Source: Bacteroidales bacterium
Lineage (GTDB): Bacteria > Bacteroidota > Bacteroidia > Bacteroidales > VadinHA17
Direction of reading: 5' to 3'
Length of the DNA stretch: 62,397 nucleotides
Assembly: GCA_003141895.1 (NCBI GenBank)
Contig: PLNT01000034.1
Location: forward strand, 50,315-112,711
Shown: piece by piece, positions 1-62,397 of the stretch
Layout of the letters: each line of letters opens with the position of its first letter
Numbering within the stretch: the stretch's first letter is position 1
Position numbers and translations under genes: made by a program
Notes under the pieces: generated by a model
Databases searched by the model: none
Told to the model about the DNA's origin: nothing
What the model saw: only the letters and a program-made list of their open reading frames with translations

Positions 1-427
1 TGAATTGTCGGCATATTTCCAATTATTTTAGCATTAAATTTTACTTAAAAAAATGGTTTGCAAAGGTATTGTTTTTATTTTCAAATCAAAATCGGTTTGC
101 ATTATTTTTTTAAAAAAATAAGACATTACTTCAAATTACCTGAGTATAATGAATATTCAGGCACTTAAGCATTTTTCAAAACAAGAAATCTTACTAAAAA
201 TGTAAGTTACCAACAGGTTCCTTCCCGATCTTTCCAGTGAAAAACGTTTTGTAAACTTACAATGGCAGAAAAAACGGTACTCCTGTATTTCAAAAAACTT
301 GTGCAAAGGAAATAAAAAATTTGTAATTCTCACCTCTTTATTAAACTGTTTTTAAAAAATTATTATTTTTGTGCCCTCCTAAGCATCGTATAATAAATAA
401 TTATTACATAATAATATCCAGCGAAAC
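1..427. other. AT-rich non-coding leader region
   Basis: No gene, tRNA or strong hairpin is visible here. The stretch is very AT-rich with many short A and T runs and stop codons in all frames. It most likely holds the promoter and untranslated leader of the EF-G paralogue that follows, and possibly the end of an upstream transcript. Confidence 0.6.
364..371 (+). promoter_or_regulatory. Candidate Bacteroidetes -7 box upstream of the EF-G paralogue
   Basis: The octamer TATTTTTG fits the Bacteroidetes -7 consensus TAnnTTTG and lies 56 bases before the start codon. No TTTG/TTG -33 box is found at the usual 19-21 base spacing, so this rests on one element in an AT-rich background. Confidence 0.3.
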
Positions 428-2584
428 ATGAAAACATTCCAGGCGGACCAGATTAAAAACATTGCTCTTCTGGGTAACTCAGGTTCAGGTAAGACTACCC
501 TCGCAGAAGCATTGCTTTTTAACGGAGGTATAATCGAAAGAAGGGGTACAATTGAAGCAAAAAATACAGTTTCAGACTATCGGCCTATTGAACATGAAAA
601 TGGTAATTCAATTTATTCGACAGTTTTGTATACTGAATTTCTGAATCACAAAATAAATATTTTTGATACCCCTGGCCTCGATGATTTCAGTGGAGGAGTA
701 ATATCGTCATTGTTTGCTTCCGATGTCGCTGTTATGACGATAAATGTTCAGAACGGTGTTGAAGTAGGTACCGAAATTCATTTCCGTCACGCTGAAAAAG
801 AAAACAAGCCTCTTATAATTGTTGTTAACGGCCTGGATCATGAAAAAGCAAATTTCGAGAAGACTCTCGAAATGCTCAGGGAGAGATTAAGCAGCAACGT
901 TATATTGATCCAATATCCTTTAAACGAAGGGACAGGATTCAATTCTATTATCGACGTTCTTAAAATGAAAATGCTTCGTTATGCAAAAGACGGCGGTAAG
1001 GCTGAAGTGGTTGATATCCCTGCAGACCAGGCAGCAAGAGCTGCTGAGTTGCACAGCGCCCTTGTGGAAAAAGCAGCCGAGAGTGATGAAACCCTTATGG
1101 AACTGTTCTTTTCAAACGATTCTCTTACTGAAGATGAAATTAGAAAAGGGATCGCAAAAGGTATAAGAACAAGGGGTATGTTTCCGATTTTATGTCTTTC
1201 TTCAAAAAATAATATCGGAGTTGACAGGTTAATGGAATTTATCACAACTGAAGCTCCATCAATTTCTGACATGCCTGCTCCCATTAACAACAAAGGCAAT
1301 GAAATTAAACCCGATTCTGCAGGACCAGCTTCTGTATATGTTTTCAAATCATCAATTGAAGAACACATCGGAGAAATAAATTATTTCAGGGTTTATTCCG
1401 GCAAGATCACAGAAAACCTCGATGTTATTAATACCAATAATGGATCTAAGGAACGACTTGCCCAGCTTTATGTAAACGCAGGAAAGAACAGGACAAGAGT
1501 ACCTGAACTTCATGTAGGAGATATAGGTGCATTTGTCAAATTAAAAAATACAAAAACAGGTCATACCCTTAATGCCCCGGGTAACGACTGGAAATATGAG
1601 GGAGTTAAATTTCCTGAACCAAAATACAGGACCGCAATAAAAGCTCAGAGTGAAAGTGATGATGAGAAGCTGGGCGAAGCACTCAATAAAATTCACCTTG
1701 AAGATCCCACAATAGTTATCGAATACTCGAAGGAATTAAAACAGATTATTGTACATGGCCAGGGGGAATACCACCTTAATATTATGAGATGGCATCTTGA
1801 TAATATTTATAAGATCCCCACAAACTACAATCTGCCGAAAATACCATATCGTGAAACAATAACAAAAACTGCTGTGGCTGATTACAGACACAGGAAACAG
1901 TCAGGCGGTGCTGGTCAGTTCGGCGAGGTTCATATGATCATCGAACCTTATGAAGAAGGTTCAAAGGAAGCAACAATGCAGAAGATCAATGGCAAGGAGG
2001 TAAAAATTTCAGTACGTGACAAGGAAGAAATTACCCTTCCCTGGGGAGGAAAACTTGTTTATGTGAATAGTATAGTTGGTGGATCAATTGACGCCAGGTT
2101 CATGCCGGCAATACTGAAAGGTATTATGGAGAAGATGGAAATTGGACCGCTTACCGGATCTTATGCACGTGATATCAGGGTCTATGTATATGACGGGAAA
2201 ATGCATCCGGTTGACTCCAATGAAATATCTTTCCGTCTGGCAGGAAGAAATGCATTTAGTCAGGCGTTCAAAATAGCCGGACCAAAAATCCTTGAACCGG
2301 TTTATGATGTTGAAATTTTTGTTCCTTCCGATCGTATGGGCGATGTTATAAGCGATCTTCAGGGAAGACGCGGAATGGTTCTGGGAATGTCAAGTGAAAG
2401 ACGTTTTGAGGTTATCAAAGCAAAAGTTCCTCTTGCAGAAATGAATAAATATTCCACAGCTCTCAGTTCAATAACTGGGGGTCGTGCAATGTATACAATG
2501 AAGTTTGCAGAATATGCACAGGTTCCTGGTGATGTTCAGGATGCTGTTATCAAAGCATACTCTGAAGAAGAAGAGGAAGAATAG
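428..2584 (+). CDS. Elongation factor G-like GTPase (EF-G paralogue)
   Basis: Translational GTPase of the EF-G family, 718 residues, close to the usual EF-G length of about 700. The P-loop GNSGSGKT is at residues 16-23 and the switch II motif reads DTPGLDDF from residue 80, where canonical EF-G has DTPGHVDF. The usual NKxD guanine-specificity motif is replaced by NGLD (134-137). Domains II to V follow, with a typical EF-G domain IV/V in the last 250 residues. The protein ends in six glutamates. These changes put it with the EF-G-like group seen beside a canonical FusA in many Bacteroidetes, not the housekeeping translocase itself. Its role (translocation, ribosome recycling or a stress function) cannot be read from sequence. 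It stands alone, with a short leader and a palindrome after its stop. Confidence 0.85.
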   Translation: MKTFQADQIKNIALLGNSGSGKTTLAEALLFNGGIIERRGTIEAKNTVSDYRPIEHENGNSIYSTVLYTEFLNHKINIFDTPGLDDFSGGVISSLFASDVAVMTINVQNGVEVGTEIHFRHAEKENKPLIIVVNGLDHEKANFEKTLEMLRERLSSNVILIQYPLNEGTGFNSIIDVLKMKMLRYAKDGGKAEVVDIPADQAARAAELHSALVEKAAESDETLMELFFSNDSLTEDEIRKGIAKGIRTRGMFPILCLSSKNNIGVDRLMEFITTEAPSISDMPAPINNKGNEIKPDSAGPASVYVFKSSIEEHIGEINYFRVYSGKITENLDVINTNNGSKERLAQLYVNAGKNRTRVPELHVGDIGAFVKLKNTKTGHTLNAPGNDWKYEGVKFPEPKYRTAIKAQSESDDEKLGEALNKIHLEDPTIVIEYSKELKQIIVHGQGEYHLNIMRWHLDNIYKIPTNYNLPKIPYRETITKTAVADYRHRKQSGGAGQFGEVHMIIEPYEEGSKEATMQKINGKEVKISVRDKEEITLPWGGKLVYVNSIVGGSIDARFMPAILKGIMEKMEIGPLTGSYARDIRVYVYDGKMHPVDSNEISFRLAGRNAFSQAFKIAGPKILEPVYDVEIFVPSDRMGDVISDLQGRRGMVLGMSSERRFEVIKAKVPLAEMNKYSTALSSITGGRAMYTMKFAEYAQVPGDVQDAVIKAYSEEEEEE

Positions 2585-2613
2585 AAGATTGAATACATTT
2601 TATTAATAATATC

Positions 2614-2641
2614 GTAGGGAACGGTCGCGACCGTTCCCTAC
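2614..2641. repeat. 28-bp perfect palindrome
   Basis: The sequence from GTAGGGAACGGTCG to its exact reverse complement forms a loop-free 28-bp palindrome between the convergent EF-G paralogue and PII-like genes. There is no T-run after it, so it is not a classical intrinsic terminator, though it could still terminate or block transcription in both directions. A degraded copy of the same core lies at 58988-59010, so it is a dispersed repeat. Confidence 0.85.
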
Positions 2642-2651
2642 CTGTTTAAAT

Positions 2652-2951
2652 CTACACCATCTTCAGTACATCCCACACAAATGCCCTGATACCAACCTCA
2701 GTGTTAATAGCATCGATCCTTTTAACATTTTCCAGAACACTGTCAACTATTCCATCTTCGACGATTGTGAGTACACTTTTATTTATTTCAGGCCAGGCAT
2801 GTGTGCCAAGGTGAGGAACTCCTGTAGTTGTACCCCTGCCCTGCACATTTTCCCAGAGTGAGTATCCTTTAATGCCGAGTTTGTCGAGAAGGTATTCAAC
2901 TTTTTCAGTATGTGCCTGATTATATACTATCATTATTGCTTTCATATTCAA
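2652..2951 (-). CDS. Small PII-like transporter-associated protein (PG0541 family)
   Basis: A 99-residue protein with the ferredoxin-like layout of PII-type regulators: a beta strand with MKAIMIVYN, a helix, and a loop-like middle (ENVQGRGTTTGVPHLGTHAW) in the place of the PII T-loop. The family resemblance is to PG0541-type transporter-associated proteins, which usually sit at the end of RND efflux operons in Bacteroidetes. Here it starts 12 bases after the RND pump stop codon on the same strand, so it is almost surely the last gene of that operon. It may sense a small molecule or modulate the pump, but neither ligand nor target is shown. A second, more distant small protein of this general type accompanies the exporter locus at 20952. 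Confidence 0.75.
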   Translation of the reverse strand: MNMKAIMIVYNQAHTEKVEYLLDKLGIKGYSLWENVQGRGTTTGVPHLGTHAWPEINKSVLTIVEDGIVDSVLENVKRIDAINTEVGIRAFVWDVLKMV

Positions 2952-2963
2952 TTTTTTTCAGGT

Positions 2964-5900
2964 CTAGTTAATTTGTTTTGTCTCATTACCATTCATGAAA
3001 TCAAATTCTGAATAAACGGCAAGATTCTTATTTCTCTCTCCCCTTTTTGCAAACATCGCATAAACAACAGGGACAAGAACCAGGGTTACCATAGTAGAGA
3101 AAATCAATCCACCGATAACAGCAACTCCCATCGGGCTCCATAATTCCGAACCTGATCCTTTGCTCATTGCAAGTGGTAACATTCCAAGAATAGTTGTAGC
3201 AGATGTCATAATTACCGGCCTCAGACGTGAACGACCTGAAATTGCTATTGCTTCATATAGTTCATGTCCTCTTTCGCGCATGAGGTTGATAAAGTCAACC
3301 AGTACAATAGCATTTTTTACAACTATGCCTATAAGCATCACCGCTCCGATTCCTGAAATAACACTAAGCGGAGTATCGGTTATGAATAGTGCAATTGCGA
3401 CTCCTGAAAATGCGAAGGGAATAGAGAACATTATGATAAACGGCATCTTTAGTGATTCAAACTGTGAAGCCATGATAAGGTAGACCAATATCAGACTTAT
3501 CATCATAAGCTTTGCAATATCCATAAATGCATCCATCTGGTCTTTGATAGCACCTGATATCTGAACCATCACACCTCCCGGCATTACTGTCGCGTCGATA
3601 GCTTTCTGTACATCGTTCTGTATATCAGTAAGTGATCTTTTATAAGGAGTAAATGAAACACGCACTATACGTTCCTTGCGTTTGCGCTCAATATTAGGCG
3701 GCGACCAGTACTCCTTAATCTTTGCAATTTCACCAAGTCTTATTATTTGACCCATCGGGTTTGTGATGCCAAGATTTTCAATATCGGTAAGTGTGCTTCG
3801 GGCATCTTTCTTTAAGCGTACAACCACATCATATTCGTCACCAAACTGACGCAGACGTGTTGCTGTGAGTCCGTCAACCCTGTTTTTGACTGCTGTTGAC
3901 ACCATAGCCGTATTCAGGCCATTAGCACTCATTTTGTTCTGGTCAAAAATCAACTGTAACTCAGGTTTTGATTTTGCACGGCTAATTTTGACATCCTTAC
4001 AGCCTGCTATATTCTTTATTTTATTCGACAATTCCTCGGCAACAAGATTTGTTTCGGATATATTATAACCATAGACCTCGACATCGACAGTACTTCCTCC
4101 GAAACTTCCCATATTATCAGAAGTACTAAGAGTGAAGTTGATGATTTCAGGCCTTTTCGCAAAATCACTTCTCATTTCTTCAACTATCTCGAATACTGAT
4201 TTCTTTCGGGCTTCTATTGGCACAAGACTCAGACTATAAGTAATTGTATGTGTTCCTCCAGCATTAAATATTGAAGCAAATCCTCCCTGATCATCAGTAC
4301 CCGTAGAAGTTGCAATGATTTTGACTTCGGGGTATTTCTTTTTGATCATCTCATCCAGGTAATTGGCTGTTATTATGGTCTGGTCTACCCTTGTACCTGT
4401 TTGCAGCTCAATGGTTGCAGAAATCCTCGATTCGTCTGCCTGCGGAAAGAACTCAGTTTTAATAATCCCAAAGAGACTCATCGAAACAATAAAAATAACC
4501 AGTGCGCTTATGGAAATAATAGTTTTATGATGAAGGGCCCAGCGCAAGGTTCTTTCATAAAAATGATCCAGATTGTCAAGCCACTTTCTGATACTTCCAT
4601 CATAGGTCCAGAATTTTGCATTTTTATTAATGGGGTACCATTTTAATAGCAGAGCACTAAGAGTCGGCGTCAATGTTATGGCTGCAAATACGGATGTTAT
4701 AATTGTGATAGTCACAATCATACCTAGCTGTTTGAATAGCACTCCTGTCAGTCCTTTGATAAATGTAAGCGGAAAGAATACCGCAACCACTGTAAGTGTT
4801 GTTACAATAACAGCAAGCCATACTTCATTTGTAGCATAAATAGATGCTTCCCTGGGCCGGCTCCCCCGTTCAATATGTTTTGTAATATTCTCCAGAACTA
4901 CTATGGCATCGTCGACCACCATTCCTATCGCTATTGACAACGATGTCAGCGATATAATATTTATTGAAGCACCCGTTACATAAAGATAAATAAAGGCTAC
5001 AATGAGAGATATTGGAATTGTGAGAATAACAATAAATGTAGCCCTCCATCTGCCAAGGAAAAACAATACAACCAGTACAACAAAGATAGCGGCATACATA
5101 AGTGTCTCGGTCAGGTTGCTGATCGAACCGGTGATGAATGAAGCACTGTCAAATAATTTTTCAATTTTAACATCCTGTGGCAGATCCTTTTTCAGAGATG
5201 CAAGTGTCTTCTCTACTTCTCTGGTAACTTTGACAGTATTGCCACCTGACTGCTTCTGTATATACAAGCTCATCCCTCTCGCACCATTAATCCTGGTATC
5301 GAGTTTTGATTCCCTTATCGTGTCACGGACCTGGGCAATATCTTTTAGATAAACACTGCTGCCATTATAATTGCTTATAACCAAATTCTTTACCACATCA
5401 CTCTCGGGAAACTCTCCCTGAATACGCAGAGGATAATCGGTTTTCCCCATTTCGATATACCCTGCAGGCATATTAAGGTTTTCTGCCCTTATTACATTGC
5501 CAATCTGCTCAATTGTAAGGTTATACGCCTCCATCTTTCTTGGGTCAACATCGATATATACCTTTCGTCCGGGCACTCCTGCCAGAGCTACTGAGCCAAC
5601 CCCTTCGATTCTGTTTAACGGGTTCACTATTTTTTCGTCGAGTATCTTTTCCAGGCCAGCATAGCTCTCCTTCGCTGTTATGGCGTAGAAGACAATTGGC
5701 ATCATACTGGTGCTGAATTTAATAATTGTCGGTTTATCGCAGTCTTCAGGCAATATCCGCTCGGTAAAGCTGAGCGCACTTCTTATGTCATTTGATGCCT
5801 CATCGAGGTTTGTCCCATATTCGAAATTCATAAATACCACCGATGTAGCATCGCTCGAGGTGGATGTGATCTCTTTCAGTTTGCTCACAGAGTTGAGAGC

Positions 5901-6107
5901 GTTCTCAATAGGCCGGGTGACATTTGATTCTATATCAGATGCACTTGCCCCAGGATAATTTGTGTATACCACCACAAAAGGCAATTCCATCTCAGGATAT
6001 AGATCCACAGGTAATTGTGTCAGTGAATATAAACCCATAACCATTAATCCTACAAAGATCAGGATGGTTGTTACGGGTCTTTTTACGGAAGCACTATATA
6101 TACTCAT
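2964..6107 (-). CDS. RND efflux pump, inner-membrane transporter (AcrB/HAE1 type)
   Basis: Proton-driven efflux pump subunit of 1047 residues, the normal length for the AcrB/MexB family. It has one N-terminal membrane helix (about 12-30), a large periplasmic loop, a block of membrane helices, then a second copy of that arrangement. The two proton-relay aspartates are present in GMVVDDAIVVLENI (D399, D400), and the matching lysine is in GIVVKNAIVLVDFINL in the C-terminal half, which fits the HAE1 drug/amphiphile type and not the heavy-metal CusA type. It is the fourth gene of a TetR-TolC-adaptor-RND-PII operon on the minus strand, 21 bases downstream of the adaptor. Substrate is unknown; hydrophobic drugs, bile-like compounds or envelope lipids are possible. 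Confidence 0.93.
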   Translation of the reverse strand: MSIYSASVKRPVTTILIFVGLMVMGLYSLTQLPVDLYPEMELPFVVVYTNYPGASASDIESNVTRPIENALNSVSKLKEITSTSSDATSVVFMNFEYGTNLDEASNDIRSALSFTERILPEDCDKPTIIKFSTSMMPIVFYAITAKESYAGLEKILDEKIVNPLNRIEGVGSVALAGVPGRKVYIDVDPRKMEAYNLTIEQIGNVIRAENLNMPAGYIEMGKTDYPLRIQGEFPESDVVKNLVISNYNGSSVYLKDIAQVRDTIRESKLDTRINGARGMSLYIQKQSGGNTVKVTREVEKTLASLKKDLPQDVKIEKLFDSASFITGSISNLTETLMYAAIFVVLVVLFFLGRWRATFIVILTIPISLIVAFIYLYVTGASINIISLTSLSIAIGMVVDDAIVVLENITKHIERGSRPREASIYATNEVWLAVIVTTLTVVAVFFPLTFIKGLTGVLFKQLGMIVTITIITSVFAAITLTPTLSALLLKWYPINKNAKFWTYDGSIRKWLDNLDHFYERTLRWALHHKTIISISALVIFIVSMSLFGIIKTEFFPQADESRISATIELQTGTRVDQTIITANYLDEMIKKKYPEVKIIATSTGTDDQGGFASIFNAGGTHTITYSLSLVPIEARKKSVFEIVEEMRSDFAKRPEIINFTLSTSDNMGSFGGSTVDVEVYGYNISETNLVAEELSNKIKNIAGCKDVKISRAKSKPELQLIFDQNKMSANGLNTAMVSTAVKNRVDGLTATRLRQFGDEYDVVVRLKKDARSTLTDIENLGITNPMGQIIRLGEIAKIKEYWSPPNIERKRKERIVRVSFTPYKRSLTDIQNDVQKAIDATVMPGGVMVQISGAIKDQMDAFMDIAKLMMISLILVYLIMASQFESLKMPFIIMFSIPFAFSGVAIALFITDTPLSVISGIGAVMLIGIVVKNAIVLVDFINLMRERGHELYEAIAISGRSRLRPVIMTSATTILGMLPLAMSKGSGSELWSPMGVAVIGGLIFSTMVTLVLVPVVYAMFAKRGERNKNLAVYSEFDFMNGNETKQIN

Positions 6108-6128
6108 TTTATTATAGTTGAATTCTTA

Positions 6129-7190
6129 TTACATTACTATTTCTATCAGGTCACCATTGATCAATCTTGCCTGTCCTTCCGTCACAAGATTATCTCCTTC
6201 TTTCAGATTGTCGGAAATAATCTCAAGCTGATCATCAAATCTTTTCCCGATGCTGACTTCAATTCTTGTGGCCTGTTTTGACCTTTCAACATAAACAAAC
6301 CTGGTATTTGTACCTTCCTGTACCATAACGGTGTATGCCGGTACAACAAATGTTTCAACTTCACCCAGATCCATAGATACTCTTACAAACATACCTGGCT
6401 TAAGCAGATCATTCTTATTGGGAAGTTCCAGTTCCACATTGAATGCTCTTGTTCCGGTATTAATCGTTGGAGAAATCCTGTAAACAGTACCTGTGAATTT
6501 TTCATTTTTATAGACATCAGCAGTAATATCTGCTTTCATTCCTTTTTTTATTAATGGATAGTACTGCTCAGAGATGCTGACATTTACCTTCAAAGGATTA
6601 ATCTCCATGAGAGTTATTACTGCCGATCTGCCGGTCTGTGTAGTTGGTGCTCCGGAATAAACCTCCCCATCCTCAAAGTATTTACCGGTAACGATCCCTG
6701 AAAAAGGAGCTTTCATAAGAGTGTTTTGCTCCATGAAATCAACATTTGTTTTTGTGACGTCATACTGGGTTTTTAATTGATCATACTGTTGTTGTTTCAC
6801 GCTTCCTGACCGAAGAAGAGTATCAAGCCGTGAGAGGTCTTTTGTAAGACTGCTCATCTGAAGTTTTAACTGGTAAAGCTGTGTGCGGTCCATCAGGAAT
6901 AGCTTATCGTCCCTGTTAACTTTATCTCCTACTTCAACATAAATCTTATCAATCCGTCCGGGTGTGGATGGAGCCATATTTACTTCCTGAAAAGGAAGTA
7001 CAGAAGCAGTATAATCGATTGTTCGTGCAATTTTCGTTTTTGCCAGAGTTGCAACCTTTACAGGAATTGCAGCCTTTTCCACGGGTGCTGCATTTAGCGT
7101 TGCTTCTGTTGCATGTTTTGCTTTTGAAGAACAGCCTGAAATGAAGAGTCCGCATATCAGGATTACCGGGATTGTACTTAAATATTTCAT
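6129..7190 (-). CDS. RND efflux periplasmic adaptor lipoprotein
   Basis: Membrane fusion protein of 353 residues that links the RND pump to the outer-membrane channel. The N-terminus is a lipoprotein signal with lipobox ISGC, cysteine at residue 20. A barrel-sandwich/lipoyl half (YTASVLPFQEVNMAPSTPGR followed by VEVGDKVNRDD) leads into a short coiled-coil hairpin, the second lipoyl half (FSGIVTGKYFEDGEV), a beta-barrel and a membrane-proximal domain, as in AcrA/MexA. It is shorter than AcrA, as is common for Bacteroidetes adaptors. It lies between the TolC gene and the pump in one operon, 29 bases after TolC. Confidence 0.92.
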   Translation of the reverse strand: MKYLSTIPVILICGLFISGCSSKAKHATEATLNAAPVEKAAIPVKVATLAKTKIARTIDYTASVLPFQEVNMAPSTPGRIDKIYVEVGDKVNRDDKLFLMDRTQLYQLKLQMSSLTKDLSRLDTLLRSGSVKQQQYDQLKTQYDVTKTNVDFMEQNTLMKAPFSGIVTGKYFEDGEVYSGAPTTQTGRSAVITLMEINPLKVNVSISEQYYPLIKKGMKADITADVYKNEKFTGTVYRISPTINTGTRAFNVELELPNKNDLLKPGMFVRVSMDLGEVETFVVPAYTVMVQEGTNTRFVYVERSKQATRIEVSIGKRFDDQLEIISDNLKEGDNLVTEGQARLINGDLIEIVM

Positions 7191-7219
7191 TATAAATTTA
7201 TTTGATGGTTTCTGATTGA

Positions 7220-8548
7220 TTAATTCTTGTTACTCAAAAGTTTATCCAATGCAAGTTTTGTCTGAAGTAAATTCATAAGAGATGATATATAATTGTTTTC
7301 CGCTTGCAGATAGAGGCTGTTTGACTCTATTAGTTCAAGACTTGACGCCATACCTTGCTTATACTTGTTCTCCATACTTGAATACACTCTTTTAGATACA
7401 TCCACATTACCTTTCTGGCTCTTGTACTGAATATCCGCGTTTTCCAGATTATACCTTAATTGCTTATCCTGCATATGCAGCTGGTCAGAAACCATTTCTT
7501 TTGTATTTCTGGCCTTCTCAAGATTAATCTTCGCCTTTTGTATATTGGAATACCTTTGTCCGCTGGCAAATATCGGCACAGATAAATTCAAACCAAGATA
7601 GGAGCTTGGATACCATTTCAGATCTGACATTTTCATTGCCATTCCGGATGTTGAAGTCGAATAAACACCTGACAATGAAGGTAATGCCATGGCCTTTTGA
7701 GCTTTCAGATCGAGTGCGGACAACTTCTCCTGCTTATCAACAAGATCATATTGGATGTTTGCAGCAGTATTTAAATTCTGAGAGAGAAGCGCTTCAACAT
7801 TTATATCTTTGACCAGGTCATCAATAGTCTCCTGAAGAATAATTTTAGTGTCAAATTTAACACCAAGCTGAAATCGTAAAAGGTTATAATTCATTTCAAT
7901 AGTGTTCTGAAGATTGCTGAATGAATTTTCCATCATTGTTACGTTTGATGCCATCTGATCAACGTCTGTTGCTTCAGCAAGACCGGAGTTATACATCGCT
8001 TTGGTTGACTTTAACGTCTCACGTAAATTTGAAAGATTGTCTTTAAGAATCCTTAATGACTCTTCAGAAATCAGAATAAGATAATATGCTGAAGCAACAG
8101 CCTGGCGGGTATCAATTTCTGTGCTTTGCAAATTTGATTCTGCCATTTTCTGTGCGAGCTTGGAAGTTTCAATTCCGATGTAATAAGGTGCACTAAACAA
8201 AGGCATCGATGCCTGCACTGCGACAGGGAGTGTATATGTAGTTCCCATAGTTATTATTGTAGGTACACCATTCATACTCAGTACAAATACTCCAAGTTTA
8301 AGATTATCTGTCAAGTTCGCACCGGCAGAAACCTGTGGTAAACCTGAAGAGATTGCTGTCCATACATCTTTCTGAGAAGTTAGTACAGTAAATTTTGCCG
8401 ATTTGATCATTTTGTTATTTATCAATGCATATTCCTGTGCATCTTTTAATGTAAGATTCAGTTCGCTTTTATTGTCCTGAGCTGACAAAATTCCACCAGT
8501 CATTGATAAGAATAATAGCAGAATAGTTACGATTTCTTTTCTTTTCAT
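7220..8548 (-). CDS. TolC-family outer-membrane efflux channel
   Basis: Outer-membrane factor of 442 residues with a cleavable signal peptide (hydrophobic to about residue 22, SAQD). The body is the duplicated long-helix architecture of TolC: two halves each rich in coiled-coil helices, with LSVPIFASGQRYSNIQKAK marking the second strand-helix transition. It completes the tripartite pump with the downstream adaptor and RND genes. It is the second gene of the operon, 30 bases after the TetR gene. It is intact, in contrast to the TolC relative at 21994, which is internally deleted. Confidence 0.92.
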   Translation of the reverse strand: MKRKEIVTILLLFLSMTGGILSAQDNKSELNLTLKDAQEYALINNKMIKSAKFTVLTSQKDVWTAISSGLPQVSAGANLTDNLKLGVFVLSMNGVPTIITMGTTYTLPVAVQASMPLFSAPYYIGIETSKLAQKMAESNLQSTEIDTRQAVASAYYLILISEESLRILKDNLSNLRETLKSTKAMYNSGLAEATDVDQMASNVTMMENSFSNLQNTIEMNYNLLRFQLGVKFDTKIILQETIDDLVKDINVEALLSQNLNTAANIQYDLVDKQEKLSALDLKAQKAMALPSLSGVYSTSTSGMAMKMSDLKWYPSSYLGLNLSVPIFASGQRYSNIQKAKINLEKARNTKEMVSDQLHMQDKQLRYNLENADIQYKSQKGNVDVSKRVYSSMENKYKQGMASSLELIESNSLYLQAENNYISSLMNLLQTKLALDKLLSNKN

Positions 8549-8578
8549 TTTAATTAATTGTTTCCAGTACGTATTAAG

Positions 8579-9199
8579 TTAATCTGTTTTCTCTAAAAAA
8601 TCTTCTTCAAGCCTGTTAATAAGTCCAAGACCTTTTACAGTAGATATTCCCCTTAGATAATTGAAGAAAATATTTCTGATTACGTCCCTCCTTGAGAACT
8701 GTTCGTAAGGAAACAGTTCATTATCCATAATAGATCTCCCAAGGTTAAAAAGGCACCGGTTGGCCAATTCGGGATTAACATCTTTCCTGAAGAGACCTTC
8801 CTTAATTCCCTTCTCGATAATCTGAAAGTTATTTCTGTAATCGGGCAGCTCAATATTTTCAGAATTCATAATCAGAATGTCGTAATGGAACTTCTTAAGG
8901 TCATTCTGAAATGCAGGACTCATAGTTTGAAAAATAGTCCTGTTGATTTCAAACATTCGGAAAATCGCAACAAGTGAATTCTCAGATTCATCGAGTACTC
9001 TTTTTGCAAGGTCCTTTTGCTGCTGAGCCATTTTTGCCAAAACATCCATTAAAAGTTCATCTTTATCAGAAAAAATCTCATAGATTGTTCTTTTTGATAT
9101 ACCAAAATGACTTGCAATAGAATCCATTGTTACAGATTTTATCCCGTAAGTCTTAAATAATTCAGCACTTCCCTCTATTATCCGGTCTTTTATGTCCAT
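8579..9199 (-). CDS. TetR/AcrR-family repressor of the RND efflux operon
   Basis: A 206-residue one-component regulator. The N-terminal helix-turn-helix is clear (IASHFGISKRTIYEIFSDKDEL, about residues 27-48, quoted in part), followed by an all-helical ligand-binding domain. As first gene of the efflux operon it probably represses its own promoter and releases it when an effector binds. A short inverted repeat in the upstream DNA (9232-9246) is a possible operator. The effector cannot be predicted. Confidence 0.9.
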   Translation of the reverse strand: MDIKDRIIEGSAELFKTYGIKSVTMDSIASHFGISKRTIYEIFSDKDELLMDVLAKMAQQQKDLAKRVLDESENSLVAIFRMFEINRTIFQTMSPAFQNDLKKFHYDILIMNSENIELPDYRNNFQIIEKGIKEGLFRKDVNPELANRCLFNLGRSIMDNELFPYEQFSRRDVIRNIFFNYLRGISTVKGLGLINRLEEDFLEKTD

Positions 9200-9231
9200 C
9201 AGGTTTTATTTTCTACAGAGCAAAAATGATA

Positions 9232-9246
9232 AAACTATTTTAGTTT
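9232..9246. promoter_or_regulatory. Candidate TetR operator upstream of the efflux operon
   Basis: AAACTA-TTT-TAGTTT is a 15-bp inverted repeat with 6-bp arms, 33 bases upstream of the TetR start codon. Position and symmetry suit a TetR-family operator. In DNA this AT-rich such short repeats also arise by chance, so confidence is low. Confidence 0.3.
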
Positions 9247-9471
9247 ACAAAGTTTTATATGTTAAGTTTCGGATAAATTCAGTTAAACAAGTATTTTTAC
9301 CGGTGAATGGAAGAAAAGGCGTAAGGGCGCAACAGCTTAAAGGCATAAGAAATTTGGTTGAAGTTGGCATATAAAGTCCTAGACGGATGAGCCAAATAAA
9401 TATTTTAAGTGTTCTTACATCCGCAATATAAAATATTGTTAATGAGTAGAATTTGATTTTTCAAATATGAA
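9247..9471. other. Intergenic stretch with a short dispersed repeat
   Basis: No convincing gene. A small open frame crossing the TetR start (9192-9374) has no recognisable features and is judged spurious. Positions 9316-9349 hold the words AAGGCGTAAGGGCGCAA and CTTAAAGGCATAAG, which recur in swapped order at 13339-13370, so this is one copy of a degenerate dispersed repeat. Confidence 0.5.
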
Positions 9472-9552
9472 TTACCCCCTTCCCAACCTTCCCCCAAGGG
9501 GGAAGGAGCAGTATAAACTTTTCCCCCTTGGGGGAAATAAGAAAGGGGGTAA
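9472..9552 (+). repeat. 81-bp three-stem repeat, copy A
   Basis: First of three 81-bp copies in the same orientation (others at 42184 and 48779). A 10-bp outer stem TTACCCCCTT / AAGGGGGTAA encloses a hairpin CCTTCCCCC-AA-GGGGGAAGG, a 13-base variable linker, and a second hairpin TTTCCCCC-TT-GGGGGAAA. Stems are conserved; linker and loop bases vary. It sits just upstream of the PhzF gene and creates a false upstream extension of that reading frame. Confidence 0.93.
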
Positions 9553-9581
9553 AAACTAATGAAGATTTAAAAGTTTTAAGG

Positions 9582-10382
9582 ATGAAAACACAACAAATTA
9601 TTTATCAGGTTGATGCATTCACAACCCAACCATTTAAAGGCAATCCTGCCGGAGTCAGCATACTCGATCAAGAACCTGATACAGTATGGATGCAGAATAT
9701 GGCTATGGAGATGAATCTTTCTGAAACTGCATTCGTCTTCCCGGGAAAGAATTTCATGTTCATCAGATTCTACACACCCGAAACAGAAATGAAATTATGC
9801 GGTCATGCTACATTATCAGCTTCACATATCCTGTATGAAACAGGAAAAGTAAAGAGTAATGAGGAAATCCGTTTTTCATCTAAAGCCGGCGAATTGATTG
9901 TTAAGAAAAAAGGTGACTGGCTGACAATGAATTTCCCGGTATATCCACTTGAGAAAATGGAGATGACCCCTGAATTCAAAAGAGTCACTGGCACTGAAGC
10001 ACAAGAATTATATACGGCTGGTTTTGGATGGACCCTTGCTTTGATGAAGAATGAAGCGGAGGTAAGAAATATAAAACCGCATTTCTCACTTATGAAAAGT
10101 TCGGTATTCGGCGATCTGATTGTAACTGCGCCCTCAGGTGATCCGGCATACGACTTTTGTGTCAGGTGTTTCGCACCCGGAGTCGGAATTGATGAAGATC
10201 CGGTAACTGGCTCGGCCCACTGCGCACTTACTCCTTTCTGGTCGGAAAAAACCGGACGTACTGATTTAAACTCTCACCAGGTATCAAAAAGAGAAGGTAT
10301 ACTTAAAGTGTCTCTAAAAGGCGACAGAGTCGAAATTTCAGGTCAGGCTAAAACTATTTTTAAGGCAGAGTTGTTTGTGTAA
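9582..10382 (+). CDS. PhzF-family isomerase/epimerase
   Basis: A 266-residue PhzF-fold protein with the family landmarks: TQPFKGNPAGV near the N-terminus, the catalytic glutamate in NLSETAFVFP, LCGHATLSA, and the C-terminal substrate-binding signature DEDPVTGSAHC. The two-lobed DAP-epimerase-like fold is expected. PhzF proteins isomerise or epimerise varied small acids; the substrate here is unknown. The frame is open further upstream to 9528, but those codons come from the 81-bp repeat, so the ATG at 9582 (before KTQQIIYQVDAF) is taken as the start. It is followed, 77 bases on, by a RidA-family gene. Confidence 0.9.
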   Translation: MKTQQIIYQVDAFTTQPFKGNPAGVSILDQEPDTVWMQNMAMEMNLSETAFVFPGKNFMFIRFYTPETEMKLCGHATLSASHILYETGKVKSNEEIRFSSKAGELIVKKKGDWLTMNFPVYPLEKMEMTPEFKRVTGTEAQELYTAGFGWTLALMKNEAEVRNIKPHFSLMKSSVFGDLIVTAPSGDPAYDFCVRCFAPGVGIDEDPVTGSAHCALTPFWSEKTGRTDLNSHQVSKREGILKVSLKGDRVEISGQAKTIFKAELFV

Positions 10383-10459
10383 TTGAATTTGCCCCACCAT
10401 CTCACATCTTTGCACTGCAATAAATATTTTGTATATTTCACATATCAGAAACACACACT

Positions 10460-10924
10460 ATGAAACAAGACATTGATTTGAGAATAAAAGAGTTAGGATT
10501 AATCCTGCCACCGGCTCCAAAACCTGTTGGAGTTTATAAACCCGTTCTGGTGATTGATAAATTTCTATATGTTTCAGGACAAGGTCCTATTTTAGCCGAT
10601 GGAACAATGATGAAAGGTAAGGTTGGGGCAGATCTCGATCTTGCTGCAGGTAAACTGGCTGCCAGGCAGGTTGGATTGACGATGCTTTCAACTATCAAGA
10701 CTCATTTCGGAGACTTGAAAAAAATTAAAAGGATAGTAAAAACCCTTGGCATGGTTAACAGTACTCCTGATTTTGAAAGTCACCCTGCCGTTATCAACGG
10801 ATTCAGTGAACTCATGGCAGAAGTTTTCGGCGAAGAAAATGGAGTCGGAGTCAGAAGTGCAGTCGGAGCAATGCTACCAACGAATATTGCTGTTGAGATA
10901 GAAGCAATGTTTGAATTATACTAA
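10460..10924 (+). CDS. RidA/YjgF-family protein
   Basis: A 154-residue member of the RidA/YjgF/YER057c family, which hydrolyse reactive enamine/imine intermediates made by PLP enzymes. The family core is visible: LYVSGQGPI in strand one, the helix with AARQVGLTMLSTIK, and the C-terminal RSAVGAMLPTNIAVEIEAMF with the active-site arginine of the archetypal deaminases retained. It is a little longer than E. coli RidA (128) because of an N-terminal extension. It precedes a PLP-dependent D-threonine aldolase-family gene, a pairing that suits RidA chemistry. Confidence 0.9.
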   Translation: MKQDIDLRIKELGLILPPAPKPVGVYKPVLVIDKFLYVSGQGPILADGTMMKGKVGADLDLAAGKLAARQVGLTMLSTIKTHFGDLKKIKRIVKTLGMVNSTPDFESHPAVINGFSELMAEVFGEENGVGVRSAVGAMLPTNIAVEIEAMFELY

Positions 10925-10943
10925 TTTTTTTAACCACAAAGTA

Positions 10944-11062
10944 CACACCCCCTGCCGCTGCGCGGCTGCCCCCCTAAAGGGGGGCTAAAACTGTTCTTTT
11001 AATGAATTACATATAATATGTAAAAGTATTAAGCCCCTCCTTGGGGGAGGTTGGGGGGTGTG
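10944..11062. repeat. 119-bp G/C-tract hairpin repeat between ridA-like and D-TA genes
   Basis: Ends form an outer stem CACACCCCC / GGGGGTGTG. Inside are the hairpins GCCGC-TGC-GCGGC and CCCCCC-TAAA-GGGGGG, an AT-rich middle, and a second G/C hairpin around CCTCCTTGGGGGAGG. The build (outer stem plus inner hairpins) parallels the 81-bp family but the sequence is a different family, related to the insert at 43896-44005. Confidence 0.85.
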
Positions 11063-11104
11063 ACCTTCAGTGGTTATTGGATTAAGAATCATCTTTTTTA
11101 ATTG

Positions 11105-12241
11105 ATGCAGTTAATGAAAAATACCTCCGAATCAAATAATAATTGGTATCAGATTGGTAACAGCGATGAAGTCTCCTCTCCTTCTCTGCTTGTATATCCG
11201 GATCGAATAGAGAGCAATATCAGAAAAACAATCGAAATTGCGGGTGGAGTGGAACATCTGCGGCCTCATGTTAAGACGCATAAAATGGCCGAGATTATAA
11301 AACTTCAGATGAAATATGGCATATACAAATTCAAATGCGCCACTATTTCAGAAGCCGAGATGGTTGCCCGATGCGGAGCCCCGGATATTCTGGTTGCCAT
11401 TCAGCCCGTAGGCCCTAATATTGAAAGATTCTTTAAATTAAAACAGGAGTTTAATGACCTGAAAATATCTTGTATAGCTGACAATGAAGAGATCATTATA
11501 CAGCTCTCGGATATGGCCAGGAAAACCGGACTTGAAACACATATATGGCTCGACATCAATAATGGAATGAATCGCACCGGTGTGATACCCGGCGAAAAAG
11601 CGTCAAGATTGTTCAAAAGGATCATGGACTCGCCAATGCTTAATGCTGAAGGGCTTCATGTATATGACGGTCATATTCACGAATCTGATTTTATAAAACG
11701 TCAGCAAATCTGTAATGATTTATTTCTACCTGTTTTAAGTTTGATAGAAGAATTAAAAAACGAAGGTATATCACCAATAAATGTAGTAGCAGGTGGAACT
11801 CCTACCTTTCCGATCCATGCTGTTCGGAAGGATGTGGAAACCAGTCCAGGTACCCTGATACTTTGGGATTGGGGTTACAGCAGCTCTTTCTCTGACATGA
11901 ATTTTTCCCATGCTGCCGTACTTCTGACCAGAATTATCAGCAAACCAGGAAAGGATTTGATTTGTATCGATCTGGGACATAAGGCAATCGCATCAGAAAT
12001 GCCGCAACCCAGAATTAAAATACTGGATATCCAAAAATATTCTATCATCAATCATAATGAAGAGCACATGGTAATCAGAACAGCTGAAGCAGATAAACAC
12101 AGAATAGGTGAAGTTCTGTACGGTATCCCGTGGCATATATGCCCAACTGTGGATCGTTATGATACGGTTTGTGTAGTTAATGACCATAATGCCACAGGAA
12201 AATGGAATGTTGAAGCAAGAAGAAGAATGATAACTCTCTGA
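11105..12241 (+). CDS. D-threonine aldolase-family (DSD1-like) PLP enzyme
   Basis: About 378 residues. PLP-dependent fold type III (alanine racemase-like) enzyme. The cofactor lysine lies in RPHVKTHK near residue 57, the classic D-threonine aldolase / D-serine dehydratase motif, and the C-terminal metal site is suggested by PWHICPTVDRYD. Family members cleave D-beta-hydroxy amino acids to glycine plus aldehyde or deaminate D-serine; which one this does is not decided. The frame can also open at a TTG three bases earlier or at ATG 11114. It lies between a RidA gene and a membrane dipeptidase, 13 bases before the latter, implying co-expression and a D-amino-acid or D-containing dipeptide pathway. 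Confidence 0.87.
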   Translation: MQLMKNTSESNNNWYQIGNSDEVSSPSLLVYPDRIESNIRKTIEIAGGVEHLRPHVKTHKMAEIIKLQMKYGIYKFKCATISEAEMVARCGAPDILVAIQPVGPNIERFFKLKQEFNDLKISCIADNEEIIIQLSDMARKTGLETHIWLDINNGMNRTGVIPGEKASRLFKRIMDSPMLNAEGLHVYDGHIHESDFIKRQQICNDLFLPVLSLIEELKNEGISPINVVAGGTPTFPIHAVRKDVETSPGTLILWDWGYSSSFSDMNFSHAAVLLTRIISKPGKDLICIDLGHKAIASEMPQPRIKILDIQKYSIINHNEEHMVIRTAEADKHRIGEVLYGIPWHICPTVDRYDTVCVVNDHNATGKWNVEARRRMITL

Positions 12242-12254
12242 TCCATATCTACAA

Positions 12255-13334
12255 ATGTTAAATACTCCTTTGATTTTTGATGGGCATCTCGATTTGTCGA
12301 TGAATGCACTTGAGTGGAACCGCGATTTAAGATGGAAAGTAGAAGAAATAAGAAAAAGCGAAGAAGGGATGACCGACAAACCCGACAGGGCTAAGGGAAC
12401 AGTAAGCTTTCCATCAATGCGCGAAGGTCATGTAGGATTATGTGTGGCTACTCAGATAGCCAGATTTGTAAAACCCGGAAACAATATCCCGGGATGGAAA
12501 TCACCTGAACAAGCCTGGGCACAAACGCAGGGACAGCTCGCCTGGTATAAAACCATGGAAGAAGCTGGTGAAATGGTACAGATTTGTTCCGGAAATGATC
12601 TGGAAAAACATCTTCAGCATTGGAAGAATCCTAACCAAAGTACACCAATCGGTTACATATTGAGTCTGGAAGGTGCTGATTCCATCATTTCAATGGATTA
12701 CCTTGAAAAGGCATTCAGCTGTGGACTTCGTGCAATTGGGCCTGCCCATTATGGCCCTGGAACTTATGCCCAGGGAACTGATTCAACCGGCGGTATCGGA
12801 AATAAAGGCCGGTTACTGCTTAAAGAGATGGAAAGACTCGGAATAATTCTCGATGCCACACACCTTTGTGACGAAAGTTTCAGGGAAGCTTTGGACACAT
12901 TTCATGGTCCAGTTTGGGCGAGTCATAATAACTGCCGGAAATTCGTGCCTCATAACAGACAATTCTCAGATGAACAGATTGTTGAACTGGCAGACAGAGG
13001 CGCAGTTATCGGTATAGCCCTTGATGCCTGGATGATGGTCAGAGATTGGGTAAGAGGAAAATCTGATCCTAAAGAGATGGGGGTATCTCTCAAACTTATG
13101 ATTAATAATATCGATCACATTTGCCAGCTCACCGGCAATTCTTCGCATGCCGCAATCGGATCTGATCTTGACGGGGCTTTTGGAACTGAACAATGTCCTT
13201 ATGACCTTAATACGATTGCAGATCTTCAAAAAGTTCCGGAGATGCTATCTGAAGCCGGTTATTCTGATTCGGATATTCAAAATGTTTTAAGTAAAAACTG
13301 GATCTCATTTCTTAAAAAGAATCTCCCAGTTTAA
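12255..13334 (+). CDS. Membrane dipeptidase (peptidase family M19)
   Basis: A 359-residue zinc dipeptidase of the renal dipeptidase family (amidohydrolase TIM barrel). The HxD metal pair is in FDGHLDLS (residues 8-15), the bridging glutamate in LSLEGADSI, and further ligands in DATHLCDES and ASHNNCR; the late aspartate is in IGSDLDGAFG. M19 enzymes hydrolyse dipeptides, commonly L-D, and some act on dehydropeptides. No signal peptide is seen, so it should be cytoplasmic. It is translationally close (13 bases) to the D-TA gene, which supports a joint role in using D-amino-acid-containing peptides. Confidence 0.9.
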   Translation: MLNTPLIFDGHLDLSMNALEWNRDLRWKVEEIRKSEEGMTDKPDRAKGTVSFPSMREGHVGLCVATQIARFVKPGNNIPGWKSPEQAWAQTQGQLAWYKTMEEAGEMVQICSGNDLEKHLQHWKNPNQSTPIGYILSLEGADSIISMDYLEKAFSCGLRAIGPAHYGPGTYAQGTDSTGGIGNKGRLLLKEMERLGIILDATHLCDESFREALDTFHGPVWASHNNCRKFVPHNRQFSDEQIVELADRGAVIGIALDAWMMVRDWVRGKSDPKEMGVSLKLMINNIDHICQLTGNSSHAAIGSDLDGAFGTEQCPYDLNTIADLQKVPEMLSEAGYSDSDIQNVLSKNWISFLKKNLPV

Positions 13335-13338
13335 ACGG

Positions 13339-13438
13339 CTTAAAGGCATAATGGCGTAAGGGAGCAAAGGCAGCAAATCAATAGTTTTCAGTCCTATTAA
13401 CCGTTGAACCGTTGTGCCTTTGAGCCTTTAAGCCCTTA
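13339..13438. repeat. Degenerate inverted repeat between convergent genes
   Basis: Left words CTTAAAGGCATAA and TGGCGTAAGGGAGCAAAGG are matched, in reverse complement and imperfectly, by CCTTTGAGCCTTTAAGCCCTTA on the right. The right arm contains the stop codon of the PKD gene. The same words occur near 9316-9349. It may act as a bidirectional terminator between the two convergent genes. Confidence 0.6.
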
Positions 13439-14665
13439 CCTGTAAAGGTATACGAACCCCCGGTACTCTTTACTGTCATAGTTAATATCATCCCATCCAT
13501 AAGCTTTAATAAGATAGAAATAGACACCAGGGGTTGCTTTGGCTGAAGACGAATTAATATTTCCATCCCAACCTTTCCAATTCTTCAACTTCTCTCCATC
13601 ACCAATAAAGGAATATACTTTCAATCCGCTGCGACTGTATACTTCCATACTAAGATTCCTCAGCGATTTTGATTCAACCATAAAATTATCATTGATCCCA
13701 TCGCCGTTAGGTGTAAAGACATTTGGAATATGGAGTTCAGACGGATCTACAACAATTTTTTTGTCAAGCCGCAATGAATCTATACAAAAAGAAACATCAT
13801 TTTGCACAGTAAGCTTGACCGAATATTCTCCCGGTTTGTAATATATGTGCTCTCCGGGATCTCTAAGCGTTGAATTTGTAGTATCCTTATCACCAAAATC
13901 CCATTTATAAGTAGATGCCCTTACCGAATTATCAGTAAAAGTCACTCCGAGAGGCGCTTCACCATTATCAGGATTGGCAGTAAAATCTGCTTTAACACGA
14001 ATTGTCTGATAAAAGAAAGATGATTGGCTCATACAACCGAAACTGTCAGTTACCTGAAGTTTATACGTAACATCAACCAGCGGGGGATCGAAAGTCTGGG
14101 GGTTCAATAAGAAATCGGGATAAGGAATAGTCGAAGAGGGATCTGAGGACCATAAGAACCGGACTCCATCAGGCAACTTTACGGGAATTCCATTAGAGAT
14201 ATTATTATAATAAAAAGTATCAATCGCGATCTTACCTTTTAATGCTACATAATCGCAGGTAAAATTCTGAAGTGCTGCCGATGCAAAGGGCTTATCTATA
14301 AAGATCCATCCTGTAAAGCTCGTATCTATACCGCCACTCAAAATAACTTTATATCCTCCTTCATCAAGATCTCCGGAAGACGATGTTAAAACCCCGGTTT
14401 CAGTTTTAAGAAAAACGCTGAAACTTTTTGTTGTATTGCTCCATTTATACCATGAAAAATTAGACGGACCGGTTCCTCCGGAACTGCTTGCATTTAATAA
14501 TCCTTTTTGAGATCCGGAGTCGTTGCAATATATAAATACAGGGTCTTTAACTGTTGGGGCAGACGGATATGAAGTATATCTTACGGTACTCATTCCTGGT
14601 GCCGAAAGCTGAGCTTCAGAGATAGCCGGTACCAGCAAAATCATTATTAATAAAAAATAACGCAC
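13436..14665 (-). CDS. PKD-domain surface protein with type B T9SS sorting domain
   Basis: A 409-residue exported protein. It has a signal peptide (hydrophobic to about residue 17, ISEAQ), a middle part with beta-sandwich repeats, and a PKD domain at about residues 230-310 (GVTFTDNSV... YKWDFGDKDT). The last 90 residues are a gliding-motility/type B C-terminal domain: IPNVFTPNGDGINDNF, then MEVYSRSGLKVY, WKGWDGN and GVYFYLIKA. That domain targets proteins to the type IX secretion system and, for type B, to surface or release. The function of the passenger is not evident; adhesion or matrix binding is likely. It stands alone, convergent with the dipeptidase. Confidence 0.9.
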   Translation of the reverse strand: MRYFLLIMILLVPAISEAQLSAPGMSTVRYTSYPSAPTVKDPVFIYCNDSGSQKGLLNASSSGGTGPSNFSWYKWSNTTKSFSVFLKTETGVLTSSSGDLDEGGYKVILSGGIDTSFTGWIFIDKPFASAALQNFTCDYVALKGKIAIDTFYYNNISNGIPVKLPDGVRFLWSSDPSSTIPYPDFLLNPQTFDPPLVDVTYKLQVTDSFGCMSQSSFFYQTIRVKADFTANPDNGEAPLGVTFTDNSVRASTYKWDFGDKDTTNSTLRDPGEHIYYKPGEYSVKLTVQNDVSFCIDSLRLDKKIVVDPSELHIPNVFTPNGDGINDNFMVESKSLRNLSMEVYSRSGLKVYSFIGDGEKLKNWKGWDGNINSSSAKATPGVYFYLIKAYGWDDINYDSKEYRGFVYLYR

Positions 14666-14757
14666 AGGTTGTCAGAACTTTGAATATATAACGCTTTCGG
14701 GAACTCTTTGGTATACTTTTCTGCAATTATACTAAAATTAGGGCAATAAATTTCGGA

Positions 14758-14782
14758 AGAGACACGCAAATTGCACGTCTCT
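14758..14782. repeat. Short imperfect palindrome AGAGAC...GTCTCT
   Basis: Arms AGAGACACGCAA and TTGCACGTCTCT match at 10 of 12 positions. It lies in the 228-bp region between the divergent PKD and helicase genes. It resembles dispersed palindromes common in environmental genomes; no second copy was found in this window. Confidence 0.5.
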
Positions 14783-14848
14783 AAAACCCATGTTAATAAA
14801 ATTATTGATTTTATCAGTTGATAAAGACGTCACTGATCTTGTATTTAC

Positions 14849-14856
14849 TAAATTTG
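14849..14856 (+). promoter_or_regulatory. Candidate -7 box for the UvrD/PcrA helicase gene
   Basis: TAAATTTG fits TAnnTTTG and lies 38 bases upstream of the start codon. No well-spaced TTG -33 box was found, so this is tentative. Confidence 0.35.
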
Positions 14857-14893
14857 CCCGGCCATACTCTGTAATTCAAATTAAAACAAGAAA

Positions 14894-17170
14894 ATGGATT
14901 ATCTGGACGATCTGAATGAATCTCAGAAACAAGCAGTTATCAATACTGAAGGTCCATCTCTTGTCATTGCCGGTGCCGGTGCGGGAAAAACAAGAGTACT
15001 GACTTACCGGATAGTTCATCTTCTTCATAAAGAAGTTCCTGCGGGTAAAATCCTTGCATTGACTTTCACCAACAAAGCTGCAAAGGAAATGAAGGAACGT
15101 ATCACAAGAATTGTAAGTCCTGAAATTGCCCGATATCTCTGGATGGGTACATTTCACTCTATTTTTTCAAAGATATTAAGGATGGACGGTGAGAAACTCG
15201 GTTACAAATCAAACTATACAATCTATGATTCCTCCGATTCTAAAAGCCTTATCAGGTCTATTATCAGGGAATTAAATCTTGATGATAATGTTTACAAACC
15301 GGGAGTTATTTCTTCAAGAATATCGGCTTCAAAAAATAACCTTGTCACATCAAGTATGTATGCTTCTGATGTCTCTATGCAGGATTATGACAGATCGAGC
15401 CGTATGCCTTTACTTGCCGATATTTACAAGATGTATGCGGCAAGATGTTTCAAGGCAAATGCGATGGACTTTGATGATTTGCTGCTAAATACGAACATAC
15501 TTTTCAGAGATTTTCCTGATATTCTGGTGAAATATCAGCAAAAGTTTATTTATGTCCTTGTTGATGAGTATCAGGACACCAATTATTCTCAATATCTTAT
15601 AGTTAAGAAACTTGCATCCTCGCATCATAATATCTGCGTTGTAGGTGATGATGCTCAAAGTATATATTCTTTCAGGGGTGCAAGGATTGAAAATATACTT
15701 GAATTTAAAAATGACTATGCCGATTACCAGCTTTTCAAACTTGAACAAAACTACCGGTCGACACAGATGATTGTAAATGCAGCAAATACAATCATCGCAA
15801 ATAATGAAGGTCAGATCCGTAAGAATGTTTATTCTATGAATGAAGCGGGTGAAAAAATTCAGGTTATGCAGGCTATGACCGATTCTGAAGAAGGGTTTAA
15901 TGTTTCATCCGATATATTCGATAAGAAGCTTTCGCAACAATTAAACTGGTCGGATTTTGCAATCTTATACAGAACAAATGCACAGTCGAGGATCTTCGAA
16001 GAAACTCTGCGTCGAAAAAATATACCATATAAAATTTATGGAGGATTATCTTTCTACGAACGTAAAGAGATAAAAGACATTCTCTCATACTTCCGAATGG
16101 TCATTAATCCTGAAGATGAAGAAGCTCTTAAAAGATCCATTAATTATCCGAAAAGGGGTATTGGTGATACAACAATTTCGAAGATTTTTGAGTTGGCTGC
16201 AACTTTCAATGTAACTCCCTGGAGTATTTTGAATGAAGCACGGAAATATCCGGAGCATTTTAATCTGGGGACAGCCAAGAAATTAACAGGTTATTGTGAA
16301 GTAATAAATAATCTTCGATTGAATTCCGATACTGAAGATGCCTTCAAAAAAGCCAGGGAGATTGCTCTTGGGTCAGGGATAATGAAGGAGCTTAAGGAAG
16401 GCAGATTGCCAGAGGAAGTCAGTCGGTATGAAAACCTTGAGGAATTGTTAAATGCAATTAAAGTTTTTACAGAGTCTGCAGAAACCAATGGTGAGCCCTC
16501 AACGTTAGAAGCATATATGGCAAATGTTGCCTTGCTGACTGACCAGGATACGGAAAACGATGAGGACCGTAATAAGGTAACCCTCATGACAATGCATTCA
16601 GCCAAAGGTCTTGAATTCAAGCATGTATATATTGTGGGGATGGAAGACACATTATTTCCCTCTCCTATGTCGTCGGGTAGCGCACGTGAATTAGAAGAGG
16701 AAAGGCGCCTTTTTTACGTGGCGGTCACTCGGGCAGAAAAACAGGCAACATTCAGCTACGCACTTAACAGATATAAGTGGGGAAATCTTGAGAGATGCAG
16801 TCCGAGCCGCTTCCTTCGTGAAATCGATCAGAAGTTTCTCCATTATCCTCAGACTGGCGGAAAACCTTTTCAAAACAATAATTTTCCTCAGAAGGAAAAG
16901 CCTTCCTCCCTTCGTGAAGAATCTAAACCTTACAGCAGGGATGACAGGTTTAAAAAGATGACAAGTACTAACAATAATTCGGATGTTCCTTTTACTGGAA
17001 GCGACTCGTCACTTTTTATAGAAGGTGATATAGTTGAACATGAGAGATTTGGTAAAGGAATGATAACATCAATTGAGGGACAACCTCCAAATACAACTGC
17101 TACTGTTGAATTTGATAATAACGGAAGCAAAAAATTGCTCTTAAGATTTGCAAAACTCCGGAAAGTTTAG
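14894..17170 (+). CDS. UvrD/PcrA-type superfamily 1 DNA helicase
   Basis: ATP-dependent 3'-5' DNA helicase of 758 residues, close to the length of PcrA (about 730). Walker A is GAGAGKT at residues 27-33, Walker B is LVDEYQDTN, motif III is GDDAQSIYSFRGA, motif IV sits around EQNYRST, motif V is MHSAKGLEF, and motif VI is VAVTRAEKQ. The C-terminal extension after a low-complexity linker carries the Tudor-like PcrA end (GDIVEHERFGKGMI), which in PcrA contacts RNA polymerase. Expected roles are nucleotide excision and mismatch repair and clearing of proteins from DNA. Its stop codon is only 5 bases from the convergent DUF4412 gene. Confidence 0.93.
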   Translation: MDYLDDLNESQKQAVINTEGPSLVIAGAGAGKTRVLTYRIVHLLHKEVPAGKILALTFTNKAAKEMKERITRIVSPEIARYLWMGTFHSIFSKILRMDGEKLGYKSNYTIYDSSDSKSLIRSIIRELNLDDNVYKPGVISSRISASKNNLVTSSMYASDVSMQDYDRSSRMPLLADIYKMYAARCFKANAMDFDDLLLNTNILFRDFPDILVKYQQKFIYVLVDEYQDTNYSQYLIVKKLASSHHNICVVGDDAQSIYSFRGARIENILEFKNDYADYQLFKLEQNYRSTQMIVNAANTIIANNEGQIRKNVYSMNEAGEKIQVMQAMTDSEEGFNVSSDIFDKKLSQQLNWSDFAILYRTNAQSRIFEETLRRKNIPYKIYGGLSFYERKEIKDILSYFRMVINPEDEEALKRSINYPKRGIGDTTISKIFELAATFNVTPWSILNEARKYPEHFNLGTAKKLTGYCEVINNLRLNSDTEDAFKKAREIALGSGIMKELKEGRLPEEVSRYENLEELLNAIKVFTESAETNGEPSTLEAYMANVALLTDQDTENDEDRNKVTLMTMHSAKGLEFKHVYIVGMEDTLFPSPMSSGSARELEEERRLFYVAVTRAEKQATFSYALNRYKWGNLERCSPSRFLREIDQKFLHYPQTGGKPFQNNNFPQKEKPSSLREESKPYSRDDRFKKMTSTNNNSDVPFTGSDSSLFIEGDIVEHERFGKGMITSIEGQPPNTTATVEFDNNGSKKLLLRFAKLRKV

Positions 17171-17175
17171 GACTC

Positions 17176-18105
17176 CTATTTCTTACCGGCTTGTCCCCAG
17201 TTCATCTTCATAAAAGTATAGCCTACAGTAGAAATTGTTTTAGGAAATGTTTCATTAATCTCTTTGGTCTCCATCTTCATCTCAGGTTTGTCTTTCTTAT
17301 CGAACGACTCCATAGCGAGCATCATTGACCCCTCAAATCCTGGATAGTTATAATATGTAGGCATTCCTGCTTTGCTCCAGTACTTTTTATCAGCTTTCAA
17401 CTTTACATCCTTGGTCATCCATACATTTGAATATCCGCCTTTTTCCGGATCTACTATTTTATACTCATCGCAATTATAGCCGGCTATTACACGTGTGTTT
17501 CCGGTTTTTGTTATCGTTGCTTTTTCCGGATTTGATCCTTTTTGATTTTTTGCCTGAGCAGCGATGGCAGAATCAGAAGGCATTGTTGAGATAATTCCTG
17601 TTTTGGAATCTCCATTCTCGAGAAGCATCATAAAGCACCTGCTGTCCCCATCAAAAAGAAAAGTTGTGAGGACTGCTTTATTACCTTCTTTAACTTCTGT
17701 TGGCATCATTTCAATTCCTGCATTAGGACTATCGCCGTTAAAATATGTATAATAGTCAGCTTTTGTTACATCTTTATTATTGTATGTTTCCATCTGCATA
17801 TAGATCCTTCCGGTGAATTTATATTCATCATTGTATTTGATATCAATCTTCCCTCCAAAGAGCCCACGTCCCGTTTCCTTGGTTCCGCCATTACTCTGGG
17901 CAGCAGAACTGCCAGACTTATTCTGATCAGCCTGTTCTTTCTTCCTGGCATCATCCTTTGCGCTTTTATCAGCTGCAGAATCTACTTTGTTATCGATTTT
18001 TTTGTTAATCGCTTTTCTCAGGACTCCAAACTGAGCATTTGACGTGACGGGCAACATCAAAGCTAAAAGCAGTAAAAGAAAAACTGAACGTGTTTTCATG
18101 ATCAA
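17176..18105 (-). CDS. Exported DUF4412 domain protein
   Basis: A 309-residue secreted or periplasmic protein. The signal peptide covers about residues 3-25 (SVFLLLLLALMLPV, then SNAQ). A lysine/aspartate/serine-rich, probably disordered stretch (about 38-80) follows, and then a DUF4412-like domain that includes YNCDEYKI and VWMTKDVKL. DUF4412 proteins are typical of Bacteroidetes, and their function is unknown. The second methionine (residue 3) could be the real start. It is convergent with the helicase gene, with no apparent operon partner. Confidence 0.75.
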   Translation of the reverse strand: MIMKTRSVFLLLLLALMLPVTSNAQFGVLRKAINKKIDNKVDSAADKSAKDDARKKEQADQNKSGSSAAQSNGGTKETGRGLFGGKIDIKYNDEYKFTGRIYMQMETYNNKDVTKADYYTYFNGDSPNAGIEMMPTEVKEGNKAVLTTFLFDGDSRCFMMLLENGDSKTGIISTMPSDSAIAAQAKNQKGSNPEKATITKTGNTRVIAGYNCDEYKIVDPEKGGYSNVWMTKDVKLKADKKYWSKAGMPTYYNYPGFEGSMMLAMESFDKKDKPEMKMETKEINETFPKTISTVGYTFMKMNWGQAGKK

Positions 18106-18269
18106 GATTTTTATAGTTTAGAGTATAAAGTTACAAAACTTTCCGATTAAAAAAAAGGTCACATTTTCATGCAACCTCTCCTCTTCTAATTATATAAATC
18201 TGTAGTTGTTAATTATCCTGTTTCACCTTTGTGTTCATCTTGTTTTACTTATTAGCACTCGCAATTTGT

Positions 18270-19046
18270 TTACGCTGCTGCAACTTCTGCTGGTTTTTCC
18301 TTCTCCCTGAGAACTGATTCATAGAGCGATGCAAACGAACTGCAGATCCACATGATTGCCGGGAAGATTCCGACTATTAACATGCATAATCCGAATATTA
18401 CTATAAATATTGAGACAAACCCCATAAAGAAAATCTGCCAACCATGACCTCTTGTCAGCTTCCAGCTAAATTCAACTGCTTCGATTGGATCGAGCTTCTT
18501 ATCCATAATGATATATGATACAAAAGCGAGGCGGCATCCGATGATAATACCAGGTATTATAAGCGCAAACAAGCCGAGCACAACCAGGGCAAATACAAGG
18601 AGGTTTGCAAGTATTATATGAAGATAGTTCTCCATAAATCCTTTAATAAGATATTCAAAATCGGGTTTTACTTTCCTTACAGCCTGGACAAAAATAAAAT
18701 TACCGCCATATTCGAAAACAGGTTTGACGAGAAACGTATATAACATTGCAAGTAATCCAAAGAATGCAGCAAATATCCCAAAAGTGCCTAATCTGAATAG
18801 ATTTTGACCCCATTCATTTCCCCAATGCAATGGACTCTCAGAGAAATGATGACCCCAGGCATTTCCCCAATTCCAGGGCCAGTCTGATATGTTAAAATGA
18901 TGGAACATTTTGAAAGGGCCAGTTACTATTGCAAGAATGAGGATAACCAGAAATAACCTGAGGAAATTATCCGTCATTACTCTCCATCCGGTGCTAAAAC
19001 TATTTCCAAATCCGGGTGCTAATCTGTAATCATTATTTGTTTCCAT
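18270..19046 (-). CDS. Polytopic membrane protein of unknown function
   Basis: A 258-residue inner-membrane protein with about six predicted helices. The N-terminal soluble piece has GNSFSTGWRVMTDNFLRLF, followed by a tryptophan-rich loop (WPWNWGNAWGHH). The C-terminal half has LIIPGIIIGCRLAFVSYIIM and EAVEFSWKLTRGHGWQIF, a pattern shared with DUF975/YciC-like membrane proteins. It is divergent from the LuxR-type regulator at 19208, and the region between them holds three similar palindromic sites, so it is a plausible regulatory target of that protein. I do not assign a transport or enzymatic role. Confidence 0.7.
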   Translation of the reverse strand: METNNDYRLAPGFGNSFSTGWRVMTDNFLRLFLVILILAIVTGPFKMFHHFNISDWPWNWGNAWGHHFSESPLHWGNEWGQNLFRLGTFGIFAAFFGLLAMLYTFLVKPVFEYGGNFIFVQAVRKVKPDFEYLIKGFMENYLHIILANLLVFALVVLGLFALIIPGIIIGCRLAFVSYIIMDKKLDPIEAVEFSWKLTRGHGWQIFFMGFVSIFIVIFGLCMLIVGIFPAIMWICSSFASLYESVLREKEKPAEVAAA

Positions 19047-19068
19047 GTTGTGTTCTTTTAAGTTTCAG

Positions 19069-19076
19069 CAAATTTA
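19069..19076 (-). promoter_or_regulatory. Candidate -7 box for the membrane-protein gene
   Basis: On the minus strand the octamer TAAATTTG matches TAnnTTTG, 23 bases upstream of the start codon at 19046. The usual -33 TTG is missing; instead the first of the three palindromes (19102-19111) lies just upstream, as for an activator-dependent promoter. Confidence 0.4.
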
Positions 19077-19101
19077 TGATGGCAGTTTTTACCTGACTTC
19101 A

Positions 19102-19158
19102 TACTATAGTAGTGTTTTTAATTTTTCCTACTTTAGTATGTATACCAATACTTTGGTA
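19102..19158. promoter_or_regulatory. Three palindromic TACTnTnGTA sites in a divergent promoter region
   Basis: TACTATAGTA (19102-19111), TACTTTAGTA (19129-19138) and TACTTTGGTA (19149-19158) share the pattern TACT-n-T-n-GTA; the first is a perfect 10-bp palindrome. Start-to-start spacings are 27 and 20 bases. They lie between the divergent membrane-protein and LuxR-type genes, so the LuxR-type regulator is the natural candidate to bind them. Confidence 0.55.
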
Positions 19159-19207
19159 GGAGTTAATTTTAAGGCGAGGAATCAGAGGATTTTAATATCT
19201 TTAAAGA

Positions 19208-20140
19208 ATGATGGTTTACCTTGGATATTTAATTTTTATTTTGTCGGTTGCATTGGCCGCAGGAGGTATCGTATTGTCCTCGCGTTTGAGGAAAAAACAT
19301 CATCACGATATATTTTCTACTTTGCTTTATTTCCAGGTATTTATTTTCACTTTCGGATTTTATGGAATCTGGGGGCAGGAAATAATCAAAGTATTTCTGT
19401 CAGCTTATATTTCAGCTGAATTACTTACAAGATTTTCAGATATTGCAATGCTGCTCGGATTGCCATTTCTTGTTTTTGCATGGCTTATGCTTATCCAATT
19501 CTCGGCAGGATTATCAGGGAGAAAGAATAACAATTGGTTTGTTTTATGGTTTCTCATGATGAATTTTTCCATAATTATAATTCTGGGATATTTCGTTGCA
19601 AAAGGGGGCACCTTTAAACCTGCTTCTCTGATAAAATACTATTTCATCACAATGTTGTTCCTGTATTCCCTTATATCCTCTTCATTGATTTTATTTCCTC
19701 AAAAAGGGAAATCAATCATCCATGATTTTGACAGGAAAAGAATTGGTCCGGGAATATTTCTTGTAATGCTGGTGCAATGTGTGCCATTACTTTTCTATGA
19801 GTCGCAGCCATATATCGCTATACTTTTCACCTTTGTTTTCTTTGTAAGTAACACATTCCTTCCCATATATCTTAATTACGGTACACTCTTTACTGTATTT
19901 ACATCTGAACCTTCAAGGGATATTTCATTTGAAGAATTCTGTAAAAAATTCGAAGTTTCTCCCCGTGAAACAGATATCGTACGAGAAATATGCAAAGGAT
20001 TAAGTAATAAGGAAATATCAGAAAAACTTTTTATCAGCCTGCAGACTGTGAAAGACCATACTCACCGGATTTATATAAAGACAAATGTAAAAAGCAGAGT
20101 CCAGCTTATTTATCTTGTGAAAGAACTGAAATTATTCTAG
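19208..20140 (+). CDS. Membrane-anchored LuxR-family transcriptional regulator
   Basis: A 310-residue regulator with an unusual layout. The first 230 residues are almost all hydrophobic, with about six or seven membrane helices, and the last 70 residues are a LuxR/GerE helix-turn-helix: SPRETDIVREICKGLSNKEI followed by LFISLQTVKDHTHRIYIK. Such 7TM-HTH proteins are found in Bacteroidetes and are thought to sense a membrane or lipophilic signal and regulate neighbouring genes directly. The gene is divergent from a membrane-protein gene over a region with three similar palindromes. Two adjacent ATG codons (19208, 19211) both could start it. Confidence 0.85.
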   Translation: MMVYLGYLIFILSVALAAGGIVLSSRLRKKHHHDIFSTLLYFQVFIFTFGFYGIWGQEIIKVFLSAYISAELLTRFSDIAMLLGLPFLVFAWLMLIQFSAGLSGRKNNNWFVLWFLMMNFSIIIILGYFVAKGGTFKPASLIKYYFITMLFLYSLISSSLILFPQKGKSIIHDFDRKRIGPGIFLVMLVQCVPLLFYESQPYIAILFTFVFFVSNTFLPIYLNYGTLFTVFTSEPSRDISFEEFCKKFEVSPRETDIVREICKGLSNKEISEKLFISLQTVKDHTHRIYIKTNVKSRVQLIYLVKELKLF

Positions 20141-20200
20141 CATCCGGATTTCAATATTTTAATACGATTCGACCTTTTTTGTCAAATAGTCGATATAATA

Positions 20201-20232
20201 TTTGGAGATTGATTTTTAATATCCTAGTTTTG
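20201..20232 (+). promoter_or_regulatory. Bacteroidetes promoter for the second TetR gene
   Basis: TTTG at 20201-20204 and TAGTTTTG at 20225-20232 match the Bacteroidetes -33 TTTG and -7 TAnnTTTG boxes with a 20-base spacer. Transcription would begin near 20238, about 27 bases before the ATG at 20265. Confidence 0.6.
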
Positions 20233-20264
20233 CTGAATCAATTTCCAAAGTAATTTTTAAAGGA

Positions 20265-20849
20265 ATGCTGGTACAACACGAAGAGGCAAGATTGAAGATA
20301 ATTGAAATTGCACGCGGTATCTTCTCTCATTTTGGTTTTAAAAAGACCACAATGGAAGAAATTGCCCAGGCAACCAGGAAAGGGAAATCCTCGATTTACT
20401 ATTATTTCAACAGCAAGGAAGATATTTTTAAGGCCGTAGTCGAAAAGGAAGCTGAAGAAATCCAATCTGAATTGTATAAAAAGATTTCTGGTGTAGAAGA
20501 TCCGGTTGAACGATTAAAAATCTATATCACAGTCAGGATGCGAAAAATTAACAAACTCACTAATATCTATAGCGCCCTCAAGAGCGATTACCTGAGTCAA
20601 TTTGAATTTATTGAAGAAATTCGCAAGAGTTATGATCGTGATGAGGTAAAAGCTGTTGCAGGTATAATTCAGGACGGGATCGAAAAAGGAAAATTTACTG
20701 TTGATGATCCAAACCTGAGTGCAATCGCAATTGTAACAGCAATGAAAGGACTCGAAATTCCAATTTTTGTAAGCAAGGAACACGGAAACTTTGAAGTCAG
20801 AATGAATAACCTCATTAATTTTCTTTTTTATGGAATAGTCAAAAGATAA
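20265..20849 (+). CDS. TetR/AcrR-family regulator of the second exporter locus
   Basis: A 194-residue TetR-family repressor. The N-terminal DNA-binding part includes IARGIFSHFGFKKTTMEEIA and KGKSSIYYYFNSKEDIFKAV, the standard HTH with the YYYF contact helix; the rest is a helical ligand domain. It heads a cluster of same-strand genes: a small PII-like protein, a beta-barrel protein, damaged TolC and HlyD genes and two ABC-2 permeases. DNA upstream of this gene and upstream of the next share the words ATTCGACCTT and GTCAAATAGTC, which may be its binding sites. Confidence 0.9.
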   Translation: MLVQHEEARLKIIEIARGIFSHFGFKKTTMEEIAQATRKGKSSIYYYFNSKEDIFKAVVEKEAEEIQSELYKKISGVEDPVERLKIYITVRMRKINKLTNIYSALKSDYLSQFEFIEEIRKSYDRDEVKAVAGIIQDGIEKGKFTVDDPNLSAIAIVTAMKGLEIPIFVSKEHGNFEVRMNNLINFLFYGIVKR

Positions 20850-20864
20850 TTTTTTTTGGCCAAT

Positions 20865-20935
20865 ATTCGACCTTAATACGTTTTTAGTCTAATAGTAATA
20901 ATGTCTAATAGTCAAATAGTCTAATAGTCAAAACA
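20865..20935 (+). other. Repeat-rich leader of the PII-like gene with shared motifs
   Basis: ATTCGACCTT (20865-20874) also occurs at 20167-20176 upstream of the TetR gene, and GTCAAATAGTC (20911-20921) also occurs at 20181-20191. In between, GTCTAATAGT is repeated about three times. The shared words could be TetR operators; the tandem part could equally be a simple repeat. Confidence 0.4.
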
Positions 20936-20951
20936 AATAAAGCCCAATGTT

Positions 20952-21260
20952 ATGAATTTTATTTATTGCACTTGTAATGCAGCTATGCTCGGAAGGATTA
21001 CAGATACTCTGGAAACAATTAAAGTTAAAAACTACCAGGTTGCGGATACGATTATTTCACAAGATATAAAAGGGAAACCTGGTCAAAATACTGACGATAG
21101 TCGGGAGCATAATGTTACAATAACCATGCAAATAACAGACAGCATAAAATCAAAAATGATTCTTAACATATTCAGAAATATCAATAAAGAAAATGCAGGC
21201 AACAGTGACAAAATGCTGACGGTTTGCAGCTGGGAAATGGAAAACTATTTTATCGATTAA
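20952..21260 (+). CDS. Small PII-like protein of an exporter locus
   Basis: A 102-residue cytoplasmic protein. It follows a ferredoxin-like pattern: a first strand (MNFIYCTCN), a helix (RITDTLETIKVKNYQV), a polar loop in the middle, and a second strand-helix unit ending in VCSWEMENYFID. This fits a PII-like fold, and the position beside efflux genes under a TetR regulator parallels the PG0541-type protein at 2652, but sequence similarity between the two is weak. It may be a small-molecule sensor for the exporter. No function is known; the assignment rests on pattern and context. Confidence 0.55.
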   Translation: MNFIYCTCNAAMLGRITDTLETIKVKNYQVADTIISQDIKGKPGQNTDDSREHNVTITMQITDSIKSKMILNIFRNINKENAGNSDKMLTVCSWEMENYFID

Positions 21261-21288
21261 AAAACTAAAATTTAAAAATTGCACATAA

Positions 21289-21924
21289 ATGAAAACAAAG
21301 ATTTTTCTTATCGCAGGATTTACAGTATTGCTGTTTACCTGCCAGCCTCTGCAGGCCCAATTTAAATTTGGCGTACATGCTGCAGGAAACCTTGAAGCAC
21401 AGGCCCCTTGGGGTCAGCTCTGGAATAATGTAGATCTCTACCAAGGTTTCCTGATCGGAGGATTTCTCGAATATAAAACCGGATTAAAATTGTCACTTCA
21501 GACTGAACTCAATTATCAGAAGAAAGGAAGCAAAATCACTTCAACAATTGAAGGAAACGAATCGACAGAAAAAAGAGAATTCAATTATATTACAGTACCA
21601 CTTCTGGTAAAGGTTAACTTCCGGGATGAAACACTCGGTGATAAATATGACTTTTCTTTTTTTACAGGTCCGTACCTTGGATATCTTACATCTGCAAATT
21701 CTAACTTAAAAACCGGCACGATTACTACTGATGTCGACATAGCCGGACAGGCTGAGAAAAAGGACTGGGGAATAATTTTCGGAACAGGTGTTGCATATAA
21801 ACTGGCTAATGACGGAGCAATTATAGGTGAGATCAGGTATCAGATGGGACTGAACAGAGTTGATAAGCTGGATACTGATCTGCGAAATAAAGGTATTGGT
21901 ATAACAATTGGATATAGGTTTTAA
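21289..21924 (+). CDS. Outer-membrane beta-barrel protein (PorT/OmpW-like)
   Basis: A 211-residue exported protein. A signal peptide ends near residue 24 (LQAQ), and the mature part begins FKFGVHAAGNLEAQ and ends with an aromatic C-terminal strand (GIGITIGYRF), typical of small outer-membrane barrels. Alternating hydrophobic strands such as SLQTELNYQKKG and YITVPLLVKVNF fit the PorT-type barrel common in Bacteroidetes. It lies inside the TetR exporter cluster, 28 bases after the PII-like gene, and is followed by a good terminator. Its role is not clear; a structural or pore function in the envelope is possible. Confidence 0.8.
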   Translation: MKTKIFLIAGFTVLLFTCQPLQAQFKFGVHAAGNLEAQAPWGQLWNNVDLYQGFLIGGFLEYKTGLKLSLQTELNYQKKGSKITSTIEGNESTEKREFNYITVPLLVKVNFRDETLGDKYDFSFFTGPYLGYLTSANSNLKTGTITTDVDIAGQAEKKDWGIIFGTGVAYKLANDGAIIGEIRYQMGLNRVDKLDTDLRNKGIGITIGYRF

Positions 21925-21944
21925 GTTTCAACAGGTTTAGTTCG

Positions 21945-21981
21945 AAAGGCCGTCTGCCATCAGGTACCGGCCTTCTTTTTT
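21945..21981 (+). terminator. Intrinsic terminator after the beta-barrel gene
   Basis: Arms AAGGCCG (21946-21952) and CGGCCTT (21968-21974) are followed by CTTTTTTT. It lies 21 bases after the stop codon and before the damaged TolC gene, so the downstream exporter genes may depend on read-through or their own promoter. Confidence 0.75.
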
Positions 21982-21993
21982 AAAATCATTTCA

Positions 21994-22883
21994 ATGAAAT
22001 CTAAAATATTAACTTTTATTTTGCTGGTGGCCGGGATTTGTCTTTATGGGCAGACCATTTCGATGATGCACAAAAGCTGGCAGACCAGGGTATGATTGCA
22101 AGGGTTGAAGTTCTAAATGCAAAAGTATACCTGGCCGATGCTGACCGGGAATTAAAGAAGGCTGAACGTCAGCTGGTAATAATTAACCAGGCCGTATTGA
22201 ATACATTAGCCGACGATGAAAATAAAAATATTAATCCTGTTTCGGATCTTTTTTACCTGACAAAAATTGAATCTGTTGATTTTTTTAGAAAAAATGCAAT
22301 AGAGAAAAGTCCGCTTCTGGGGCAGATCAACAAAAAAAAGGAGTTGGCGCAACAGGGGATAAAAGTAGAACGATCAGCTTTTTTGCCAACTGTAGCCGCA
22401 GGTGGCACATATGATATAGTGAATAAAGATTTGTCCCCTGACATACCTAAATATATGGTTGGTTTAGGAGTACAGTTGAGTCTTTTCGAAGGTAATTCAC
22501 GAAGCTGGAAATTAAAGGCCGCCAGGATGCAGGAGGTTCAGGCAGAAGATTTTTATGCGAAAGCATCTTCTGATATCCTTACAGAAATTAATAAATGCTT
22601 TGAGGAGTTAAACATGTATCTCGAACAGATCAATGAACTGGATGCCGCAATGGAATTCACCAAGGAATATTCTCTTGCAAGAGAAAAAGCATTCTCCGAA
22701 GGAATGGCAACGGCAACGCAGGTTTCAGATGCCAATCTTGCGGTCGCCAAAACAAAAATTGACCGGTTGCAGGCTATCTATTCATGGGATGTTGCATTGT
22801 CAAAACTGCTTTATTACTCCGGAATGTCAGACAGGTTTTTGGATTACATGAACCTCTCTGAAGCAAAACAGGAGAGGTTTTGA
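21994..22883 (+). pseudogene. Internally deleted, frameshifted TolC-family gene
   Basis: A signal peptide starts at the ATG at 21994 (hydrophobic core ILTFILLVAGICLYG), but after GQT the frame runs into a stop. In another frame, from about 22045 to 22883, a clear TolC C-terminal portion follows: QGMIARVEVLNAKVYLADAD, then VGLGVQLSLFEGNSRSWKLK, ending at QERF. Intact relatives are about 430-470 residues, so roughly 150 residues of the first half are missing and the joint changes frame. A TTG at 22038 could start the remaining 281 codons but without a signal peptide. The gene is therefore probably non-functional. It precedes a frameshifted HlyD gene and two intact ABC-2 permease genes. Confidence 0.8.
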
Positions 22884-22956
22884 GTTTCTTGTAAAGAGCT
22901 AGATAGGCAACTTAAAAAACAAAATTAAAACTGAAAATTAAAGAAATAATTGAGTA

Positions 22957-23969
22957 ATGAACAAAAGAAAGAATTACCTGGTTGCATGTGCAATTTTTGC
23001 AATGATCCTCTTTATTGGATATGCGATATGGATTATTGCCCGTCCGGTTCCAATTGAAATTCAGGGCGAAGTGGAGGCAACACAAATTAAGGTTGCTTCA
23101 AACTCACAGGCAGGATAGCCTCACTCCTGGTCCATAAGGGTGATGATGTTACCGCTGGCATGCTCTTGTTTACTATTACTAGTCCCGAACTGGATGCCAG
23201 ATATTTACAAGCTTCTGCCGTCCGTAAAGCAGTTGGATTTCAAAAAGAGAAGGCCGATAACGGCGCCCAGAAGGAAGATATCCAGGCAGCCTTCAATTCC
23301 TGGCAGACTGCCCTGGCATCATCAGAATTGGCAAAAAAAACATTTCAGCGGATAGATAACCTATTCAAATCAGGGGTTGTAGCAGAACAACAGAAAGATG
23401 AAGCTGAAACGCGAATGAAGGCTGCAGTTGAAACTGAGAAGGCAGCAATGTCGCTTTATAATAAGGCAAATAAAGGAGCAAGATATGAAGATAAAGGTGC
23501 TGCCGAAGCTTTGGTAGCACAAGCCGATGGGGTCATCAATGAAGTTAGTTCATATCTGAGTGAAACCCGTATTGCAGCTCCGATAAATGGAGAAATTGCC
23601 AACATCATTGCTGAGCGTGGAGAACTGGTTCCTGCCGGTTATCCTATTATTACGATTGTCGATCTGAATGATGAATGGGTGACCTTTAATCTTCGCGAGG
23701 ATTTACTAGCCTCAATTCATAAAGGGTCAACATTTATAGTACGCTTTCCGGCGCTTGGAATGAAGGAGGTTATGCTAAAGGTAAATTATATAAATGCCCT
23801 TGGCGAATTTGCAACCTGGAACGCAACCAAAACTTCCGGTGATTTTGATGTGAAATCCTTTGAAGTTCATGCTGTTCCTGTCGAAAATACCACAGGATTA
23901 AGACCGGGAATGTCAGCATTGGTTAACTGGGATGAGGTAAAAAAACAACTATTGGCAACCGGCAAATAA
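22957..23969 (+). pseudogene. HlyD-family adaptor gene with a single-base frameshift
   Basis: The start at 22957 gives a membrane anchor (YLVACAIFAMILFIGYAIWI) and the first lipoyl strand (EIQGEVEATQIKVAS). The frame then hits TAG at 23116. One extra base in the A-run at 23100-23103 would restore reading as VAS-KLTGRIASLLVHKGDDV, which is the expected HlyD sequence, and the frame is then open to 23969 with coiled coil and AAPINGEIANIIAERGELVP. The lesion is a one-base deletion or a sequencing error in a homopolymer. With its neighbours it would form a YbhG/YhiI-like adaptor for ABC-2 exporters. Confidence 0.8.
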
Positions 23970-23994
23970 TTCAATCACACAGCTCAAATTAATA

Positions 23995-25179
23995 ATGCTT
24001 CAGAAATTAATAAATAATCCATTAATAAAGGTCGTCAGGCGTGAAAACAGCCGGATAGCTAACAGTTGGATATTAGTCTTTTCTACTGTGATAGCCCCGG
24101 TTTCAACATTTGTTATAATTATCTGGCTATTTTCAGCTAGTGTTGTCAGGAACCTACCTGTTGCAGTGGTAGATATGGACCAAACGGCTTTCTCATTTAA
24201 AGTCACCCGACTGATTGATGCAGCAAGTGTATGTAAAGTATATTGTCGACTTAATTCAGTTTATGAAGCTAAAAAAATGATGGATGAAGGCAGGATTGAC
24301 GCATTTATCATTCTACCGCCAAACCTGGAGCAAAAGATGATGAATATCGAATCCCCGGCGGTTGAGGTCAATATAAACAACACATATCTTGGTAAGGGAG
24401 GCGCACTGAAATCAGGATTATATACTACTTTATCGAATGTATCAGCAGGGGTTAAAGTACAGATTGCTGTCAAAAAAGGACAAAATCCGGAACAGGCAAT
24501 TGAAAAAGCAAGACCTGTAAAAGCAAATGTTCATCTGCTATTTAATCCTTTTGGAAACTACGCTTATTTTCTTGTTCTCGGATTGTTACCACTTCTGTCT
24601 GTTGTCTTTATATTTCTTGGATCGGTCTATGCTCTGGGGATGGAATTTAAGGAAGGAACTGCAGGCGATCTTATATCTGAGGCTGGGAATAATATTACTG
24701 TCGCACTCAGCGGGAAAATGCTTCCTTACACCTTCCTGTTTTTTATAAGTATGCTTATCATGGATCTTTTTTTAGTACGAACGTTAGGTACGCCTCTTCG
24801 TGGCAGCTTAGCCCTCATCCTGGCTTCGGAAATTCTACTTATCGTCTCCTATCAGTTGCTTGCCATATTGTTTTTAAAACTGACCGCAAACCTCAGATTA
24901 TCACTCTCGCTGGGAAGTGCATACACTATGATGGCCCTCACCTTCTCGGGTCTGACTTTTCCTGTAATGGCGATGCCTTTGGCCGCTAAACTTTTTTCAT
25001 ATGTTTTTCCTTATACTTACTGGCTGCATATTTTTATGAGTCAAACGCTAAGAGGTGAGCCTGCCGCCGAGACAATTTATTCTTTTCTGGCTTTTATCCC
25101 GTTTATTCTTGCAGGATTCCTGGCCTTTCCGGGAACAAAACGAAAACTCTCTGATCCAGTATATTGGTTCAGAGAATAA
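23995..25179 (+). CDS. ABC-2 type transporter permease (first of pair)
   Basis: A 394-residue membrane protein of the ABC-2 / YhhJ-YbhR family. One N-terminal helix (about 26-50) is followed by a large extracytoplasmic domain (about 50-175) with VAVVDMDQTAFSFKV, and then about five C-terminal helices, including FLVLGLLPLLSVVFIFLG. These permeases usually pair with a second permease, an HlyD adaptor and, in many species, an ATP-binding protein. No ATPase gene is present in this cluster, as in several Bacteroidetes TolC-HlyD-ABC2-ABC2 loci. It lies 25 bases after the frameshifted HlyD gene. Substrate unknown. Confidence 0.88.
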   Translation: MLQKLINNPLIKVVRRENSRIANSWILVFSTVIAPVSTFVIIIWLFSASVVRNLPVAVVDMDQTAFSFKVTRLIDAASVCKVYCRLNSVYEAKKMMDEGRIDAFIILPPNLEQKMMNIESPAVEVNINNTYLGKGGALKSGLYTTLSNVSAGVKVQIAVKKGQNPEQAIEKARPVKANVHLLFNPFGNYAYFLVLGLLPLLSVVFIFLGSVYALGMEFKEGTAGDLISEAGNNITVALSGKMLPYTFLFFISMLIMDLFLVRTLGTPLRGSLALILASEILLIVSYQLLAILFLKLTANLRLSLSLGSAYTMMALTFSGLTFPVMAMPLAAKLFSYVFPYTYWLHIFMSQTLRGEPAAETIYSFLAFIPFILAGFLAFPGTKRKLSDPVYWFRE

Positions 25180-25228
25180 CTATAAGAACTATAGATAACC
25201 TGAATCAATAATTTTTTTAAAATTCCCG

Positions 25229-26464
25229 ATGAAATTAAAAATTATCCGAAAAAATATAATCTCTGGCCTGGAACTGACCGCATTTTCATTTATTGATGAA
25301 CTTAAAACGATCGTCCGTGACAATGGTGCACTACTCATGTTTGCTGCAGCTATCATCTACCCTATCGTCTATTCGATTGCTTATAAAAATAATGTTGTCC
25401 GTGATATTCCGGTTACTATTGTTGACCTTGATCACACTTCCACCAGCCGGCAAATGATTAGAATGATCGATGCTACTAAGGAAGTCAGGATTTCCAGCGA
25501 AGCCGGAAGTCTGGGAGAAGCAAAGCAGCAATTCTGGGATGGCGGTTCAAAAGGAGTTATCCTTATTCCTGAAGGTTTTGAAAAAAATCTGTTAAAAGGA
25601 TCACAATCATCTTTAAGTGTATATTGCGATGCAAGTAATTTTCTTATATACAAAGAAACGCTTAACGGCACCATTGCATCATCCGGAACATTGTCTGCAG
25701 GCGTGGAGATTAAAAGACTCCTGGCTGCAGGAACCAGTGAGGAAGCGGCAATGGTTCAGCACGATCCGCTTCCGGCAAAATTTATAAATCTGTATAATCC
25801 ATCAGGAGGATACGGATCATATCTTATGCCTGGGTTGATCCTGATTATTCTTCAGCAAACTTTATTAGTGGGCATTGGTATGATCGGAGGGGCGGGAAAG
25901 GAACGGCGAAACAACCAGGAGGTCATCCCCGGCATAAGAGTCAGAAATGGCATGTTTTCAGTAGTTTTCGGAAAAGGACTGGCATATTTCATGATCTATT
26001 TGGTGCACATCATCTTTTCACTGGTTTATCTTCCGCATTGGTTTGGGTTTCCTGACAAAGGACATTTTAGTGATGTTCTAATTTTAGTGGTCCCATTTCT
26101 CTTTTCTGTAATATTCTTTGGATTTATCATCTCAATGCTTTTTCACCGCCGTGAACATGCCATCATGGCATTGGTTTTTATTTCCCCGGTCATTTTATTT
26201 CTAAGCGGGTTACCGTGGCCTCAAACCTCGATTCCGCCAATTTTATACCATATCGCCCATGTCTTTCCAAGCACTATTATGATTCCGGCTTACCTAAGGA
26301 TAAGAACAATGGGTGTTTCAATTACCGACGTTCGCCCGGAATTGATGTTTATGATGGTACAGATGCTGGTTTACTTCCTCCTGGCAGCACTGTCTTTCAA
26401 AATTTACGTTATAAAGCAGAAAAAGAAGAATATTTCTGGTAAACAATTAACCTGCCCTCGCTAA
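25229..26464 (+). CDS. ABC-2 type transporter permease (second of pair)
   Basis: A 411-residue paralogue of the preceding permease with the same layout: an N-terminal helix (about 32-52), an extracytoplasmic domain that opens with VTIVDLDHTSTSRQMIRMID, and five or six C-terminal helices (from SYLMPGLILIILQQTLLVGI). The two likely make a heterodimeric export channel. Its last 56 bases overlap the convergent thiamine pyrophosphokinase gene, tail to tail. It is intact although the TolC and HlyD genes before it are damaged. Confidence 0.88.
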   Translation: MKLKIIRKNIISGLELTAFSFIDELKTIVRDNGALLMFAAAIIYPIVYSIAYKNNVVRDIPVTIVDLDHTSTSRQMIRMIDATKEVRISSEAGSLGEAKQQFWDGGSKGVILIPEGFEKNLLKGSQSSLSVYCDASNFLIYKETLNGTIASSGTLSAGVEIKRLLAAGTSEEAAMVQHDPLPAKFINLYNPSGGYGSYLMPGLILIILQQTLLVGIGMIGGAGKERRNNQEVIPGIRVRNGMFSVVFGKGLAYFMIYLVHIIFSLVYLPHWFGFPDKGHFSDVLILVVPFLFSVIFFGFIISMLFHRREHAIMALVFISPVILFLSGLPWPQTSIPPILYHIAHVFPSTIMIPAYLRIRTMGVSITDVRPELMFMMVQMLVYFLLAALSFKIYVIKQKKKNISGKQLTCPR

Positions 26465-27059
26465 ATTCGAGGAAAAAACTATCTCCAAGTGCCTCATTCA
26501 ATGTAGCATACCACCAATTAGTTATTTTTGTCCGGGTTAAAGGATATTTTAAGCCATGGGATGTAACTTCCGTATCAGGGTCAATTGAAAAGACAGAAAC
26601 CTGCTGTCCGGGAAAAGTAACAATTTCAGCATCCGTAAGATAGGGACGCAAAATGCCTGTATCGGTTACCATTACCACATTCATGTCTTTAGCATATTCT
26701 GCAAGCAGCGAGATATTTCCCAATGTATGATCCTCTCTTTTCCCTGTTGCTCCGACAATAATAATATCTCTGTAATTATTTCCCCTGCACCATTCAACTA
26801 CTTTAGTCAGATCGTTTGTATCCTGATTTTCATCCCTGAAGATGCGATCGGCAAACCGGTCGGCAAGATCTTCATTCAATGAATCCATATCACCTACAAT
26901 AGCAACAGGCTCCATCCCTGACAGGACAAGGCTTGATGCACTTCCGTCGCAGCAAACTATCCTTTTGGCATTTTTAAGATAACTGAGAGGGACCTCATGT
27001 TGTGGAAACGTTCCGTCTGCAACTATTACTGTGTAAGATTCAGGCTGAAAATAATTCAT
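26409..27059 (-). CDS. Thiamine pyrophosphokinase
   Basis: A 216-residue enzyme that transfers pyrophosphate from ATP to thiamine, making thiamine diphosphate. The family signature is clear: IVCCDGSASSL, VAIVGDMDSL, the DTNDLTK motif, and VGATGKREDHTLGN, with the beta-sandwich thiamine-binding part in the last 70 residues (GLKYPLTRTKIT). It is the last gene of a riboswitch-led operon (TonB receptor, PnuT, kinase), 19 bases after the PnuT stop, which makes the pathway plain: thiamine is taken up and trapped as the diphosphate. Its 3' end overlaps the convergent ABC permease gene by 56 bases. Confidence 0.93.
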   Translation of the reverse strand: MNYFQPESYTVIVADGTFPQHEVPLSYLKNAKRIVCCDGSASSLVLSGMEPVAIVGDMDSLNEDLADRFADRIFRDENQDTNDLTKVVEWCRGNNYRDIIIVGATGKREDHTLGNISLLAEYAKDMNVVMVTDTGILRPYLTDAEIVTFPGQQVSVFSIDPDTEVTSHGLKYPLTRTKITNWWYATLNEALGDSFFLEFSEGRLIVYQKYSSFSAL

Positions 27060-27078
27060 TGGCTTTGCAATTATTTAT

Positions 27079-27723
27079 TTATAGAGTTTTAACAGTCTTC
27101 TTCCATGTAACCAGACCTGCGAACGACATTACACCATATACAACATACAGTATTACTGTAGGATACAATCCGCGAGTCAAAAAGAGGACAGCAGATACAA
27201 AATTCACAACAATCCATAAATACCAATGTTCATATATCTTTCTCGCCAGCATCCATGTTGCGACAATCGACAGAGATGTGATAAATGCATCTCTTACAGG
27301 AACCGGGGAATCAGTCAACCTGGTAAGTATAAACCACATCGAACAATACAACAGAACAAAAACGCAGGTAAGAACTAAACCGGTCTTTAAGGTTATTCTG
27401 GAAACCTGCAATACTTCTTTCTCCCCTTGCCCCTTTTTCCCACTCACCACGTTGTTTTCTAGCTCTGTGCCCTGTGCCCTGTGCCCTGTGCCTTTAGTCC
27501 ACCAATACCATCCCAGAAAGCTGATCGCTAGATAGTAACCCTGGAGGCTCATGTCAGCGTAAATTTTACTGGTGAAAAAAACCCAGATATAAACCGCAGA
27601 GGTAAGGATGCCTACCGGCCAGAGCCAGATAGTTTGTCTTATTTCAAGAAATACATAGATTATCCCGGTGATTGCTCCGAATATTTCAATATAATTATTT
27701 GATATCCAATCAGGTACTGACAT
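27079..27723 (-). CDS. PnuC-family thiamine transporter (PnuT type)
   Basis: A 214-residue inner-membrane transporter of the PnuC family, with seven or eight helices expected. The WxxW-type substrate motif is seen as GWYWWT, and further aromatic residues (WLWPVGILTSAVYIWVFF, KIYEHWYLWIVVNF) suit the family. The riboswitch and flanking genes indicate thiamine rather than nicotinamide riboside as substrate. An unusual stretch of about 25 residues after GWYWWT (KGTGHRAQGTELEN and on) is encoded by a 7-bp tandem repeat, an apparent in-frame insertion in a cytoplasmic loop. The gene lies 10 bases after the TonB receptor. Confidence 0.88.
   Translation of the reverse strand: MSVPDWISNNYIEIFGAITGIIYVFLEIRQTIWLWPVGILTSAVYIWVFFTSKIYADMSLQGYYLAISFLGWYWWTKGTGHRAQGTELENNVVSGKKGQGEKEVLQVSRITLKTGLVLTCVFVLLYCSMWFILTRLTDSPVPVRDAFITSLSIVATWMLARKIYEHWYLWIVVNFVSAVLFLTRGLYPTVILYVVYGVMSFAGLVTWKKTVKTL
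27465..27492. repeat. Four tandem CTGTGCC units inside the PnuT gene
   Basis: Four exact 7-bp units in a row. They are read on the minus strand as part of GTGHRAQGTE and fall in a loop after a membrane helix. The sequence is unlike the rest of the gene and looks inserted. Confidence 0.9.
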
Positions 27724-27733
27724 GTGATTGTAT

Positions 27734-30115
27734 TCAGAATTTTATCCCAACCTTAAACATATAATTGATGCCTGCCTGCGGAAAATAACCGTCCAGAATG
27801 TGAGTCGATCCTCCTTCATCATATTTGTAAACCCAGGCATTTGTTTCGTATTTGGTGTCAAATAAGTTATTTACGGCAAACTGACATGTCAGTTCTTTAA
27901 ATAATTTACTTTTTATAGTGTAAAGAAAAGATATATTCTGAAGAAAATAGGCATTTAACATCCTGTCATTGTTCTGAGTGTTATCAATGTATTGTTTCCC
28001 TATATATTTGGAATTCAAAATTACATGAAAATCAGTGAATGGATAGTAATCAATAACTGAGGCAGCAATTACAGATGGTGAAAATGAGATTGTTTTATTC
28101 TTTAATGTCTCCTGATCCTGTATCGAAGTATCCCAGTTATCGGTATAATCTATAAAAACCGGAATAATGTTTCTGCTCAGAGTCATGTTGGCATTCCAGT
28201 TTAAGTTTTTAAGTACCTGTAAACCTGTTTCAAACTCAATTCCTTGCCTGTAGCTTTTTGTCACATTTGTGTATATCGCAGATCCCACATTGTTTATTCT
28301 TCCTGTTAAAATTAATTGATCTTTGTAGTCCATATAGTATAAATTCACCTTGAACATTATCCCTGATGAGTGATATTCATAAGCAGTCTCGTAATCAAAT
28401 AATTTTTCCGGAACAGGTGATTTTCCAGGATCTGCATCGGTAAAATCACTTCGTACAGGTTCCCTTTGAGAAACTCCAAATGAAGCATACAGTTTTTGGT
28501 TTTTATTAAAGTTATAAGTAAAACCCGCTTTTGGATTAAAGAAGTTATACCTGTGATTTTGCGTCACATCTTTGAGATTCTCATCAAACCCACCGATTAA
28601 ATAATCTATTTTCCGGAATTGCATATCTCCATACAGATTTAATTTCTCTGAAAACGAATAGTTTACTTTCAGAAAGGTATTTAAATCCTTTTTATTTCCG
28701 GTGCCCTGGTACCACCGGAAGCTTTCACCACTGAACGTAACAATTTTAGCCCAGATTATATCCCCAAAATGATTTCCAATATATTGGTTCCATCCGCCTC
28801 CAATTACGGCATTAACTTTATTTTTTGTGTAATTCAATGAATAGGTAAAGCCATAAAAGTCATTTCGAAGCCAACGCTGTGTTATAAAATCAGAAGTACT
28901 GATGGTGTCTGAATTAATAATTGCATTGGGTAAATTAAATGAACTGTAATTGGTACCGGGTACAAGGTTTTCATAATAGCCTTTGCCCCTGGTATAATGT
29001 AAAGCAGCATTGGCACTGAAATCACTGCTGATTACTTTTGAGTAATGGAGCTGATAATTATCCTGCCAGTAATTATCTGTTTCATTTTTATAAGAATATG
29101 CATTATAAGTTCTGTGTGTTTTAAGAGAATCTTTGGGGACTCCGTTCCATGCCTGATAGGTATGTTCGACCCCTGAAAAAATAATTAATTTCAGGATGCT
29201 TGTTTCCCCGTAAAGTGTACCTGATATATAGAAAGATTTTAAATCACTAAAGGCCCGGTCGATATATCCGTCAGACCAGATTTTAGAAAACCTGCCATCA
29301 ACAGCAAACTTCTTATTTATTAATCCTGTACCAAAGTTAACTGTGTTTTTTGAAGTATTAAAGGATCCATATGAGGAGTTGACCTCTGCATATGGATCTT
29401 TCCTCAGATCAGAAGTCTGAAAATTTATTGTAGCACCGAAAGCCCCAGCACCATTGGTTGAGGTACCTACCCCCCTCTGTATCTGAATGTTATCAGCAGA
29501 AGATGCAAGATCAGGCATATCGACCCACCACACTCCATGGGATTCAGCATCATTAACGGGAATTCCGTCAACTGTTACATTGATCCTGTTTACATCGGTT
29601 CCTCTTATGTTTATATATGTGTATCCCACTCCCGTTCCGGCATCGGAAGATACCACAAGTGATGGAGTATAGCCCAACAGGTAAGGAACATCCTGAGCAA
29701 TATTAGCTTTCGAAATATCATCTTTTGTAACGGTTGAGTATGCCATTGGTGTATGTTCACCTGCCCTTGTTGAATTAACAAGAACCTCCTCTGTCATAAA
29801 TGACTTTGATAAAAGTGTTACGTTCAAAACAGTATCGGCTTTCAGACTGACATTTCTGATTTCCGATTCATAGCCGATAAACGAGAAATGGATTATATAA
29901 TTTCCTTCCCTGAAAACCTGTAATGCAAAATTTCCGTCCTGATCACTATGAACTCCAAGAATTGAATTTTCAACAGTAATACTTGTGCCCGTTAATGGCG
30001 ACCCGTTTATATCAGTCACTATACCTCTAAGAACCAAACCATTTTCCTGATATGCTTTAGCCTGGATAACGGAGTGGAGTAAGACAAAAACAATAAAACA
30101 AAATGTTTTCCTCAT
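27734..30115 (-). CDS. TonB-dependent receptor for thiamine
   Basis: A 793-residue outer-membrane active transporter. After a signal peptide (to about residue 20, QAKA) comes a carboxypeptidase-like regulatory extension (LVLRGIVTDINGSPLTGTSI), then the plug (about 130-230; YTYINIRGTDVNRINVTVDG) and a 22-strand barrel ending in a terminal aromatic strand (MFKVGIKF). It lies directly behind a TPP riboswitch and before PnuT and thiamine pyrophosphokinase, so it is assigned to thiamine uptake, as in other Bacteroidetes thiamine operons. Its start codon is predicted to be held in a hairpin (30110-30153). Confidence 0.93.
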   Translation of the reverse strand: MRKTFCFIVFVLLHSVIQAKAYQENGLVLRGIVTDINGSPLTGTSITVENSILGVHSDQDGNFALQVFREGNYIIHFSFIGYESEIRNVSLKADTVLNVTLLSKSFMTEEVLVNSTRAGEHTPMAYSTVTKDDISKANIAQDVPYLLGYTPSLVVSSDAGTGVGYTYINIRGTDVNRINVTVDGIPVNDAESHGVWWVDMPDLASSADNIQIQRGVGTSTNGAGAFGATINFQTSDLRKDPYAEVNSSYGSFNTSKNTVNFGTGLINKKFAVDGRFSKIWSDGYIDRAFSDLKSFYISGTLYGETSILKLIIFSGVEHTYQAWNGVPKDSLKTHRTYNAYSYKNETDNYWQDNYQLHYSKVISSDFSANAALHYTRGKGYYENLVPGTNYSSFNLPNAIINSDTISTSDFITQRWLRNDFYGFTYSLNYTKNKVNAVIGGGWNQYIGNHFGDIIWAKIVTFSGESFRWYQGTGNKKDLNTFLKVNYSFSEKLNLYGDMQFRKIDYLIGGFDENLKDVTQNHRYNFFNPKAGFTYNFNKNQKLYASFGVSQREPVRSDFTDADPGKSPVPEKLFDYETAYEYHSSGIMFKVNLYYMDYKDQLILTGRINNVGSAIYTNVTKSYRQGIEFETGLQVLKNLNWNANMTLSRNIIPVFIDYTDNWDTSIQDQETLKNKTISFSPSVIAASVIDYYPFTDFHVILNSKYIGKQYIDNTQNNDRMLNAYFLQNISFLYTIKSKLFKELTCQFAVNNLFDTKYETNAWVYKYDEGGSTHILDGYFPQAGINYMFKVGIKF

Positions 30116-30153
30116 TTTTTTGAATATTTATTTTCAATATCAAGAAAATGAGG
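30110..30153 (-). promoter_or_regulatory. Start-codon-masking hairpin of the TPP riboswitch leader
   Basis: On the minus strand CCTCATTTT (30153-30145) is fully complementary to AAAATGAGG (30118-30110), and the second arm contains the ATG at 30115-30113. The inner loop can pair further (TGATATT with AATATTCA, with a bulge). This would hide the start codon, so the riboswitch probably controls translation. How the aptamer releases or forms this stem was not worked out. Confidence 0.55.
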
Positions 30154-30186
30154 TTGTTATGATTTGCTGATTTGTATGATACTCTT

Positions 30187-30263
30187 TCTTCCCTCCGCCG
30201 GCATTATCCGGATCAGGTTTAAGGGTATGATCTCAGCCCGTAATTGTAAGGCACCCCATTCAT
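30187..30263 (-). promoter_or_regulatory. TPP riboswitch (thi box)
   Basis: Read on the minus strand, the conserved elements appear in order: GGGGTGCC, GGGCTGAGATCATACCC, AACCTGATCCGGATAATGCC and GGCGGAGGGAA. These are the highly conserved P2-P5 segments of the thiamine pyrophosphate aptamer. It lies 71 bases upstream of the TonB receptor gene and presumably shuts the thiamine uptake operon down when TPP is plentiful. Confidence 0.96.
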
Positions 30264-30271
30264 TGATATGT

Positions 30272-30302
30272 CAAAGGTACTATCTTTTAACAGATTTATC
30301 AA
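30272..30302 (-). promoter_or_regulatory. Promoter of the thiamine uptake operon
   Basis: On the minus strand TTG (30302-30300) and TACCTTTG (30279-30272) are separated by 20 bases, matching the Bacteroidetes -33/-7 pattern. Transcription would start near 30265, exactly at the 5' end of the riboswitch aptamer. Confidence 0.75.
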
Positions 30303-30336
30303 TTAATTGTTAAATTAGCGTTCAAATCCGTGAGAG

Positions 30337-30750
30337 ATGAAAAATATGGTTGAAAAACTTAATTATAAGGGACAGAAAAGGATAGCTGTTTTAAATGCCG
30401 AAAAAGTTTTCATAAGTTCCATCTCGGGTGATTTAAAAGACGTAATTATTGATCAGAAAATTGATCCGCGGTATCCCTATGAGTTTATAATTATATTTGT
30501 GAAGAGCGAAGCGGAAGTAGGGATGTTCGCACCGATGACGATTCACAACCTCATAGCTGACGGTATTTTATGGTTCTGTTATCCTAAAAAAACCTCAAAA
30601 GCATTTAAATCAGATATCGATCGCGACCACGGATGGAAAATTCTTAATGATTCCGGGCTTCTTGGTATCCGGTTGGTTGCTGTAGACAAGGATTGGTCAG
30701 CCTTAAGATTCAGAAACAAAAAATTTATCAAATCGACCTCTAACAGATAA
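30337..30750 (+). CDS. DUF3052-like cytoplasmic protein
   Basis: A 137-residue soluble protein. Its middle and end match the pattern of DUF3052-type proteins: a strand with YEFIIIFVKSEAEV, then ILWFCYPKKTSKAFKSDIDR, DHGWKIL and the ending VDKDWSALRFRNK. The fold resembles part of a Rossmann-like methyltransferase, but no catalytic motif is identifiable. Divergent from the thiamine operon, with about 30 bases between the -33 box of that promoter and this start. Function unknown. Confidence 0.65.
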   Translation: MKNMVEKLNYKGQKRIAVLNAEKVFISSISGDLKDVIIDQKIDPRYPYEFIIIFVKSEAEVGMFAPMTIHNLIADGILWFCYPKKTSKAFKSDIDRDHGWKILNDSGLLGIRLVAVDKDWSALRFRNKKFIKSTSNR

Positions 30751-30846
30751 TAATTGGGGATTGCGGATTTTTGATACCGGAATTAAATCCGAAATCCGAA
30801 ATTTTTTTGAGATGATCAAGACAACTACTAACTTAAACTGCAAACA

Positions 30847-31203
30847 ATGAAAACCTTCATTTCTCAAAGGAACTTAATGTTAATAATTATTCTTAGCATT
30901 GTAATTCTTCTTCCCGGCTGTGCAAACAATGAGGCAGTTAAACAATGCCTTACCGGACACACTTATGGATTTTTCGGCGGCTTATGGCATGGATTTATAG
31001 CTCCATTTGATTTTATCGGAATGCTTTTTAACGATAAAATTACGATGTATGCCCAAAATAATAATGGCGGGCTATATGCGTTGGGATTTCTGCTTGGCAG
31101 CGGCGGTTGGGGTTTCTTAGGAAGCAAAGGGGCAAATAAAATGAGAACCAACCGTGTACATATTCAGAATCAGAGATTTGATAATGCTGAGATAGTGGAA
31201 TAA
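30847..31203 (+). CDS. Small putative lipoprotein of unknown function
   Basis: A 118-residue exported protein. The hydrophobic N-terminus (LMLIIILSIVILLPGC) ends in a lipobox LPGC, so it is probably lipid-anchored. The rest has glycine- and phenylalanine-rich short hydrophobic segments (YGFFGGLWHGFIAPFDFIGM and ALGFLLGSGGWGFLG) that may associate with membrane. I do not recognise a family. It stands just upstream of the DUF559 element, which begins a few bases after its stop. Confidence 0.6.
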   Translation: MKTFISQRNLMLIIILSIVILLPGCANNEAVKQCLTGHTYGFFGGLWHGFIAPFDFIGMLFNDKITMYAQNNNGGLYALGFLLGSGGWGFLGSKGANKMRTNRVHIQNQRFDNAEIVE

Positions 31204-31225
31204 AACCAAATAACCTCTCCCTAAA

Positions 31226-31247
31226 TCCCTCCGCCAGGGGGGAGGGA
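31226..31247. repeat. Left hairpin flanking the DUF559 gene
   Basis: TCCCTCC (31226-31232) pairs with GGAGGGA (31241-31247) around GCCAGGGG. It lies 16 bases before the DUF559 start codon. Together with the right hairpin (31656-31681) it brackets the gene; outer parts CCTCTCCCT on the left and GGGGGTGAGG on the right are partly complementary. Confidence 0.75.
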
Positions 31248-31262
31248 CTTAAATTCAGCGTT

Positions 31263-31694
31263 ATGGCCAATCTTGGAAAATCAATTGAACGTGAAATGTA
31301 CTTTGGAGCCAAACCTGACCTATTTGAACTGGCCAAAGAAATGCGTAAGAATCCAACTGAAACTGAAAGAATTTTATGGAATATATTAAGAAAATACAGA
31401 AAAAAGGGATTTCTTTTTAGTCAGCAACATCCAATTTATATTTTTATTGCCGATTTTTATTGCCATAAAATAAAATTGGTTATTGAAGTTGATGGTGCGG
31501 TTCATTTCAACGCTGAATCGCTGGAGCATGATGACGGACGTTCAGGCGTTATGGAAAATTTTGGAATAACAGTCATAAGATTCACTAACGATCAGGTTCT
31601 TTACAATCAAGCTACAGTCATAACGCATATTAATGAGGTTATGTTAAAACTAACATCCCCCGCCCTCCTGGGGGCGGGGGACAGGAGGGGGTGA
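31263..31694 (+). CDS. DUF559-domain putative endonuclease in a repeat cassette
   Basis: A 143-residue protein with the DUF559 domain, a Vsr/PD-(D/E)xK-like fold. Visible landmarks are the helical N-part EMRKNPTETERILWNILR, then FIADFYCHKIKLVIEVDGAVH, with the aspartate and glutamate of the likely metal site, and a late GITVIRFTNDQVL. Family members are poorly characterised and are thought to be nucleases. The gene is flanked on both sides by G/C-tract hairpins, and its last codons (LTSPALLGAGDRRG) are encoded by the right-hand repeat. That layout recalls REP-associated transposase units and suggests a mobile or formerly mobile cassette. No activity is known. Confidence 0.8.
   Translation: MANLGKSIEREMYFGAKPDLFELAKEMRKNPTETERILWNILRKYRKKGFLFSQQHPIYIFIADFYCHKIKLVIEVDGAVHFNAESLEHDDGRSGVMENFGITVIRFTNDQVLYNQATVITHINEVMLKLTSPALLGAGDRRG
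31656..31681. repeat. Right hairpin flanking and overlapping the DUF559 gene end
   Basis: TCCCCCGCCC (31656-31665) pairs perfectly with GGGCGGGGGA (31672-31681) around TCCTGG. It encodes the C-terminus of the DUF559 protein. It is followed by AGGAGGGGGTGAGG and by three copies of GTGAGGC up to 31756. Confidence 0.85.
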
Positions 31695-31779
31695 GGCAAA
31701 ATTCATGGGGACGGGTTAAAGGAGATGTGAGGCAAATAAACATGAGAAGGTGAGGCTATAAACTTATATACTACTCTAT

Positions 31780-32631
31780 ATGAAAAAATCTTTTGCAATT
31801 TTATTAATGATGTGTTCTCTAAGTGCGTTCTCACAAAAACATGAAATGATCTATCTCTGGCCTGGAAAAGTTCCCGGAGAAGTAAAAGAAAAGACGGCTC
31901 CATCTGTTGATACATCTCAAAAGGATGCCATAATCAGGTTTTCAGAAGTGACAAATCCAGCTCTTGAAGTTTTTCTTCCTAAACCTGGAACTAATAGCCA
32001 ATCCGCAGTAATTATTTGTCCGGGAGGAGGATATCAGATTCTTGCCTATGATCTTGAGGGAACAGAAATTGCTGCCTGGCTGAATAAAATGGGATTTACA
32101 GCATTTGTTCTTCAATACAGAATCCCGAATAAAAAAGAAGGTGCTCTGCAGGATGCCCAGCGTGCAATGAGAGTTGTAAGGGATAATTGCAAAAAGTGGA
32201 ATATTGACCCTGACAGGATCGGGATAATGGGCTTTTCAGCAGGCGGAAGCCTTAGCGCAAGGGCAAGTATCCTTTTTAATAAAAAAACTTATTCTCCTGT
32301 AGATAAATCTGACAGCTTATCATGCAGACCATCTTTCACCATGCTTATCTATCCTGCCTATCTTGATCAGGGTCCTAATTTATCCTTAACTCCCGAATTG
32401 GAATTAAATAAAAATGTTCCACCAATATTTGTTTTTCAGACTTCTGATGACCCTTATGGCAATAGTGCCCTGGTAATTGCTTCAGCTTTAAGAAATGCTA
32501 AACTTCCTGTTGAAATGCATCTGCTTCCCGAAGGGGGACATGGTTATGGAGTACGACCAGGTAAAATTGCTGCCAAAACATGGCCATTGCTTGCGGAACA
32601 CTGGTTAAAACGGACATTGCACTTAGAATAG
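31780..32631 (+). CDS. Exported alpha/beta hydrolase (acetylesterase-like)
   Basis: A 283-residue secreted or periplasmic esterase-like protein. It has a signal peptide (about 1-18, SAFSQ), an oxyanion-hole motif ICPGGGYQ, the nucleophile elbow GFSAGGS, and a late GGHGYGV with the catalytic histidine. The aspartate is probably in FQTSDDPYGN. It resembles BD-FAE / acetyl-xylan-esterase-like hydrolases that deacetylate or de-esterify plant polysaccharides, but it could act on other esters. No carbohydrate gene lies beside it, though a GH2 gene is 4 kb away. Confidence 0.85.
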   Translation: MKKSFAILLMMCSLSAFSQKHEMIYLWPGKVPGEVKEKTAPSVDTSQKDAIIRFSEVTNPALEVFLPKPGTNSQSAVIICPGGGYQILAYDLEGTEIAAWLNKMGFTAFVLQYRIPNKKEGALQDAQRAMRVVRDNCKKWNIDPDRIGIMGFSAGGSLSARASILFNKKTYSPVDKSDSLSCRPSFTMLIYPAYLDQGPNLSLTPELELNKNVPPIFVFQTSDDPYGNSALVIASALRNAKLPVEMHLLPEGGHGYGVRPGKIAAKTWPLLAEHWLKRTLHLE

Positions 32632-32659
32632 TACATACGATTTTACAATCAAGATATCG

Positions 32660-33361
32660 ATGTCTGCTATTGAAGATATTGTTCAAAAACATCTTGTCCC
32701 TTCTGAAAAATTTATTTATGGATTTTCTGATCTGACCGGGTTACTTGATAAAAAATTTATCGGATTCAATTACGGAATTTCAATCGGCATCAAACTCGAT
32801 TCAGAAATAGTTGATAAAGTAATAAATGGACCAACTCCTGAATATTTTTCACATTACAGGCAGGCCAATAATGATCTTGCAATGTTAACCAGGTGTATCT
32901 CTGAAGAACTGGCCCTTAATAATATCGAATCATTAGCTATTACTCCCACCGTATCAACATCCGATCTTGATACAATATATTTTGATTCTCTTCGTACTGA
33001 CCTATCGCATAAAATGGTTGCAACAAGAGCAGGTTTAGGCTGGATAGGGAAAACCGATCTCTTTGTATCAAAAGAGTTTGGACCAAGATTGAGGCTGGTT
33101 TCAATTCTTTTAAAAACTCCGGTTAAAGCTAAATCAAGGCCTGTTGATAAAAGCCGATGCGGCAAATGCAGTATTTGCGTTGACATATGTCCTGCAAAAG
33201 CAGCTAATGGAAAATTATGGAATATAAAAATTGACAGAAACGAGTTCTATGATCCCTGGAAATGCCGCAATAAATGTGCTGAATTTGGTAGAATAAAGCT
33301 CGGTCAGGATGCACGTGTCTGCGGGATTTGTGTTTCAGCCTGTCCGGTAGGAAAAACATGA
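32660..33361 (+). CDS. 4Fe-4S protein related to epoxyqueuosine reductase
   Basis: A 233-residue protein with two ferredoxin-like cysteine motifs at the C-terminus: CGKCSICVDICP and VCGICVSACP. Ahead of them is a DUF1730-like part with LGWIGKTDLFV, as in QueG. It is much shorter than QueG (about 310-380), lacking the HEAT-like C-terminal part. It therefore belongs to the QueG-like redox proteins, not to true epoxyqueuosine reductase, whose cobalamin-dependent function is not shown here. Likely cytoplasmic. Confidence 0.78.
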   Translation: MSAIEDIVQKHLVPSEKFIYGFSDLTGLLDKKFIGFNYGISIGIKLDSEIVDKVINGPTPEYFSHYRQANNDLAMLTRCISEELALNNIESLAITPTVSTSDLDTIYFDSLRTDLSHKMVATRAGLGWIGKTDLFVSKEFGPRLRLVSILLKTPVKAKSRPVDKSRCGKCSICVDICPAKAANGKLWNIKIDRNEFYDPWKCRNKCAEFGRIKLGQDARVCGICVSACPVGKT

Positions 33362-33441
33362 CTAAACCTGATTCACTTTTCAAAAGAGTATTTTGGTTAA
33401 AACTATTTACGCAACTATTTGTTGTGTAAGTAAAAATCAAT

Positions 33442-34326
33442 ATGGATAATAAGATAAAATCAATTGAGGCTATTCTACCTCCGCCTGCTTCGCATATGGT
33501 TGGAGATGGCTTTAAGGTTCACAATTTCTTTCCCTCAAATCCCAGAATAGGACTGAATGGAATGAGTCCGTTCTTCCTACTGGATTACGGTTCAAAATGG
33601 CTTGTTCCTCCATCAGATAAGCCACGAGGTGTGGGAGTACATCCGCACAGGGGATTTGAAACTGTAACTATTGCATATCATGGTAAAGTTGCCCATCACG
33701 ATAGTGGCGGAAACAGCGGAGTCATAGGTGAAGGTGATGTTCAATGGATGACAGCAGGAGCGGGTGTCCTCCACAAGGAGTATCATGAGAAAGAATTCAG
33801 CAAAAAAGGTGGATTATTCCAGATGGTTCAGTTATGGATTAATCTTCCTGCAAAAGTCAAAATGACACCAGCAAAATATCAGTCCCTTGAAAAGAAAGAC
33901 CTGATTAAGGTTTTTTTAGATGATGGGAAAAGTAATGTTGAAGTTATTGCTGGTGAATATGATGAAATGAAAGGGCCTGCAACAACATTTTCACCTGTAA
34001 ATCTATTTAATGCAAAACTGCTAAAGGGTGATAAAGCCAGGTTCAGTTTTAATAAAAATTATAATACAGGTATGCTTGTTATTGAGGGAGAAATCAGAAT
34101 CAATGATTCTGAAACAGCTCCTGAAGATAATCTGATCCTTTTTAAGCATGATGGAGAAGATATTGTGATTGAAGCTGTTAAACAATCTATTGTCCTTGTA
34201 ATGAGCGGAGAACCGATTCGCGAACCAATAGCATCATATGGGCCGTTTGTTATGAATACAGAGGCTGAAATAAAACAGGCTTTTGATGATTTTAAAAATG
34301 GTAAATTTGGCTATCTTGAGGACTAA
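33442..34326 (+). CDS. Pirin-family protein
   Basis: A 294-residue bicupin of the pirin family. The metal-binding N-terminal cupin shows VHPHRGFETVTI and VAHHDSGGNSGVIGEGDVQW, with the His/His/His/Glu-type site, and AGAGVLHKEYH. The C-terminal cupin lacks metal ligands. Pirins include quercetin dioxygenases and redox-sensing regulators; which role applies here is not clear. The next gene, a single cupin, starts 19 bases after this stop, so the two are likely co-expressed. Confidence 0.9.
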   Translation: MDNKIKSIEAILPPPASHMVGDGFKVHNFFPSNPRIGLNGMSPFFLLDYGSKWLVPPSDKPRGVGVHPHRGFETVTIAYHGKVAHHDSGGNSGVIGEGDVQWMTAGAGVLHKEYHEKEFSKKGGLFQMVQLWINLPAKVKMTPAKYQSLEKKDLIKVFLDDGKSNVEVIAGEYDEMKGPATTFSPVNLFNAKLLKGDKARFSFNKNYNTGMLVIEGEIRINDSETAPEDNLILFKHDGEDIVIEAVKQSIVLVMSGEPIREPIASYGPFVMNTEAEIKQAFDDFKNGKFGYLED

Positions 34327-34345
34327 TTTAAGAATATTATATCCT

Positions 34346-34720
34346 ATGGCACAATTCATTAATTCACCGTCGATTGTAAAAGCAGCAGGCAATAAAGAAA
34401 AGATCATTAAGGAGTTTTTTGGTCATGTAAACAGCAAAACAGCTGAAGTCAGTATTGCTCAAATGAAAAGCCCTGAGGGATGGGTAGAACCGGGTCAGAG
34501 TCCGAAATTCAATGAATATACTGTTGTCCTGAAGGGGAAACTCAAGATAACTACAAAGAATGAAGAATTTATTGTTTCTGAAGGTCAGGGGGTTATGACA
34601 GGAAAAAATGAGTGGGTACAATACAGTACACCTTTTGAAGGTGGCGCAGAATATATAGCAGTCTGCCTTCCGGCATTCGCCATGGACTTAGTCAACAGAG
34701 ACAACACTATTCCTTTCTGA
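34346..34720 (+). CDS. Single-domain cupin protein
   Basis: About 124 residues, a single cupin barrel. Landmarks are EYTVVLKGKLKITTKNEEF and VSEGQGVMTGKNEWVQYSTP, a typical cupin with few histidines, so a metal site is uncertain. The frame is open further upstream into the pirin gene, but those codons overlap it, so the ATG at 34346 is taken as start. The pairing with the pirin gene suggests a shared substrate or redox role. Function unknown. Confidence 0.75.
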   Translation: MAQFINSPSIVKAAGNKEKIIKEFFGHVNSKTAEVSIAQMKSPEGWVEPGQSPKFNEYTVVLKGKLKITTKNEEFIVSEGQGVMTGKNEWVQYSTPFEGGAEYIAVCLPAFAMDLVNRDNTIPF

Positions 34721-34773
34721 CACAAATCATCTTTTCATCTGTTTGAAATTGAGTAAATTTGGAAAAAATCCAA

Positions 34774-35214
34774 ATGGAAACAAAAACTATCTGCCCTTCA
34801 TGTACAGTAACTATGAGACTCATTAAAAGTGAAGATCTTAATCATCACGGAACCCTTTTTGCAGGACGGACGGCTGAATGGTTCGTAGAATCTGGCTTTA
34901 TTGCAGCAGCAGCATTATTAAATCCTCAGAACATTGTTTGCCTTAAGATCCACGGCATGTTCTTCACAAAACCTGCTGTATCAGGAGATGTTCTGAAATT
35001 TTCATCCAAAGTTGTTTTTGCAGGAAACTCAAGCATAACCTCATATATTCATGTTGAGAATAACGGTGCAGAGAAACCGCTGGTTGATGGTTTTGTTACT
35101 TTTATTCATGTAGATGAGAATACCAGACCTTCGCCACATTATCTTAAAATCACCCCTGTGACTGAAGAAGACAAGTCTCTTTATGAGACTGCAAAAAACC
35201 TCCGGACGAAATAA
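34774..35214 (+). CDS. Acyl-CoA thioesterase (hotdog fold)
   Basis: About 146 residues. Hotdog-fold thioesterase of the acyl-CoA hydrolase / BFIT type, showing DLNHHGTLFAGRTAEWFVE, with the catalytic-type acidic residue, and ALLNPQNIVCLKIHGMFF. It should cleave medium- or long-chain acyl-CoA. A TTG at 34759 in the same frame could also start it; the ATG at 34774 before ETKTICPS is preferred. Confidence 0.85.
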   Translation: METKTICPSCTVTMRLIKSEDLNHHGTLFAGRTAEWFVESGFIAAAALLNPQNIVCLKIHGMFFTKPAVSGDVLKFSSKVVFAGNSSITSYIHVENNGAEKPLVDGFVTFIHVDENTRPSPHYLKITPVTEEDKSLYETAKNLRTK

Positions 35215-35280
35215 TGTATCAGAATTCAGAAAGGTAGACGGGGGATTAAGTTGTTTATCTTTAAGGTTTTAATATAAAAA

Positions 35281-35892
35281 TCATAATTTCTTTTTGTTCT
35301 TCCTGGCTTTTATTATCAGGTACACAACAAATATTAATCCAACGCCGAGCAGGATATGTCCTAGATAGGGGAATATCTGTTCTCTGACAGCATATAAATA
35401 ATAGCCAATAATAGCCAGGATAATATTCCATATACCTGCACCTATAAAAGTAAACAACAGAAAATCACGCAGACTCATTTTTGCTAATCCTGCAGGAATC
35501 GAGATCAAATGACGTATGCCCGGCACAAGACGACCGATAAATGTGGATGTTTTTCCATTCTTTATGAAATACTCTTCGGCATGCTTCACTTTTTCTTCCG
35601 ATAAAAGGAATATTTTTCCAAGTTTCGATCCTGCAAATTTGTACACCAATGGTCGTCCAAGGTAATAAGCCAGAGTATAATTGATTAATGATCCGGAAAG
35701 GGCACCTATTGTACCTGCAATAACCACAATGAATACATTCAGATCTCCTTGTCCTGCCTTATAAGCTGCAAAAGGGATTACAACTTCTGAAGGTAGAGGA
35801 AGAAATGTGCTTTCAATCAGCATAAGAAGAAAAATAGTGAAATAATTCAGATTGGCCATGTACCAATCGAAAAGCGTCTGAAAAAACTCCAT
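35281..35892 (-). CDS. DedA-family inner-membrane protein
   Basis: A 203-residue membrane protein with a VTT/DedA domain, about five helices. Signature parts are LIESTFLPLPSEVVIPFAAY, and GRLVPGIRHLISIPAGLAKM with the conserved arginines. DedA proteins act in lipid flipping (undecaprenyl phosphate or phosphatidylethanolamine), stress tolerance and membrane potential; the precise substrate here is not known. It stands alone on the minus strand. Confidence 0.9.
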   Translation of the reverse strand: MEFFQTLFDWYMANLNYFTIFLLMLIESTFLPLPSEVVIPFAAYKAGQGDLNVFIVVIAGTIGALSGSLINYTLAYYLGRPLVYKFAGSKLGKIFLLSEEKVKHAEEYFIKNGKTSTFIGRLVPGIRHLISIPAGLAKMSLRDFLLFTFIGAGIWNIILAIIGYYLYAVREQIFPYLGHILLGVGLIFVVYLIIKARKNKKKL

Positions 35893-36060
35893 AATTTATT
35901 CCTTGATAGTTAAAATAAAAACATTCACAGAAATCGGATCGACGGCAATATTAATCTTTTTATACGTTACTGCCAATGTTTTTTCCACTGGATAAATGGC
36001 CATTCGATTTGACATTTTACTGAAAATAAGAGTGAGCTTAACTTTGAGCCTATTTTCATT

Positions 36061-38298
36061 TTACTTTTTCAGTATTGGAGGTTGAATTTCATAGAATTTA
36101 TAATCTGGAAGCTTACCTACTTTAATAAAGCGGCGCGAAAGAGCAGATTTATTGCTTCCATCGGCTTTAAACTCTGCCATAAGAAGATACCCACCCGAAC
36201 TCCCGGGTAATGATATTTCTGCAGGAAGGGAGGACCTATCAAATGGAGAAAATACAACAGGAATGATTTTTTTTGAAACAGTTTTCCCCTCGCTGCTGAT
36301 AATGCTTAAGGTTATCTTTCCAGAAACATCCTGAGACAGATCATTGATCTTCTCTAGTTTAAATGTCAGCTTTTCACCAGGTTTATGAGGAACTGCCTGT
36401 TTAACATATCTTTCATCTGTTAAGTTTATAAACACTGCCGAAGGGGCAAATGCATCTTCAAACCATTCGAGTGCCGGAGCAGGTGTCAGATCTTTTGCAT
36501 TACCTGTAAACCAATCACCGGTATAACCGTAATTATTTGCCAGATAGCAGAATGCCATAACTCCTGCAATACTCGGTTCACTCCTGAGCCATTCAGTTTC
36601 GAGCTGGAGAAGATACGCCTGAAATTCGCGGTTCTGTGAGGGAGTCGAATTGGCTCCCAGGTAGTAATTGTATGTATCCACCGTAAGCTTACTTGGCAAA
36701 CCGTTCCTCCACAGCCATATCCATCCGTATTCATTAACCAGCTGCGGAACACCGGCATTTCTGATCATCTGAAGTATTTCAGGTTTATAATCAAGATTGC
36801 CAAGAGGATATGAGAAACTTTTCATATCCATCTGTGAATAAAAGATATATGTCTGATAGGGATGCGGTTCATCCATTTCGTCTGTTTTCATAAGGCCTTC
36901 ACGCATGTAACCTGCGTCCCAGACTCTTGTCGGGTCAAGTTTCTTCAATTCAGGAATCAGCGTATTCCCGATAAACATATCGGTATTCTCATTTATGGCA
37001 TCCCATATTGCAATACATGGATGATTCCCATCACTCCATACCCAATCGGTATATTCTTTTCTGATCTCTTCGTCCCATCCATGATTCTGCCAGTAAAACC
37101 ATTCATTCTGAAACAGTAATCCATTCTCATCGGCAATGTCATACCAGAAATCGGGAACAATGCCTACGCATATACGCATTGCATTCCAGTTAAGCTGTTT
37201 TGGGTAATTAACAAGAAGTTTTTTAACCCATTCTCTATCCCATACAAGATTTCCACAGTCGGGATCTTCAAAAAAGCGCTGGAGAGTAATATTGGTTCCC
37301 CGCAGAATATATTTTTCGCCATTCAGATAAAAGAATTTTCCTTTGGCATTAAAATCGCGCATTCCAAACTGATGACTCACTTCATCGGATAATCCTTCCT
37401 TTGTCTTGAGCGTCACAGTTGCGGTATACAGATAAGGAGCTTCTGGTGTCCATACAGTAAAATCTGAAAAAGGCATTTCAAGAGATGCTTCACTCAGGTT
37501 ATCCCTTTTTGCTGAAAATTTTCCTGTTGAAGTTGCGACTCTTTTGCCAGATTTCTTCTCAGTAATTATAACTTCAAGATTTATAGAGTCATCCATTGGA
37601 TCACCGTAAAAAATCTGCGCTGGAATCAGGCTCCTGATCTGGGTTTTTATTGTCAGAATTTTATTTGCGACCGATGGGAGGACCAGTAATCTATTGATCC
37701 TGATATTGCCCGTGAATGAAAGAAACACATCATCCCATATTCCGGGAAGGTAATGTTCTTTTTCCTTATCTGTGCCTCCGGCTGCCTCTGCCGGAAGCCA
37801 TATTCTTTCCCCGACTTTGATCAGAATCTCATTCTCTGTTCCAAATTTAATTGCCTTGTTTATTGGAAACTCAATTGGTGTGTAACAAGCCATAGATGTA
37901 CCTAAATCAATCCCGTTGATATATACCTGGGTTACATACTGACTTTTCTTTATAGTGATCATTCCTTCTTTGCCTTCCATCTCTTTTGGAATGAATATTT
38001 TTTTCCTGTACCAGCTGTAACGTGGTATATAATCAAGATTATAAAGATTAAATTGCTCTTTAGCTTCCACTTTGTCGGGACGTTTAAAGAACTTGTCATA
38101 TTCTGTTATTTTTGGTTCGGCAAGATGAATCAACCCTGGTACCGGAATTGTCCTTGTAAATTTCTCAGGAGGAAATGCAGTAGTAGTCTGATCAAAATCC
38201 CATGTTCCGTTTAGATTTATCACTGTGCGAGGATCTTGTGCCTGTGAAGTCGTGGTTATTAAGACGATAGCAAGGATAAGAATGATAAAATGCCTCAT
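36061..38298 (-). CDS. Secreted glycoside hydrolase family 2 enzyme
   Basis: A 745-residue exported enzyme. It has a signal peptide (about 1-20, TTSQAQ), an N-terminal sugar-binding jelly-roll (about 25-200; VYINGIDLGTSMACY), an immunoglobulin-like beta domain (about 210-320), and then a TIM barrel. The acid/base glutamate is in AIWDAINENTD, and the nucleophile glutamate in PQLVNEYGWIW. The C-terminal part is another beta domain. GH2 members are beta-galactosidases, mannosidases, glucuronidases and others; the specificity cannot be read here. No SusC/SusD pair is adjacent, so it is not part of a visible polysaccharide utilisation locus. Confidence 0.87.
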   Translation of the reverse strand: MRHFIILILAIVLITTTSQAQDPRTVINLNGTWDFDQTTTAFPPEKFTRTIPVPGLIHLAEPKITEYDKFFKRPDKVEAKEQFNLYNLDYIPRYSWYRKKIFIPKEMEGKEGMITIKKSQYVTQVYINGIDLGTSMACYTPIEFPINKAIKFGTENEILIKVGERIWLPAEAAGGTDKEKEHYLPGIWDDVFLSFTGNIRINRLLVLPSVANKILTIKTQIRSLIPAQIFYGDPMDDSINLEVIITEKKSGKRVATSTGKFSAKRDNLSEASLEMPFSDFTVWTPEAPYLYTATVTLKTKEGLSDEVSHQFGMRDFNAKGKFFYLNGEKYILRGTNITLQRFFEDPDCGNLVWDREWVKKLLVNYPKQLNWNAMRICVGIVPDFWYDIADENGLLFQNEWFYWQNHGWDEEIRKEYTDWVWSDGNHPCIAIWDAINENTDMFIGNTLIPELKKLDPTRVWDAGYMREGLMKTDEMDEPHPYQTYIFYSQMDMKSFSYPLGNLDYKPEILQMIRNAGVPQLVNEYGWIWLWRNGLPSKLTVDTYNYYLGANSTPSQNREFQAYLLQLETEWLRSEPSIAGVMAFCYLANNYGYTGDWFTGNAKDLTPAPALEWFEDAFAPSAVFINLTDERYVKQAVPHKPGEKLTFKLEKINDLSQDVSGKITLSIISSEGKTVSKKIIPVVFSPFDRSSLPAEISLPGSSGGYLLMAEFKADGSNKSALSRRFIKVGKLPDYKFYEIQPPILKK

Positions 38299-38879
38299 AA
38301 TGGTTAATTATTAAATTTTTTCGCCTTTGCGTCTTTGCGTGAACATTTTTATGCCACTAGGACACTAAGATACACCAAGATTTCTTTAAAACCAGCTAGA
38401 TCATGGTTGCCAGGATTTATTCTGAATTGTTAACTTTGTTTATAGTATAAATAGTTGATCCTTAATAATTATTAAAAATCAACTAAGTAAGTCTAATCTT
38501 GAAAATCCAACTGCTATTGAAAGGGTTCAGTTCATGAAGCTTTATTCAGGCATTGAATAATTATCAGCAATTTCTGCACAACCTTTTGGTCTTATGATTA
38601 ATCTTGTCGACTGACGTTCTATCATAGTTCAAAGCAAAACCTAAGAATTGTCCGGGTCGCCCGGATTTATCATATTTTGACCTATTAAAAATATTAATCT
38701 GTAAATTTTTTTGACTAATATTTATTTTATTCGAATATGTTTCATTACTTTTAACCAATAATCTACACCTGATATTATTTTACATGTTAATCAAACCAGA
38801 AAAATATAGGACTATATTTATATTATTTCCTATATTATAAAACCTTTATAATAAAAATAATTAACAAAATATTATCTCT
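38299..38879. other. Intergenic region with repeat-like motifs
   Basis: No gene is supported. Near 38318-38390 there are repetitive words such as GCCTTTGCGTCTTTGCGTG and CACTAGGACACTAAG, of a kind that recur in environmental Bacteroidetes genomes. A small hairpin TCCGGG-TCG-CCCGGA is at 38649-38663. A small open frame at 38564-38758 (minus) overlaps these and has no recognisable features. The last 100 bases are very AT-rich and probably hold the promoter of the next gene. Confidence 0.5.
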
Positions 38880-39638
38880 ATGAAAAGACTAAAGAATATA
38901 TTAAAAATTGAATTTTCTCTGATATGTTTATTCCTCTTTACTCTTTCTGTTTCCGGTCAGGCTGATTCGGTTAAGAAGAGTCAAAGCGGTTTCATGAGTA
39001 AGATTACGTATGGAATAAAGGTTGGTGCTACTCTGAGTACATTTTCAACTGAACAGCCACATACTAATTACAAACCCGGATTAATGGGTGGTGTTTTCAT
39101 TTCATATAAATTGTCAGAAAGTTTTGCCTTACAACTGGAACCAACTTATATTCAGCAGGGTGGAAATCTGATCTCAATTTTAGATTATCCGTTGTTACTT
39201 GTGCCCGATCCTCCTTTTTTATTTGAGGTCAGGGACCAGAGAATCACATTCCACAATATTGATCTTCCCCTGCTGATAAAATTTGAAATTCCTGTAGGAG
39301 GCCTGAAGGTTTTTGCTGTTGCCGGACCGACTATTGCATATAATATCAGAACAGAAACGCAAACCGATGTATCGGCAAGATCGGTTGATGAAATTCCAGT
39401 TTATTATTACTTCCATCAGGAAGATAATATCAGCAGTGATATCAAATCGTGGCAATATGGAGCTGTAGGAGGATTAGGCTTCGAAACTCCTGTTGGAAAG
39501 CACACTTTAATGTTCGATATAAGATACAGATATAGCCTGAATAAAACCTACCCTGGATACAGCTACCTGGGAATTTATCAGGTACAGGGCGATCTGCGTA
39601 CAAACACATTATACTTCACACTAGGTTTTGGCTTTTAA
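38880..39638 (+). CDS. Outer-membrane beta-barrel protein (porin-like)
   Basis: A 252-residue exported protein. A signal peptide (about 1-27; SVSGQ) is followed by a barrel-like sequence: KITYGIKVGATLSTFST, SYKLSESFALQLEPTYIQ, and a last strand TLYFTLGFGF that ends in an aromatic residue. It fits the PorT/outer-membrane-beta-barrel family of Bacteroidetes. Its role is unknown. It precedes, by 36 bases, a large lipoprotein gene, and the pair may be co-transcribed. Confidence 0.82.
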   Translation: MKRLKNILKIEFSLICLFLFTLSVSGQADSVKKSQSGFMSKITYGIKVGATLSTFSTEQPHTNYKPGLMGGVFISYKLSESFALQLEPTYIQQGGNLISILDYPLLLVPDPPFLFEVRDQRITFHNIDLPLLIKFEIPVGGLKVFAVAGPTIAYNIRTETQTDVSARSVDEIPVYYYFHQEDNISSDIKSWQYGAVGGLGFETPVGKHTLMFDIRYRYSLNKTYPGYSYLGIYQVQGDLRTNTLYFTLGFGF

Positions 39639-39674
39639 AACAATAGATAATATGTCTAATTTAATCTAATAATT

Positions 39675-41417
39675 ATGAAAAAACAGATTTCCAAATTAAT
39701 CCTGCTCATGGTACCTATTATGCTGCTTTTTTCTTGTAACAAAGATAAATTCAGTGAAAAAGATGCCCTCAACTCACAGCAAACGGTTGATCTTTTAGTA
39801 ACTGTAATTGATGCTTCAACATCAATGGCTCCCGTGGATGGCGCAACAGTAGTTCTGGTCAGTGATAGTACAATCGTTACTAAAACAACAAATGCTAATG
39901 GTATAGTGGTATTTCCAAGTATCAAGATCGGAGGAGAAGCCACAGTTTCGGTATCCAAAACTGACTTTACATCTGTTCTGACAACGGTTTCTACTAATCC
40001 GGATAGTTACAGACAGACACAGGTTTCCGCAATAGTAAATCTTTACTCAATAGATCCAACCAAGATGGCAACCTTCCAGGGAAGATTAACTATGCAGAGC
40101 GATCTGACAAACAGGAACAGAGAACCGGCTGCAGGCTTTACAGTTAAGGCAAAAAATAATAATTTAATTTATTCTGGTATTACCGGGCAGTTATTTACTG
40201 CAGTCACTGATGCTGATGGTAAATATTCAATTTCAGTACCCGTTTCTAGCAGTGGTGATAATATTACACTATACTATCCCGATTTTACAACTAATCAAAC
40301 GCTTGCAATTGTCAAACCGGATAATTCCATTGGAGTTGTTACCCGTTCTGTTTTATACAGCAGTGATAATTCTCCACTTGGTGACCTTTATAATATCCCC
40401 GCGATCCCTAGTGTTTATGCTACTGTTGCCGCACCACCAGCTGCTGCCGGTTCAGGATTTGCTTTAAGTTCCAAAGCTAACAGAGTATTATTATCTAGCT
40501 ACGCAACAGCTACCTTAATCGACGGAGGAGCCGGTTATAACGGAGGAGTAAGTATAAACAATTATCAGCTTACTTTAAGCCCTGATCCTCATGGGGTGTC
40601 TGCTAAACTCCAGGTTGATATTACCGGAGGTAAAATTACAAATATTGACTGGTTTATTGATAATGGAGCAACGTATTCCTCAACCCCTACGTTGAACCAA
40701 AATGGAGCGACCACTCCTGCAGTCATATCTATAAACTTCCAACCGACTTATAAAATATATATCTCAAACAGAGGAACCGGTTATAATACCTTCCCCTTGG
40801 TTTCAGTCGAAACAGAAACTTATAATTCTGGCACAAAGGTTATAGCTGTTGATCCTGATATCAATGACTGGTCAACAGTAAATCTGGGAAATAGCGCGAT
40901 CCTTTCAAATTATGCTACAATTTACGGAGGAATCATTAGAAGTAAAGCAAATGGAGATACTTTGCTTGCCGCAACATCTTATTCATTCGCATCTGCACCT
41001 GTTTTCACAGTTGTAAACCCAACTTCCAAGCCTGCAATTTTGACAGTTAATACCTGGAGCATAAATGCTGATAGTACTGTTTACTCAATTGATGTTGCTT
41101 CGGGCGGATCAGGTTATAACCCTGACGCTCCTCCTGCAGTTACACTCACAACCTTAGCCGGATACGGTAGCGGTGCAGTTGCAAAAGCAACAGTTGATAT
41201 TTCCGGTGCCGTTTCGGGAATTTTCATTACAAACCCGGGTATGAAATATGTACAAAATGTAAATGATTATAAAAAATCTGGAAACACCGGGTATGCACGT
41301 GATTTTCCTGACCATCCTAATACTAACTATTCCGGGATAAAACCTGGTGATATAATAGTTCAGGACGTTTATTACGGCACAGGATATCAGATTCTTAACC
41401 AAAATACCGGTAAATAG
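39675..41417 (+). CDS. Surface lipoprotein with Gly-Tyr-Asn repeat motifs
   Basis: A 580-residue exported lipoprotein: signal peptide with lipobox LFSC (cysteine 21). Residues 35-110 look like a carboxypeptidase-like regulatory (Ig-like) domain (VDLLVTVIDASTSMAPVDGA), and 150-220 like a second (AGFTVKAKNNN). The second half has four repeats of a GxGY-type motif: GGAGYNGGVSI, RGTGYNTFPLV, GGSGYNPDAPP and NPGMKYVQN, a pattern seen in beta-solenoid or adhesin-like regions. It is probably on the cell surface; function unknown, perhaps binding. It follows an outer-membrane barrel gene and ends at a strong terminator. Confidence 0.75.
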   Translation: MKKQISKLILLMVPIMLLFSCNKDKFSEKDALNSQQTVDLLVTVIDASTSMAPVDGATVVLVSDSTIVTKTTNANGIVVFPSIKIGGEATVSVSKTDFTSVLTTVSTNPDSYRQTQVSAIVNLYSIDPTKMATFQGRLTMQSDLTNRNREPAAGFTVKAKNNNLIYSGITGQLFTAVTDADGKYSISVPVSSSGDNITLYYPDFTTNQTLAIVKPDNSIGVVTRSVLYSSDNSPLGDLYNIPAIPSVYATVAAPPAAAGSGFALSSKANRVLLSSYATATLIDGGAGYNGGVSINNYQLTLSPDPHGVSAKLQVDITGGKITNIDWFIDNGATYSSTPTLNQNGATTPAVISINFQPTYKIYISNRGTGYNTFPLVSVETETYNSGTKVIAVDPDINDWSTVNLGNSAILSNYATIYGGIIRSKANGDTLLAATSYSFASAPVFTVVNPTSKPAILTVNTWSINADSTVYSIDVASGGSGYNPDAPPAVTLTTLAGYGSGAVAKATVDISGAVSGIFITNPGMKYVQNVNDYKKSGNTGYARDFPDHPNTNYSGIKPGDIIVQDVYYGTGYQILNQNTGK

Positions 41418-41437
41418 AATATTCTTATAATATTATG

Positions 41438-41472
41438 AAGAGGCTGTCTCAAAAGGACAGCCTTTTCTTTTT
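41438..41472 (+). terminator. Intrinsic terminator after the lipoprotein gene
   Basis: Arms AGGCTGTC (41441-41448) and GACAGCCT (41456-41463) are perfect complements, followed by TTTCTTTTT. It lies 20 bases after the stop codon, and the nuclease-linked repeat module begins at its end. Confidence 0.85.
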
Positions 41473-41574
41473 GAAGGATCTATAAAATGACGGCAATATT
41501 AAAGATCCTATTAATAAATAGTTTTGCGAGTTCACTACATACCCTTGGAGATCCCTCACTTTGTTCGGGATGAC
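41473..41574 (+). repeat. Direct repeat, left copy, of the GIY-YIG module
   Basis: About 102 bases that repeat, at roughly 85% identity by eye, at 42026-42128. The first part would encode the end of a GIY-YIG nuclease (KDL-stop-NDGNIKDPINK) and the last part is GGAGATCCCTCACTTTGTTCGGGATGAC, which is inverted relative to 41664-41701. It appears to be the tail of an older copy of the same element. Confidence 0.8.
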
Positions 41575-41597
41575 CGGTTATTTTTTTGGGAGGGGGC

Positions 41598-41642
41598 AGG
41601 GCGGAGAAGGCGATTTGCTCGGCAAATCGCCTTCTCCGCCCT
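41598..41642. repeat. Perfect 21-bp-arm hairpin with a 3-base loop
   Basis: Arms AGGGCGGAGAAGGCGATTTGC and its exact reverse complement surround TCG. It lies inside the repeat module, between the inverted GGAGATCCCTC... and GTCATTCCGAA... words. No T-run follows. Confidence 0.95.
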
Positions 41643-41663
41643 CATACTACCCTAAAACTGCAT

Positions 41664-41701
41664 GTCATTCCGAATGGAGCGAAGTGAAATGAGGAATCTC
41701 C
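41664..41701 (+). repeat. REP-like word inverted relative to 41547-41574
   Basis: GTCATTCCGAATGGAGCGAA and the following TGAGGAATCTCC form an imperfect reverse complement of 41547-41574 (gtcat-ccgaa-...-gaagtga-...-atctcc). It lies just upstream of the decayed nuclease gene. Confidence 0.7.
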
Positions 41702-41766
41702 AAATCGTTTCACTGAATTTGAATTGCATACAATTATATAGTTTTGCTTTATACTGATCGCTGAAA

Positions 41767-42074
41767 ATGAACCTGTATTAAATTTATCTATTAACAAATG
41801 CTCTTAATACAGTTTTGTATACTGGAGTAACTAATGATTTAGAAAGAAGATGCTCAGAGCACAAAAAGAAACTAATAAACGGATTTATTCAGAAGTAAAA
41901 TATCGATAAGCTTGTCTATTTTGAGATTTTCGATATGATAGAGGAAGCAATAGCCCGAGAAAAACAGATTAAAGGATATTCCAGAACAAAAAAAATGTTC
42001 TAATCGATCGATTTAATATTGAAAGGAAGGATCTATATAATGACGGGAAAATTAAAAATCCTGTTAATAAGTAG
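41767..42074 (+). pseudogene. Decayed GIY-YIG endonuclease gene
   Basis: Translation from the ATG at 41767 gives, apart from lesions, a UvrC-like GIY-YIG domain: IYLLTNALNTVLYTGVTNDL, then ERRCSEHKKKLINGF, NIDKLVYFEIFDMIEEAIAR and EKQIKGYSRTKK; after a frame change comes LIDRFNIERKDLYNDG. The lesions are TAA at 41779 and 41896 and a shift in the eight-A run at 41988-41995, after which the frame reads to TAG at 42072. Both TAA codons stand where relatives have tyrosine. About 100 codons, the usual size for these small nucleases. It lies between direct repeats and inverted REP-like words, suggesting a mobile module now dead. Confidence 0.85.
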
Positions 42075-42128
42075 TTTTGTAAGTGCTCACTACATACCCT
42101 GGGAGATCCCTCACTTCGTTGCTAATGA
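42026..42128 (+). repeat. Direct repeat, right copy, of the GIY-YIG module
   Basis: Overlaps the end of the nuclease pseudogene and continues to GGGAGATCCCTCACTTCGTT. It matches 41473-41574 over its whole length with scattered differences, so the module is bounded by direct repeats. Confidence 0.8.
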
Positions 42129-42183
42129 CATCTTATTTGAAAACGCTGATTGTCAGTTAGGTGACCATTTGTCTCTAAGTCTA

Positions 42184-42264
42184 TTACCCCCTTCCCAACC
42201 TTCCCCCAAGGGGGAAGGAGCAAAACCACCATTTCCCCCGTGGGGGAAATAAGAAAGGGGGTAA
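42184..42264 (+). repeat. 81-bp three-stem repeat, copy B
   Basis: Same length, orientation and stems as copies A (9472) and C (48779). The 13-base linker reads AGCAAAACCACCA and the second hairpin loop is GT rather than TT, while the stem bases are unchanged. Confidence 0.93.
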
Positions 42265-42320
42265 AAAGCCAATAGTATATTTGTCATAATACCTGAGGTG
42301 CAAAATTTTTGTATAAAAAC

Positions 42321-42365
42321 TCGGGATGACAATTCGTGAGAGTCATAAAAGAGGAAGGAATCTCC
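42321..42365 (+). repeat. Degraded REP-like remnant
   Basis: TCGGGATGAC...GAGAGTCAT...GGAATCTCC is a damaged version of the words at 41547-41574 and 41664-41701. It marks the right side of the repeat-rich patch that ends about 80 bases before nuoN. Confidence 0.5.
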
Positions 42366-42444
42366 TTATCTTTTTAACGCTATTATTAAAAGGATTTTTC
42401 GGCAGGCAGGCGCGGAGTTTCAATATTTGAAGAAATAATTAAGT

Positions 42445-43866
42445 TTAAAGGGAGACCAGTCTAATAATAATATCAATTAACCATCCCGGATAGATGCCTA
42501 AGACTAAAATGCTTATAGCGATTATTGCGAGTGTAATATTCCCCCACGAAGTCAATTCGGGAAGTTTACTATCACCCACTGAAGAGAACAGAGCTGTTAT
42601 TACTCTCAGATAATAATATAAACCAATTACGCTATTGATTAACAATGAAATAATAAGGACTAAAAGCCCAGCCTTCATCCCTTCAAAAATGACATAGAAT
42701 TTTGCAATGAATCCTGAAGTTAAAGGTATCCCGGCCAGCGATAATAGTGAAAGTGTCAAAACAATAGCTATCCAGGGTTTTCTCCAAAAAAGGCCTTTAT
42801 AATCTTCAATATTCTCTGCCTCATATTTGTCAGACGACAGAAGGGATATTACGCCAAAAGCTCCTATTGTGGTAATGAAATATGAAATCAGGTAAAAAAC
42901 TGATGCATGTATTCCCCTGTTTGTACCAACAAGTAAAATTATTATCAGATAACCCATGTTTGCGATGGATGAATATCCTAATAATCGTTTCAGGTTCTTC
43001 TGTCTTATCGCAAGAATGTTGCCAAAAAACATTGAAAGAATTGCAATTCCGGATATCGTTACGAATAAATAGTGGTTATTGAATCCCTTGAGACTAAAGA
43101 AGAATCGTATCAGAATTGCCATCACGGCGCCTTTAGAAACTGTAGCGACAAATGCCGAAACTGGTGCCGGAGCTCCCTGGTAAACGTCGGGTGTCCACAT
43201 ATGAAAAGGTACCAATGCCAGTTTGAAACCTATTCCTACCATCATCATTCCAAAACCTGAAATAATCAGAGGTGATAGCTGATCTCCTTCACCAAATGCT
43301 TTTACTATCTCAGTGAATTGCATTGTTCCCGATGCGGTATAAATAAGAGCCATGCCAAACAATAAAAAGGCAGAAGACACTGAGGCCAGAATCAGATATT
43401 TAATTCCGGCTTCAATGGAATTGCTTTTTGACTTCTGGAACGCAATTAGTATGTACAACGATATGCTTAGTGTTTCGATACCCAGGAAGAAAATTACAAA
43501 GTGATTAGCAATGGCCAGAAGCGCTGCTCCAAGAGTTGAAGTGAAAAGAATAATATAGTATTCTTCTCTTACGCCCTCAAGCTGTTTTATATATTCATAA
43601 GAAATAAAAGTGACTAGTAATGCAGATATAAGGAGTATTCCAAGAAAGAACAATCCATAATTATCAATAATAAATAATGTGCCAATTGTATTTGGAATTG
43701 AAGTAAGAATGAAGAAAATCGAAACAAATGCTGCTAAAAACGCAAGAACCGAAAACCAGAATACAACTCTGTAATTCCTTAATATTGAAATAACAAGCAT
43801 GATTACAACAGGTGCTATAGCAATAATGAGGAAGGGTGTCAAACTCAAAAAATCTTTTTCGGTCAT
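42445..43866 (-). CDS. nuoN: NADH:quinone oxidoreductase subunit N
   Basis: Membrane proton-pumping subunit of complex I, 473 residues, normal for the family, with about 14 helices. Landmarks are LALVPFHMWTPDVYQGAPAP, with the conserved lysine/His region, and KRLLGYSSIANMGYLI. It is the last gene of the nuo operon on the minus strand, right after nuoM. It ends about 80 bases from a patch of repeats. The gene order L-M-N at the end of the operon is standard. Confidence 0.94.
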   Translation of the reverse strand: MTEKDFLSLTPFLIIAIAPVVIMLVISILRNYRVVFWFSVLAFLAAFVSIFFILTSIPNTIGTLFIIDNYGLFFLGILLISALLVTFISYEYIKQLEGVREEYYIILFTSTLGAALLAIANHFVIFFLGIETLSISLYILIAFQKSKSNSIEAGIKYLILASVSSAFLLFGMALIYTASGTMQFTEIVKAFGEGDQLSPLIISGFGMMMVGIGFKLALVPFHMWTPDVYQGAPAPVSAFVATVSKGAVMAILIRFFFSLKGFNNHYLFVTISGIAILSMFFGNILAIRQKNLKRLLGYSSIANMGYLIIILLVGTNRGIHASVFYLISYFITTIGAFGVISLLSSDKYEAENIEDYKGLFWRKPWIAIVLTLSLLSLAGIPLTSGFIAKFYVIFEGMKAGLLVLIISLLINSVIGLYYYLRVITALFSSVGDSKLPELTSWGNITLAIIAISILVLGIYPGWLIDIIIRLVSL

Positions 43867-43868
43867 AT

Positions 43869-45485
43869 CTAAATTAAAAATTTAAATCTCTTAAACACCC
43901 CCTCCCGCTTCGCGGGGTCCCCCTGAAGGAAGACAAAATCTGATAATTTAAATGAATTAATTAAAAGATTGAGATTTAACCCCCCTTTAGGGGGGCAGGG
44001 GGGCTCTTGAAAATAAGTTAATTCTTTTTGATTATTCAATGTCTTCAAAATAGCTGGTTTTGCAGCATCGATCACAGGTTTCGGAAACAATCCGAGCCAT
44101 ACAATTGCTATAACCAGTAAAGCAGATACCACCTTTTCCCTGAGATTCAGATCATTCATTTTCCAATCAGTGTTTTTGCTTCCCAGGAACACCTTCTGAA
44201 CAATCCTTAGCGAATATATTGTAGCAGCAATAAGTCCAAGACTTGCCAGACAGGACATCAGAATGTTTGCTTTGAAAGCGCCGATAAGTATCAGAAGTTC
44301 AGCTATAAAATTACCTAAACCGGGTAATCCTAATGATGCCATGGAAAAAATGAGACCGATAGCGCCCATAACAGGAACTTTTTCCCACAGACCTCCCATC
44401 TTATTCAGATCGCGGGTATGAACACGCTCATATAGTTGCCCGACCAGTACAAATAATGCTCCGGTACTGATCCCATGTGCTATCATCTGAACCACAACAC
44501 CCTGATAAGCAAGTTCATTAAATGAAAATACACCCAGAATTACAAATCCCATATGACTGACACTGGTATAAGCAACAAGACGTTTCAGATCAGTCTGTGC
44601 GAAGGCCAGTTTAGCACCATATAATATACCCACAACACCAAGGAGCATACCAACAGGAGCAAATGTAACCGCTTCTGAAGGAAATAAAGGAACAATAAAC
44701 CGCAAAAGACCATATGCACCAGTCTTCAACAGTAAAGCCGCCAGGATGAGGCTTCCAGCAGTTGGAGCTTCAGTGTGAGCATCGGGTAACCAGTTATGTA
44801 AAGGAACAACAGGTAATTTAACAAGAAAAGCAGCAAGAAAGCCCAGCATTATAAGGAACCCGGTTGACTCAGGCATCTCAGTGCCCAGAAGCTGCATATA
44901 ATCAAAAGTGTAAACCCCGGTATACTTTCCGTGCACAAAATATAAAGTTATAATAGCAATGAACATCAGAAGTCCGCTTGCCTGGGTATAAAGAAAGAAT
45001 TTATTCGATGCAGCAGTTCTGTTCTCATGTCCCCAGATACCAATAAGGAAATACATCGGGACAAGCATCAGTTCCCAGAAAAAATAAAATAAAAACAGAT
45101 CAAGAGAAAGGAAAACTCCTGTGATTCCTGCTAAAATGAGGAGAAGATTGAAATGAAAGAATCCGACCCGGGAATCTATTTCTTTCCAGGAAATTATGAC
45201 AGAGATTATCCCAAGAAAAAAAGTCAGAAAGAGCATTACAAGACTGAGTCCGTCAAGTGCAAAGTGAAGGCTGATACCGAAAGCAGGAATCCAGTCAAGT
45301 TTAATATTAATCAACCATCCATTATCCGGTACAACAGACTGGTTAACATTTAAAATAAGCAGAATAAGATCAACCGATAATGCTATCAGTGAAATAAACC
45401 TTGCCCATCGGGGGTTCCGTTTTCCGGTAATCCACGCGAGAAAAGCGGCTGAAAGCAATACTATAATCAGGTAAACAAGTATCAT
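43869..45485 (-). CDS. nuoM: NADH:quinone oxidoreductase subunit M, with repeat-encoded C-terminus
   Basis: Membrane proton-pumping subunit of 538 residues, about 14 helices. The core motifs are present: WELMLVPMYFLIGIWG with the key glutamate, VPLHNWLPDAHTEAP and RLVAYTSVSHMGFVILG. The C-terminal 45 residues (from about YFQEPPCPPKGGLN onward) are encoded by a G/C-tract repeat of about 110 bases (43896-44005) and are not expected from family members. The insertion keeps the frame open and ends 2 bases before nuoN, so the protein is probably still made, with an odd polar tail. Its start overlaps the nuoL stop by 4 bases. Confidence 0.92.
   Translation of the reverse strand: MILVYLIIVLLSAAFLAWITGKRNPRWARFISLIALSVDLILLILNVNQSVVPDNGWLINIKLDWIPAFGISLHFALDGLSLVMLFLTFFLGIISVIISWKEIDSRVGFFHFNLLLILAGITGVFLSLDLFLFYFFWELMLVPMYFLIGIWGHENRTAASNKFFLYTQASGLLMFIAIITLYFVHGKYTGVYTFDYMQLLGTEMPESTGFLIMLGFLAAFLVKLPVVPLHNWLPDAHTEAPTAGSLILAALLLKTGAYGLLRFIVPLFPSEAVTFAPVGMLLGVVGILYGAKLAFAQTDLKRLVAYTSVSHMGFVILGVFSFNELAYQGVVVQMIAHGISTGALFVLVGQLYERVHTRDLNKMGGLWEKVPVMGAIGLIFSMASLGLPGLGNFIAELLILIGAFKANILMSCLASLGLIAATIYSLRIVQKVFLGSKNTDWKMNDLNLREKVVSALLVIAIVWLGLFPKPVIDAAKPAILKTLNNQKELTYFQEPPCPPKGGLNLNLLINSFKLSDFVFLQGDPAKREGVFKRFKFLI
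43896..44005. repeat. G/C-tract hairpin repeat inside the 3' end of nuoM
   Basis: About 110 bases. The outer word CACCCCCT faces AGGGGGGCT, with inner hairpins around CCCGCTTCGCGGGG and CCCCCCTTTAGGGGGG and an AT-rich middle. It belongs with the element at 10944 by architecture and similar words. It lies inside the nuoM reading frame and supplies its C-terminus. Confidence 0.85.
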
Positions 45486-47359
45486 TTGCTAAGCATAAAA
45501 GTTAATATTATTGCGATACCGATTGCGAAAGAAAGCAAATACCATCTGATTTTACCATTTTGAGTGAGACTGAGTATCCTGTTCCCGGAAAGTGCAAGAC
45601 GAGAAAGCCATTTGTTCCAATAATCTATAAAATCATTCTTATCAATTATTGATAACCATATTACCGGCTTAACAAACACAATATCGTACAGTTTGTCAAA
45701 GCCCCACCCTTTTTCAAAGAATTTGTTAATCCGGCTATGACTGAATGGTTCAGATAATGAAGGCTTTTTGAAATATATAATATATGCAATATAAATTCCG
45801 GAAAGAGCAACAATCGCTGAGAGCACCTGAAACAAAAATTCATTATGCTCACCGGCTTTAGTAACTACAACTGGTAATGTATTGTTTATAAGATTTGAAA
45901 ACAAATGAATGTGCCCAATTGAAGCCGGAAGTTCAATAAATCCTCCAAAAAGGGATAGTACAGCAAGGATTATCAGAGGCACTGTCATAAGTTTTCCCGG
46001 AAGAAAAGACGGTTGCGTTTTAGCCTCACCATAGAAAGTAATAAATATCATTCTGAAAGAGTAAAGAGCAGTGAGCAATGCACCTGTAACGCCAGCCAGC
46101 CATAACAATACATTCCCGCTTTGCGATGAAAATGAGTACCACAAAATCTGGTCCTTACTGTAAAAACCTGCTGTTATCAATGGTAGTGCAGATAGAGAGG
46201 CGGACCCTATCAGAAATGTGTAGAATATGACAGGCAATTTCTTTCTTAGCCCTCCCATTTTGAATATGTCATGCTCTTCATCGAGTACTAAAATTACAAC
46301 TCCGGCACCGAGGAAAAGGAGGGCTTTAAAAAAAGCATGTATCATGAAGTGGAATACCGCAGCTGACCATGCCCCTACTCCAAGAGCAAGAAACATATAA
46401 CCTATCTGGCTGATAGTTGAATAAGCAAGAATTCTTTTCAGATCATGTTGCGCCAGAGCGCTGAAACCTGCGATCAGCAAAGTCAATGCACCGATAATTG
46501 CTATTGCCGCCTGTACAACAGGTGCAAGGCTAAATAAGACATGAGTTCTGGCAATCAGGTAAACTCCGGCAGTAACCATTGTGGCAGCATGGATCAATGC
46601 ACTGACTGGTGATGGACCTGCCATTGCATCGGGAAGCCATGTCTGTAAAGGCAGTTGGGCAGATTTACCCAATGCACCGCCAAGTAATAAAGCTGCGGTA
46701 AGTACAGCAATTGAAGATCCAACCGCCCATTTTTCAGATGCATTTTGCATCAGTTCATTTATATTGACAGTTCCAAAATTCAGGAAAAGGATGAAGATCC
46801 CAATTATCATTGCAGTATCACCTATGCGCGTAATAATAAAAGCTTTCCTGGCTGCATATCCATTCGATGGCTCTTTATACCAGAAGCCTATAAGAAGGTA
46901 ACTACATAAGCCTACACCCTCCCAACCAAGATACATAAGTAAGATATTATCAGCCAGAACGAGAACAAGCATCGAGCCAACAAAGAGATTCATGTAGGCA
47001 AAGAATCGTGTAAATCCTTCGTCTTTTGCCATGAATTCAACCGAGTATAAATGGATCAGGAAGCCAACAAAAGTTATAACAAAACAGAAAACCAGGGAAA
47101 GAGCATCAAGACTGAATGAAATGTCAACTTTAAGATTGCCGGCACTGATCCATTGCCATAGATTAACTGAATAAGATTTTACTTCAGGAAGTGACTTTAA
47201 AAATGAGAAACCCGTTATTAATGTAAGAACTGCAATGATCCCAATAGATCCCGCGCCAATATAACCTGCTGTCTTCCGGCTGAGTTTATTGCCGGAAAGA
47301 GCAAGTATGAGAAAACTCAAAAAGGGAATAGATGGAATTAGTGCAATGAGTGTACTCAT
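45482..47359 (-). CDS. nuoL: NADH:quinone oxidoreductase subunit L
   Basis: Largest antiporter-like subunit of complex I, 625 residues (usual about 610-640). About 16 helices, the last of which ends the long amphipathic lateral helix arrangement. Motifs include LGWEGVGLCSYLLIGFWY, LPLQTWLPDAMAGPSPVSAL with the conserved lysine/histidine region, and HDLKRILAYSTISQIGYM. Translation is linked to nuoM (4-base overlap) and lies 7 bases after nuoK. Confidence 0.95.
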   Translation of the reverse strand: MSTLIALIPSIPFLSFLILALSGNKLSRKTAGYIGAGSIGIIAVLTLITGFSFLKSLPEVKSYSVNLWQWISAGNLKVDISFSLDALSLVFCFVITFVGFLIHLYSVEFMAKDEGFTRFFAYMNLFVGSMLVLVLADNILLMYLGWEGVGLCSYLLIGFWYKEPSNGYAARKAFIITRIGDTAMIIGIFILFLNFGTVNINELMQNASEKWAVGSSIAVLTAALLLGGALGKSAQLPLQTWLPDAMAGPSPVSALIHAATMVTAGVYLIARTHVLFSLAPVVQAAIAIIGALTLLIAGFSALAQHDLKRILAYSTISQIGYMFLALGVGAWSAAVFHFMIHAFFKALLFLGAGVVILVLDEEHDIFKMGGLRKKLPVIFYTFLIGSASLSALPLITAGFYSKDQILWYSFSSQSGNVLLWLAGVTGALLTALYSFRMIFITFYGEAKTQPSFLPGKLMTVPLIILAVLSLFGGFIELPASIGHIHLFSNLINNTLPVVVTKAGEHNEFLFQVLSAIVALSGIYIAYIIYFKKPSLSEPFSHSRINKFFEKGWGFDKLYDIVFVKPVIWLSIIDKNDFIDYWNKWLSRLALSGNRILSLTQNGKIRWYLLSFAIGIAIILTFMLSK

Positions 47360-47366
47360 TTTTATA

Positions 47367-47681
47367 TTAATTCGTATCTTTCAAATTATTAACTGCATCT
47401 GCATCAAGTGTTTTAAAATGATGGTAAACCTGTAGTATCAAGGCCAGTGCTATTGATACCTCAACAGCCGTAACCGCCAGAATGAAAATAAACATAACCT
47501 GTCCATCAGGTTGTTTCCAGTGTGTACCCGCAATAATAAAAACCAGACCGGCACTGTTAAACATGACTTCGATTGACATTAACATAAAGATCATATTCCT
47601 TCGCACCAGCAAACCAATCAGTCCCAGGAAGAAGAGTATTCCTGCAAATATTATTTGTGTTCCGACAGGTACTGTAAGCAT
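47367..47681 (-). CDS. nuoK: NADH:quinone oxidoreductase subunit K
   Basis: A 104-residue membrane subunit with three helices, as usual. The conserved glutamate-bearing helices are visible in MLMSIEVMFNSAGLVFI and FILAVTAVEVSIALALIL. It lies 5 bases after nuoJ and 7 bases before nuoL on the minus strand. Confidence 0.94.
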   Translation of the reverse strand: MLTVPVGTQIIFAGILFFLGLIGLLVRRNMIFMLMSIEVMFNSAGLVFIIAGTHWKQPDGQVMFIFILAVTAVEVSIALALILQVYHHFKTLDADAVNNLKDTN

Positions 47682-47686
47682 GGTTT

Positions 47687-48205
47687 TTAATTTGTTTTAA
47701 GAAAACGATGTATTACTTTTTTCTTCTGGCTTCCCAGGTGGTAAGCGCCAATTACCCCGGCCATCAATAAAATAGCAGCTATTTCAACTCCCAATAGATA
47801 TGTTGAGAAGAGTGAAATCCCAACCTGCTTCGGTAATATAGCTTCTTTATCCGGAGATACAGGTGCAACATTTTTTAATGACATAATCAATGTAACAAGC
47901 AGAATAACTGCCAGTATTGAAGGCACAATCCACATTCGGGGTTTTAGCCACTTATTTTCTGATTCACGCTCAAGGCCAATGTTTAGCATCATTGTGACAA
48001 AAATAAAAAGCACCATTATTGCACCGGCATAAATAATCACCTCCAGCGCTGCGATAAAAGGAGCGCTCAAAAGGTAAAATATTACTGATACTGCTAGCAG
48101 CGATAAGATGAGATAGAGCAACGAATGGATCGCATTCTTACCTGAAATCGCCATAATCGTCGATACTATTGCCACAATGGCTGCTATATAGAAAAATACA
48201 TTCAT
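47687..48205 (-). CDS. nuoJ: NADH:quinone oxidoreductase subunit J
   Basis: A 172-residue membrane subunit with about five helices. The family helix ALEVIIYAGAIMVLFIFVTM is clear, with the conserved glutamate/tyrosine pair. The C-terminus (LGSQKKKVIHRFLKTN) is cytoplasmic. It sits between nuoI and nuoK; 11 bases separate it from nuoI. Confidence 0.93.
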   Translation of the reverse strand: MNVFFYIAAIVAIVSTIMAISGKNAIHSLLYLILSLLAVSVIFYLLSAPFIAALEVIIYAGAIMVLFIFVTMMLNIGLERESENKWLKPRMWIVPSILAVILLVTLIMSLKNVAPVSPDKEAILPKQVGISLFSTYLLGVEIAAILLMAGVIGAYHLGSQKKKVIHRFLKTN

Positions 48206-48216
48206 ATCATCTTAGT

Positions 48217-48732
48217 CTATGGTAAAAGATCATTTACATCAACTGGTTTCTCTTCATTTTCCCCTTCTCCTTTTCCTTTTACACCCATATCGACACCAGC
48301 ATTTTTATAGAAGTTATACCCCGGATATTTTCCTTCACCACTGATAAGCAAATGCTCTTTTTCGTAAACCATATTTTGCCTGTCATATTCAGCCATCTCA
48401 AAATCCGGTACCAGCTGAATTGCATAAGTAGGACATGCTTCTTCACAAAAACCGCAGAAGATACATCTTGAAAAATTGATCCTGAAAAATTCGGGATATC
48501 TCCGCCCATCTTCACCCTCAGCAGCCTGAAGAGAAATACAATCAACCGGACATGCGGCGGCGCATAAATAACATGCAACGCACCTTTCTTTCTTATCAGC
48601 ATCCCTTGTAAGAACGATCCTCCCCCTGTATCGTGGAGCAAGATATGGCTTAACTTCAGGATATTCCACGGTTTCTGTTTTGTGAAACACATGAAGGAAA
48701 GTCAGCCACATACTTCGGAGAATGCTTATCAT
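48217..48732 (-). CDS. nuoI: NADH:quinone oxidoreductase subunit I
   Basis: A 171-residue peripheral subunit that carries two [4Fe-4S] clusters (N6a, N6b). Two ferredoxin motifs are present: [15 protein letters not shown] and [16 protein letters not shown]. It passes electrons towards NuoB. The C-terminus is a charged tail. It is separated from nuoH by 154 bases that include an 81-bp repeat. Confidence 0.95.
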
Positions 48733-48778
48733 AACTAATTGTAAATATTAATGAAAGACATATTGTTTTTGTTTGCTT

Positions 48779-48859
48779 TTACCCCCTTCCCTACCTTCCC
48801 CCACGGGGGAAGGAGTAAGTCAATCTTTTCCCCCTTGGGGGAAATAAGAAAGGGGGTAA
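48779..48859 (+). repeat. 81-bp three-stem repeat, copy C, between nuoH and nuoI
   Basis: Third 81-bp copy, same orientation on the plus strand as copies A and B. The linker reads AGTAAGTCAATCT and the first hairpin loop is AC. It interrupts the otherwise tight nuo operon, in the gap between nuoH and nuoI, and would form stems in the nuo mRNA. Confidence 0.93.
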
Positions 48860-48886
48860 CAACCATATGAAATTTATTAATTCCTT

Positions 48887-49831
48887 TCATTTTAAAAATA
48901 TCAGTATCGCTCCGGTTATTAATAAATTAAGTAAAGACAACGGCAATAATATTTTCCAGCCCAGCTCCATCAACTGATCATATCTTGGTCTTGGTAAGGA
49001 AGCACGTAGCAGGATAAACACACAAATAAAAAAGAAAGTCTTAAACAAGAACCAGAATACCGGAGGAAGAAAAGAAGGTCCGAGCCAGCCTCCGAAAAAC
49101 AAGGTAGCAATAATACCTGATATCAGCGTAATTCCCAGGTATTCGCCTACAAAAAACATCCCAAATTTCATGCCTGAATATTCAGAATGATACCCTGCAA
49201 CAAGTTCTCCTTCTGCCTCAGGAATGTCAAATGGGAGCCTGTGAGTTTCAGCTATACCTGCAATGAAGAATACTATAAAGCCAACAAACTGGGGAATAAA
49301 AAACCATGCTCCCTTCTGTGCTTCCACAATCTTATAGAAACTAAAGCTATCGGCCATCATTACTACTCCCATTAACGATAATCCCATGAATACCTCGTAG
49401 GTAAGCATCTGTGCCGATGCTCTCATTGCTCCTATCAAGGAATACTTGTTATTTGATGCCCAGCCGCCAAGTACAATACTATAAACACCAAGAGATGAAT
49501 TACCAAGGAAAAATAGTATGCCGATATTAGAATCAAAAACCACAAAATTTGGTCCGAATGGAATAACTGCGAAGGTTAGTAAAATAGTTGCCATCAGTAT
49601 TCCCGGAGCCAATACAAATACCGGACGGTCAGAGAATGGAGGAACCCAATCCTCTTTAAAAAACAATTTTATTGTATCGGCAACAACCTGACCGATGCCA
49701 AATGGACCGACCCTGTTTGGACCCAGTCTGTCCTGCCAGACTGAGAGCAGTCTTCGTTCAACCCAAATCAGTCCGGCCGCGATAGACAGCGCAATCAAGA
49801 GTACCCCGGCTATGATAAAAACATATTTCAT
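48887..49831 (-). CDS. nuoH: NADH:quinone oxidoreductase subunit H
   Basis: Membrane subunit that contacts the quinone site, about eight helices. Landmarks are [20 protein letters not shown] and the acidic loop [18 protein letters not shown]. The frame opens at 49879, inside nuoG, but the ATG at 49831 gives a start just after the nuoG stop and immediately before the first helix ([17 protein letters not shown]), so it is preferred (about 314 residues; the longer form would be 330). An 81-bp repeat lies in the gap to nuoI. Confidence 0.93.
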
Positions 49832-49841
49832 TAACAACAAA

Positions 49842-52541
49842 TTAAAGTTTATGAAATTTCCCGCTACCTGGTAGCTCAAAATATTGCATACCTGGCAGAT
49901 TCATTGACAATGCAGCCATGCCTGGCTGAACACCATAACCAATCTTTAATTTTACTTTTATTTTATCATTTAAAATTTCAAGCATAACAAGATCACCATC
50001 ATTAACCATCAGATTAACTGCATCTTTCTCATTTATAAGTAAAGATGGTTCCTGTATCATTTGAGAAACCGATGGGCTCATAGAGCTTAGTTCTTCACTT
50101 CCAAAAATCCGATACAAAGGAAAAATCTGCAACTCATCTTTTTTAACTTCCGCACTCCGGATCTCTGGCTTAAAATATTTATTATCAGCTGCGGGAACGG
50201 GTTCGAAAAGTCTGATCCCCGGATCTCCCCCTTTCATTGATCCGTCAGGTTCATTAAGATAATTATACATTGCCTGCACAGAATTCCATCCTGGTGTCCA
50301 ATAAAACGGGACAAGCGATGACGGAGGATTTTCCTGTTGTCCTTCCATACTGAACTTCAGAGGTGAATCGGGATCCGCCGGAAGCCCGGTTTCACTTACT
50401 GCTATATTTGCATTTATTGCAGTCCTCCCACTATAGCGCATTGTTTGTCGGGGGATTTTGGTGTTCAGCATCCTGAAATCTGCATCAGGCATGTATTTTG
50501 TTAATTTGGAGAAAACAGGTAATTCATTAGCTAATGACTCAACAATATCATCCAGCCTGTTCCATGAATATGAATGATCTGATTCTCTTATTTGTATAAA
50601 GTCAACTAACCATTTCCAGCTTTCCTTTACCTGATTTTTGTTTTCAACTGCTTTATAAAAACGTTGAGCTCTGCCTTCATTATTTATTATCGTTCCTTCA
50701 GATTCCGCGAAAGTTGCAGCGGGCAACAAAATATCAGATTTTTCTGTTGTTCTATTATTAAGATGATCGAGAACGATTATCTGGCTACTCTTCTTAAAAA
50801 GATCATTCACAAAATCATTTCCTGACCTTCTGTATAAATCATTTTCCAGAATTATAAGTGTGTCTGATTCCTTATTTCCGAGATCTTCAAAAGACGTCCC
50901 TGGCATTAATGATAGTCCCATGCTGTTGCATTCCGGCAAAATCATACTGAGCATCACATTTGAACGTTTTGACCGAAGTACTGATGCAATATTTAAGGCT
51001 GCATCTACAATTCCTTCATCTCCATTGCTGACACCTGAAATTATTAATGGATTCTTCGCTTTTAATAATGCTGCAGATATTCTCACTGCCAGTTCTGGCA
51101 GATCTTTTAACTCACTTTTTGCATCTGGTGCCTTTTCATCAACATTCCTGGCGATCGAATAACCCAGGTTTGCTATTTCGTGAACTGAAGACCGGAACGC
51201 CTTTTCTGCAATTTCATCGAGAGAATCGTTATACGTGGTAGCGATAAATATGGGGCTGACCTCATTTTGCCCCAATTCTCTCACAGCTATGTCATTCCAT
51301 AATGGTATGTGGTTCTTTTTTGCTTCTTCATTGGGGATGTTTCTGGCAGCCTGACGTACTGCCAGGGCTACCATCGGAGCGGTATTTGTGAGATCTTCAC
51401 CAAGAATAAAAATGGTGTCTGCCTTTTCTATCTCTTTTAAAGAAGGTGTGTGAATTCCACTTGTCAGAAAATAGTCTGAAATAGTCTTTGTCAGGAGATA
51501 TTCCTTCTTTGAGATTCCGTGATAGAAGTTCTCCTTCCCTGCAAGAGTCATTAAAGCATAATTCGACTCCAGGGTTGCCCTGGGGGATCCAATACCTGTA
51601 ATATTCTTTTTCTTTGAAAATGATTGATTCAGATTTGAATAAAGTTTTTCGTCATTAATCGGTTCAAGTTCAGCTCCTTTGTCCGCACGCAACATTACAG
51701 TTTTTATTCTTTTTTCATCATTCACAAATTCATATCCGAACCGTCCTCGGTCACAGATGAAATATCCGTTTACGGCTCCATTATACCTGCTCATAATGCG
51801 CCTCAGCGATCCATAGCGTTCACTGGCTATGGTATTACATCCCACACTGCAATGAACACATACTGATGGTGCATTTGAGAGGTCCCATTTTCGCGTGAAA
51901 TGTTTCTTCAGAGTTTTATCAGTGAAAACACCTGTCGGACAAACCTCAACCAGATTACCGCTGAATTCATTCTGAAGTGTACCATCCTTGTGTCTTCCAA
52001 AATAAACATGATTCCTCGATGAGAACACATTCAGGTCTCTGCCACCGGCATAATCGCGATAGAACCTCACACATCTGTAACACTGGATACAGCGGTTCAT
52101 TTCATGATTGATAAACGGTCCGAGATCCTGATTTACATATGTCCTTTTTGGGAAATCAAACCGTCTGTAAGTATGACCCGACATTATCGTCATATCCTGT
52201 AAATGGCATTCACCGCCCTCATCACAAACCGGACAATCGTGCGGATGATTTGTCATGAGGCTTTCAATTACAGAAGCTCTGAAAGATCTTGCTTCCGGAT
52301 CCTCAACAGATACTATTAAACCTTCGGTCACAGGTTCCATACATGACATTACAATCCTTCCCTTTGTATCATCTTTATCTCTGAATTTTTTTACCGCACA
52401 TAGCCGGCAAGCTCCAACAGAACCTAGCGCAGGATGATAGCAGAAATGAGGAATGTCTATTCCCAGAGAAAGGCAAGTTTCAAGAAGATTTTTCTCCGCC
52501 TTAACCTCGTATGATTTCCCGTCTATCGTAATCTTTACCAT
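49842..52541 (-). CDS. nuoG: NADH:quinone oxidoreductase subunit G
   Basis: Large peripheral subunit of about 899 residues with a ferredoxin-type [2Fe-2S] cluster ([15 protein letters not shown]), cluster motifs [15 protein letters not shown] and [10 protein letters not shown], and a further motif CVHCSVGC near residue 230 that matches the N7 [4Fe-4S] position present in some but not all bacterial complexes. The rest is a molybdopterin-oxidoreductase-like fold, probably without cofactor. The ATG at 52541 is preferred over an earlier one at 52559 because a GGAGGTAAGA ribosome site precedes it, within the nuoF end. Confidence 0.94.
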
Positions 52542-52543
52542 TC

Positions 52544-53821
52544 TTACCTCCAGGGACATTTTTTATCAGTAATATGCTTTACGAAATCATCATGAAAGTA
52601 CTTCAGACCACTCTGCAAAGGTTCTGCAGCACCAGGAGCATGCGCACAGAATGTATTTCCTGGACTCATATATTTTGCACTGAAACTCAGCAGATCGAGA
52701 TATTCAATTTTACCAGTGCCTTCTTCAATAGATGAAAGCATCTTTTCAACCCAGGGAAGCCCTTCCCTGCAAGGCGTACACCAGCCACAGCTTTCAAGAG
52801 CAAAAAACTTTTCGACATTATGAATAAATGAAACCGGACAGGTTTTATCATCAAGTACGATCATTGTTCCGGTTCCAAGCCTGCTTCCTACAGCAGCAAC
52901 GGTTTTAAAATCCATCTGAACATCGAGATGTTCTTCAACAATAAAGTCGGTTGATGCTCCACCCGGTAACGCACCTCTGAACTTATGTCCATCAATCATA
53001 CCGCCGGCGTGTTCCTCAAGAAGCTCCCTGAATGTTATTCCAAGCGGTAATTCCCAGGTTCCGGGTTTTCTAACTTTCCCGCTTACACCAAACAGTTTTG
53101 TACCTCCGGTTCCTGTCAGACTTAATCCCTTAAACCATTCAGCGCCTTTCTCAACAATATGAGAAATCCATGATAAAGTTTCGACGTTGTTTACAACAGT
53201 CGGTCTGCCAAAGAGACCATTTAAAGCCGGATAAGGAGGTTTAGCACGTGGAAGAGCTCTTTTTCCCTCAAGAGAATTAAGCAAAGCTGTTTCTTCACCG
53301 CAAATATACCTTCCGGCACTTGAGTGGACATGCATGTCAAGATTGAAATCTGATCCGAGAATGTTATTGCCGAGATAACCGGCGCTATAAGCTTCCTCAA
53401 TAGCTGTACGCAATACCTTTTCAGCTTTTTTATAAGCCCACCGCAGAAAAATATAAGACTTTTCCGCTTGTATAGCATATGCTGCAATGATCATTCCTTC
53501 TATCAGCTGATGAGGATTTCCTTCCAAAAGATATCTGTCTTTGAATGTACCAGGTTCCATTTCATCTGCATTACAAACAAGGTATTTTGGAAGATTTGAT
53601 TTTACAGTATCCATTGGCACAAGGCTCCATTTTGCTCCGGTAGGGAAACCGGCACCACCACGACCAAGCAAATTTGAGACTTTTACAACATTTGTCACTT
53701 CACCCGGAGTCATACTTTTCAGTACTTTTTGGAGACATGAATATCCGCCCACTTTTCTGTAATTTTCGAGATTCCTGACGGAAGTATCTGATATAATATG
53801 TTGTGTTAAAGGTCTTTCCAT
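52544..53821 (-). CDS. nuoF: NADH:quinone oxidoreductase subunit F
   Basis: A 425-residue NADH-binding, FMN-carrying subunit. The nucleotide/flavin motifs are GRGGAGFPTGAKWSLVP and CNADEMEPGTFKDR. The C-terminal [4Fe-4S] N3 motif is ESCGWCTPCREG with the fourth cysteine in NTFCAHAPGA. It accepts hydride from NADH and passes electrons to NuoE/NuoG. The stop is followed within 2 bases by the nuoG start. Confidence 0.95.
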   Translation of the reverse strand: MERPLTQHIISDTSVRNLENYRKVGGYSCLQKVLKSMTPGEVTNVVKVSNLLGRGGAGFPTGAKWSLVPMDTVKSNLPKYLVCNADEMEPGTFKDRYLLEGNPHQLIEGMIIAAYAIQAEKSYIFLRWAYKKAEKVLRTAIEEAYSAGYLGNNILGSDFNLDMHVHSSAGRYICGEETALLNSLEGKRALPRAKPPYPALNGLFGRPTVVNNVETLSWISHIVEKGAEWFKGLSLTGTGGTKLFGVSGKVRKPGTWELPLGITFRELLEEHAGGMIDGHKFRGALPGGASTDFIVEEHLDVQMDFKTVAAVGSRLGTGTMIVLDDKTCPVSFIHNVEKFFALESCGWCTPCREGLPWVEKMLSSIEEGTGKIEYLDLLSFSAKYMSPGNTFCAHAPGAAEPLQSGLKYFHDDFVKHITDKKCPWR

Positions 53822-53828
53822 TTAATTA

Positions 53829-54293
53829 CTATTTATATCTGTCAAGTATCTCATCCAATTTTTCAATTGTAAGCCGGTTAAAATGATCATTGTTAACCAT
53901 CATAGCAGGAGCGTTATCGCAATCACCCAGACAGGAATTCGGAAGAATAGTGAACCGGCCGTCAGATGTCGTCTCTCCAAATCTGATCTTAAGTTTTTTT
54001 GAAAGATATTCATATAATGATTCATAACCCATTATCATACAACTAACACTATCACAGATAAGTATTATGTTTCTGCCAACAGGTTGGCGGTAAATGCGGC
54101 TGTAGAATGTAGCGATACCGTCAACCTCCTCGGCCGACATACCTAACAGTTCTGCAATATCGCTGACAGACTCATCAGAAACCCATGCGCGATGTTGTTG
54201 AACTATTTTCAAAGCATCTATGCAGGCAACTTTCGGATAAGGATATTGCTTTATCTCGTTCTGTATCTCATTTATTTCTTCTACACTCAGCAT
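53829..54293 (-). CDS. nuoE: NADH:quinone oxidoreductase subunit E
   Basis: A 154-residue thioredoxin-like [2Fe-2S] subunit (N1a). The four cysteines are in CDSVSCMIMG (spaced by four) and CLGDCDNAP. An N-terminal helical part precedes. It lies 7 bases before nuoF. Partner of NuoF in the NADH-oxidising module. Confidence 0.94.
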   Translation of the reverse strand: MLSVEEINEIQNEIKQYPYPKVACIDALKIVQQHRAWVSDESVSDIAELLGMSAEEVDGIATFYSRIYRQPVGRNIILICDSVSCMIMGYESLYEYLSKKLKIRFGETTSDGRFTILPNSCLGDCDNAPAMMVNNDHFNRLTIEKLDEILDRYK

Positions 54294-54323
54294 TATTGGA
54301 ATGTTCTTAATACTGTTTCAAAA

Positions 54324-56078
54324 TTAACGGTCAAGATCTGCCAACACAAAATCCATTGCTCCCAGAATTGCCAGCAGATCGGGGATAGTATATCCTTTTG
54401 CGATTAAAGGCAGCATCTGCATATGGGGAAAAGACGGTGTCCGTATCCTTGAACGATAGGACGATGTACTTCCATCGCTTATAAGATAGTAACCGTTCCC
54501 TCCTTTAGCTCCTTCATATGGCACCATTGCTTCTCCGGCTGGTATAACCGGACCCCACGATACACCAACAAAATGATTGATCAGGGTCTCTATGTCAGTC
54601 ATTGTTTTTGCTTTCCTTGGCGGGATAGCAAGAGGATGATCCGACTTAAAATGACCGGATGGCATATTGTCTATACATTGTTGAATGATCCGAAGACTCT
54701 GACGCATCTCTTCCATGCGTACCAATGCCCTGTCGTAACAGTCACCATTTTTCCCTAATGGTATATCAAATTCCAATTTGTCAATACCTGAATATGGCCT
54801 TTTCTTCCTATAATCCCAGTTGAATCCGGTGGCTCTGAGTCCTGATCCGGTAATTCCCCAATCAACAGCTTCTTTGGCAGTATAGACACCGATACCAATG
54901 GTGCGCGCTTTAAATATGCGGTTCTTAATGATAATATTGTCAAATTCTTTAAGTCTTTTCGGTAGGTAATTAACAAAAGTCTGCATGGGCTTATCCCATC
55001 CATCAGGCAGATCATGAGCAACACCTCCGATTCTGAACCATGAAGGATGCATTCGTCCTCCTGTTATTGAAGAAACGATATCAAAAATTCGCTCCCTGTC
55101 ATTAAATGTATAGAAAACTGGCGATAACTGTCCCATATCCTGTGCGAAAGTCCCGAGCCATACCAAATGACTTGCAATGCGGAAAAGCTCGCTCATCATA
55201 ATGCGAATCATGCTTGCCCGGTCGGGAACTTCAATTCCGGCTAATTTTTCAACCGAGAGAAGATAAGCATGGTTATTCATTACTCCGCTCAGGTAATCGA
55301 TACGGTCGGTATATGGAATATAGGTATGCCATGATTGTCTTTCCCCCATTTTCTCAGCACCCCGGTGGTGAAACCCTATATCAGGGATAACGTTCACAAT
55401 ATCTTCCCCATGTAATTGAACTATGAGTCTCAACAGACCATGAGTACCCGGATGCTGTGGACCTATGTTCAGGAACATAAAATCACTGTCGTCACTTTCC
55501 GTCGCTAAACCATATTCCTGCGGGCTGAATTTTAGATTTGCTTCCTCTTCATCCCTGATAGCATCCGTAAGAACAAATGGTTCCAGTTCAGTAGCTCTTG
55601 CAGGGTGTTCTTTTCTCAGGGGATATCCTTTCCAGGTTTTTGGCATCAGTATTCTTGTTAATCTGGGATGACCGCTGAAGTCGATTCCAAACATATCAAA
55701 AACTTCGCGCTCGTACCAGTTTGCTGATTCCCAAACAGAAGTTATACTGGGGAGAGATAGGATTCCATTTTTGAGGGCAACTTTTAATCTTAAATCTGAA
55801 TTTCTTTCAAAGGATGTAAGGTAGTAAACAACAGTAAAATCACTTTCTGGTTGTCCATTACGTTTTCGTCGAACCCTTTCATCGATAGCTGTCAGGTCGT
55901 ATAACAGCGTATATGGATTTGTAATTTCGTATTTGAGATATTTCAGAACCTCAATCAGATTATTCCGGTCCAGCCATAAAGTCGGCGTACTGTCTATAGT
56001 CTGCTGATAATAGAGAATTACTTTTTCATCAAATCTCGATTTTAGTTCAGAAATAATATTGGGATTCTTTTGGTCCAT
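54324..56078 (-). CDS. nuoCD: Fused NADH:quinone oxidoreductase subunits C and D
   Basis: A 584-residue fusion. The first 180 residues are NuoC-like (30-kDa subunit; [20 protein letters not shown]), and the rest, from about residue 195, is NuoD-like (49-kDa subunit; [17 protein letters not shown] and [18 protein letters not shown]). The quinone-site His-Gly loop and tyrosine region are retained. Fused CD is also known in gamma-proteobacteria such as E. coli. It lies between nuoB and nuoE with short gaps of 9 and 30 bases. Confidence 0.95.
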
Positions 56079-56087
56079 TCCAGAGCA

Positions 56088-56708
56088 TTAAATTTCATTC
56101 ATTGGTCTTATAGTACCCATTTTGGATCTTTCTTCCATTTTTTTATCCCGTAAAGAGATTTTAACAGGTTTATGTATTCCCTGAGGTCCAATAACCCAGC
56201 TAAAAGGGCGCTCTTCTTTACCCACAGAATCCCTGAGTAATAAAAGCCCTTCAAGAAAGGCATCAGGACGCGGAGGGCAGCCAGAAACGTAAACATCTAC
56301 AGGCAGGAACTTATCGACACCCTGAACAACACTATATATATCGTACATTCCGCCTGAGTTTGCGCACGATCCCATTGAAATGACCCATTTGGGAGCCATC
56401 ATCTGATCATAAAGCCGTTGGATTATCGGCGCCATTTTTATAAATACTGTGCCTGCAATTACTATCACATCTGATTCCCTCGGAGTACCCCTGATTACTT
56501 CACCCCCGAAACGAGCAATATCATAACGACTTGTCAGCGCTGTAGCCATTTCCACGAAACAACACGATAACCCAAACCCGAATGGCCACATTGAATTCTT
56601 CCGTCCCCATCCGATCATATCGTCGAGCTTTCCCATTAAAACCGTTCTGCTTAATTCATCCGGAATAACCAATTGCTCTTCTTTTTTCATGGATTCAGGT
56701 TTTATCAT
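56088..56708 (-). CDS. nuoB: NADH:quinone oxidoreductase subunit B
   Basis: A 206-residue subunit with the N2 [4Fe-4S] cluster, the last in the chain before quinone. The tandem cysteines are in [11 protein letters not shown], with the others in MGSCANSGG and SGCPPRPDA. The N-terminus carries an extra 20 residues relative to short forms. It overlaps the end of nuoA by 4 bases. Confidence 0.95.
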
Positions 56709-57124
56709 TTAAGTAGTTCTTTAAGGTTTTTGGCTTTCAGTATTTTTCTTCCATTAGGTCCAAAATCCAGAGCTCCAATACTTAATTCATAAATAAGTAA
56801 AACAACTAGCAACCCAATGAAAAATAGAATACCAATATAACCGGCTACGCCAAGTTCACGAAATGACACTGCCCAAAGCATTATGAAGGCAGCATCAAGG
56901 TCAAAAATGACGAAGAACATTGCGATAATATAAAAACCGGAAGAAAATCTTAAACGGGCATTGCCTGTAGGTGGTATACCCGATTCGTATGGCTCATCTG
57001 TTGTCTTTTCCTTATGACGCTCACCAAGCACCCATGAAAGACCTATCATTATGCCAACGAGGGAAATTACAATAAATGCAAAAACTATAAAAGGCCAGAA
57101 AGTAATATCTTGTACCAACAACAT
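56705..57124 (-). CDS. nuoA: NADH:quinone oxidoreductase subunit A
   Basis: A 139-residue membrane subunit with three helices. The conserved loop [20 protein letters not shown] and helix [20 protein letters not shown] with its acidic residues are clear. First gene of the nuo operon; the promoter should lie in the 57125-57378 region but no clear box is seen there. Confidence 0.94.
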
Positions 57125-57378
57125 AATTTACAAGGTGTTGAATGAAGGTTATTACTTCATCTATATTTAAAATCGCACTACTTTAAATATATAATGATTT
57201 TTTAAGTTTAACAATTACTAAGTGTGAATAAACTGATTTATGTGTGATCAGTGGTGTTAAGTATTGTTTCAAGGTTAGAGTAAAAATTCAATTCAAACAA
57301 TGAACAATAAAAGTCATGAATTTGTTTAAAGCGGTAGTAACTTTTTTCTGATTGGACATTAATACAACTCTTGATCAT

Positions 57379-57705
57379 ATGAAAGATAATCTTAATGAAC
57401 ATATTGATGAAGATGATCCGCAAGGATATCCATCTTACCCTTCTACTGAAGATATATATGGAAAATATCAAAAAGCAAAAAATAATCCGGAGGATACTTC
57501 AAAGATTAAAGATCAGGCTGATTTTCGTAAAAAGAGACAAAATAATGAGGAGGAATTTTCAGAGAATATGTCGGGTGATGACCTTGATATTCCTGGCTCT
57601 GAACTCGATGATGATCTGGAAATAAACGGTGATGAGGATGAAGAAAATAACTATTACAGTCTCGGAGGAGATAATCATAATGATCTTGAAGAAGATTACA
57701 ATTAA
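57379..57705 (+). CDS. Small highly acidic protein of unknown function
   Basis: About 108 residues, rich in aspartate, glutamate and asparagine, with no hydrophobic core, so likely disordered. It includes HIDEDDPQGYPSYPSTEDIY and DDDLEINGDEDEENNYYSLG. A TTG start at 57352 is possible, but the ATG at 57379 is preferred as an ordinary codon. It is on the plus strand, 14 bases before a ferredoxin gene, so the two may be co-expressed. No family recognised. Confidence 0.6.
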   Translation: MKDNLNEHIDEDDPQGYPSYPSTEDIYGKYQKAKNNPEDTSKIKDQADFRKKRQNNEEEFSENMSGDDLDIPGSELDDDLEINGDEDEENNYYSLGGDNHNDLEEDYN

Positions 57706-57719
57706 CTAAAAAGAGGTCC

Positions 57720-57911
57720 ATGGCAATAAAAAAAGTTTGGATAGAAGAAGGATGCACAGCATGCGGATTGTGCGAAGACATTTGTCCGGAAGTATTTAAA
57801 CTGAAAGACGAGGCAACCATAATTGAGGGTGTTAGTTATGCTGATTATACAGAAAAGATAAAGGAAGCCGCAGATAATTGTCCGGTAGAAGTCATAAAAT
57901 TTTCAGAATAA
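57720..57911 (+). CDS. Single-cluster ferredoxin
   Basis: A 63-residue protein with CTACGLCEDICPEVF and a distal NCPVEVIKF, the spacing of a one-cluster [4Fe-4S] or [3Fe-4S] ferredoxin. It lies between an acidic protein gene and a dihydroorotate-dehydrogenase-like flavoprotein gene that begins 10 bases after it, so it may donate electrons to that protein. Electron-carrier role inferred from motif only. Confidence 0.88.
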   Translation: MAIKKVWIEEGCTACGLCEDICPEVFKLKDEATIIEGVSYADYTEKIKEAADNCPVEVIKFSE

Positions 57912-57921
57912 TATTTTTCGC

Positions 57922-58956
57922 ATGAATAAACTTAAAACAAAGTATATGGGATTGGAACTGGATAATCCCATCATTCTTGGTGCATCGAATCTGGTTAGAA
58001 ATATAGATACCCTTAAGAAAGCAGAAGATCTGGGCGTTGGGGCTATAGTATATAAATCACTTTTCGAGGAAGAGATACAACTCGAAAGCTATCAGCTTGA
58101 TGAAAAACTTACGGAGTTTAATGATCTCAATGCCGAAATGGTAACAATACATCCTGATATTGAGCATGGAGGTCCTGATGAACATCTTCTTAATGTCAGA
58201 AAGGCAGCTGAAAGTCTTTCGGTGCCGGTTATAGCTAGTCTGAACTGTATTAATAATGACACTTGGGTAAGATATGCGAAACTCCTTACCGAAACAGGCA
58301 TCGATGCTCTCGAACTTAATTTTTACCAGATCCCTCTCGATTTTAATAAAAGCGGAAACGAAATTGAAGAAGAACAAATTAAAACACTTAAAGAGATACG
58401 AAAAAGCATTTCTATCCCTATTAGCGTAAAATTAAGTCCCGATTATTCAAATATCCTGAATTTTATTAAAAAACTTGATAATACAGGTGTTGATGCATTT
58501 GTACTTTTTAATTCCTTTTTCCAACCCGACATAAACATTACAAATGAAAAGCATATTAAAAAGTCGAATCTAAGTCGTGAAGGTGACTATAAAAAATCTT
58601 TACGATATGCAGGTCTCTTGTTCGATAACATTAAAGCTGATATTTGCAGCAGTCAGGGAGTTTTCAACGGGGAAGACGTAGTTAAACTCTTATTATCAGG
58701 TGCCACATGTATTCAGATTGTAAGCACAATATACAGAAACGGGTTAACCCAGATTAGTAAGATCAAGGGAGAGCTTGAAGCATGGATGGATAATAAAAAT
58801 TACAATAGCATTGATGAATTCCGTGGTAAATTGTCTAAAAACAAACTCAGCAACAATCCTTTCATTTATAAAAGAGCCCAGTACGTTGAGTTGTTACTCA
58901 ATTCTGACGATTTAATGCTGGGTGGTACAAATTCACGTATAACACCTGCTGAATAA
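57922..58956 (+). CDS. Dihydroorotate dehydrogenase-like flavoprotein
   Basis: A 344-residue TIM-barrel FMN protein of the dihydroorotate dehydrogenase-like group. Landmarks: LDNPIILGASNLVRNIDTL, IASLNCINND, ALELNFYQIP and ISVKLSPDYSN. In place of the class 1 or 2 catalytic stretch, the motif reads LNFYQIP, so true dihydroorotate dehydrogenase activity is unlikely; the substrate is unknown. Coexpression with a ferredoxin suggests a ferredoxin-linked reduction. Confidence 0.83.
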   Translation: MNKLKTKYMGLELDNPIILGASNLVRNIDTLKKAEDLGVGAIVYKSLFEEEIQLESYQLDEKLTEFNDLNAEMVTIHPDIEHGGPDEHLLNVRKAAESLSVPVIASLNCINNDTWVRYAKLLTETGIDALELNFYQIPLDFNKSGNEIEEEQIKTLKEIRKSISIPISVKLSPDYSNILNFIKKLDNTGVDAFVLFNSFFQPDINITNEKHIKKSNLSREGDYKKSLRYAGLLFDNIKADICSSQGVFNGEDVVKLLLSGATCIQIVSTIYRNGLTQISKIKGELEAWMDNKNYNSIDEFRGKLSKNKLSNNPFIYKRAQYVELLLNSDDLMLGGTNSRITPAE

Positions 58957-58987
58957 ATATTTGATTTTCTCTGTGAACCTCCGCGTG

Positions 58988-59010
58988 TAGGGTACGGTCG
59001 CGACCGTTCC
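58988..59010. repeat. Degraded copy of the GTAGGG...CCCTAC palindrome
   Basis: GTAGGGTACGGTCGCGACCG followed by TTCC matches the palindrome at 2614-2641 with a mismatch and a missing right end; the core ACGGTCGCGACCGT is intact. It sits between the convergent flavoprotein and Kup genes, the same kind of place as the first copy. Confidence 0.75.
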
Positions 59011-59036
59011 AAGTTATGAAAACATGGATAAAGATG

Positions 59037-60986
59037 TTATTTCAACCTTGTTATCCTGGTCTCAATAGGCTGATCAATTGTAATTGGTACCTGTTCCTCG
59101 ATTGTATTTGCGGAATCAAGCTGTAGGGCTTTGACATCTGAAATACACAGCAATCTCGATAAGCTATGCAATGCGAGAGTTACATTATCCATCCCTGAGA
59201 GCTTATAATCACGAGGCATGATCCTGTCGATAAGGATATATTTGAAATCAGCAGGCATTGAATGTTTTTTGAGCGAATCAAACGTACTTTCAAGCTTTAT
59301 TTCGCCTGATGCAATCATATCTTCCAGAACCTCTTTGAAATAAAGATTGATTTTGGGTTCGACCTTAAATCCTATATGAAAATCCACCCTTATAAGAATT
59401 CCGGGAATTATCTGATTTACCTGATAGTCAATTCTATCAGGCTCGTCAATCCTGTCCACATGTATAAACCAATAGGTATCTGCCCTTTTGGGTTGTTTCT
59501 GAAAGATAGAATAGATAACCTTTGATTCGACCTGATCAGGTCTGTTAGCTTTGATGATATAAACCAGGTTTGTGGCTGTTTTAGGAACAGAATTGTCTTT
59601 GGAAAGGTCTTTGAACAGATCAATATATTTGTACAGATCAGTAAAAGTTACATACCTGTTTTTCAACTTTCTCCCGAAATACCAACCAAACATTATAATG
59701 AAATACATAGATGCCAGCAATAATGTGAACCATCCGCCGTATTTGAATTTATGGAGGTTTGCAATCAAAAAACTGCCTTCAATGGAAAGGTAAACAATCA
59801 GCATCAGCAGAACCAGCCGGTGGTTCCATCCACTTTGATAGGAGTAATATGACAATAATAAGGTTGTCATTATCATTGTGATTGTTATCGCCAATCCGTA
59901 AGCGGCTTCCATATTCGCCGATTCTTTGAAAAAGAATACAACAAGGCTGCATGTGATCCATAAAAACCAGTTTACGAATGGCAGATATACCTGACCCTGT
60001 ATAAATGTTGGATGCAAAATTCTTACTTTGGGCCAGAAATTCAGTGAAACAGCCTCACTTAAAAGTGTATAGGATCCGCTTATTAATGCCTGACTTGCTA
60101 TTATTGCAGCTGCAGTTGATATCAATATTCCTGGTAACAGGAACCATTTCGGCATGATTGCATAAAACGGATTTAATTGCCCGCCATTGACGTTATGCAT
60201 CATTACCCACGCTCCCTGTCCGAAATAGTTCAGCAGCAGGGTAATCTTTACAAAGATCCATGATACCCGTATATTGGCTCTTCCGCAATGACCAAGGTCG
60301 GAATAAAGGGCTTCGGCTCCTGTAGTACACAGAAAGACAGCGCCAAGCAGGATAAATCCTCCGGGATACTCACTCAGAAACTTCACCGCAAACATTGGAC
60401 TGAAAGCACGTAAAATGTCAGGATAATACATTAGTTGTGAAAATCCAAGTATTCCAAGCATTGAAAACCAGACTACCATTATCGGACCAAATGAGCCTCC
60501 GACAAAGTTGGTACCAAACTGCTGTATAAAAAACAAAGCACCGAATATTATGAGTACTATTGGGATTACCGGTATATCAGTATTAAAGAGTTTCAAACCT
60601 TCAATTGCTGATGTTACTGTAATTGAAGGTGTTATAACTCCGTCTGCAAGAAGTGCCGCCCCACCAATCATCGTAAGGAGCGCTGCCCATCCCGATTTCT
60701 TCTTTATCAGGGCAAACAATGCAAAAATTCCTCCTTCACCATTATTATCCGACCGAAGAGTTATGATAATGTATTTTATTGTGGTCTGTAATGTTAGAGT
60801 CCAGAAAATACAGGATAATGATCCGTAAATAAGAAGTTCATTTATATTGGCTTTCCCGGCAAGCAGAATAGCCCGCATCGTGTAAAGAGGACTGGTTCCC
60901 AAATCGCCATAAACTACACCTAATGTTATTATCAGACCAGCAAAGGAGAGTTTTTTAATGTCGAGATGATGTTTTTTCATTGCCAT
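59037..60986 (-). CDS. kup: Kup-type potassium uptake transporter
   Basis: A 649-residue K+/H+ symporter of the KUP/HAK/KT family with about 12 helices and a cytoplasmic C-terminal domain. The N-terminal signature GVVYGDLGTSPLYT is at residues 23-36, followed by DNNGEGGIFALFALIKK. The C-terminal soluble part begins after about residue 430. Expected role is potassium uptake, often at low pH. ATG codons at 60986 and 60980 are both possible starts. Confidence 0.93.
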   Translation of the reverse strand: MAMKKHHLDIKKLSFAGLIITLGVVYGDLGTSPLYTMRAILLAGKANINELLIYGSLSCIFWTLTLQTTIKYIIITLRSDNNGEGGIFALFALIKKKSGWAALLTMIGGAALLADGVITPSITVTSAIEGLKLFNTDIPVIPIVLIIFGALFFIQQFGTNFVGGSFGPIMVVWFSMLGILGFSQLMYYPDILRAFSPMFAVKFLSEYPGGFILLGAVFLCTTGAEALYSDLGHCGRANIRVSWIFVKITLLLNYFGQGAWVMMHNVNGGQLNPFYAIMPKWFLLPGILISTAAAIIASQALISGSYTLLSEAVSLNFWPKVRILHPTFIQGQVYLPFVNWFLWITCSLVVFFFKESANMEAAYGLAITITMIMTTLLLSYYSYQSGWNHRLVLLMLIVYLSIEGSFLIANLHKFKYGGWFTLLLASMYFIIMFGWYFGRKLKNRYVTFTDLYKYIDLFKDLSKDNSVPKTATNLVYIIKANRPDQVESKVIYSIFQKQPKRADTYWFIHVDRIDEPDRIDYQVNQIIPGILIRVDFHIGFKVEPKINLYFKEVLEDMIASGEIKLESTFDSLKKHSMPADFKYILIDRIMPRDYKLSGMDNVTLALHSLSRLLCISDVKALQLDSANTIEEQVPITIDQPIETRITRLK

Positions 60987-61029
60987 AATTTGCCCTGATT
61001 TTAGTCCAGGGTTTTTTAAAGAAAGCGGC

Positions 61030-61037
61030 CAAAGTTA
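61030..61037 (-). promoter_or_regulatory. Candidate -7 box for kup
   Basis: On the minus strand TAACTTTG fits TAnnTTTG, 43 bases upstream of the kup start. No -33 TTG at the right distance was found. Confidence 0.35.
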
Positions 61038-61079
61038 ATAATTCTTAGGATTTTAAGGACCGCGTAATAAGGTGTATTT

Positions 61080-62195
61080 TCAGAATGGACTGGATCTGCC
61101 AGTTTTAGTTCCTCCATTTTTCATAACAGAGTTATAATACCAGCAAGTCACCAGAGAGACAACCTGATTGTAGTTCTTTACTCCTTTATCAACTTTATTA
61201 GCTTTTAAATAAATATCATTTGCTTTTGTTTGCACCCTTGAAAGATTTTTGTTCTCCAGTCCCTGATAATATTTCTGACGCATGTGAAAATCTTTGATAA
61301 CAACCGTGTCGATTTTACTTATAAAATCTTTGTAATCCTTCATCCGCGACGCATCCTTGAGCAAGTAAAGAAGAAGGGACTGGAAACCGGAATATCTGAC
61401 TCGCTTATCTTCTGATTTTATACAAATTACAAATGCAACCAGGTTAGCTTCTGACTCACTTGTAAATCCAAACTGATGTGCTTTTTCATGCGCAAGGACA
61501 AAAGGATAATCCATAGGAAGATTGTAACTGTTTAAATGAATTTCATTAAAAAAAGGTCCGAAATAACCACTCACTCCTACTTTTGAGAAAAAGGAACTGA
61601 ATATCATCGTTTTTGGCCTCCGTGTTCCGTTAGGATAGGCAATATCGAGTTCAGGAGCATTTCTTAGGTATGACTCCTCGATAAGCTTATCGAATTCAGG
61701 ATAATCAGCTGATGTAGAAGAAGTATAATTTTTATTGGTCTCAGCAATCAGGGTATCCAGAACTGATCGGAATAACTTCTCCTCTGCCGGCGGTTTCTCC
61801 CATTTTAATCTCTTTTCAATGTTTGGCCTGAAATAATTGTACCCCCATGATATATAGAAACATGAATATAGTAAAGCCACAAGCTGTAGTATACGTAAAA
61901 TATACCATCCAAATTTTATTTTTTTAATTATTACAAGGACCAATGCAATAAGCATCGCTAATATTATCAATATCCAAAATATATCCCATAATGAAAAAGG
62001 GAAATAACGACTTAGATATGAAGAGGTTGCAGCAATTACGGGATAGATACGCTCTGAATATACTGATTCAACAAAAGTGCTGTGCCGGATAGCTATTCTT
62101 ACCCCCAGGAATACCAGCATCGCAAGAAGAAAAGGCCAGGTGATGAGAATGATCTTTCTGAAATTCAATAATTTGCTTTTAGGAACCTTAGCCAT
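61080..62195 (-). CDS. DUF3810 membrane protein with HExxH zinc motif
   Basis: A 371-residue protein: an N-terminal membrane part of three helices (about 15-125; LVLVIIKKIKFGWYILRILQ) and a C-terminal soluble domain. The motif VLAHEKAHQFGFTSESEAN is an HExxH with a distal glutamate, as in DUF3810-family zinc metallopeptidases. It probably cleaves a membrane-proximal or periplasmic substrate, but no activity is known. It lies upstream of kup on the same strand, about 90 bases apart. Confidence 0.85.
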   Translation of the reverse strand: MAKVPKSKLLNFRKIILITWPFLLAMLVFLGVRIAIRHSTFVESVYSERIYPVIAATSSYLSRYFPFSLWDIFWILIILAMLIALVLVIIKKIKFGWYILRILQLVALLYSCFYISWGYNYFRPNIEKRLKWEKPPAEEKLFRSVLDTLIAETNKNYTSSTSADYPEFDKLIEESYLRNAPELDIAYPNGTRRPKTMIFSSFFSKVGVSGYFGPFFNEIHLNSYNLPMDYPFVLAHEKAHQFGFTSESEANLVAFVICIKSEDKRVRYSGFQSLLLYLLKDASRMKDYKDFISKIDTVVIKDFHMRQKYYQGLENKNLSRVQTKANDIYLKANKVDKGVKNYNQVVSLVTCWYYNSVMKNGGTKTGRSSPF

Positions 62196-62270
62196 TTATG
62201 AAAAGAAAATTGAAACCTGCCAAAATTAAAACTCAAAAGTACGAAATGATTGGTAAAGTGCGCTAAGTAG

Positions 62271-62397
62271 AAGAGCCCCCTGCAGCTACGCTCCCGATAG
62301 CTATCGGGATGTCACCCTAAAATGGGGACTAATTCGGCGTACTTGATGAAACTATTGATATACTGAGAATTTACCTCCCCTTTAGGGCATAGCCGTC
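62271..62397. repeat. G/C-tract repeat at the right edge of the window
   Basis: AGCCCCCTGCAGCTACGC is followed by the perfect 18-bp palindrome TCCCGATAGCTATCGGGA (62292-62309), then CACCCTAAAATGGGGA and ACCTCCCCTTTAGGG near the end. It looks like another member of the REP-like class and is cut by the window edge. Confidence 0.65.

Follow-up and report, generated by a model that had tools for sequence, protein, structure and literature searches.

The window analysed here is a stretch of 62,397 nucleotides from a Bacteroidales genome and contains, on the forward strand, a DUF559 gene (31263..31694) for a protein of 143 amino acids. The encoded protein is a putative PD-(D/E)XK, Vsr-like endonuclease, judging by a 100-bit match to PF04480, residue conservation and a structure model; this agrees with a preliminary description made from the sequence alone, which had favoured an endonuclease over a Y1 transposase. 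The gene is bracketed, as that description had also proposed, by two hairpins, at 31227-31246 and 31656-31681. Both ends are C-tract/G-tract structures. The left one (31214..31246, +) opens with the C-rich third block CCTCTCCCTAAA, continues with the hairpin, and is similar to the end at L003, which belongs to the same DUF559 subfamily. The right one (31656-31696, +) consists of the hairpin TCCCCCGCCCTCCTGGGGGCGGGGGA (31656..31681), delimited from the sequence and the alignment of homologues, and a G-rich third block, CAGGAGGGGGTGAGG (31682..31696), that contains the stop codon TGA. Part of the C-terminus is therefore repeat-encoded: the right hairpin together with its G-rich tail supplies the final codons (..TSPALLGAGDRRG / ..SPALLGAGDRRG) and the stop codon, bearing out what had been read from the sequence, and an ending akin to that of the window protein is present in most of 30 aligned homologues, picked from 120 listed among the 945 found. 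Downstream, the right-end tail (..GTGAGG) recurs, by eye, as two direct copies in a decayed state (31707..31756, +), and similar tails are present at L008, L090 and L106. Pyrimidine-purine hairpins number nine in the window, a count that omits the gene's own left hairpin, which falls below the script threshold, compared with one hairpin of the opposite polarity and a mean of 0.05 in 20 base-pair shuffles. Assignment of the repeats to a known Rfam family was rejected, as the only match above threshold in a scan of the window is a TPP riboswitch; this riboswitch (56.4 bits; 30173-30268, -) lies upstream of a receptor-like gene at 27734-30115. A PADLOC defence system was likewise rejected, with two weak matches per protein.

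The residues of the window protein that resemble an active site are E35, Q55, D64, E75, D77 and H81, and across 131 aligned domains E35, D64 and H81 are found in 131/131, Q55 and E75 in 130/131 and D77 in 129/131, so that DUF559 domains keep the acidic active-site residues of PD-(D/E)XK nucleases. The structure model (mean pLDDT 78) is nearest to 3hrl, an endonuclease-like Neisseria gonorrhoeae protein, and then to the homing endonuclease I-Bth0305I; the Vsr-like fold of the EDxHD homing endonucleases is recovered both by profile (3r3p, E 0.0012) and by structure comparison (Foldseek E 8.8e-5), with Vsr itself (1vsr) a weaker structural match (Foldseek E 0.075). NCBIfam offers only a DUF559 model, matched below its cut-off (64 of 218 bits).

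Gene-less elements are present, all on the forward strand, at the six further sites of the window where they had been described, and they fall into two types of three. The first is a 77-bp family (ACCCCCTTCCC..two hairpins..GGGGGT) with copies at 9474..9550, 42186..42262 and 48781..48857; its ends are those of L001 (G000:C34), another DUF559 gene in the same genome that belongs to a different subfamily from the window gene. The second type (ACACCCCC..GGGGGGTGTG) is found at 10945..11062 and 43895..44004 and, by eye, as a decayed copy that starts at about 62275 and is truncated by the window edge (62397). A PF04480 search identified six DUF559 genes in the source genome, all six flanked on both sides by hairpins of several types (by eye), and none of the six is a cognate of the second gene-less type, again by eye. 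Ends akin to those of the elements at 10945-11062 and 43895-44004 flank, by eye, the DUF559 genes at L070 and L083. The earlier suggestion of coding and non-coding copies with matching ends thus holds for the genome, where the L001 type has both, but not for the window gene, whose own ends are not those of the gene-less copies around it.

The exact L001-type left end occurs 46 times in the source genome, one of them at its DUF559 gene, and 45 of these, representing 44 loci (one with two ends), were inspected. All 45 copies start with ACCCCC and all 37 readable right ends are GGGGGT; 36 of these 37 copies measure 73-78 bp and the remaining one 108 bp, while the other eight comprise the coding copy L001 and altered or differently shaped copies. 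Gene-less copies occupy 43 of the 44 loci, in flanks that are mostly unrelated. There is a bias towards T before the element (35/45) and A after it (30/37), and no target-site duplication, as would mark a MITE derived from a DDE insertion sequence, was seen by eye across the 45 copies. Four 77-bp elements (L213, L219, L222 and the one at 42186 in the window) are alike past their ends, and in these cases the copied unit may have been longer.

Empty sites were found in relatives, the gene-less elements of the window being absent from the syntenic gaps. The 9474 element is missing in all four inspected relatives that have both neighbours (G005, G019, G026, G031), and also beside the downstream gene in G006 and G034, which have a different upstream neighbour; G034 retains a hairpin remnant some 200 bases upstream of the equivalent site. 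In the gap that corresponds to 10945, the element is missing in six of the seven relatives inspected, and the seventh, G034, has a reversed L001-type element instead.

The association between gene and hairpins extends well beyond this genome. PF04480 is present in 78 of 146 related genomes, and 109 further DUF559 loci were taken from relatives; they were selected by score and in some cases by ORF length, which makes the sample non-random. The first 95 loci contain 96 domain hits, of which 81 are stand-alone and have sufficient flank; strong hairpins lie on both sides of 61 of these 81, compared with none of 47 control ORFs taken from these loci, and on both sides of three of the four long fused DUF559 ORFs. 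A stricter test, limited to pyrimidine-purine hairpins in a 300-nt window, could be applied to 97 of 110 DUF559 loci and 17 of 18 RAYTs of the same order, and found two-sided hairpins at 54/97 DUF559 genes, 0/59 control ORFs and 0/17 RAYTs. Homologues that lack flanking hairpins, which the preliminary description had held to speak against its proposal, do exist beside the many two-sided ones: 43 of the 97 fail the pyrimidine-purine test and 20 of the 81 stand-alone hits fail the plain one. A mirrored third block accompanies 49% of the pyrimidine-purine hairpins in the order and 68% in the named records from other phyla discussed below, versus 17.5% and 17% after flank shuffling. Since a strict three-block test yields both ends at only 19/97 loci in the order (9/20 in the named records), we rely on the hairpins and give the third block as an enrichment, and one that is not special to DUF559, being as frequent at the few pyrimidine-purine hairpins near control ORFs (7/12). 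At six loci (L098, L100, L110, L149, L160, L162) the DUF559 gene is adjoined by tandem or nested arrays of hairpin plus third block, which looks as though elements insert beside each other.

In a number of genomes the DUF559 unit is situated in frame within a protein-coding gene: leuS (two sites), recG, metH, hsdR (two sites), hsdM and other methylases, the hosts having been first recognised by eye and then confirmed with Pfam. The entire unit lies in frame at a loop of the editing domain in the leuS genes of G088, G105 and G139, and leuS is uninterrupted in G146 and G148, two relatives of G088. More long ORFs came from 118 sampled genomes of the phylum; 15 of them were fetched, plus a sixteenth (L268) in which DUF559 is joined to an M23 peptidase. 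These ORFs contain the unit at the same leuS loop (L254, L256, L263), at the second leuS site (L260, L261), and in metH (L259, L262), recG (L266, L267), hsdR (L257, L265), hsdM (L258) and methylases (L253, L255, L264); at L098, DUF559 is fused to ispG. Alignment with uninterrupted solved structures brackets the inserts, residues 424 and 574 of the recG product L266 matching 515 and 519 of 1gm5, and residues 293 and 449 of the leuS product L256 matching 236 and 243 of 1h3n. G134 has a copy in each of two genes, hsdR and a DNA methylase gene (L094, L097); the two copies match between ATTCCCCTCC and GGAGGGGAA and diverge beyond these limits. Uninterrupted hsdR homologues are found at L171, L172 and L174, and in G045 the hsdR reading frame is broken by a stop within the left repeat of its DUF559 copy. 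The empty leuS and hsdR sites inspected have no hairpin, from which it follows that the ends arrive there together with the gene. An intein was rejected, because Pfam detects no splicing domain (E 1e-6) in 21 DUF559-containing long ORFs. The palindromic elements of Rickettsia are also inserted in frame within protein genes; unlike the DUF559 unit, they are not known to encode a nuclease.

These insertions bear directly on whether the hairpins could be ordinary terminators or regulatory structures next to a repair nuclease gene, a reading compatible with their presence on both sides of the gene and with the mismatch-repair role proposed for one DUF559 protein (PMC12907096). The hairpins, however, mostly lack a T-run (by eye), lie upstream as well as downstream, also occur without a gene, and are translated inside host proteins, while PIT elements, according to PMC4666352, have neither promoter nor terminator activity. 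In-frame insertion largely refutes this reading, which we hold to be highly improbable.

A more serious rival is homing, in which the nuclease gene would enter fixed sites (hairpin repeats, leuS, recG, metH, hsdR) by cutting empty alleles and being copied into them, in the way of a free-standing homing endonuclease, with gene-less repeats as targets or relics. I-Bth0305I is, after 3hrl, the second closest solved relative, and the same sites do recur: one leuS loop is occupied in six genomes and one hsdR region in three, and the second leuS site, metH and recG are each occupied in two. The gap between cysS and ispG, moreover, holds two DUF559 subfamilies with different ends (L005 and L105 versus L022 and L043). 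On the other hand, recurrence may partly reflect inheritance, the empty leuS and hsdR sites inspected contain no hairpin, and the gene-less L001-type copies are spread over loci with mostly unrelated flanks. Homing as the explanation of the whole system therefore seems unlikely to us, and homing into fixed sites and a REPIN-like spread of the ends may both occur. At the cysS-ispG gap, L005 also retains upstream, by eye, an end of the other subfamily's type.

Repeat excess was measured by counting the pattern CCCCY..RGGGG, with the backwards-read pattern as a control. Across 146 genomes the excess correlates with the number of DUF559 genes (Spearman 0.65), within the genus (rho 0.69, n=62) as well as in the rest of the order (rho 0.49, n=59), and the relation is absent in the other genera of the same family (rho 0.19, p 0.37, n=25); p values are too small throughout, as the genomes are related. 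Partial correlations over the 146 genomes are 0.62 for DUF559 given RAYT and 0.17 for RAYT given DUF559, and in the genomes beyond the genus (n=84) they are similar, at 0.28 and 0.22 respectively. That DUF559 presence would predict repeat number, as the preliminary description had anticipated, is thus supported, the excess following DUF559 number better than RAYT number in the 146-genome set, to which the RAYT comparison is limited. Median observed and control counts in the genus are 387 versus 30 with DUF559 only (n=5), 169 versus 32 with both enzymes (n=43), 96 versus 33 with Y1 only (n=9) and 36 versus 42 with neither (n=5). Repeats are therefore not equally abundant in genomes without DUF559, the outcome that would have counted against the idea, but six of 68 DUF559-less genomes do show an excess above 40, and all six have Y1 genes.

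In a replicate on the phylum sample, with the source genome excluded, the correlation is weaker (rho 0.45, n=117), and the repeat ratio is 0.83 in genomes with no DUF559 gene (n=57), 1.22 with one (n=26), 1.01 with two or three (n=24) and 2.82 with four or more (n=10), where all ten exceed 1.5. Numbers are also type-specific. Among 38 genus members searched, L001-type left ends have a median of 13 in the seven genomes with a sampled L001-type gene versus 0 in the 31 others (p=4e-4), and some of the 31 may hold such a gene themselves, as DUF559 genes were fetched only in part; G011 has 15 ends.

The six DUF559-less genomes with Y1 genes, and the fact that gene-less copies far outnumber coding ones, are what would be expected if another enzyme or process (RAYT/Y1, a DDE transposase, recombination) moved the repeats and DUF559 genes were merely trapped between them. 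Against such a passenger role, the source genome has 678 pattern matches versus 30 in the control and no match at all to PF01797 (Y1), the median is higher in the five DUF559-positive, Y1-negative genomes than in any of the other three classes of the genus, and a passenger is unlikely to be the one gene found between such ends in several phyla. The RAYTs of the same order, in addition, carry repeats that are visibly unlike DUF559 ends. We consider this alternative improbable, more so than homing, and, the transposases surveyed being Y1, a RAYT was rejected as the mobiliser here on the absence of Y1 from the genome, its weaker relation to repeat number and its different repeats. Same-order RAYT genes at L126 (G115), L128, L131 and L140 have their own repeat families, and both systems coexist in one genus.

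RAYTs nevertheless provide a close parallel in layout, each being a single small nuclease gene situated between inverted hairpin repeats, with many gene-less two-hairpin copies (REP/REPIN) in the genome. DUF559 likewise is a small nuclease gene flanked by inverted hairpins that are also found, in many two-hairpin copies, without a gene. The RAYT/REP-like arrangement put forward in the preliminary description thus stands with respect to coding and gene-less copies with matching ends, repeat excess that follows gene number, and unoccupied sites; what differs is the enzyme, a PD-(D/E)XK, Vsr-like PF04480 protein in place of a Y1 HUH tyrosine nuclease, and the two systems coexist in many genomes. 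REP repeats end, according to PMC3733652, in a GTAG or CGTC tag, which the uniform ACCCCC and GGGGGT ends of the 77-bp family do not contain.

To extend the comparison to other phyla, plasmid records were searched with tblastn, which gave 40 records, of which 21 were fetched and 20 analysed (a near-duplicate E. coli record was left out). Pyrimidine-purine hairpins flank the gene on both sides at 14 of these 20 named loci (five cyanobacterial, four Deinococcus, four alphaproteobacterial and one from Neisseria, a betaproteobacterium) and on one side at the remaining six; both gammaproteobacterial loci analysed, from E. coli and Photobacterium, have the hairpin at the right only. Cyanobacterial DUF559 copies often adjoin DUF1156 genes, and one resides inside an ORF of 1,622 codons. 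In Deinococcus the unit occupies differing gaps of the hpa and paa gene clusters, the DNA alignment of the hpa operons being too loose to define exact junctions. On pSymB of Sinorhizobium meliloti (L169), an internally deleted DUF559 unit keeps the gene start and the right end and represents a remnant, not an empty site; no clear element junction was obtained for Shinella (L170), and the Azospirillum and Sphingomonas loci, compared with the plasmid collection, had no empty site among the matches listed.

The E. coli member of the family is ycjD, a DUF559 gene between sapF and fabI, with matches that cover 80% or more of the query in 3361 of 5426 genomes. On the right side of ycjD is CCCCTCTGGGGAGAGGGTTAGGGTGAGGGG, which fits the type A triplex motif (second loop TTA) described in PMC4666352, while its left side has no motif. 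In two E. coli strains without ycjD, one of ST131 and one from cattle, sapF is followed by efflux genes, so that neither provides a clean empty site. According to PMC4666352, the intrastrand triplex motif (TM) is equated with BoxC and PIT and occurs in E. coli, cyanobacteria, Neisseria and others; K-12 has 23 motifs, with five inverted pairs that always combine type A and type B, and the E. coli motif forms a triplex in vitro. The repeats described there share with DUF559 ends a Y-R-R three-block G/C motif, arrangement in inverted pairs, intergenic location and instability between strains, and motifs of this appearance, a pyrimidine-purine hairpin with a mirrored third block, flank DUF559 genes in E. 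coli (right side), N. gonorrhoeae and cyanobacteria. On the basis of this shared architecture, DUF559 ends appear to belong to the same class as the BoxC/PIT triplex repeats. The difference is that this 2015 survey reports no mobility gene near the motifs, whereas DUF559 elements have a nuclease gene between their two ends.

Among nucleases, the EDxHD homing endonucleases, represented by I-Bth0305I, are distant relatives of DUF559 in sequence and fold that also occupy fixed sites in conserved genes, and a DUF559 gene has already been termed EDxHD in PMC9403480; the DUF559 unit differs in that no intron or intein was found, in carrying its own repeat ends and in having gene-less copies. Vsr and Caulobacter VsrA resemble DUF559 in fold (1vsr) and, for VsrA, in the DUF559 domain itself, but both are linked to host repair, and no repeats are mentioned in the passages of PMC12907096 consulted. 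As VsrA is tied to DNA damage, some DUF559 members may have a function for the host. In Legionella, PMC12308824 reports mutation hotspots that are segments with a transposase and DUF559. A literature search returned no link between DUF559 and repeats in the papers listed, though many of its results were off-topic.

Direct observation supports the anatomy of the unit, its association with the hairpins, the type-specific ends, the occupied and unoccupied alleles and the relation to repeat number. It is well supported, and we are confident, that the DUF559 unit is mobile; that its nuclease drives both the unit and its gene-less copies is likely. Taken together, the gene and its two hairpin ends probably constitute one mobile element whose Vsr-like nuclease spreads the element and its gene-less copies. 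Each end tends to consist of three blocks, a pyrimidine arm and a purine arm that would pair as a hairpin, and a mirroring third block of purines or pyrimidines. The nuclease would recognise the folded end, or a matching unoccupied site, and cut one or both strands, and host repair would then copy or join the element into the new site without target duplication; the gene-less copies of 73-78 bp, made of both ends, would be spread in trans by the nuclease, just as RAYTs spread REPINs. How nicks and repair follow one another is a guess, and for cutting plus host repair without target duplication as the route we see roughly an even chance.

DUF559 and BoxC-like repeats were each already known singly. 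The defining enzyme of no known element class is present, and no such element was found in the literature search. We lean slightly towards the broader view that DUF559 elements form a separate self-spreading class, with a single Vsr-like PD-(D/E)XK nuclease acting on triplex-capable ends, that is the source of the bacterial BoxC/PIT/triplex repeats, and of which E. coli ycjD would be a surviving or tamed copy. The DUF559 nuclease is, in any event, a strong candidate for the enzyme that spreads a long-known, unexplained class of bacterial repeats, and the existence of a candidate makes the question directly testable in E. coli and Synechocystis. If correct, this proposal would provide a function for a large family of nucleases that has had none assigned, extend the chemistry of mobile elements beyond that of DDE, HUH, serine and tyrosine enzymes, and account for the insertions found in frame within LeuRS and other essential proteins.
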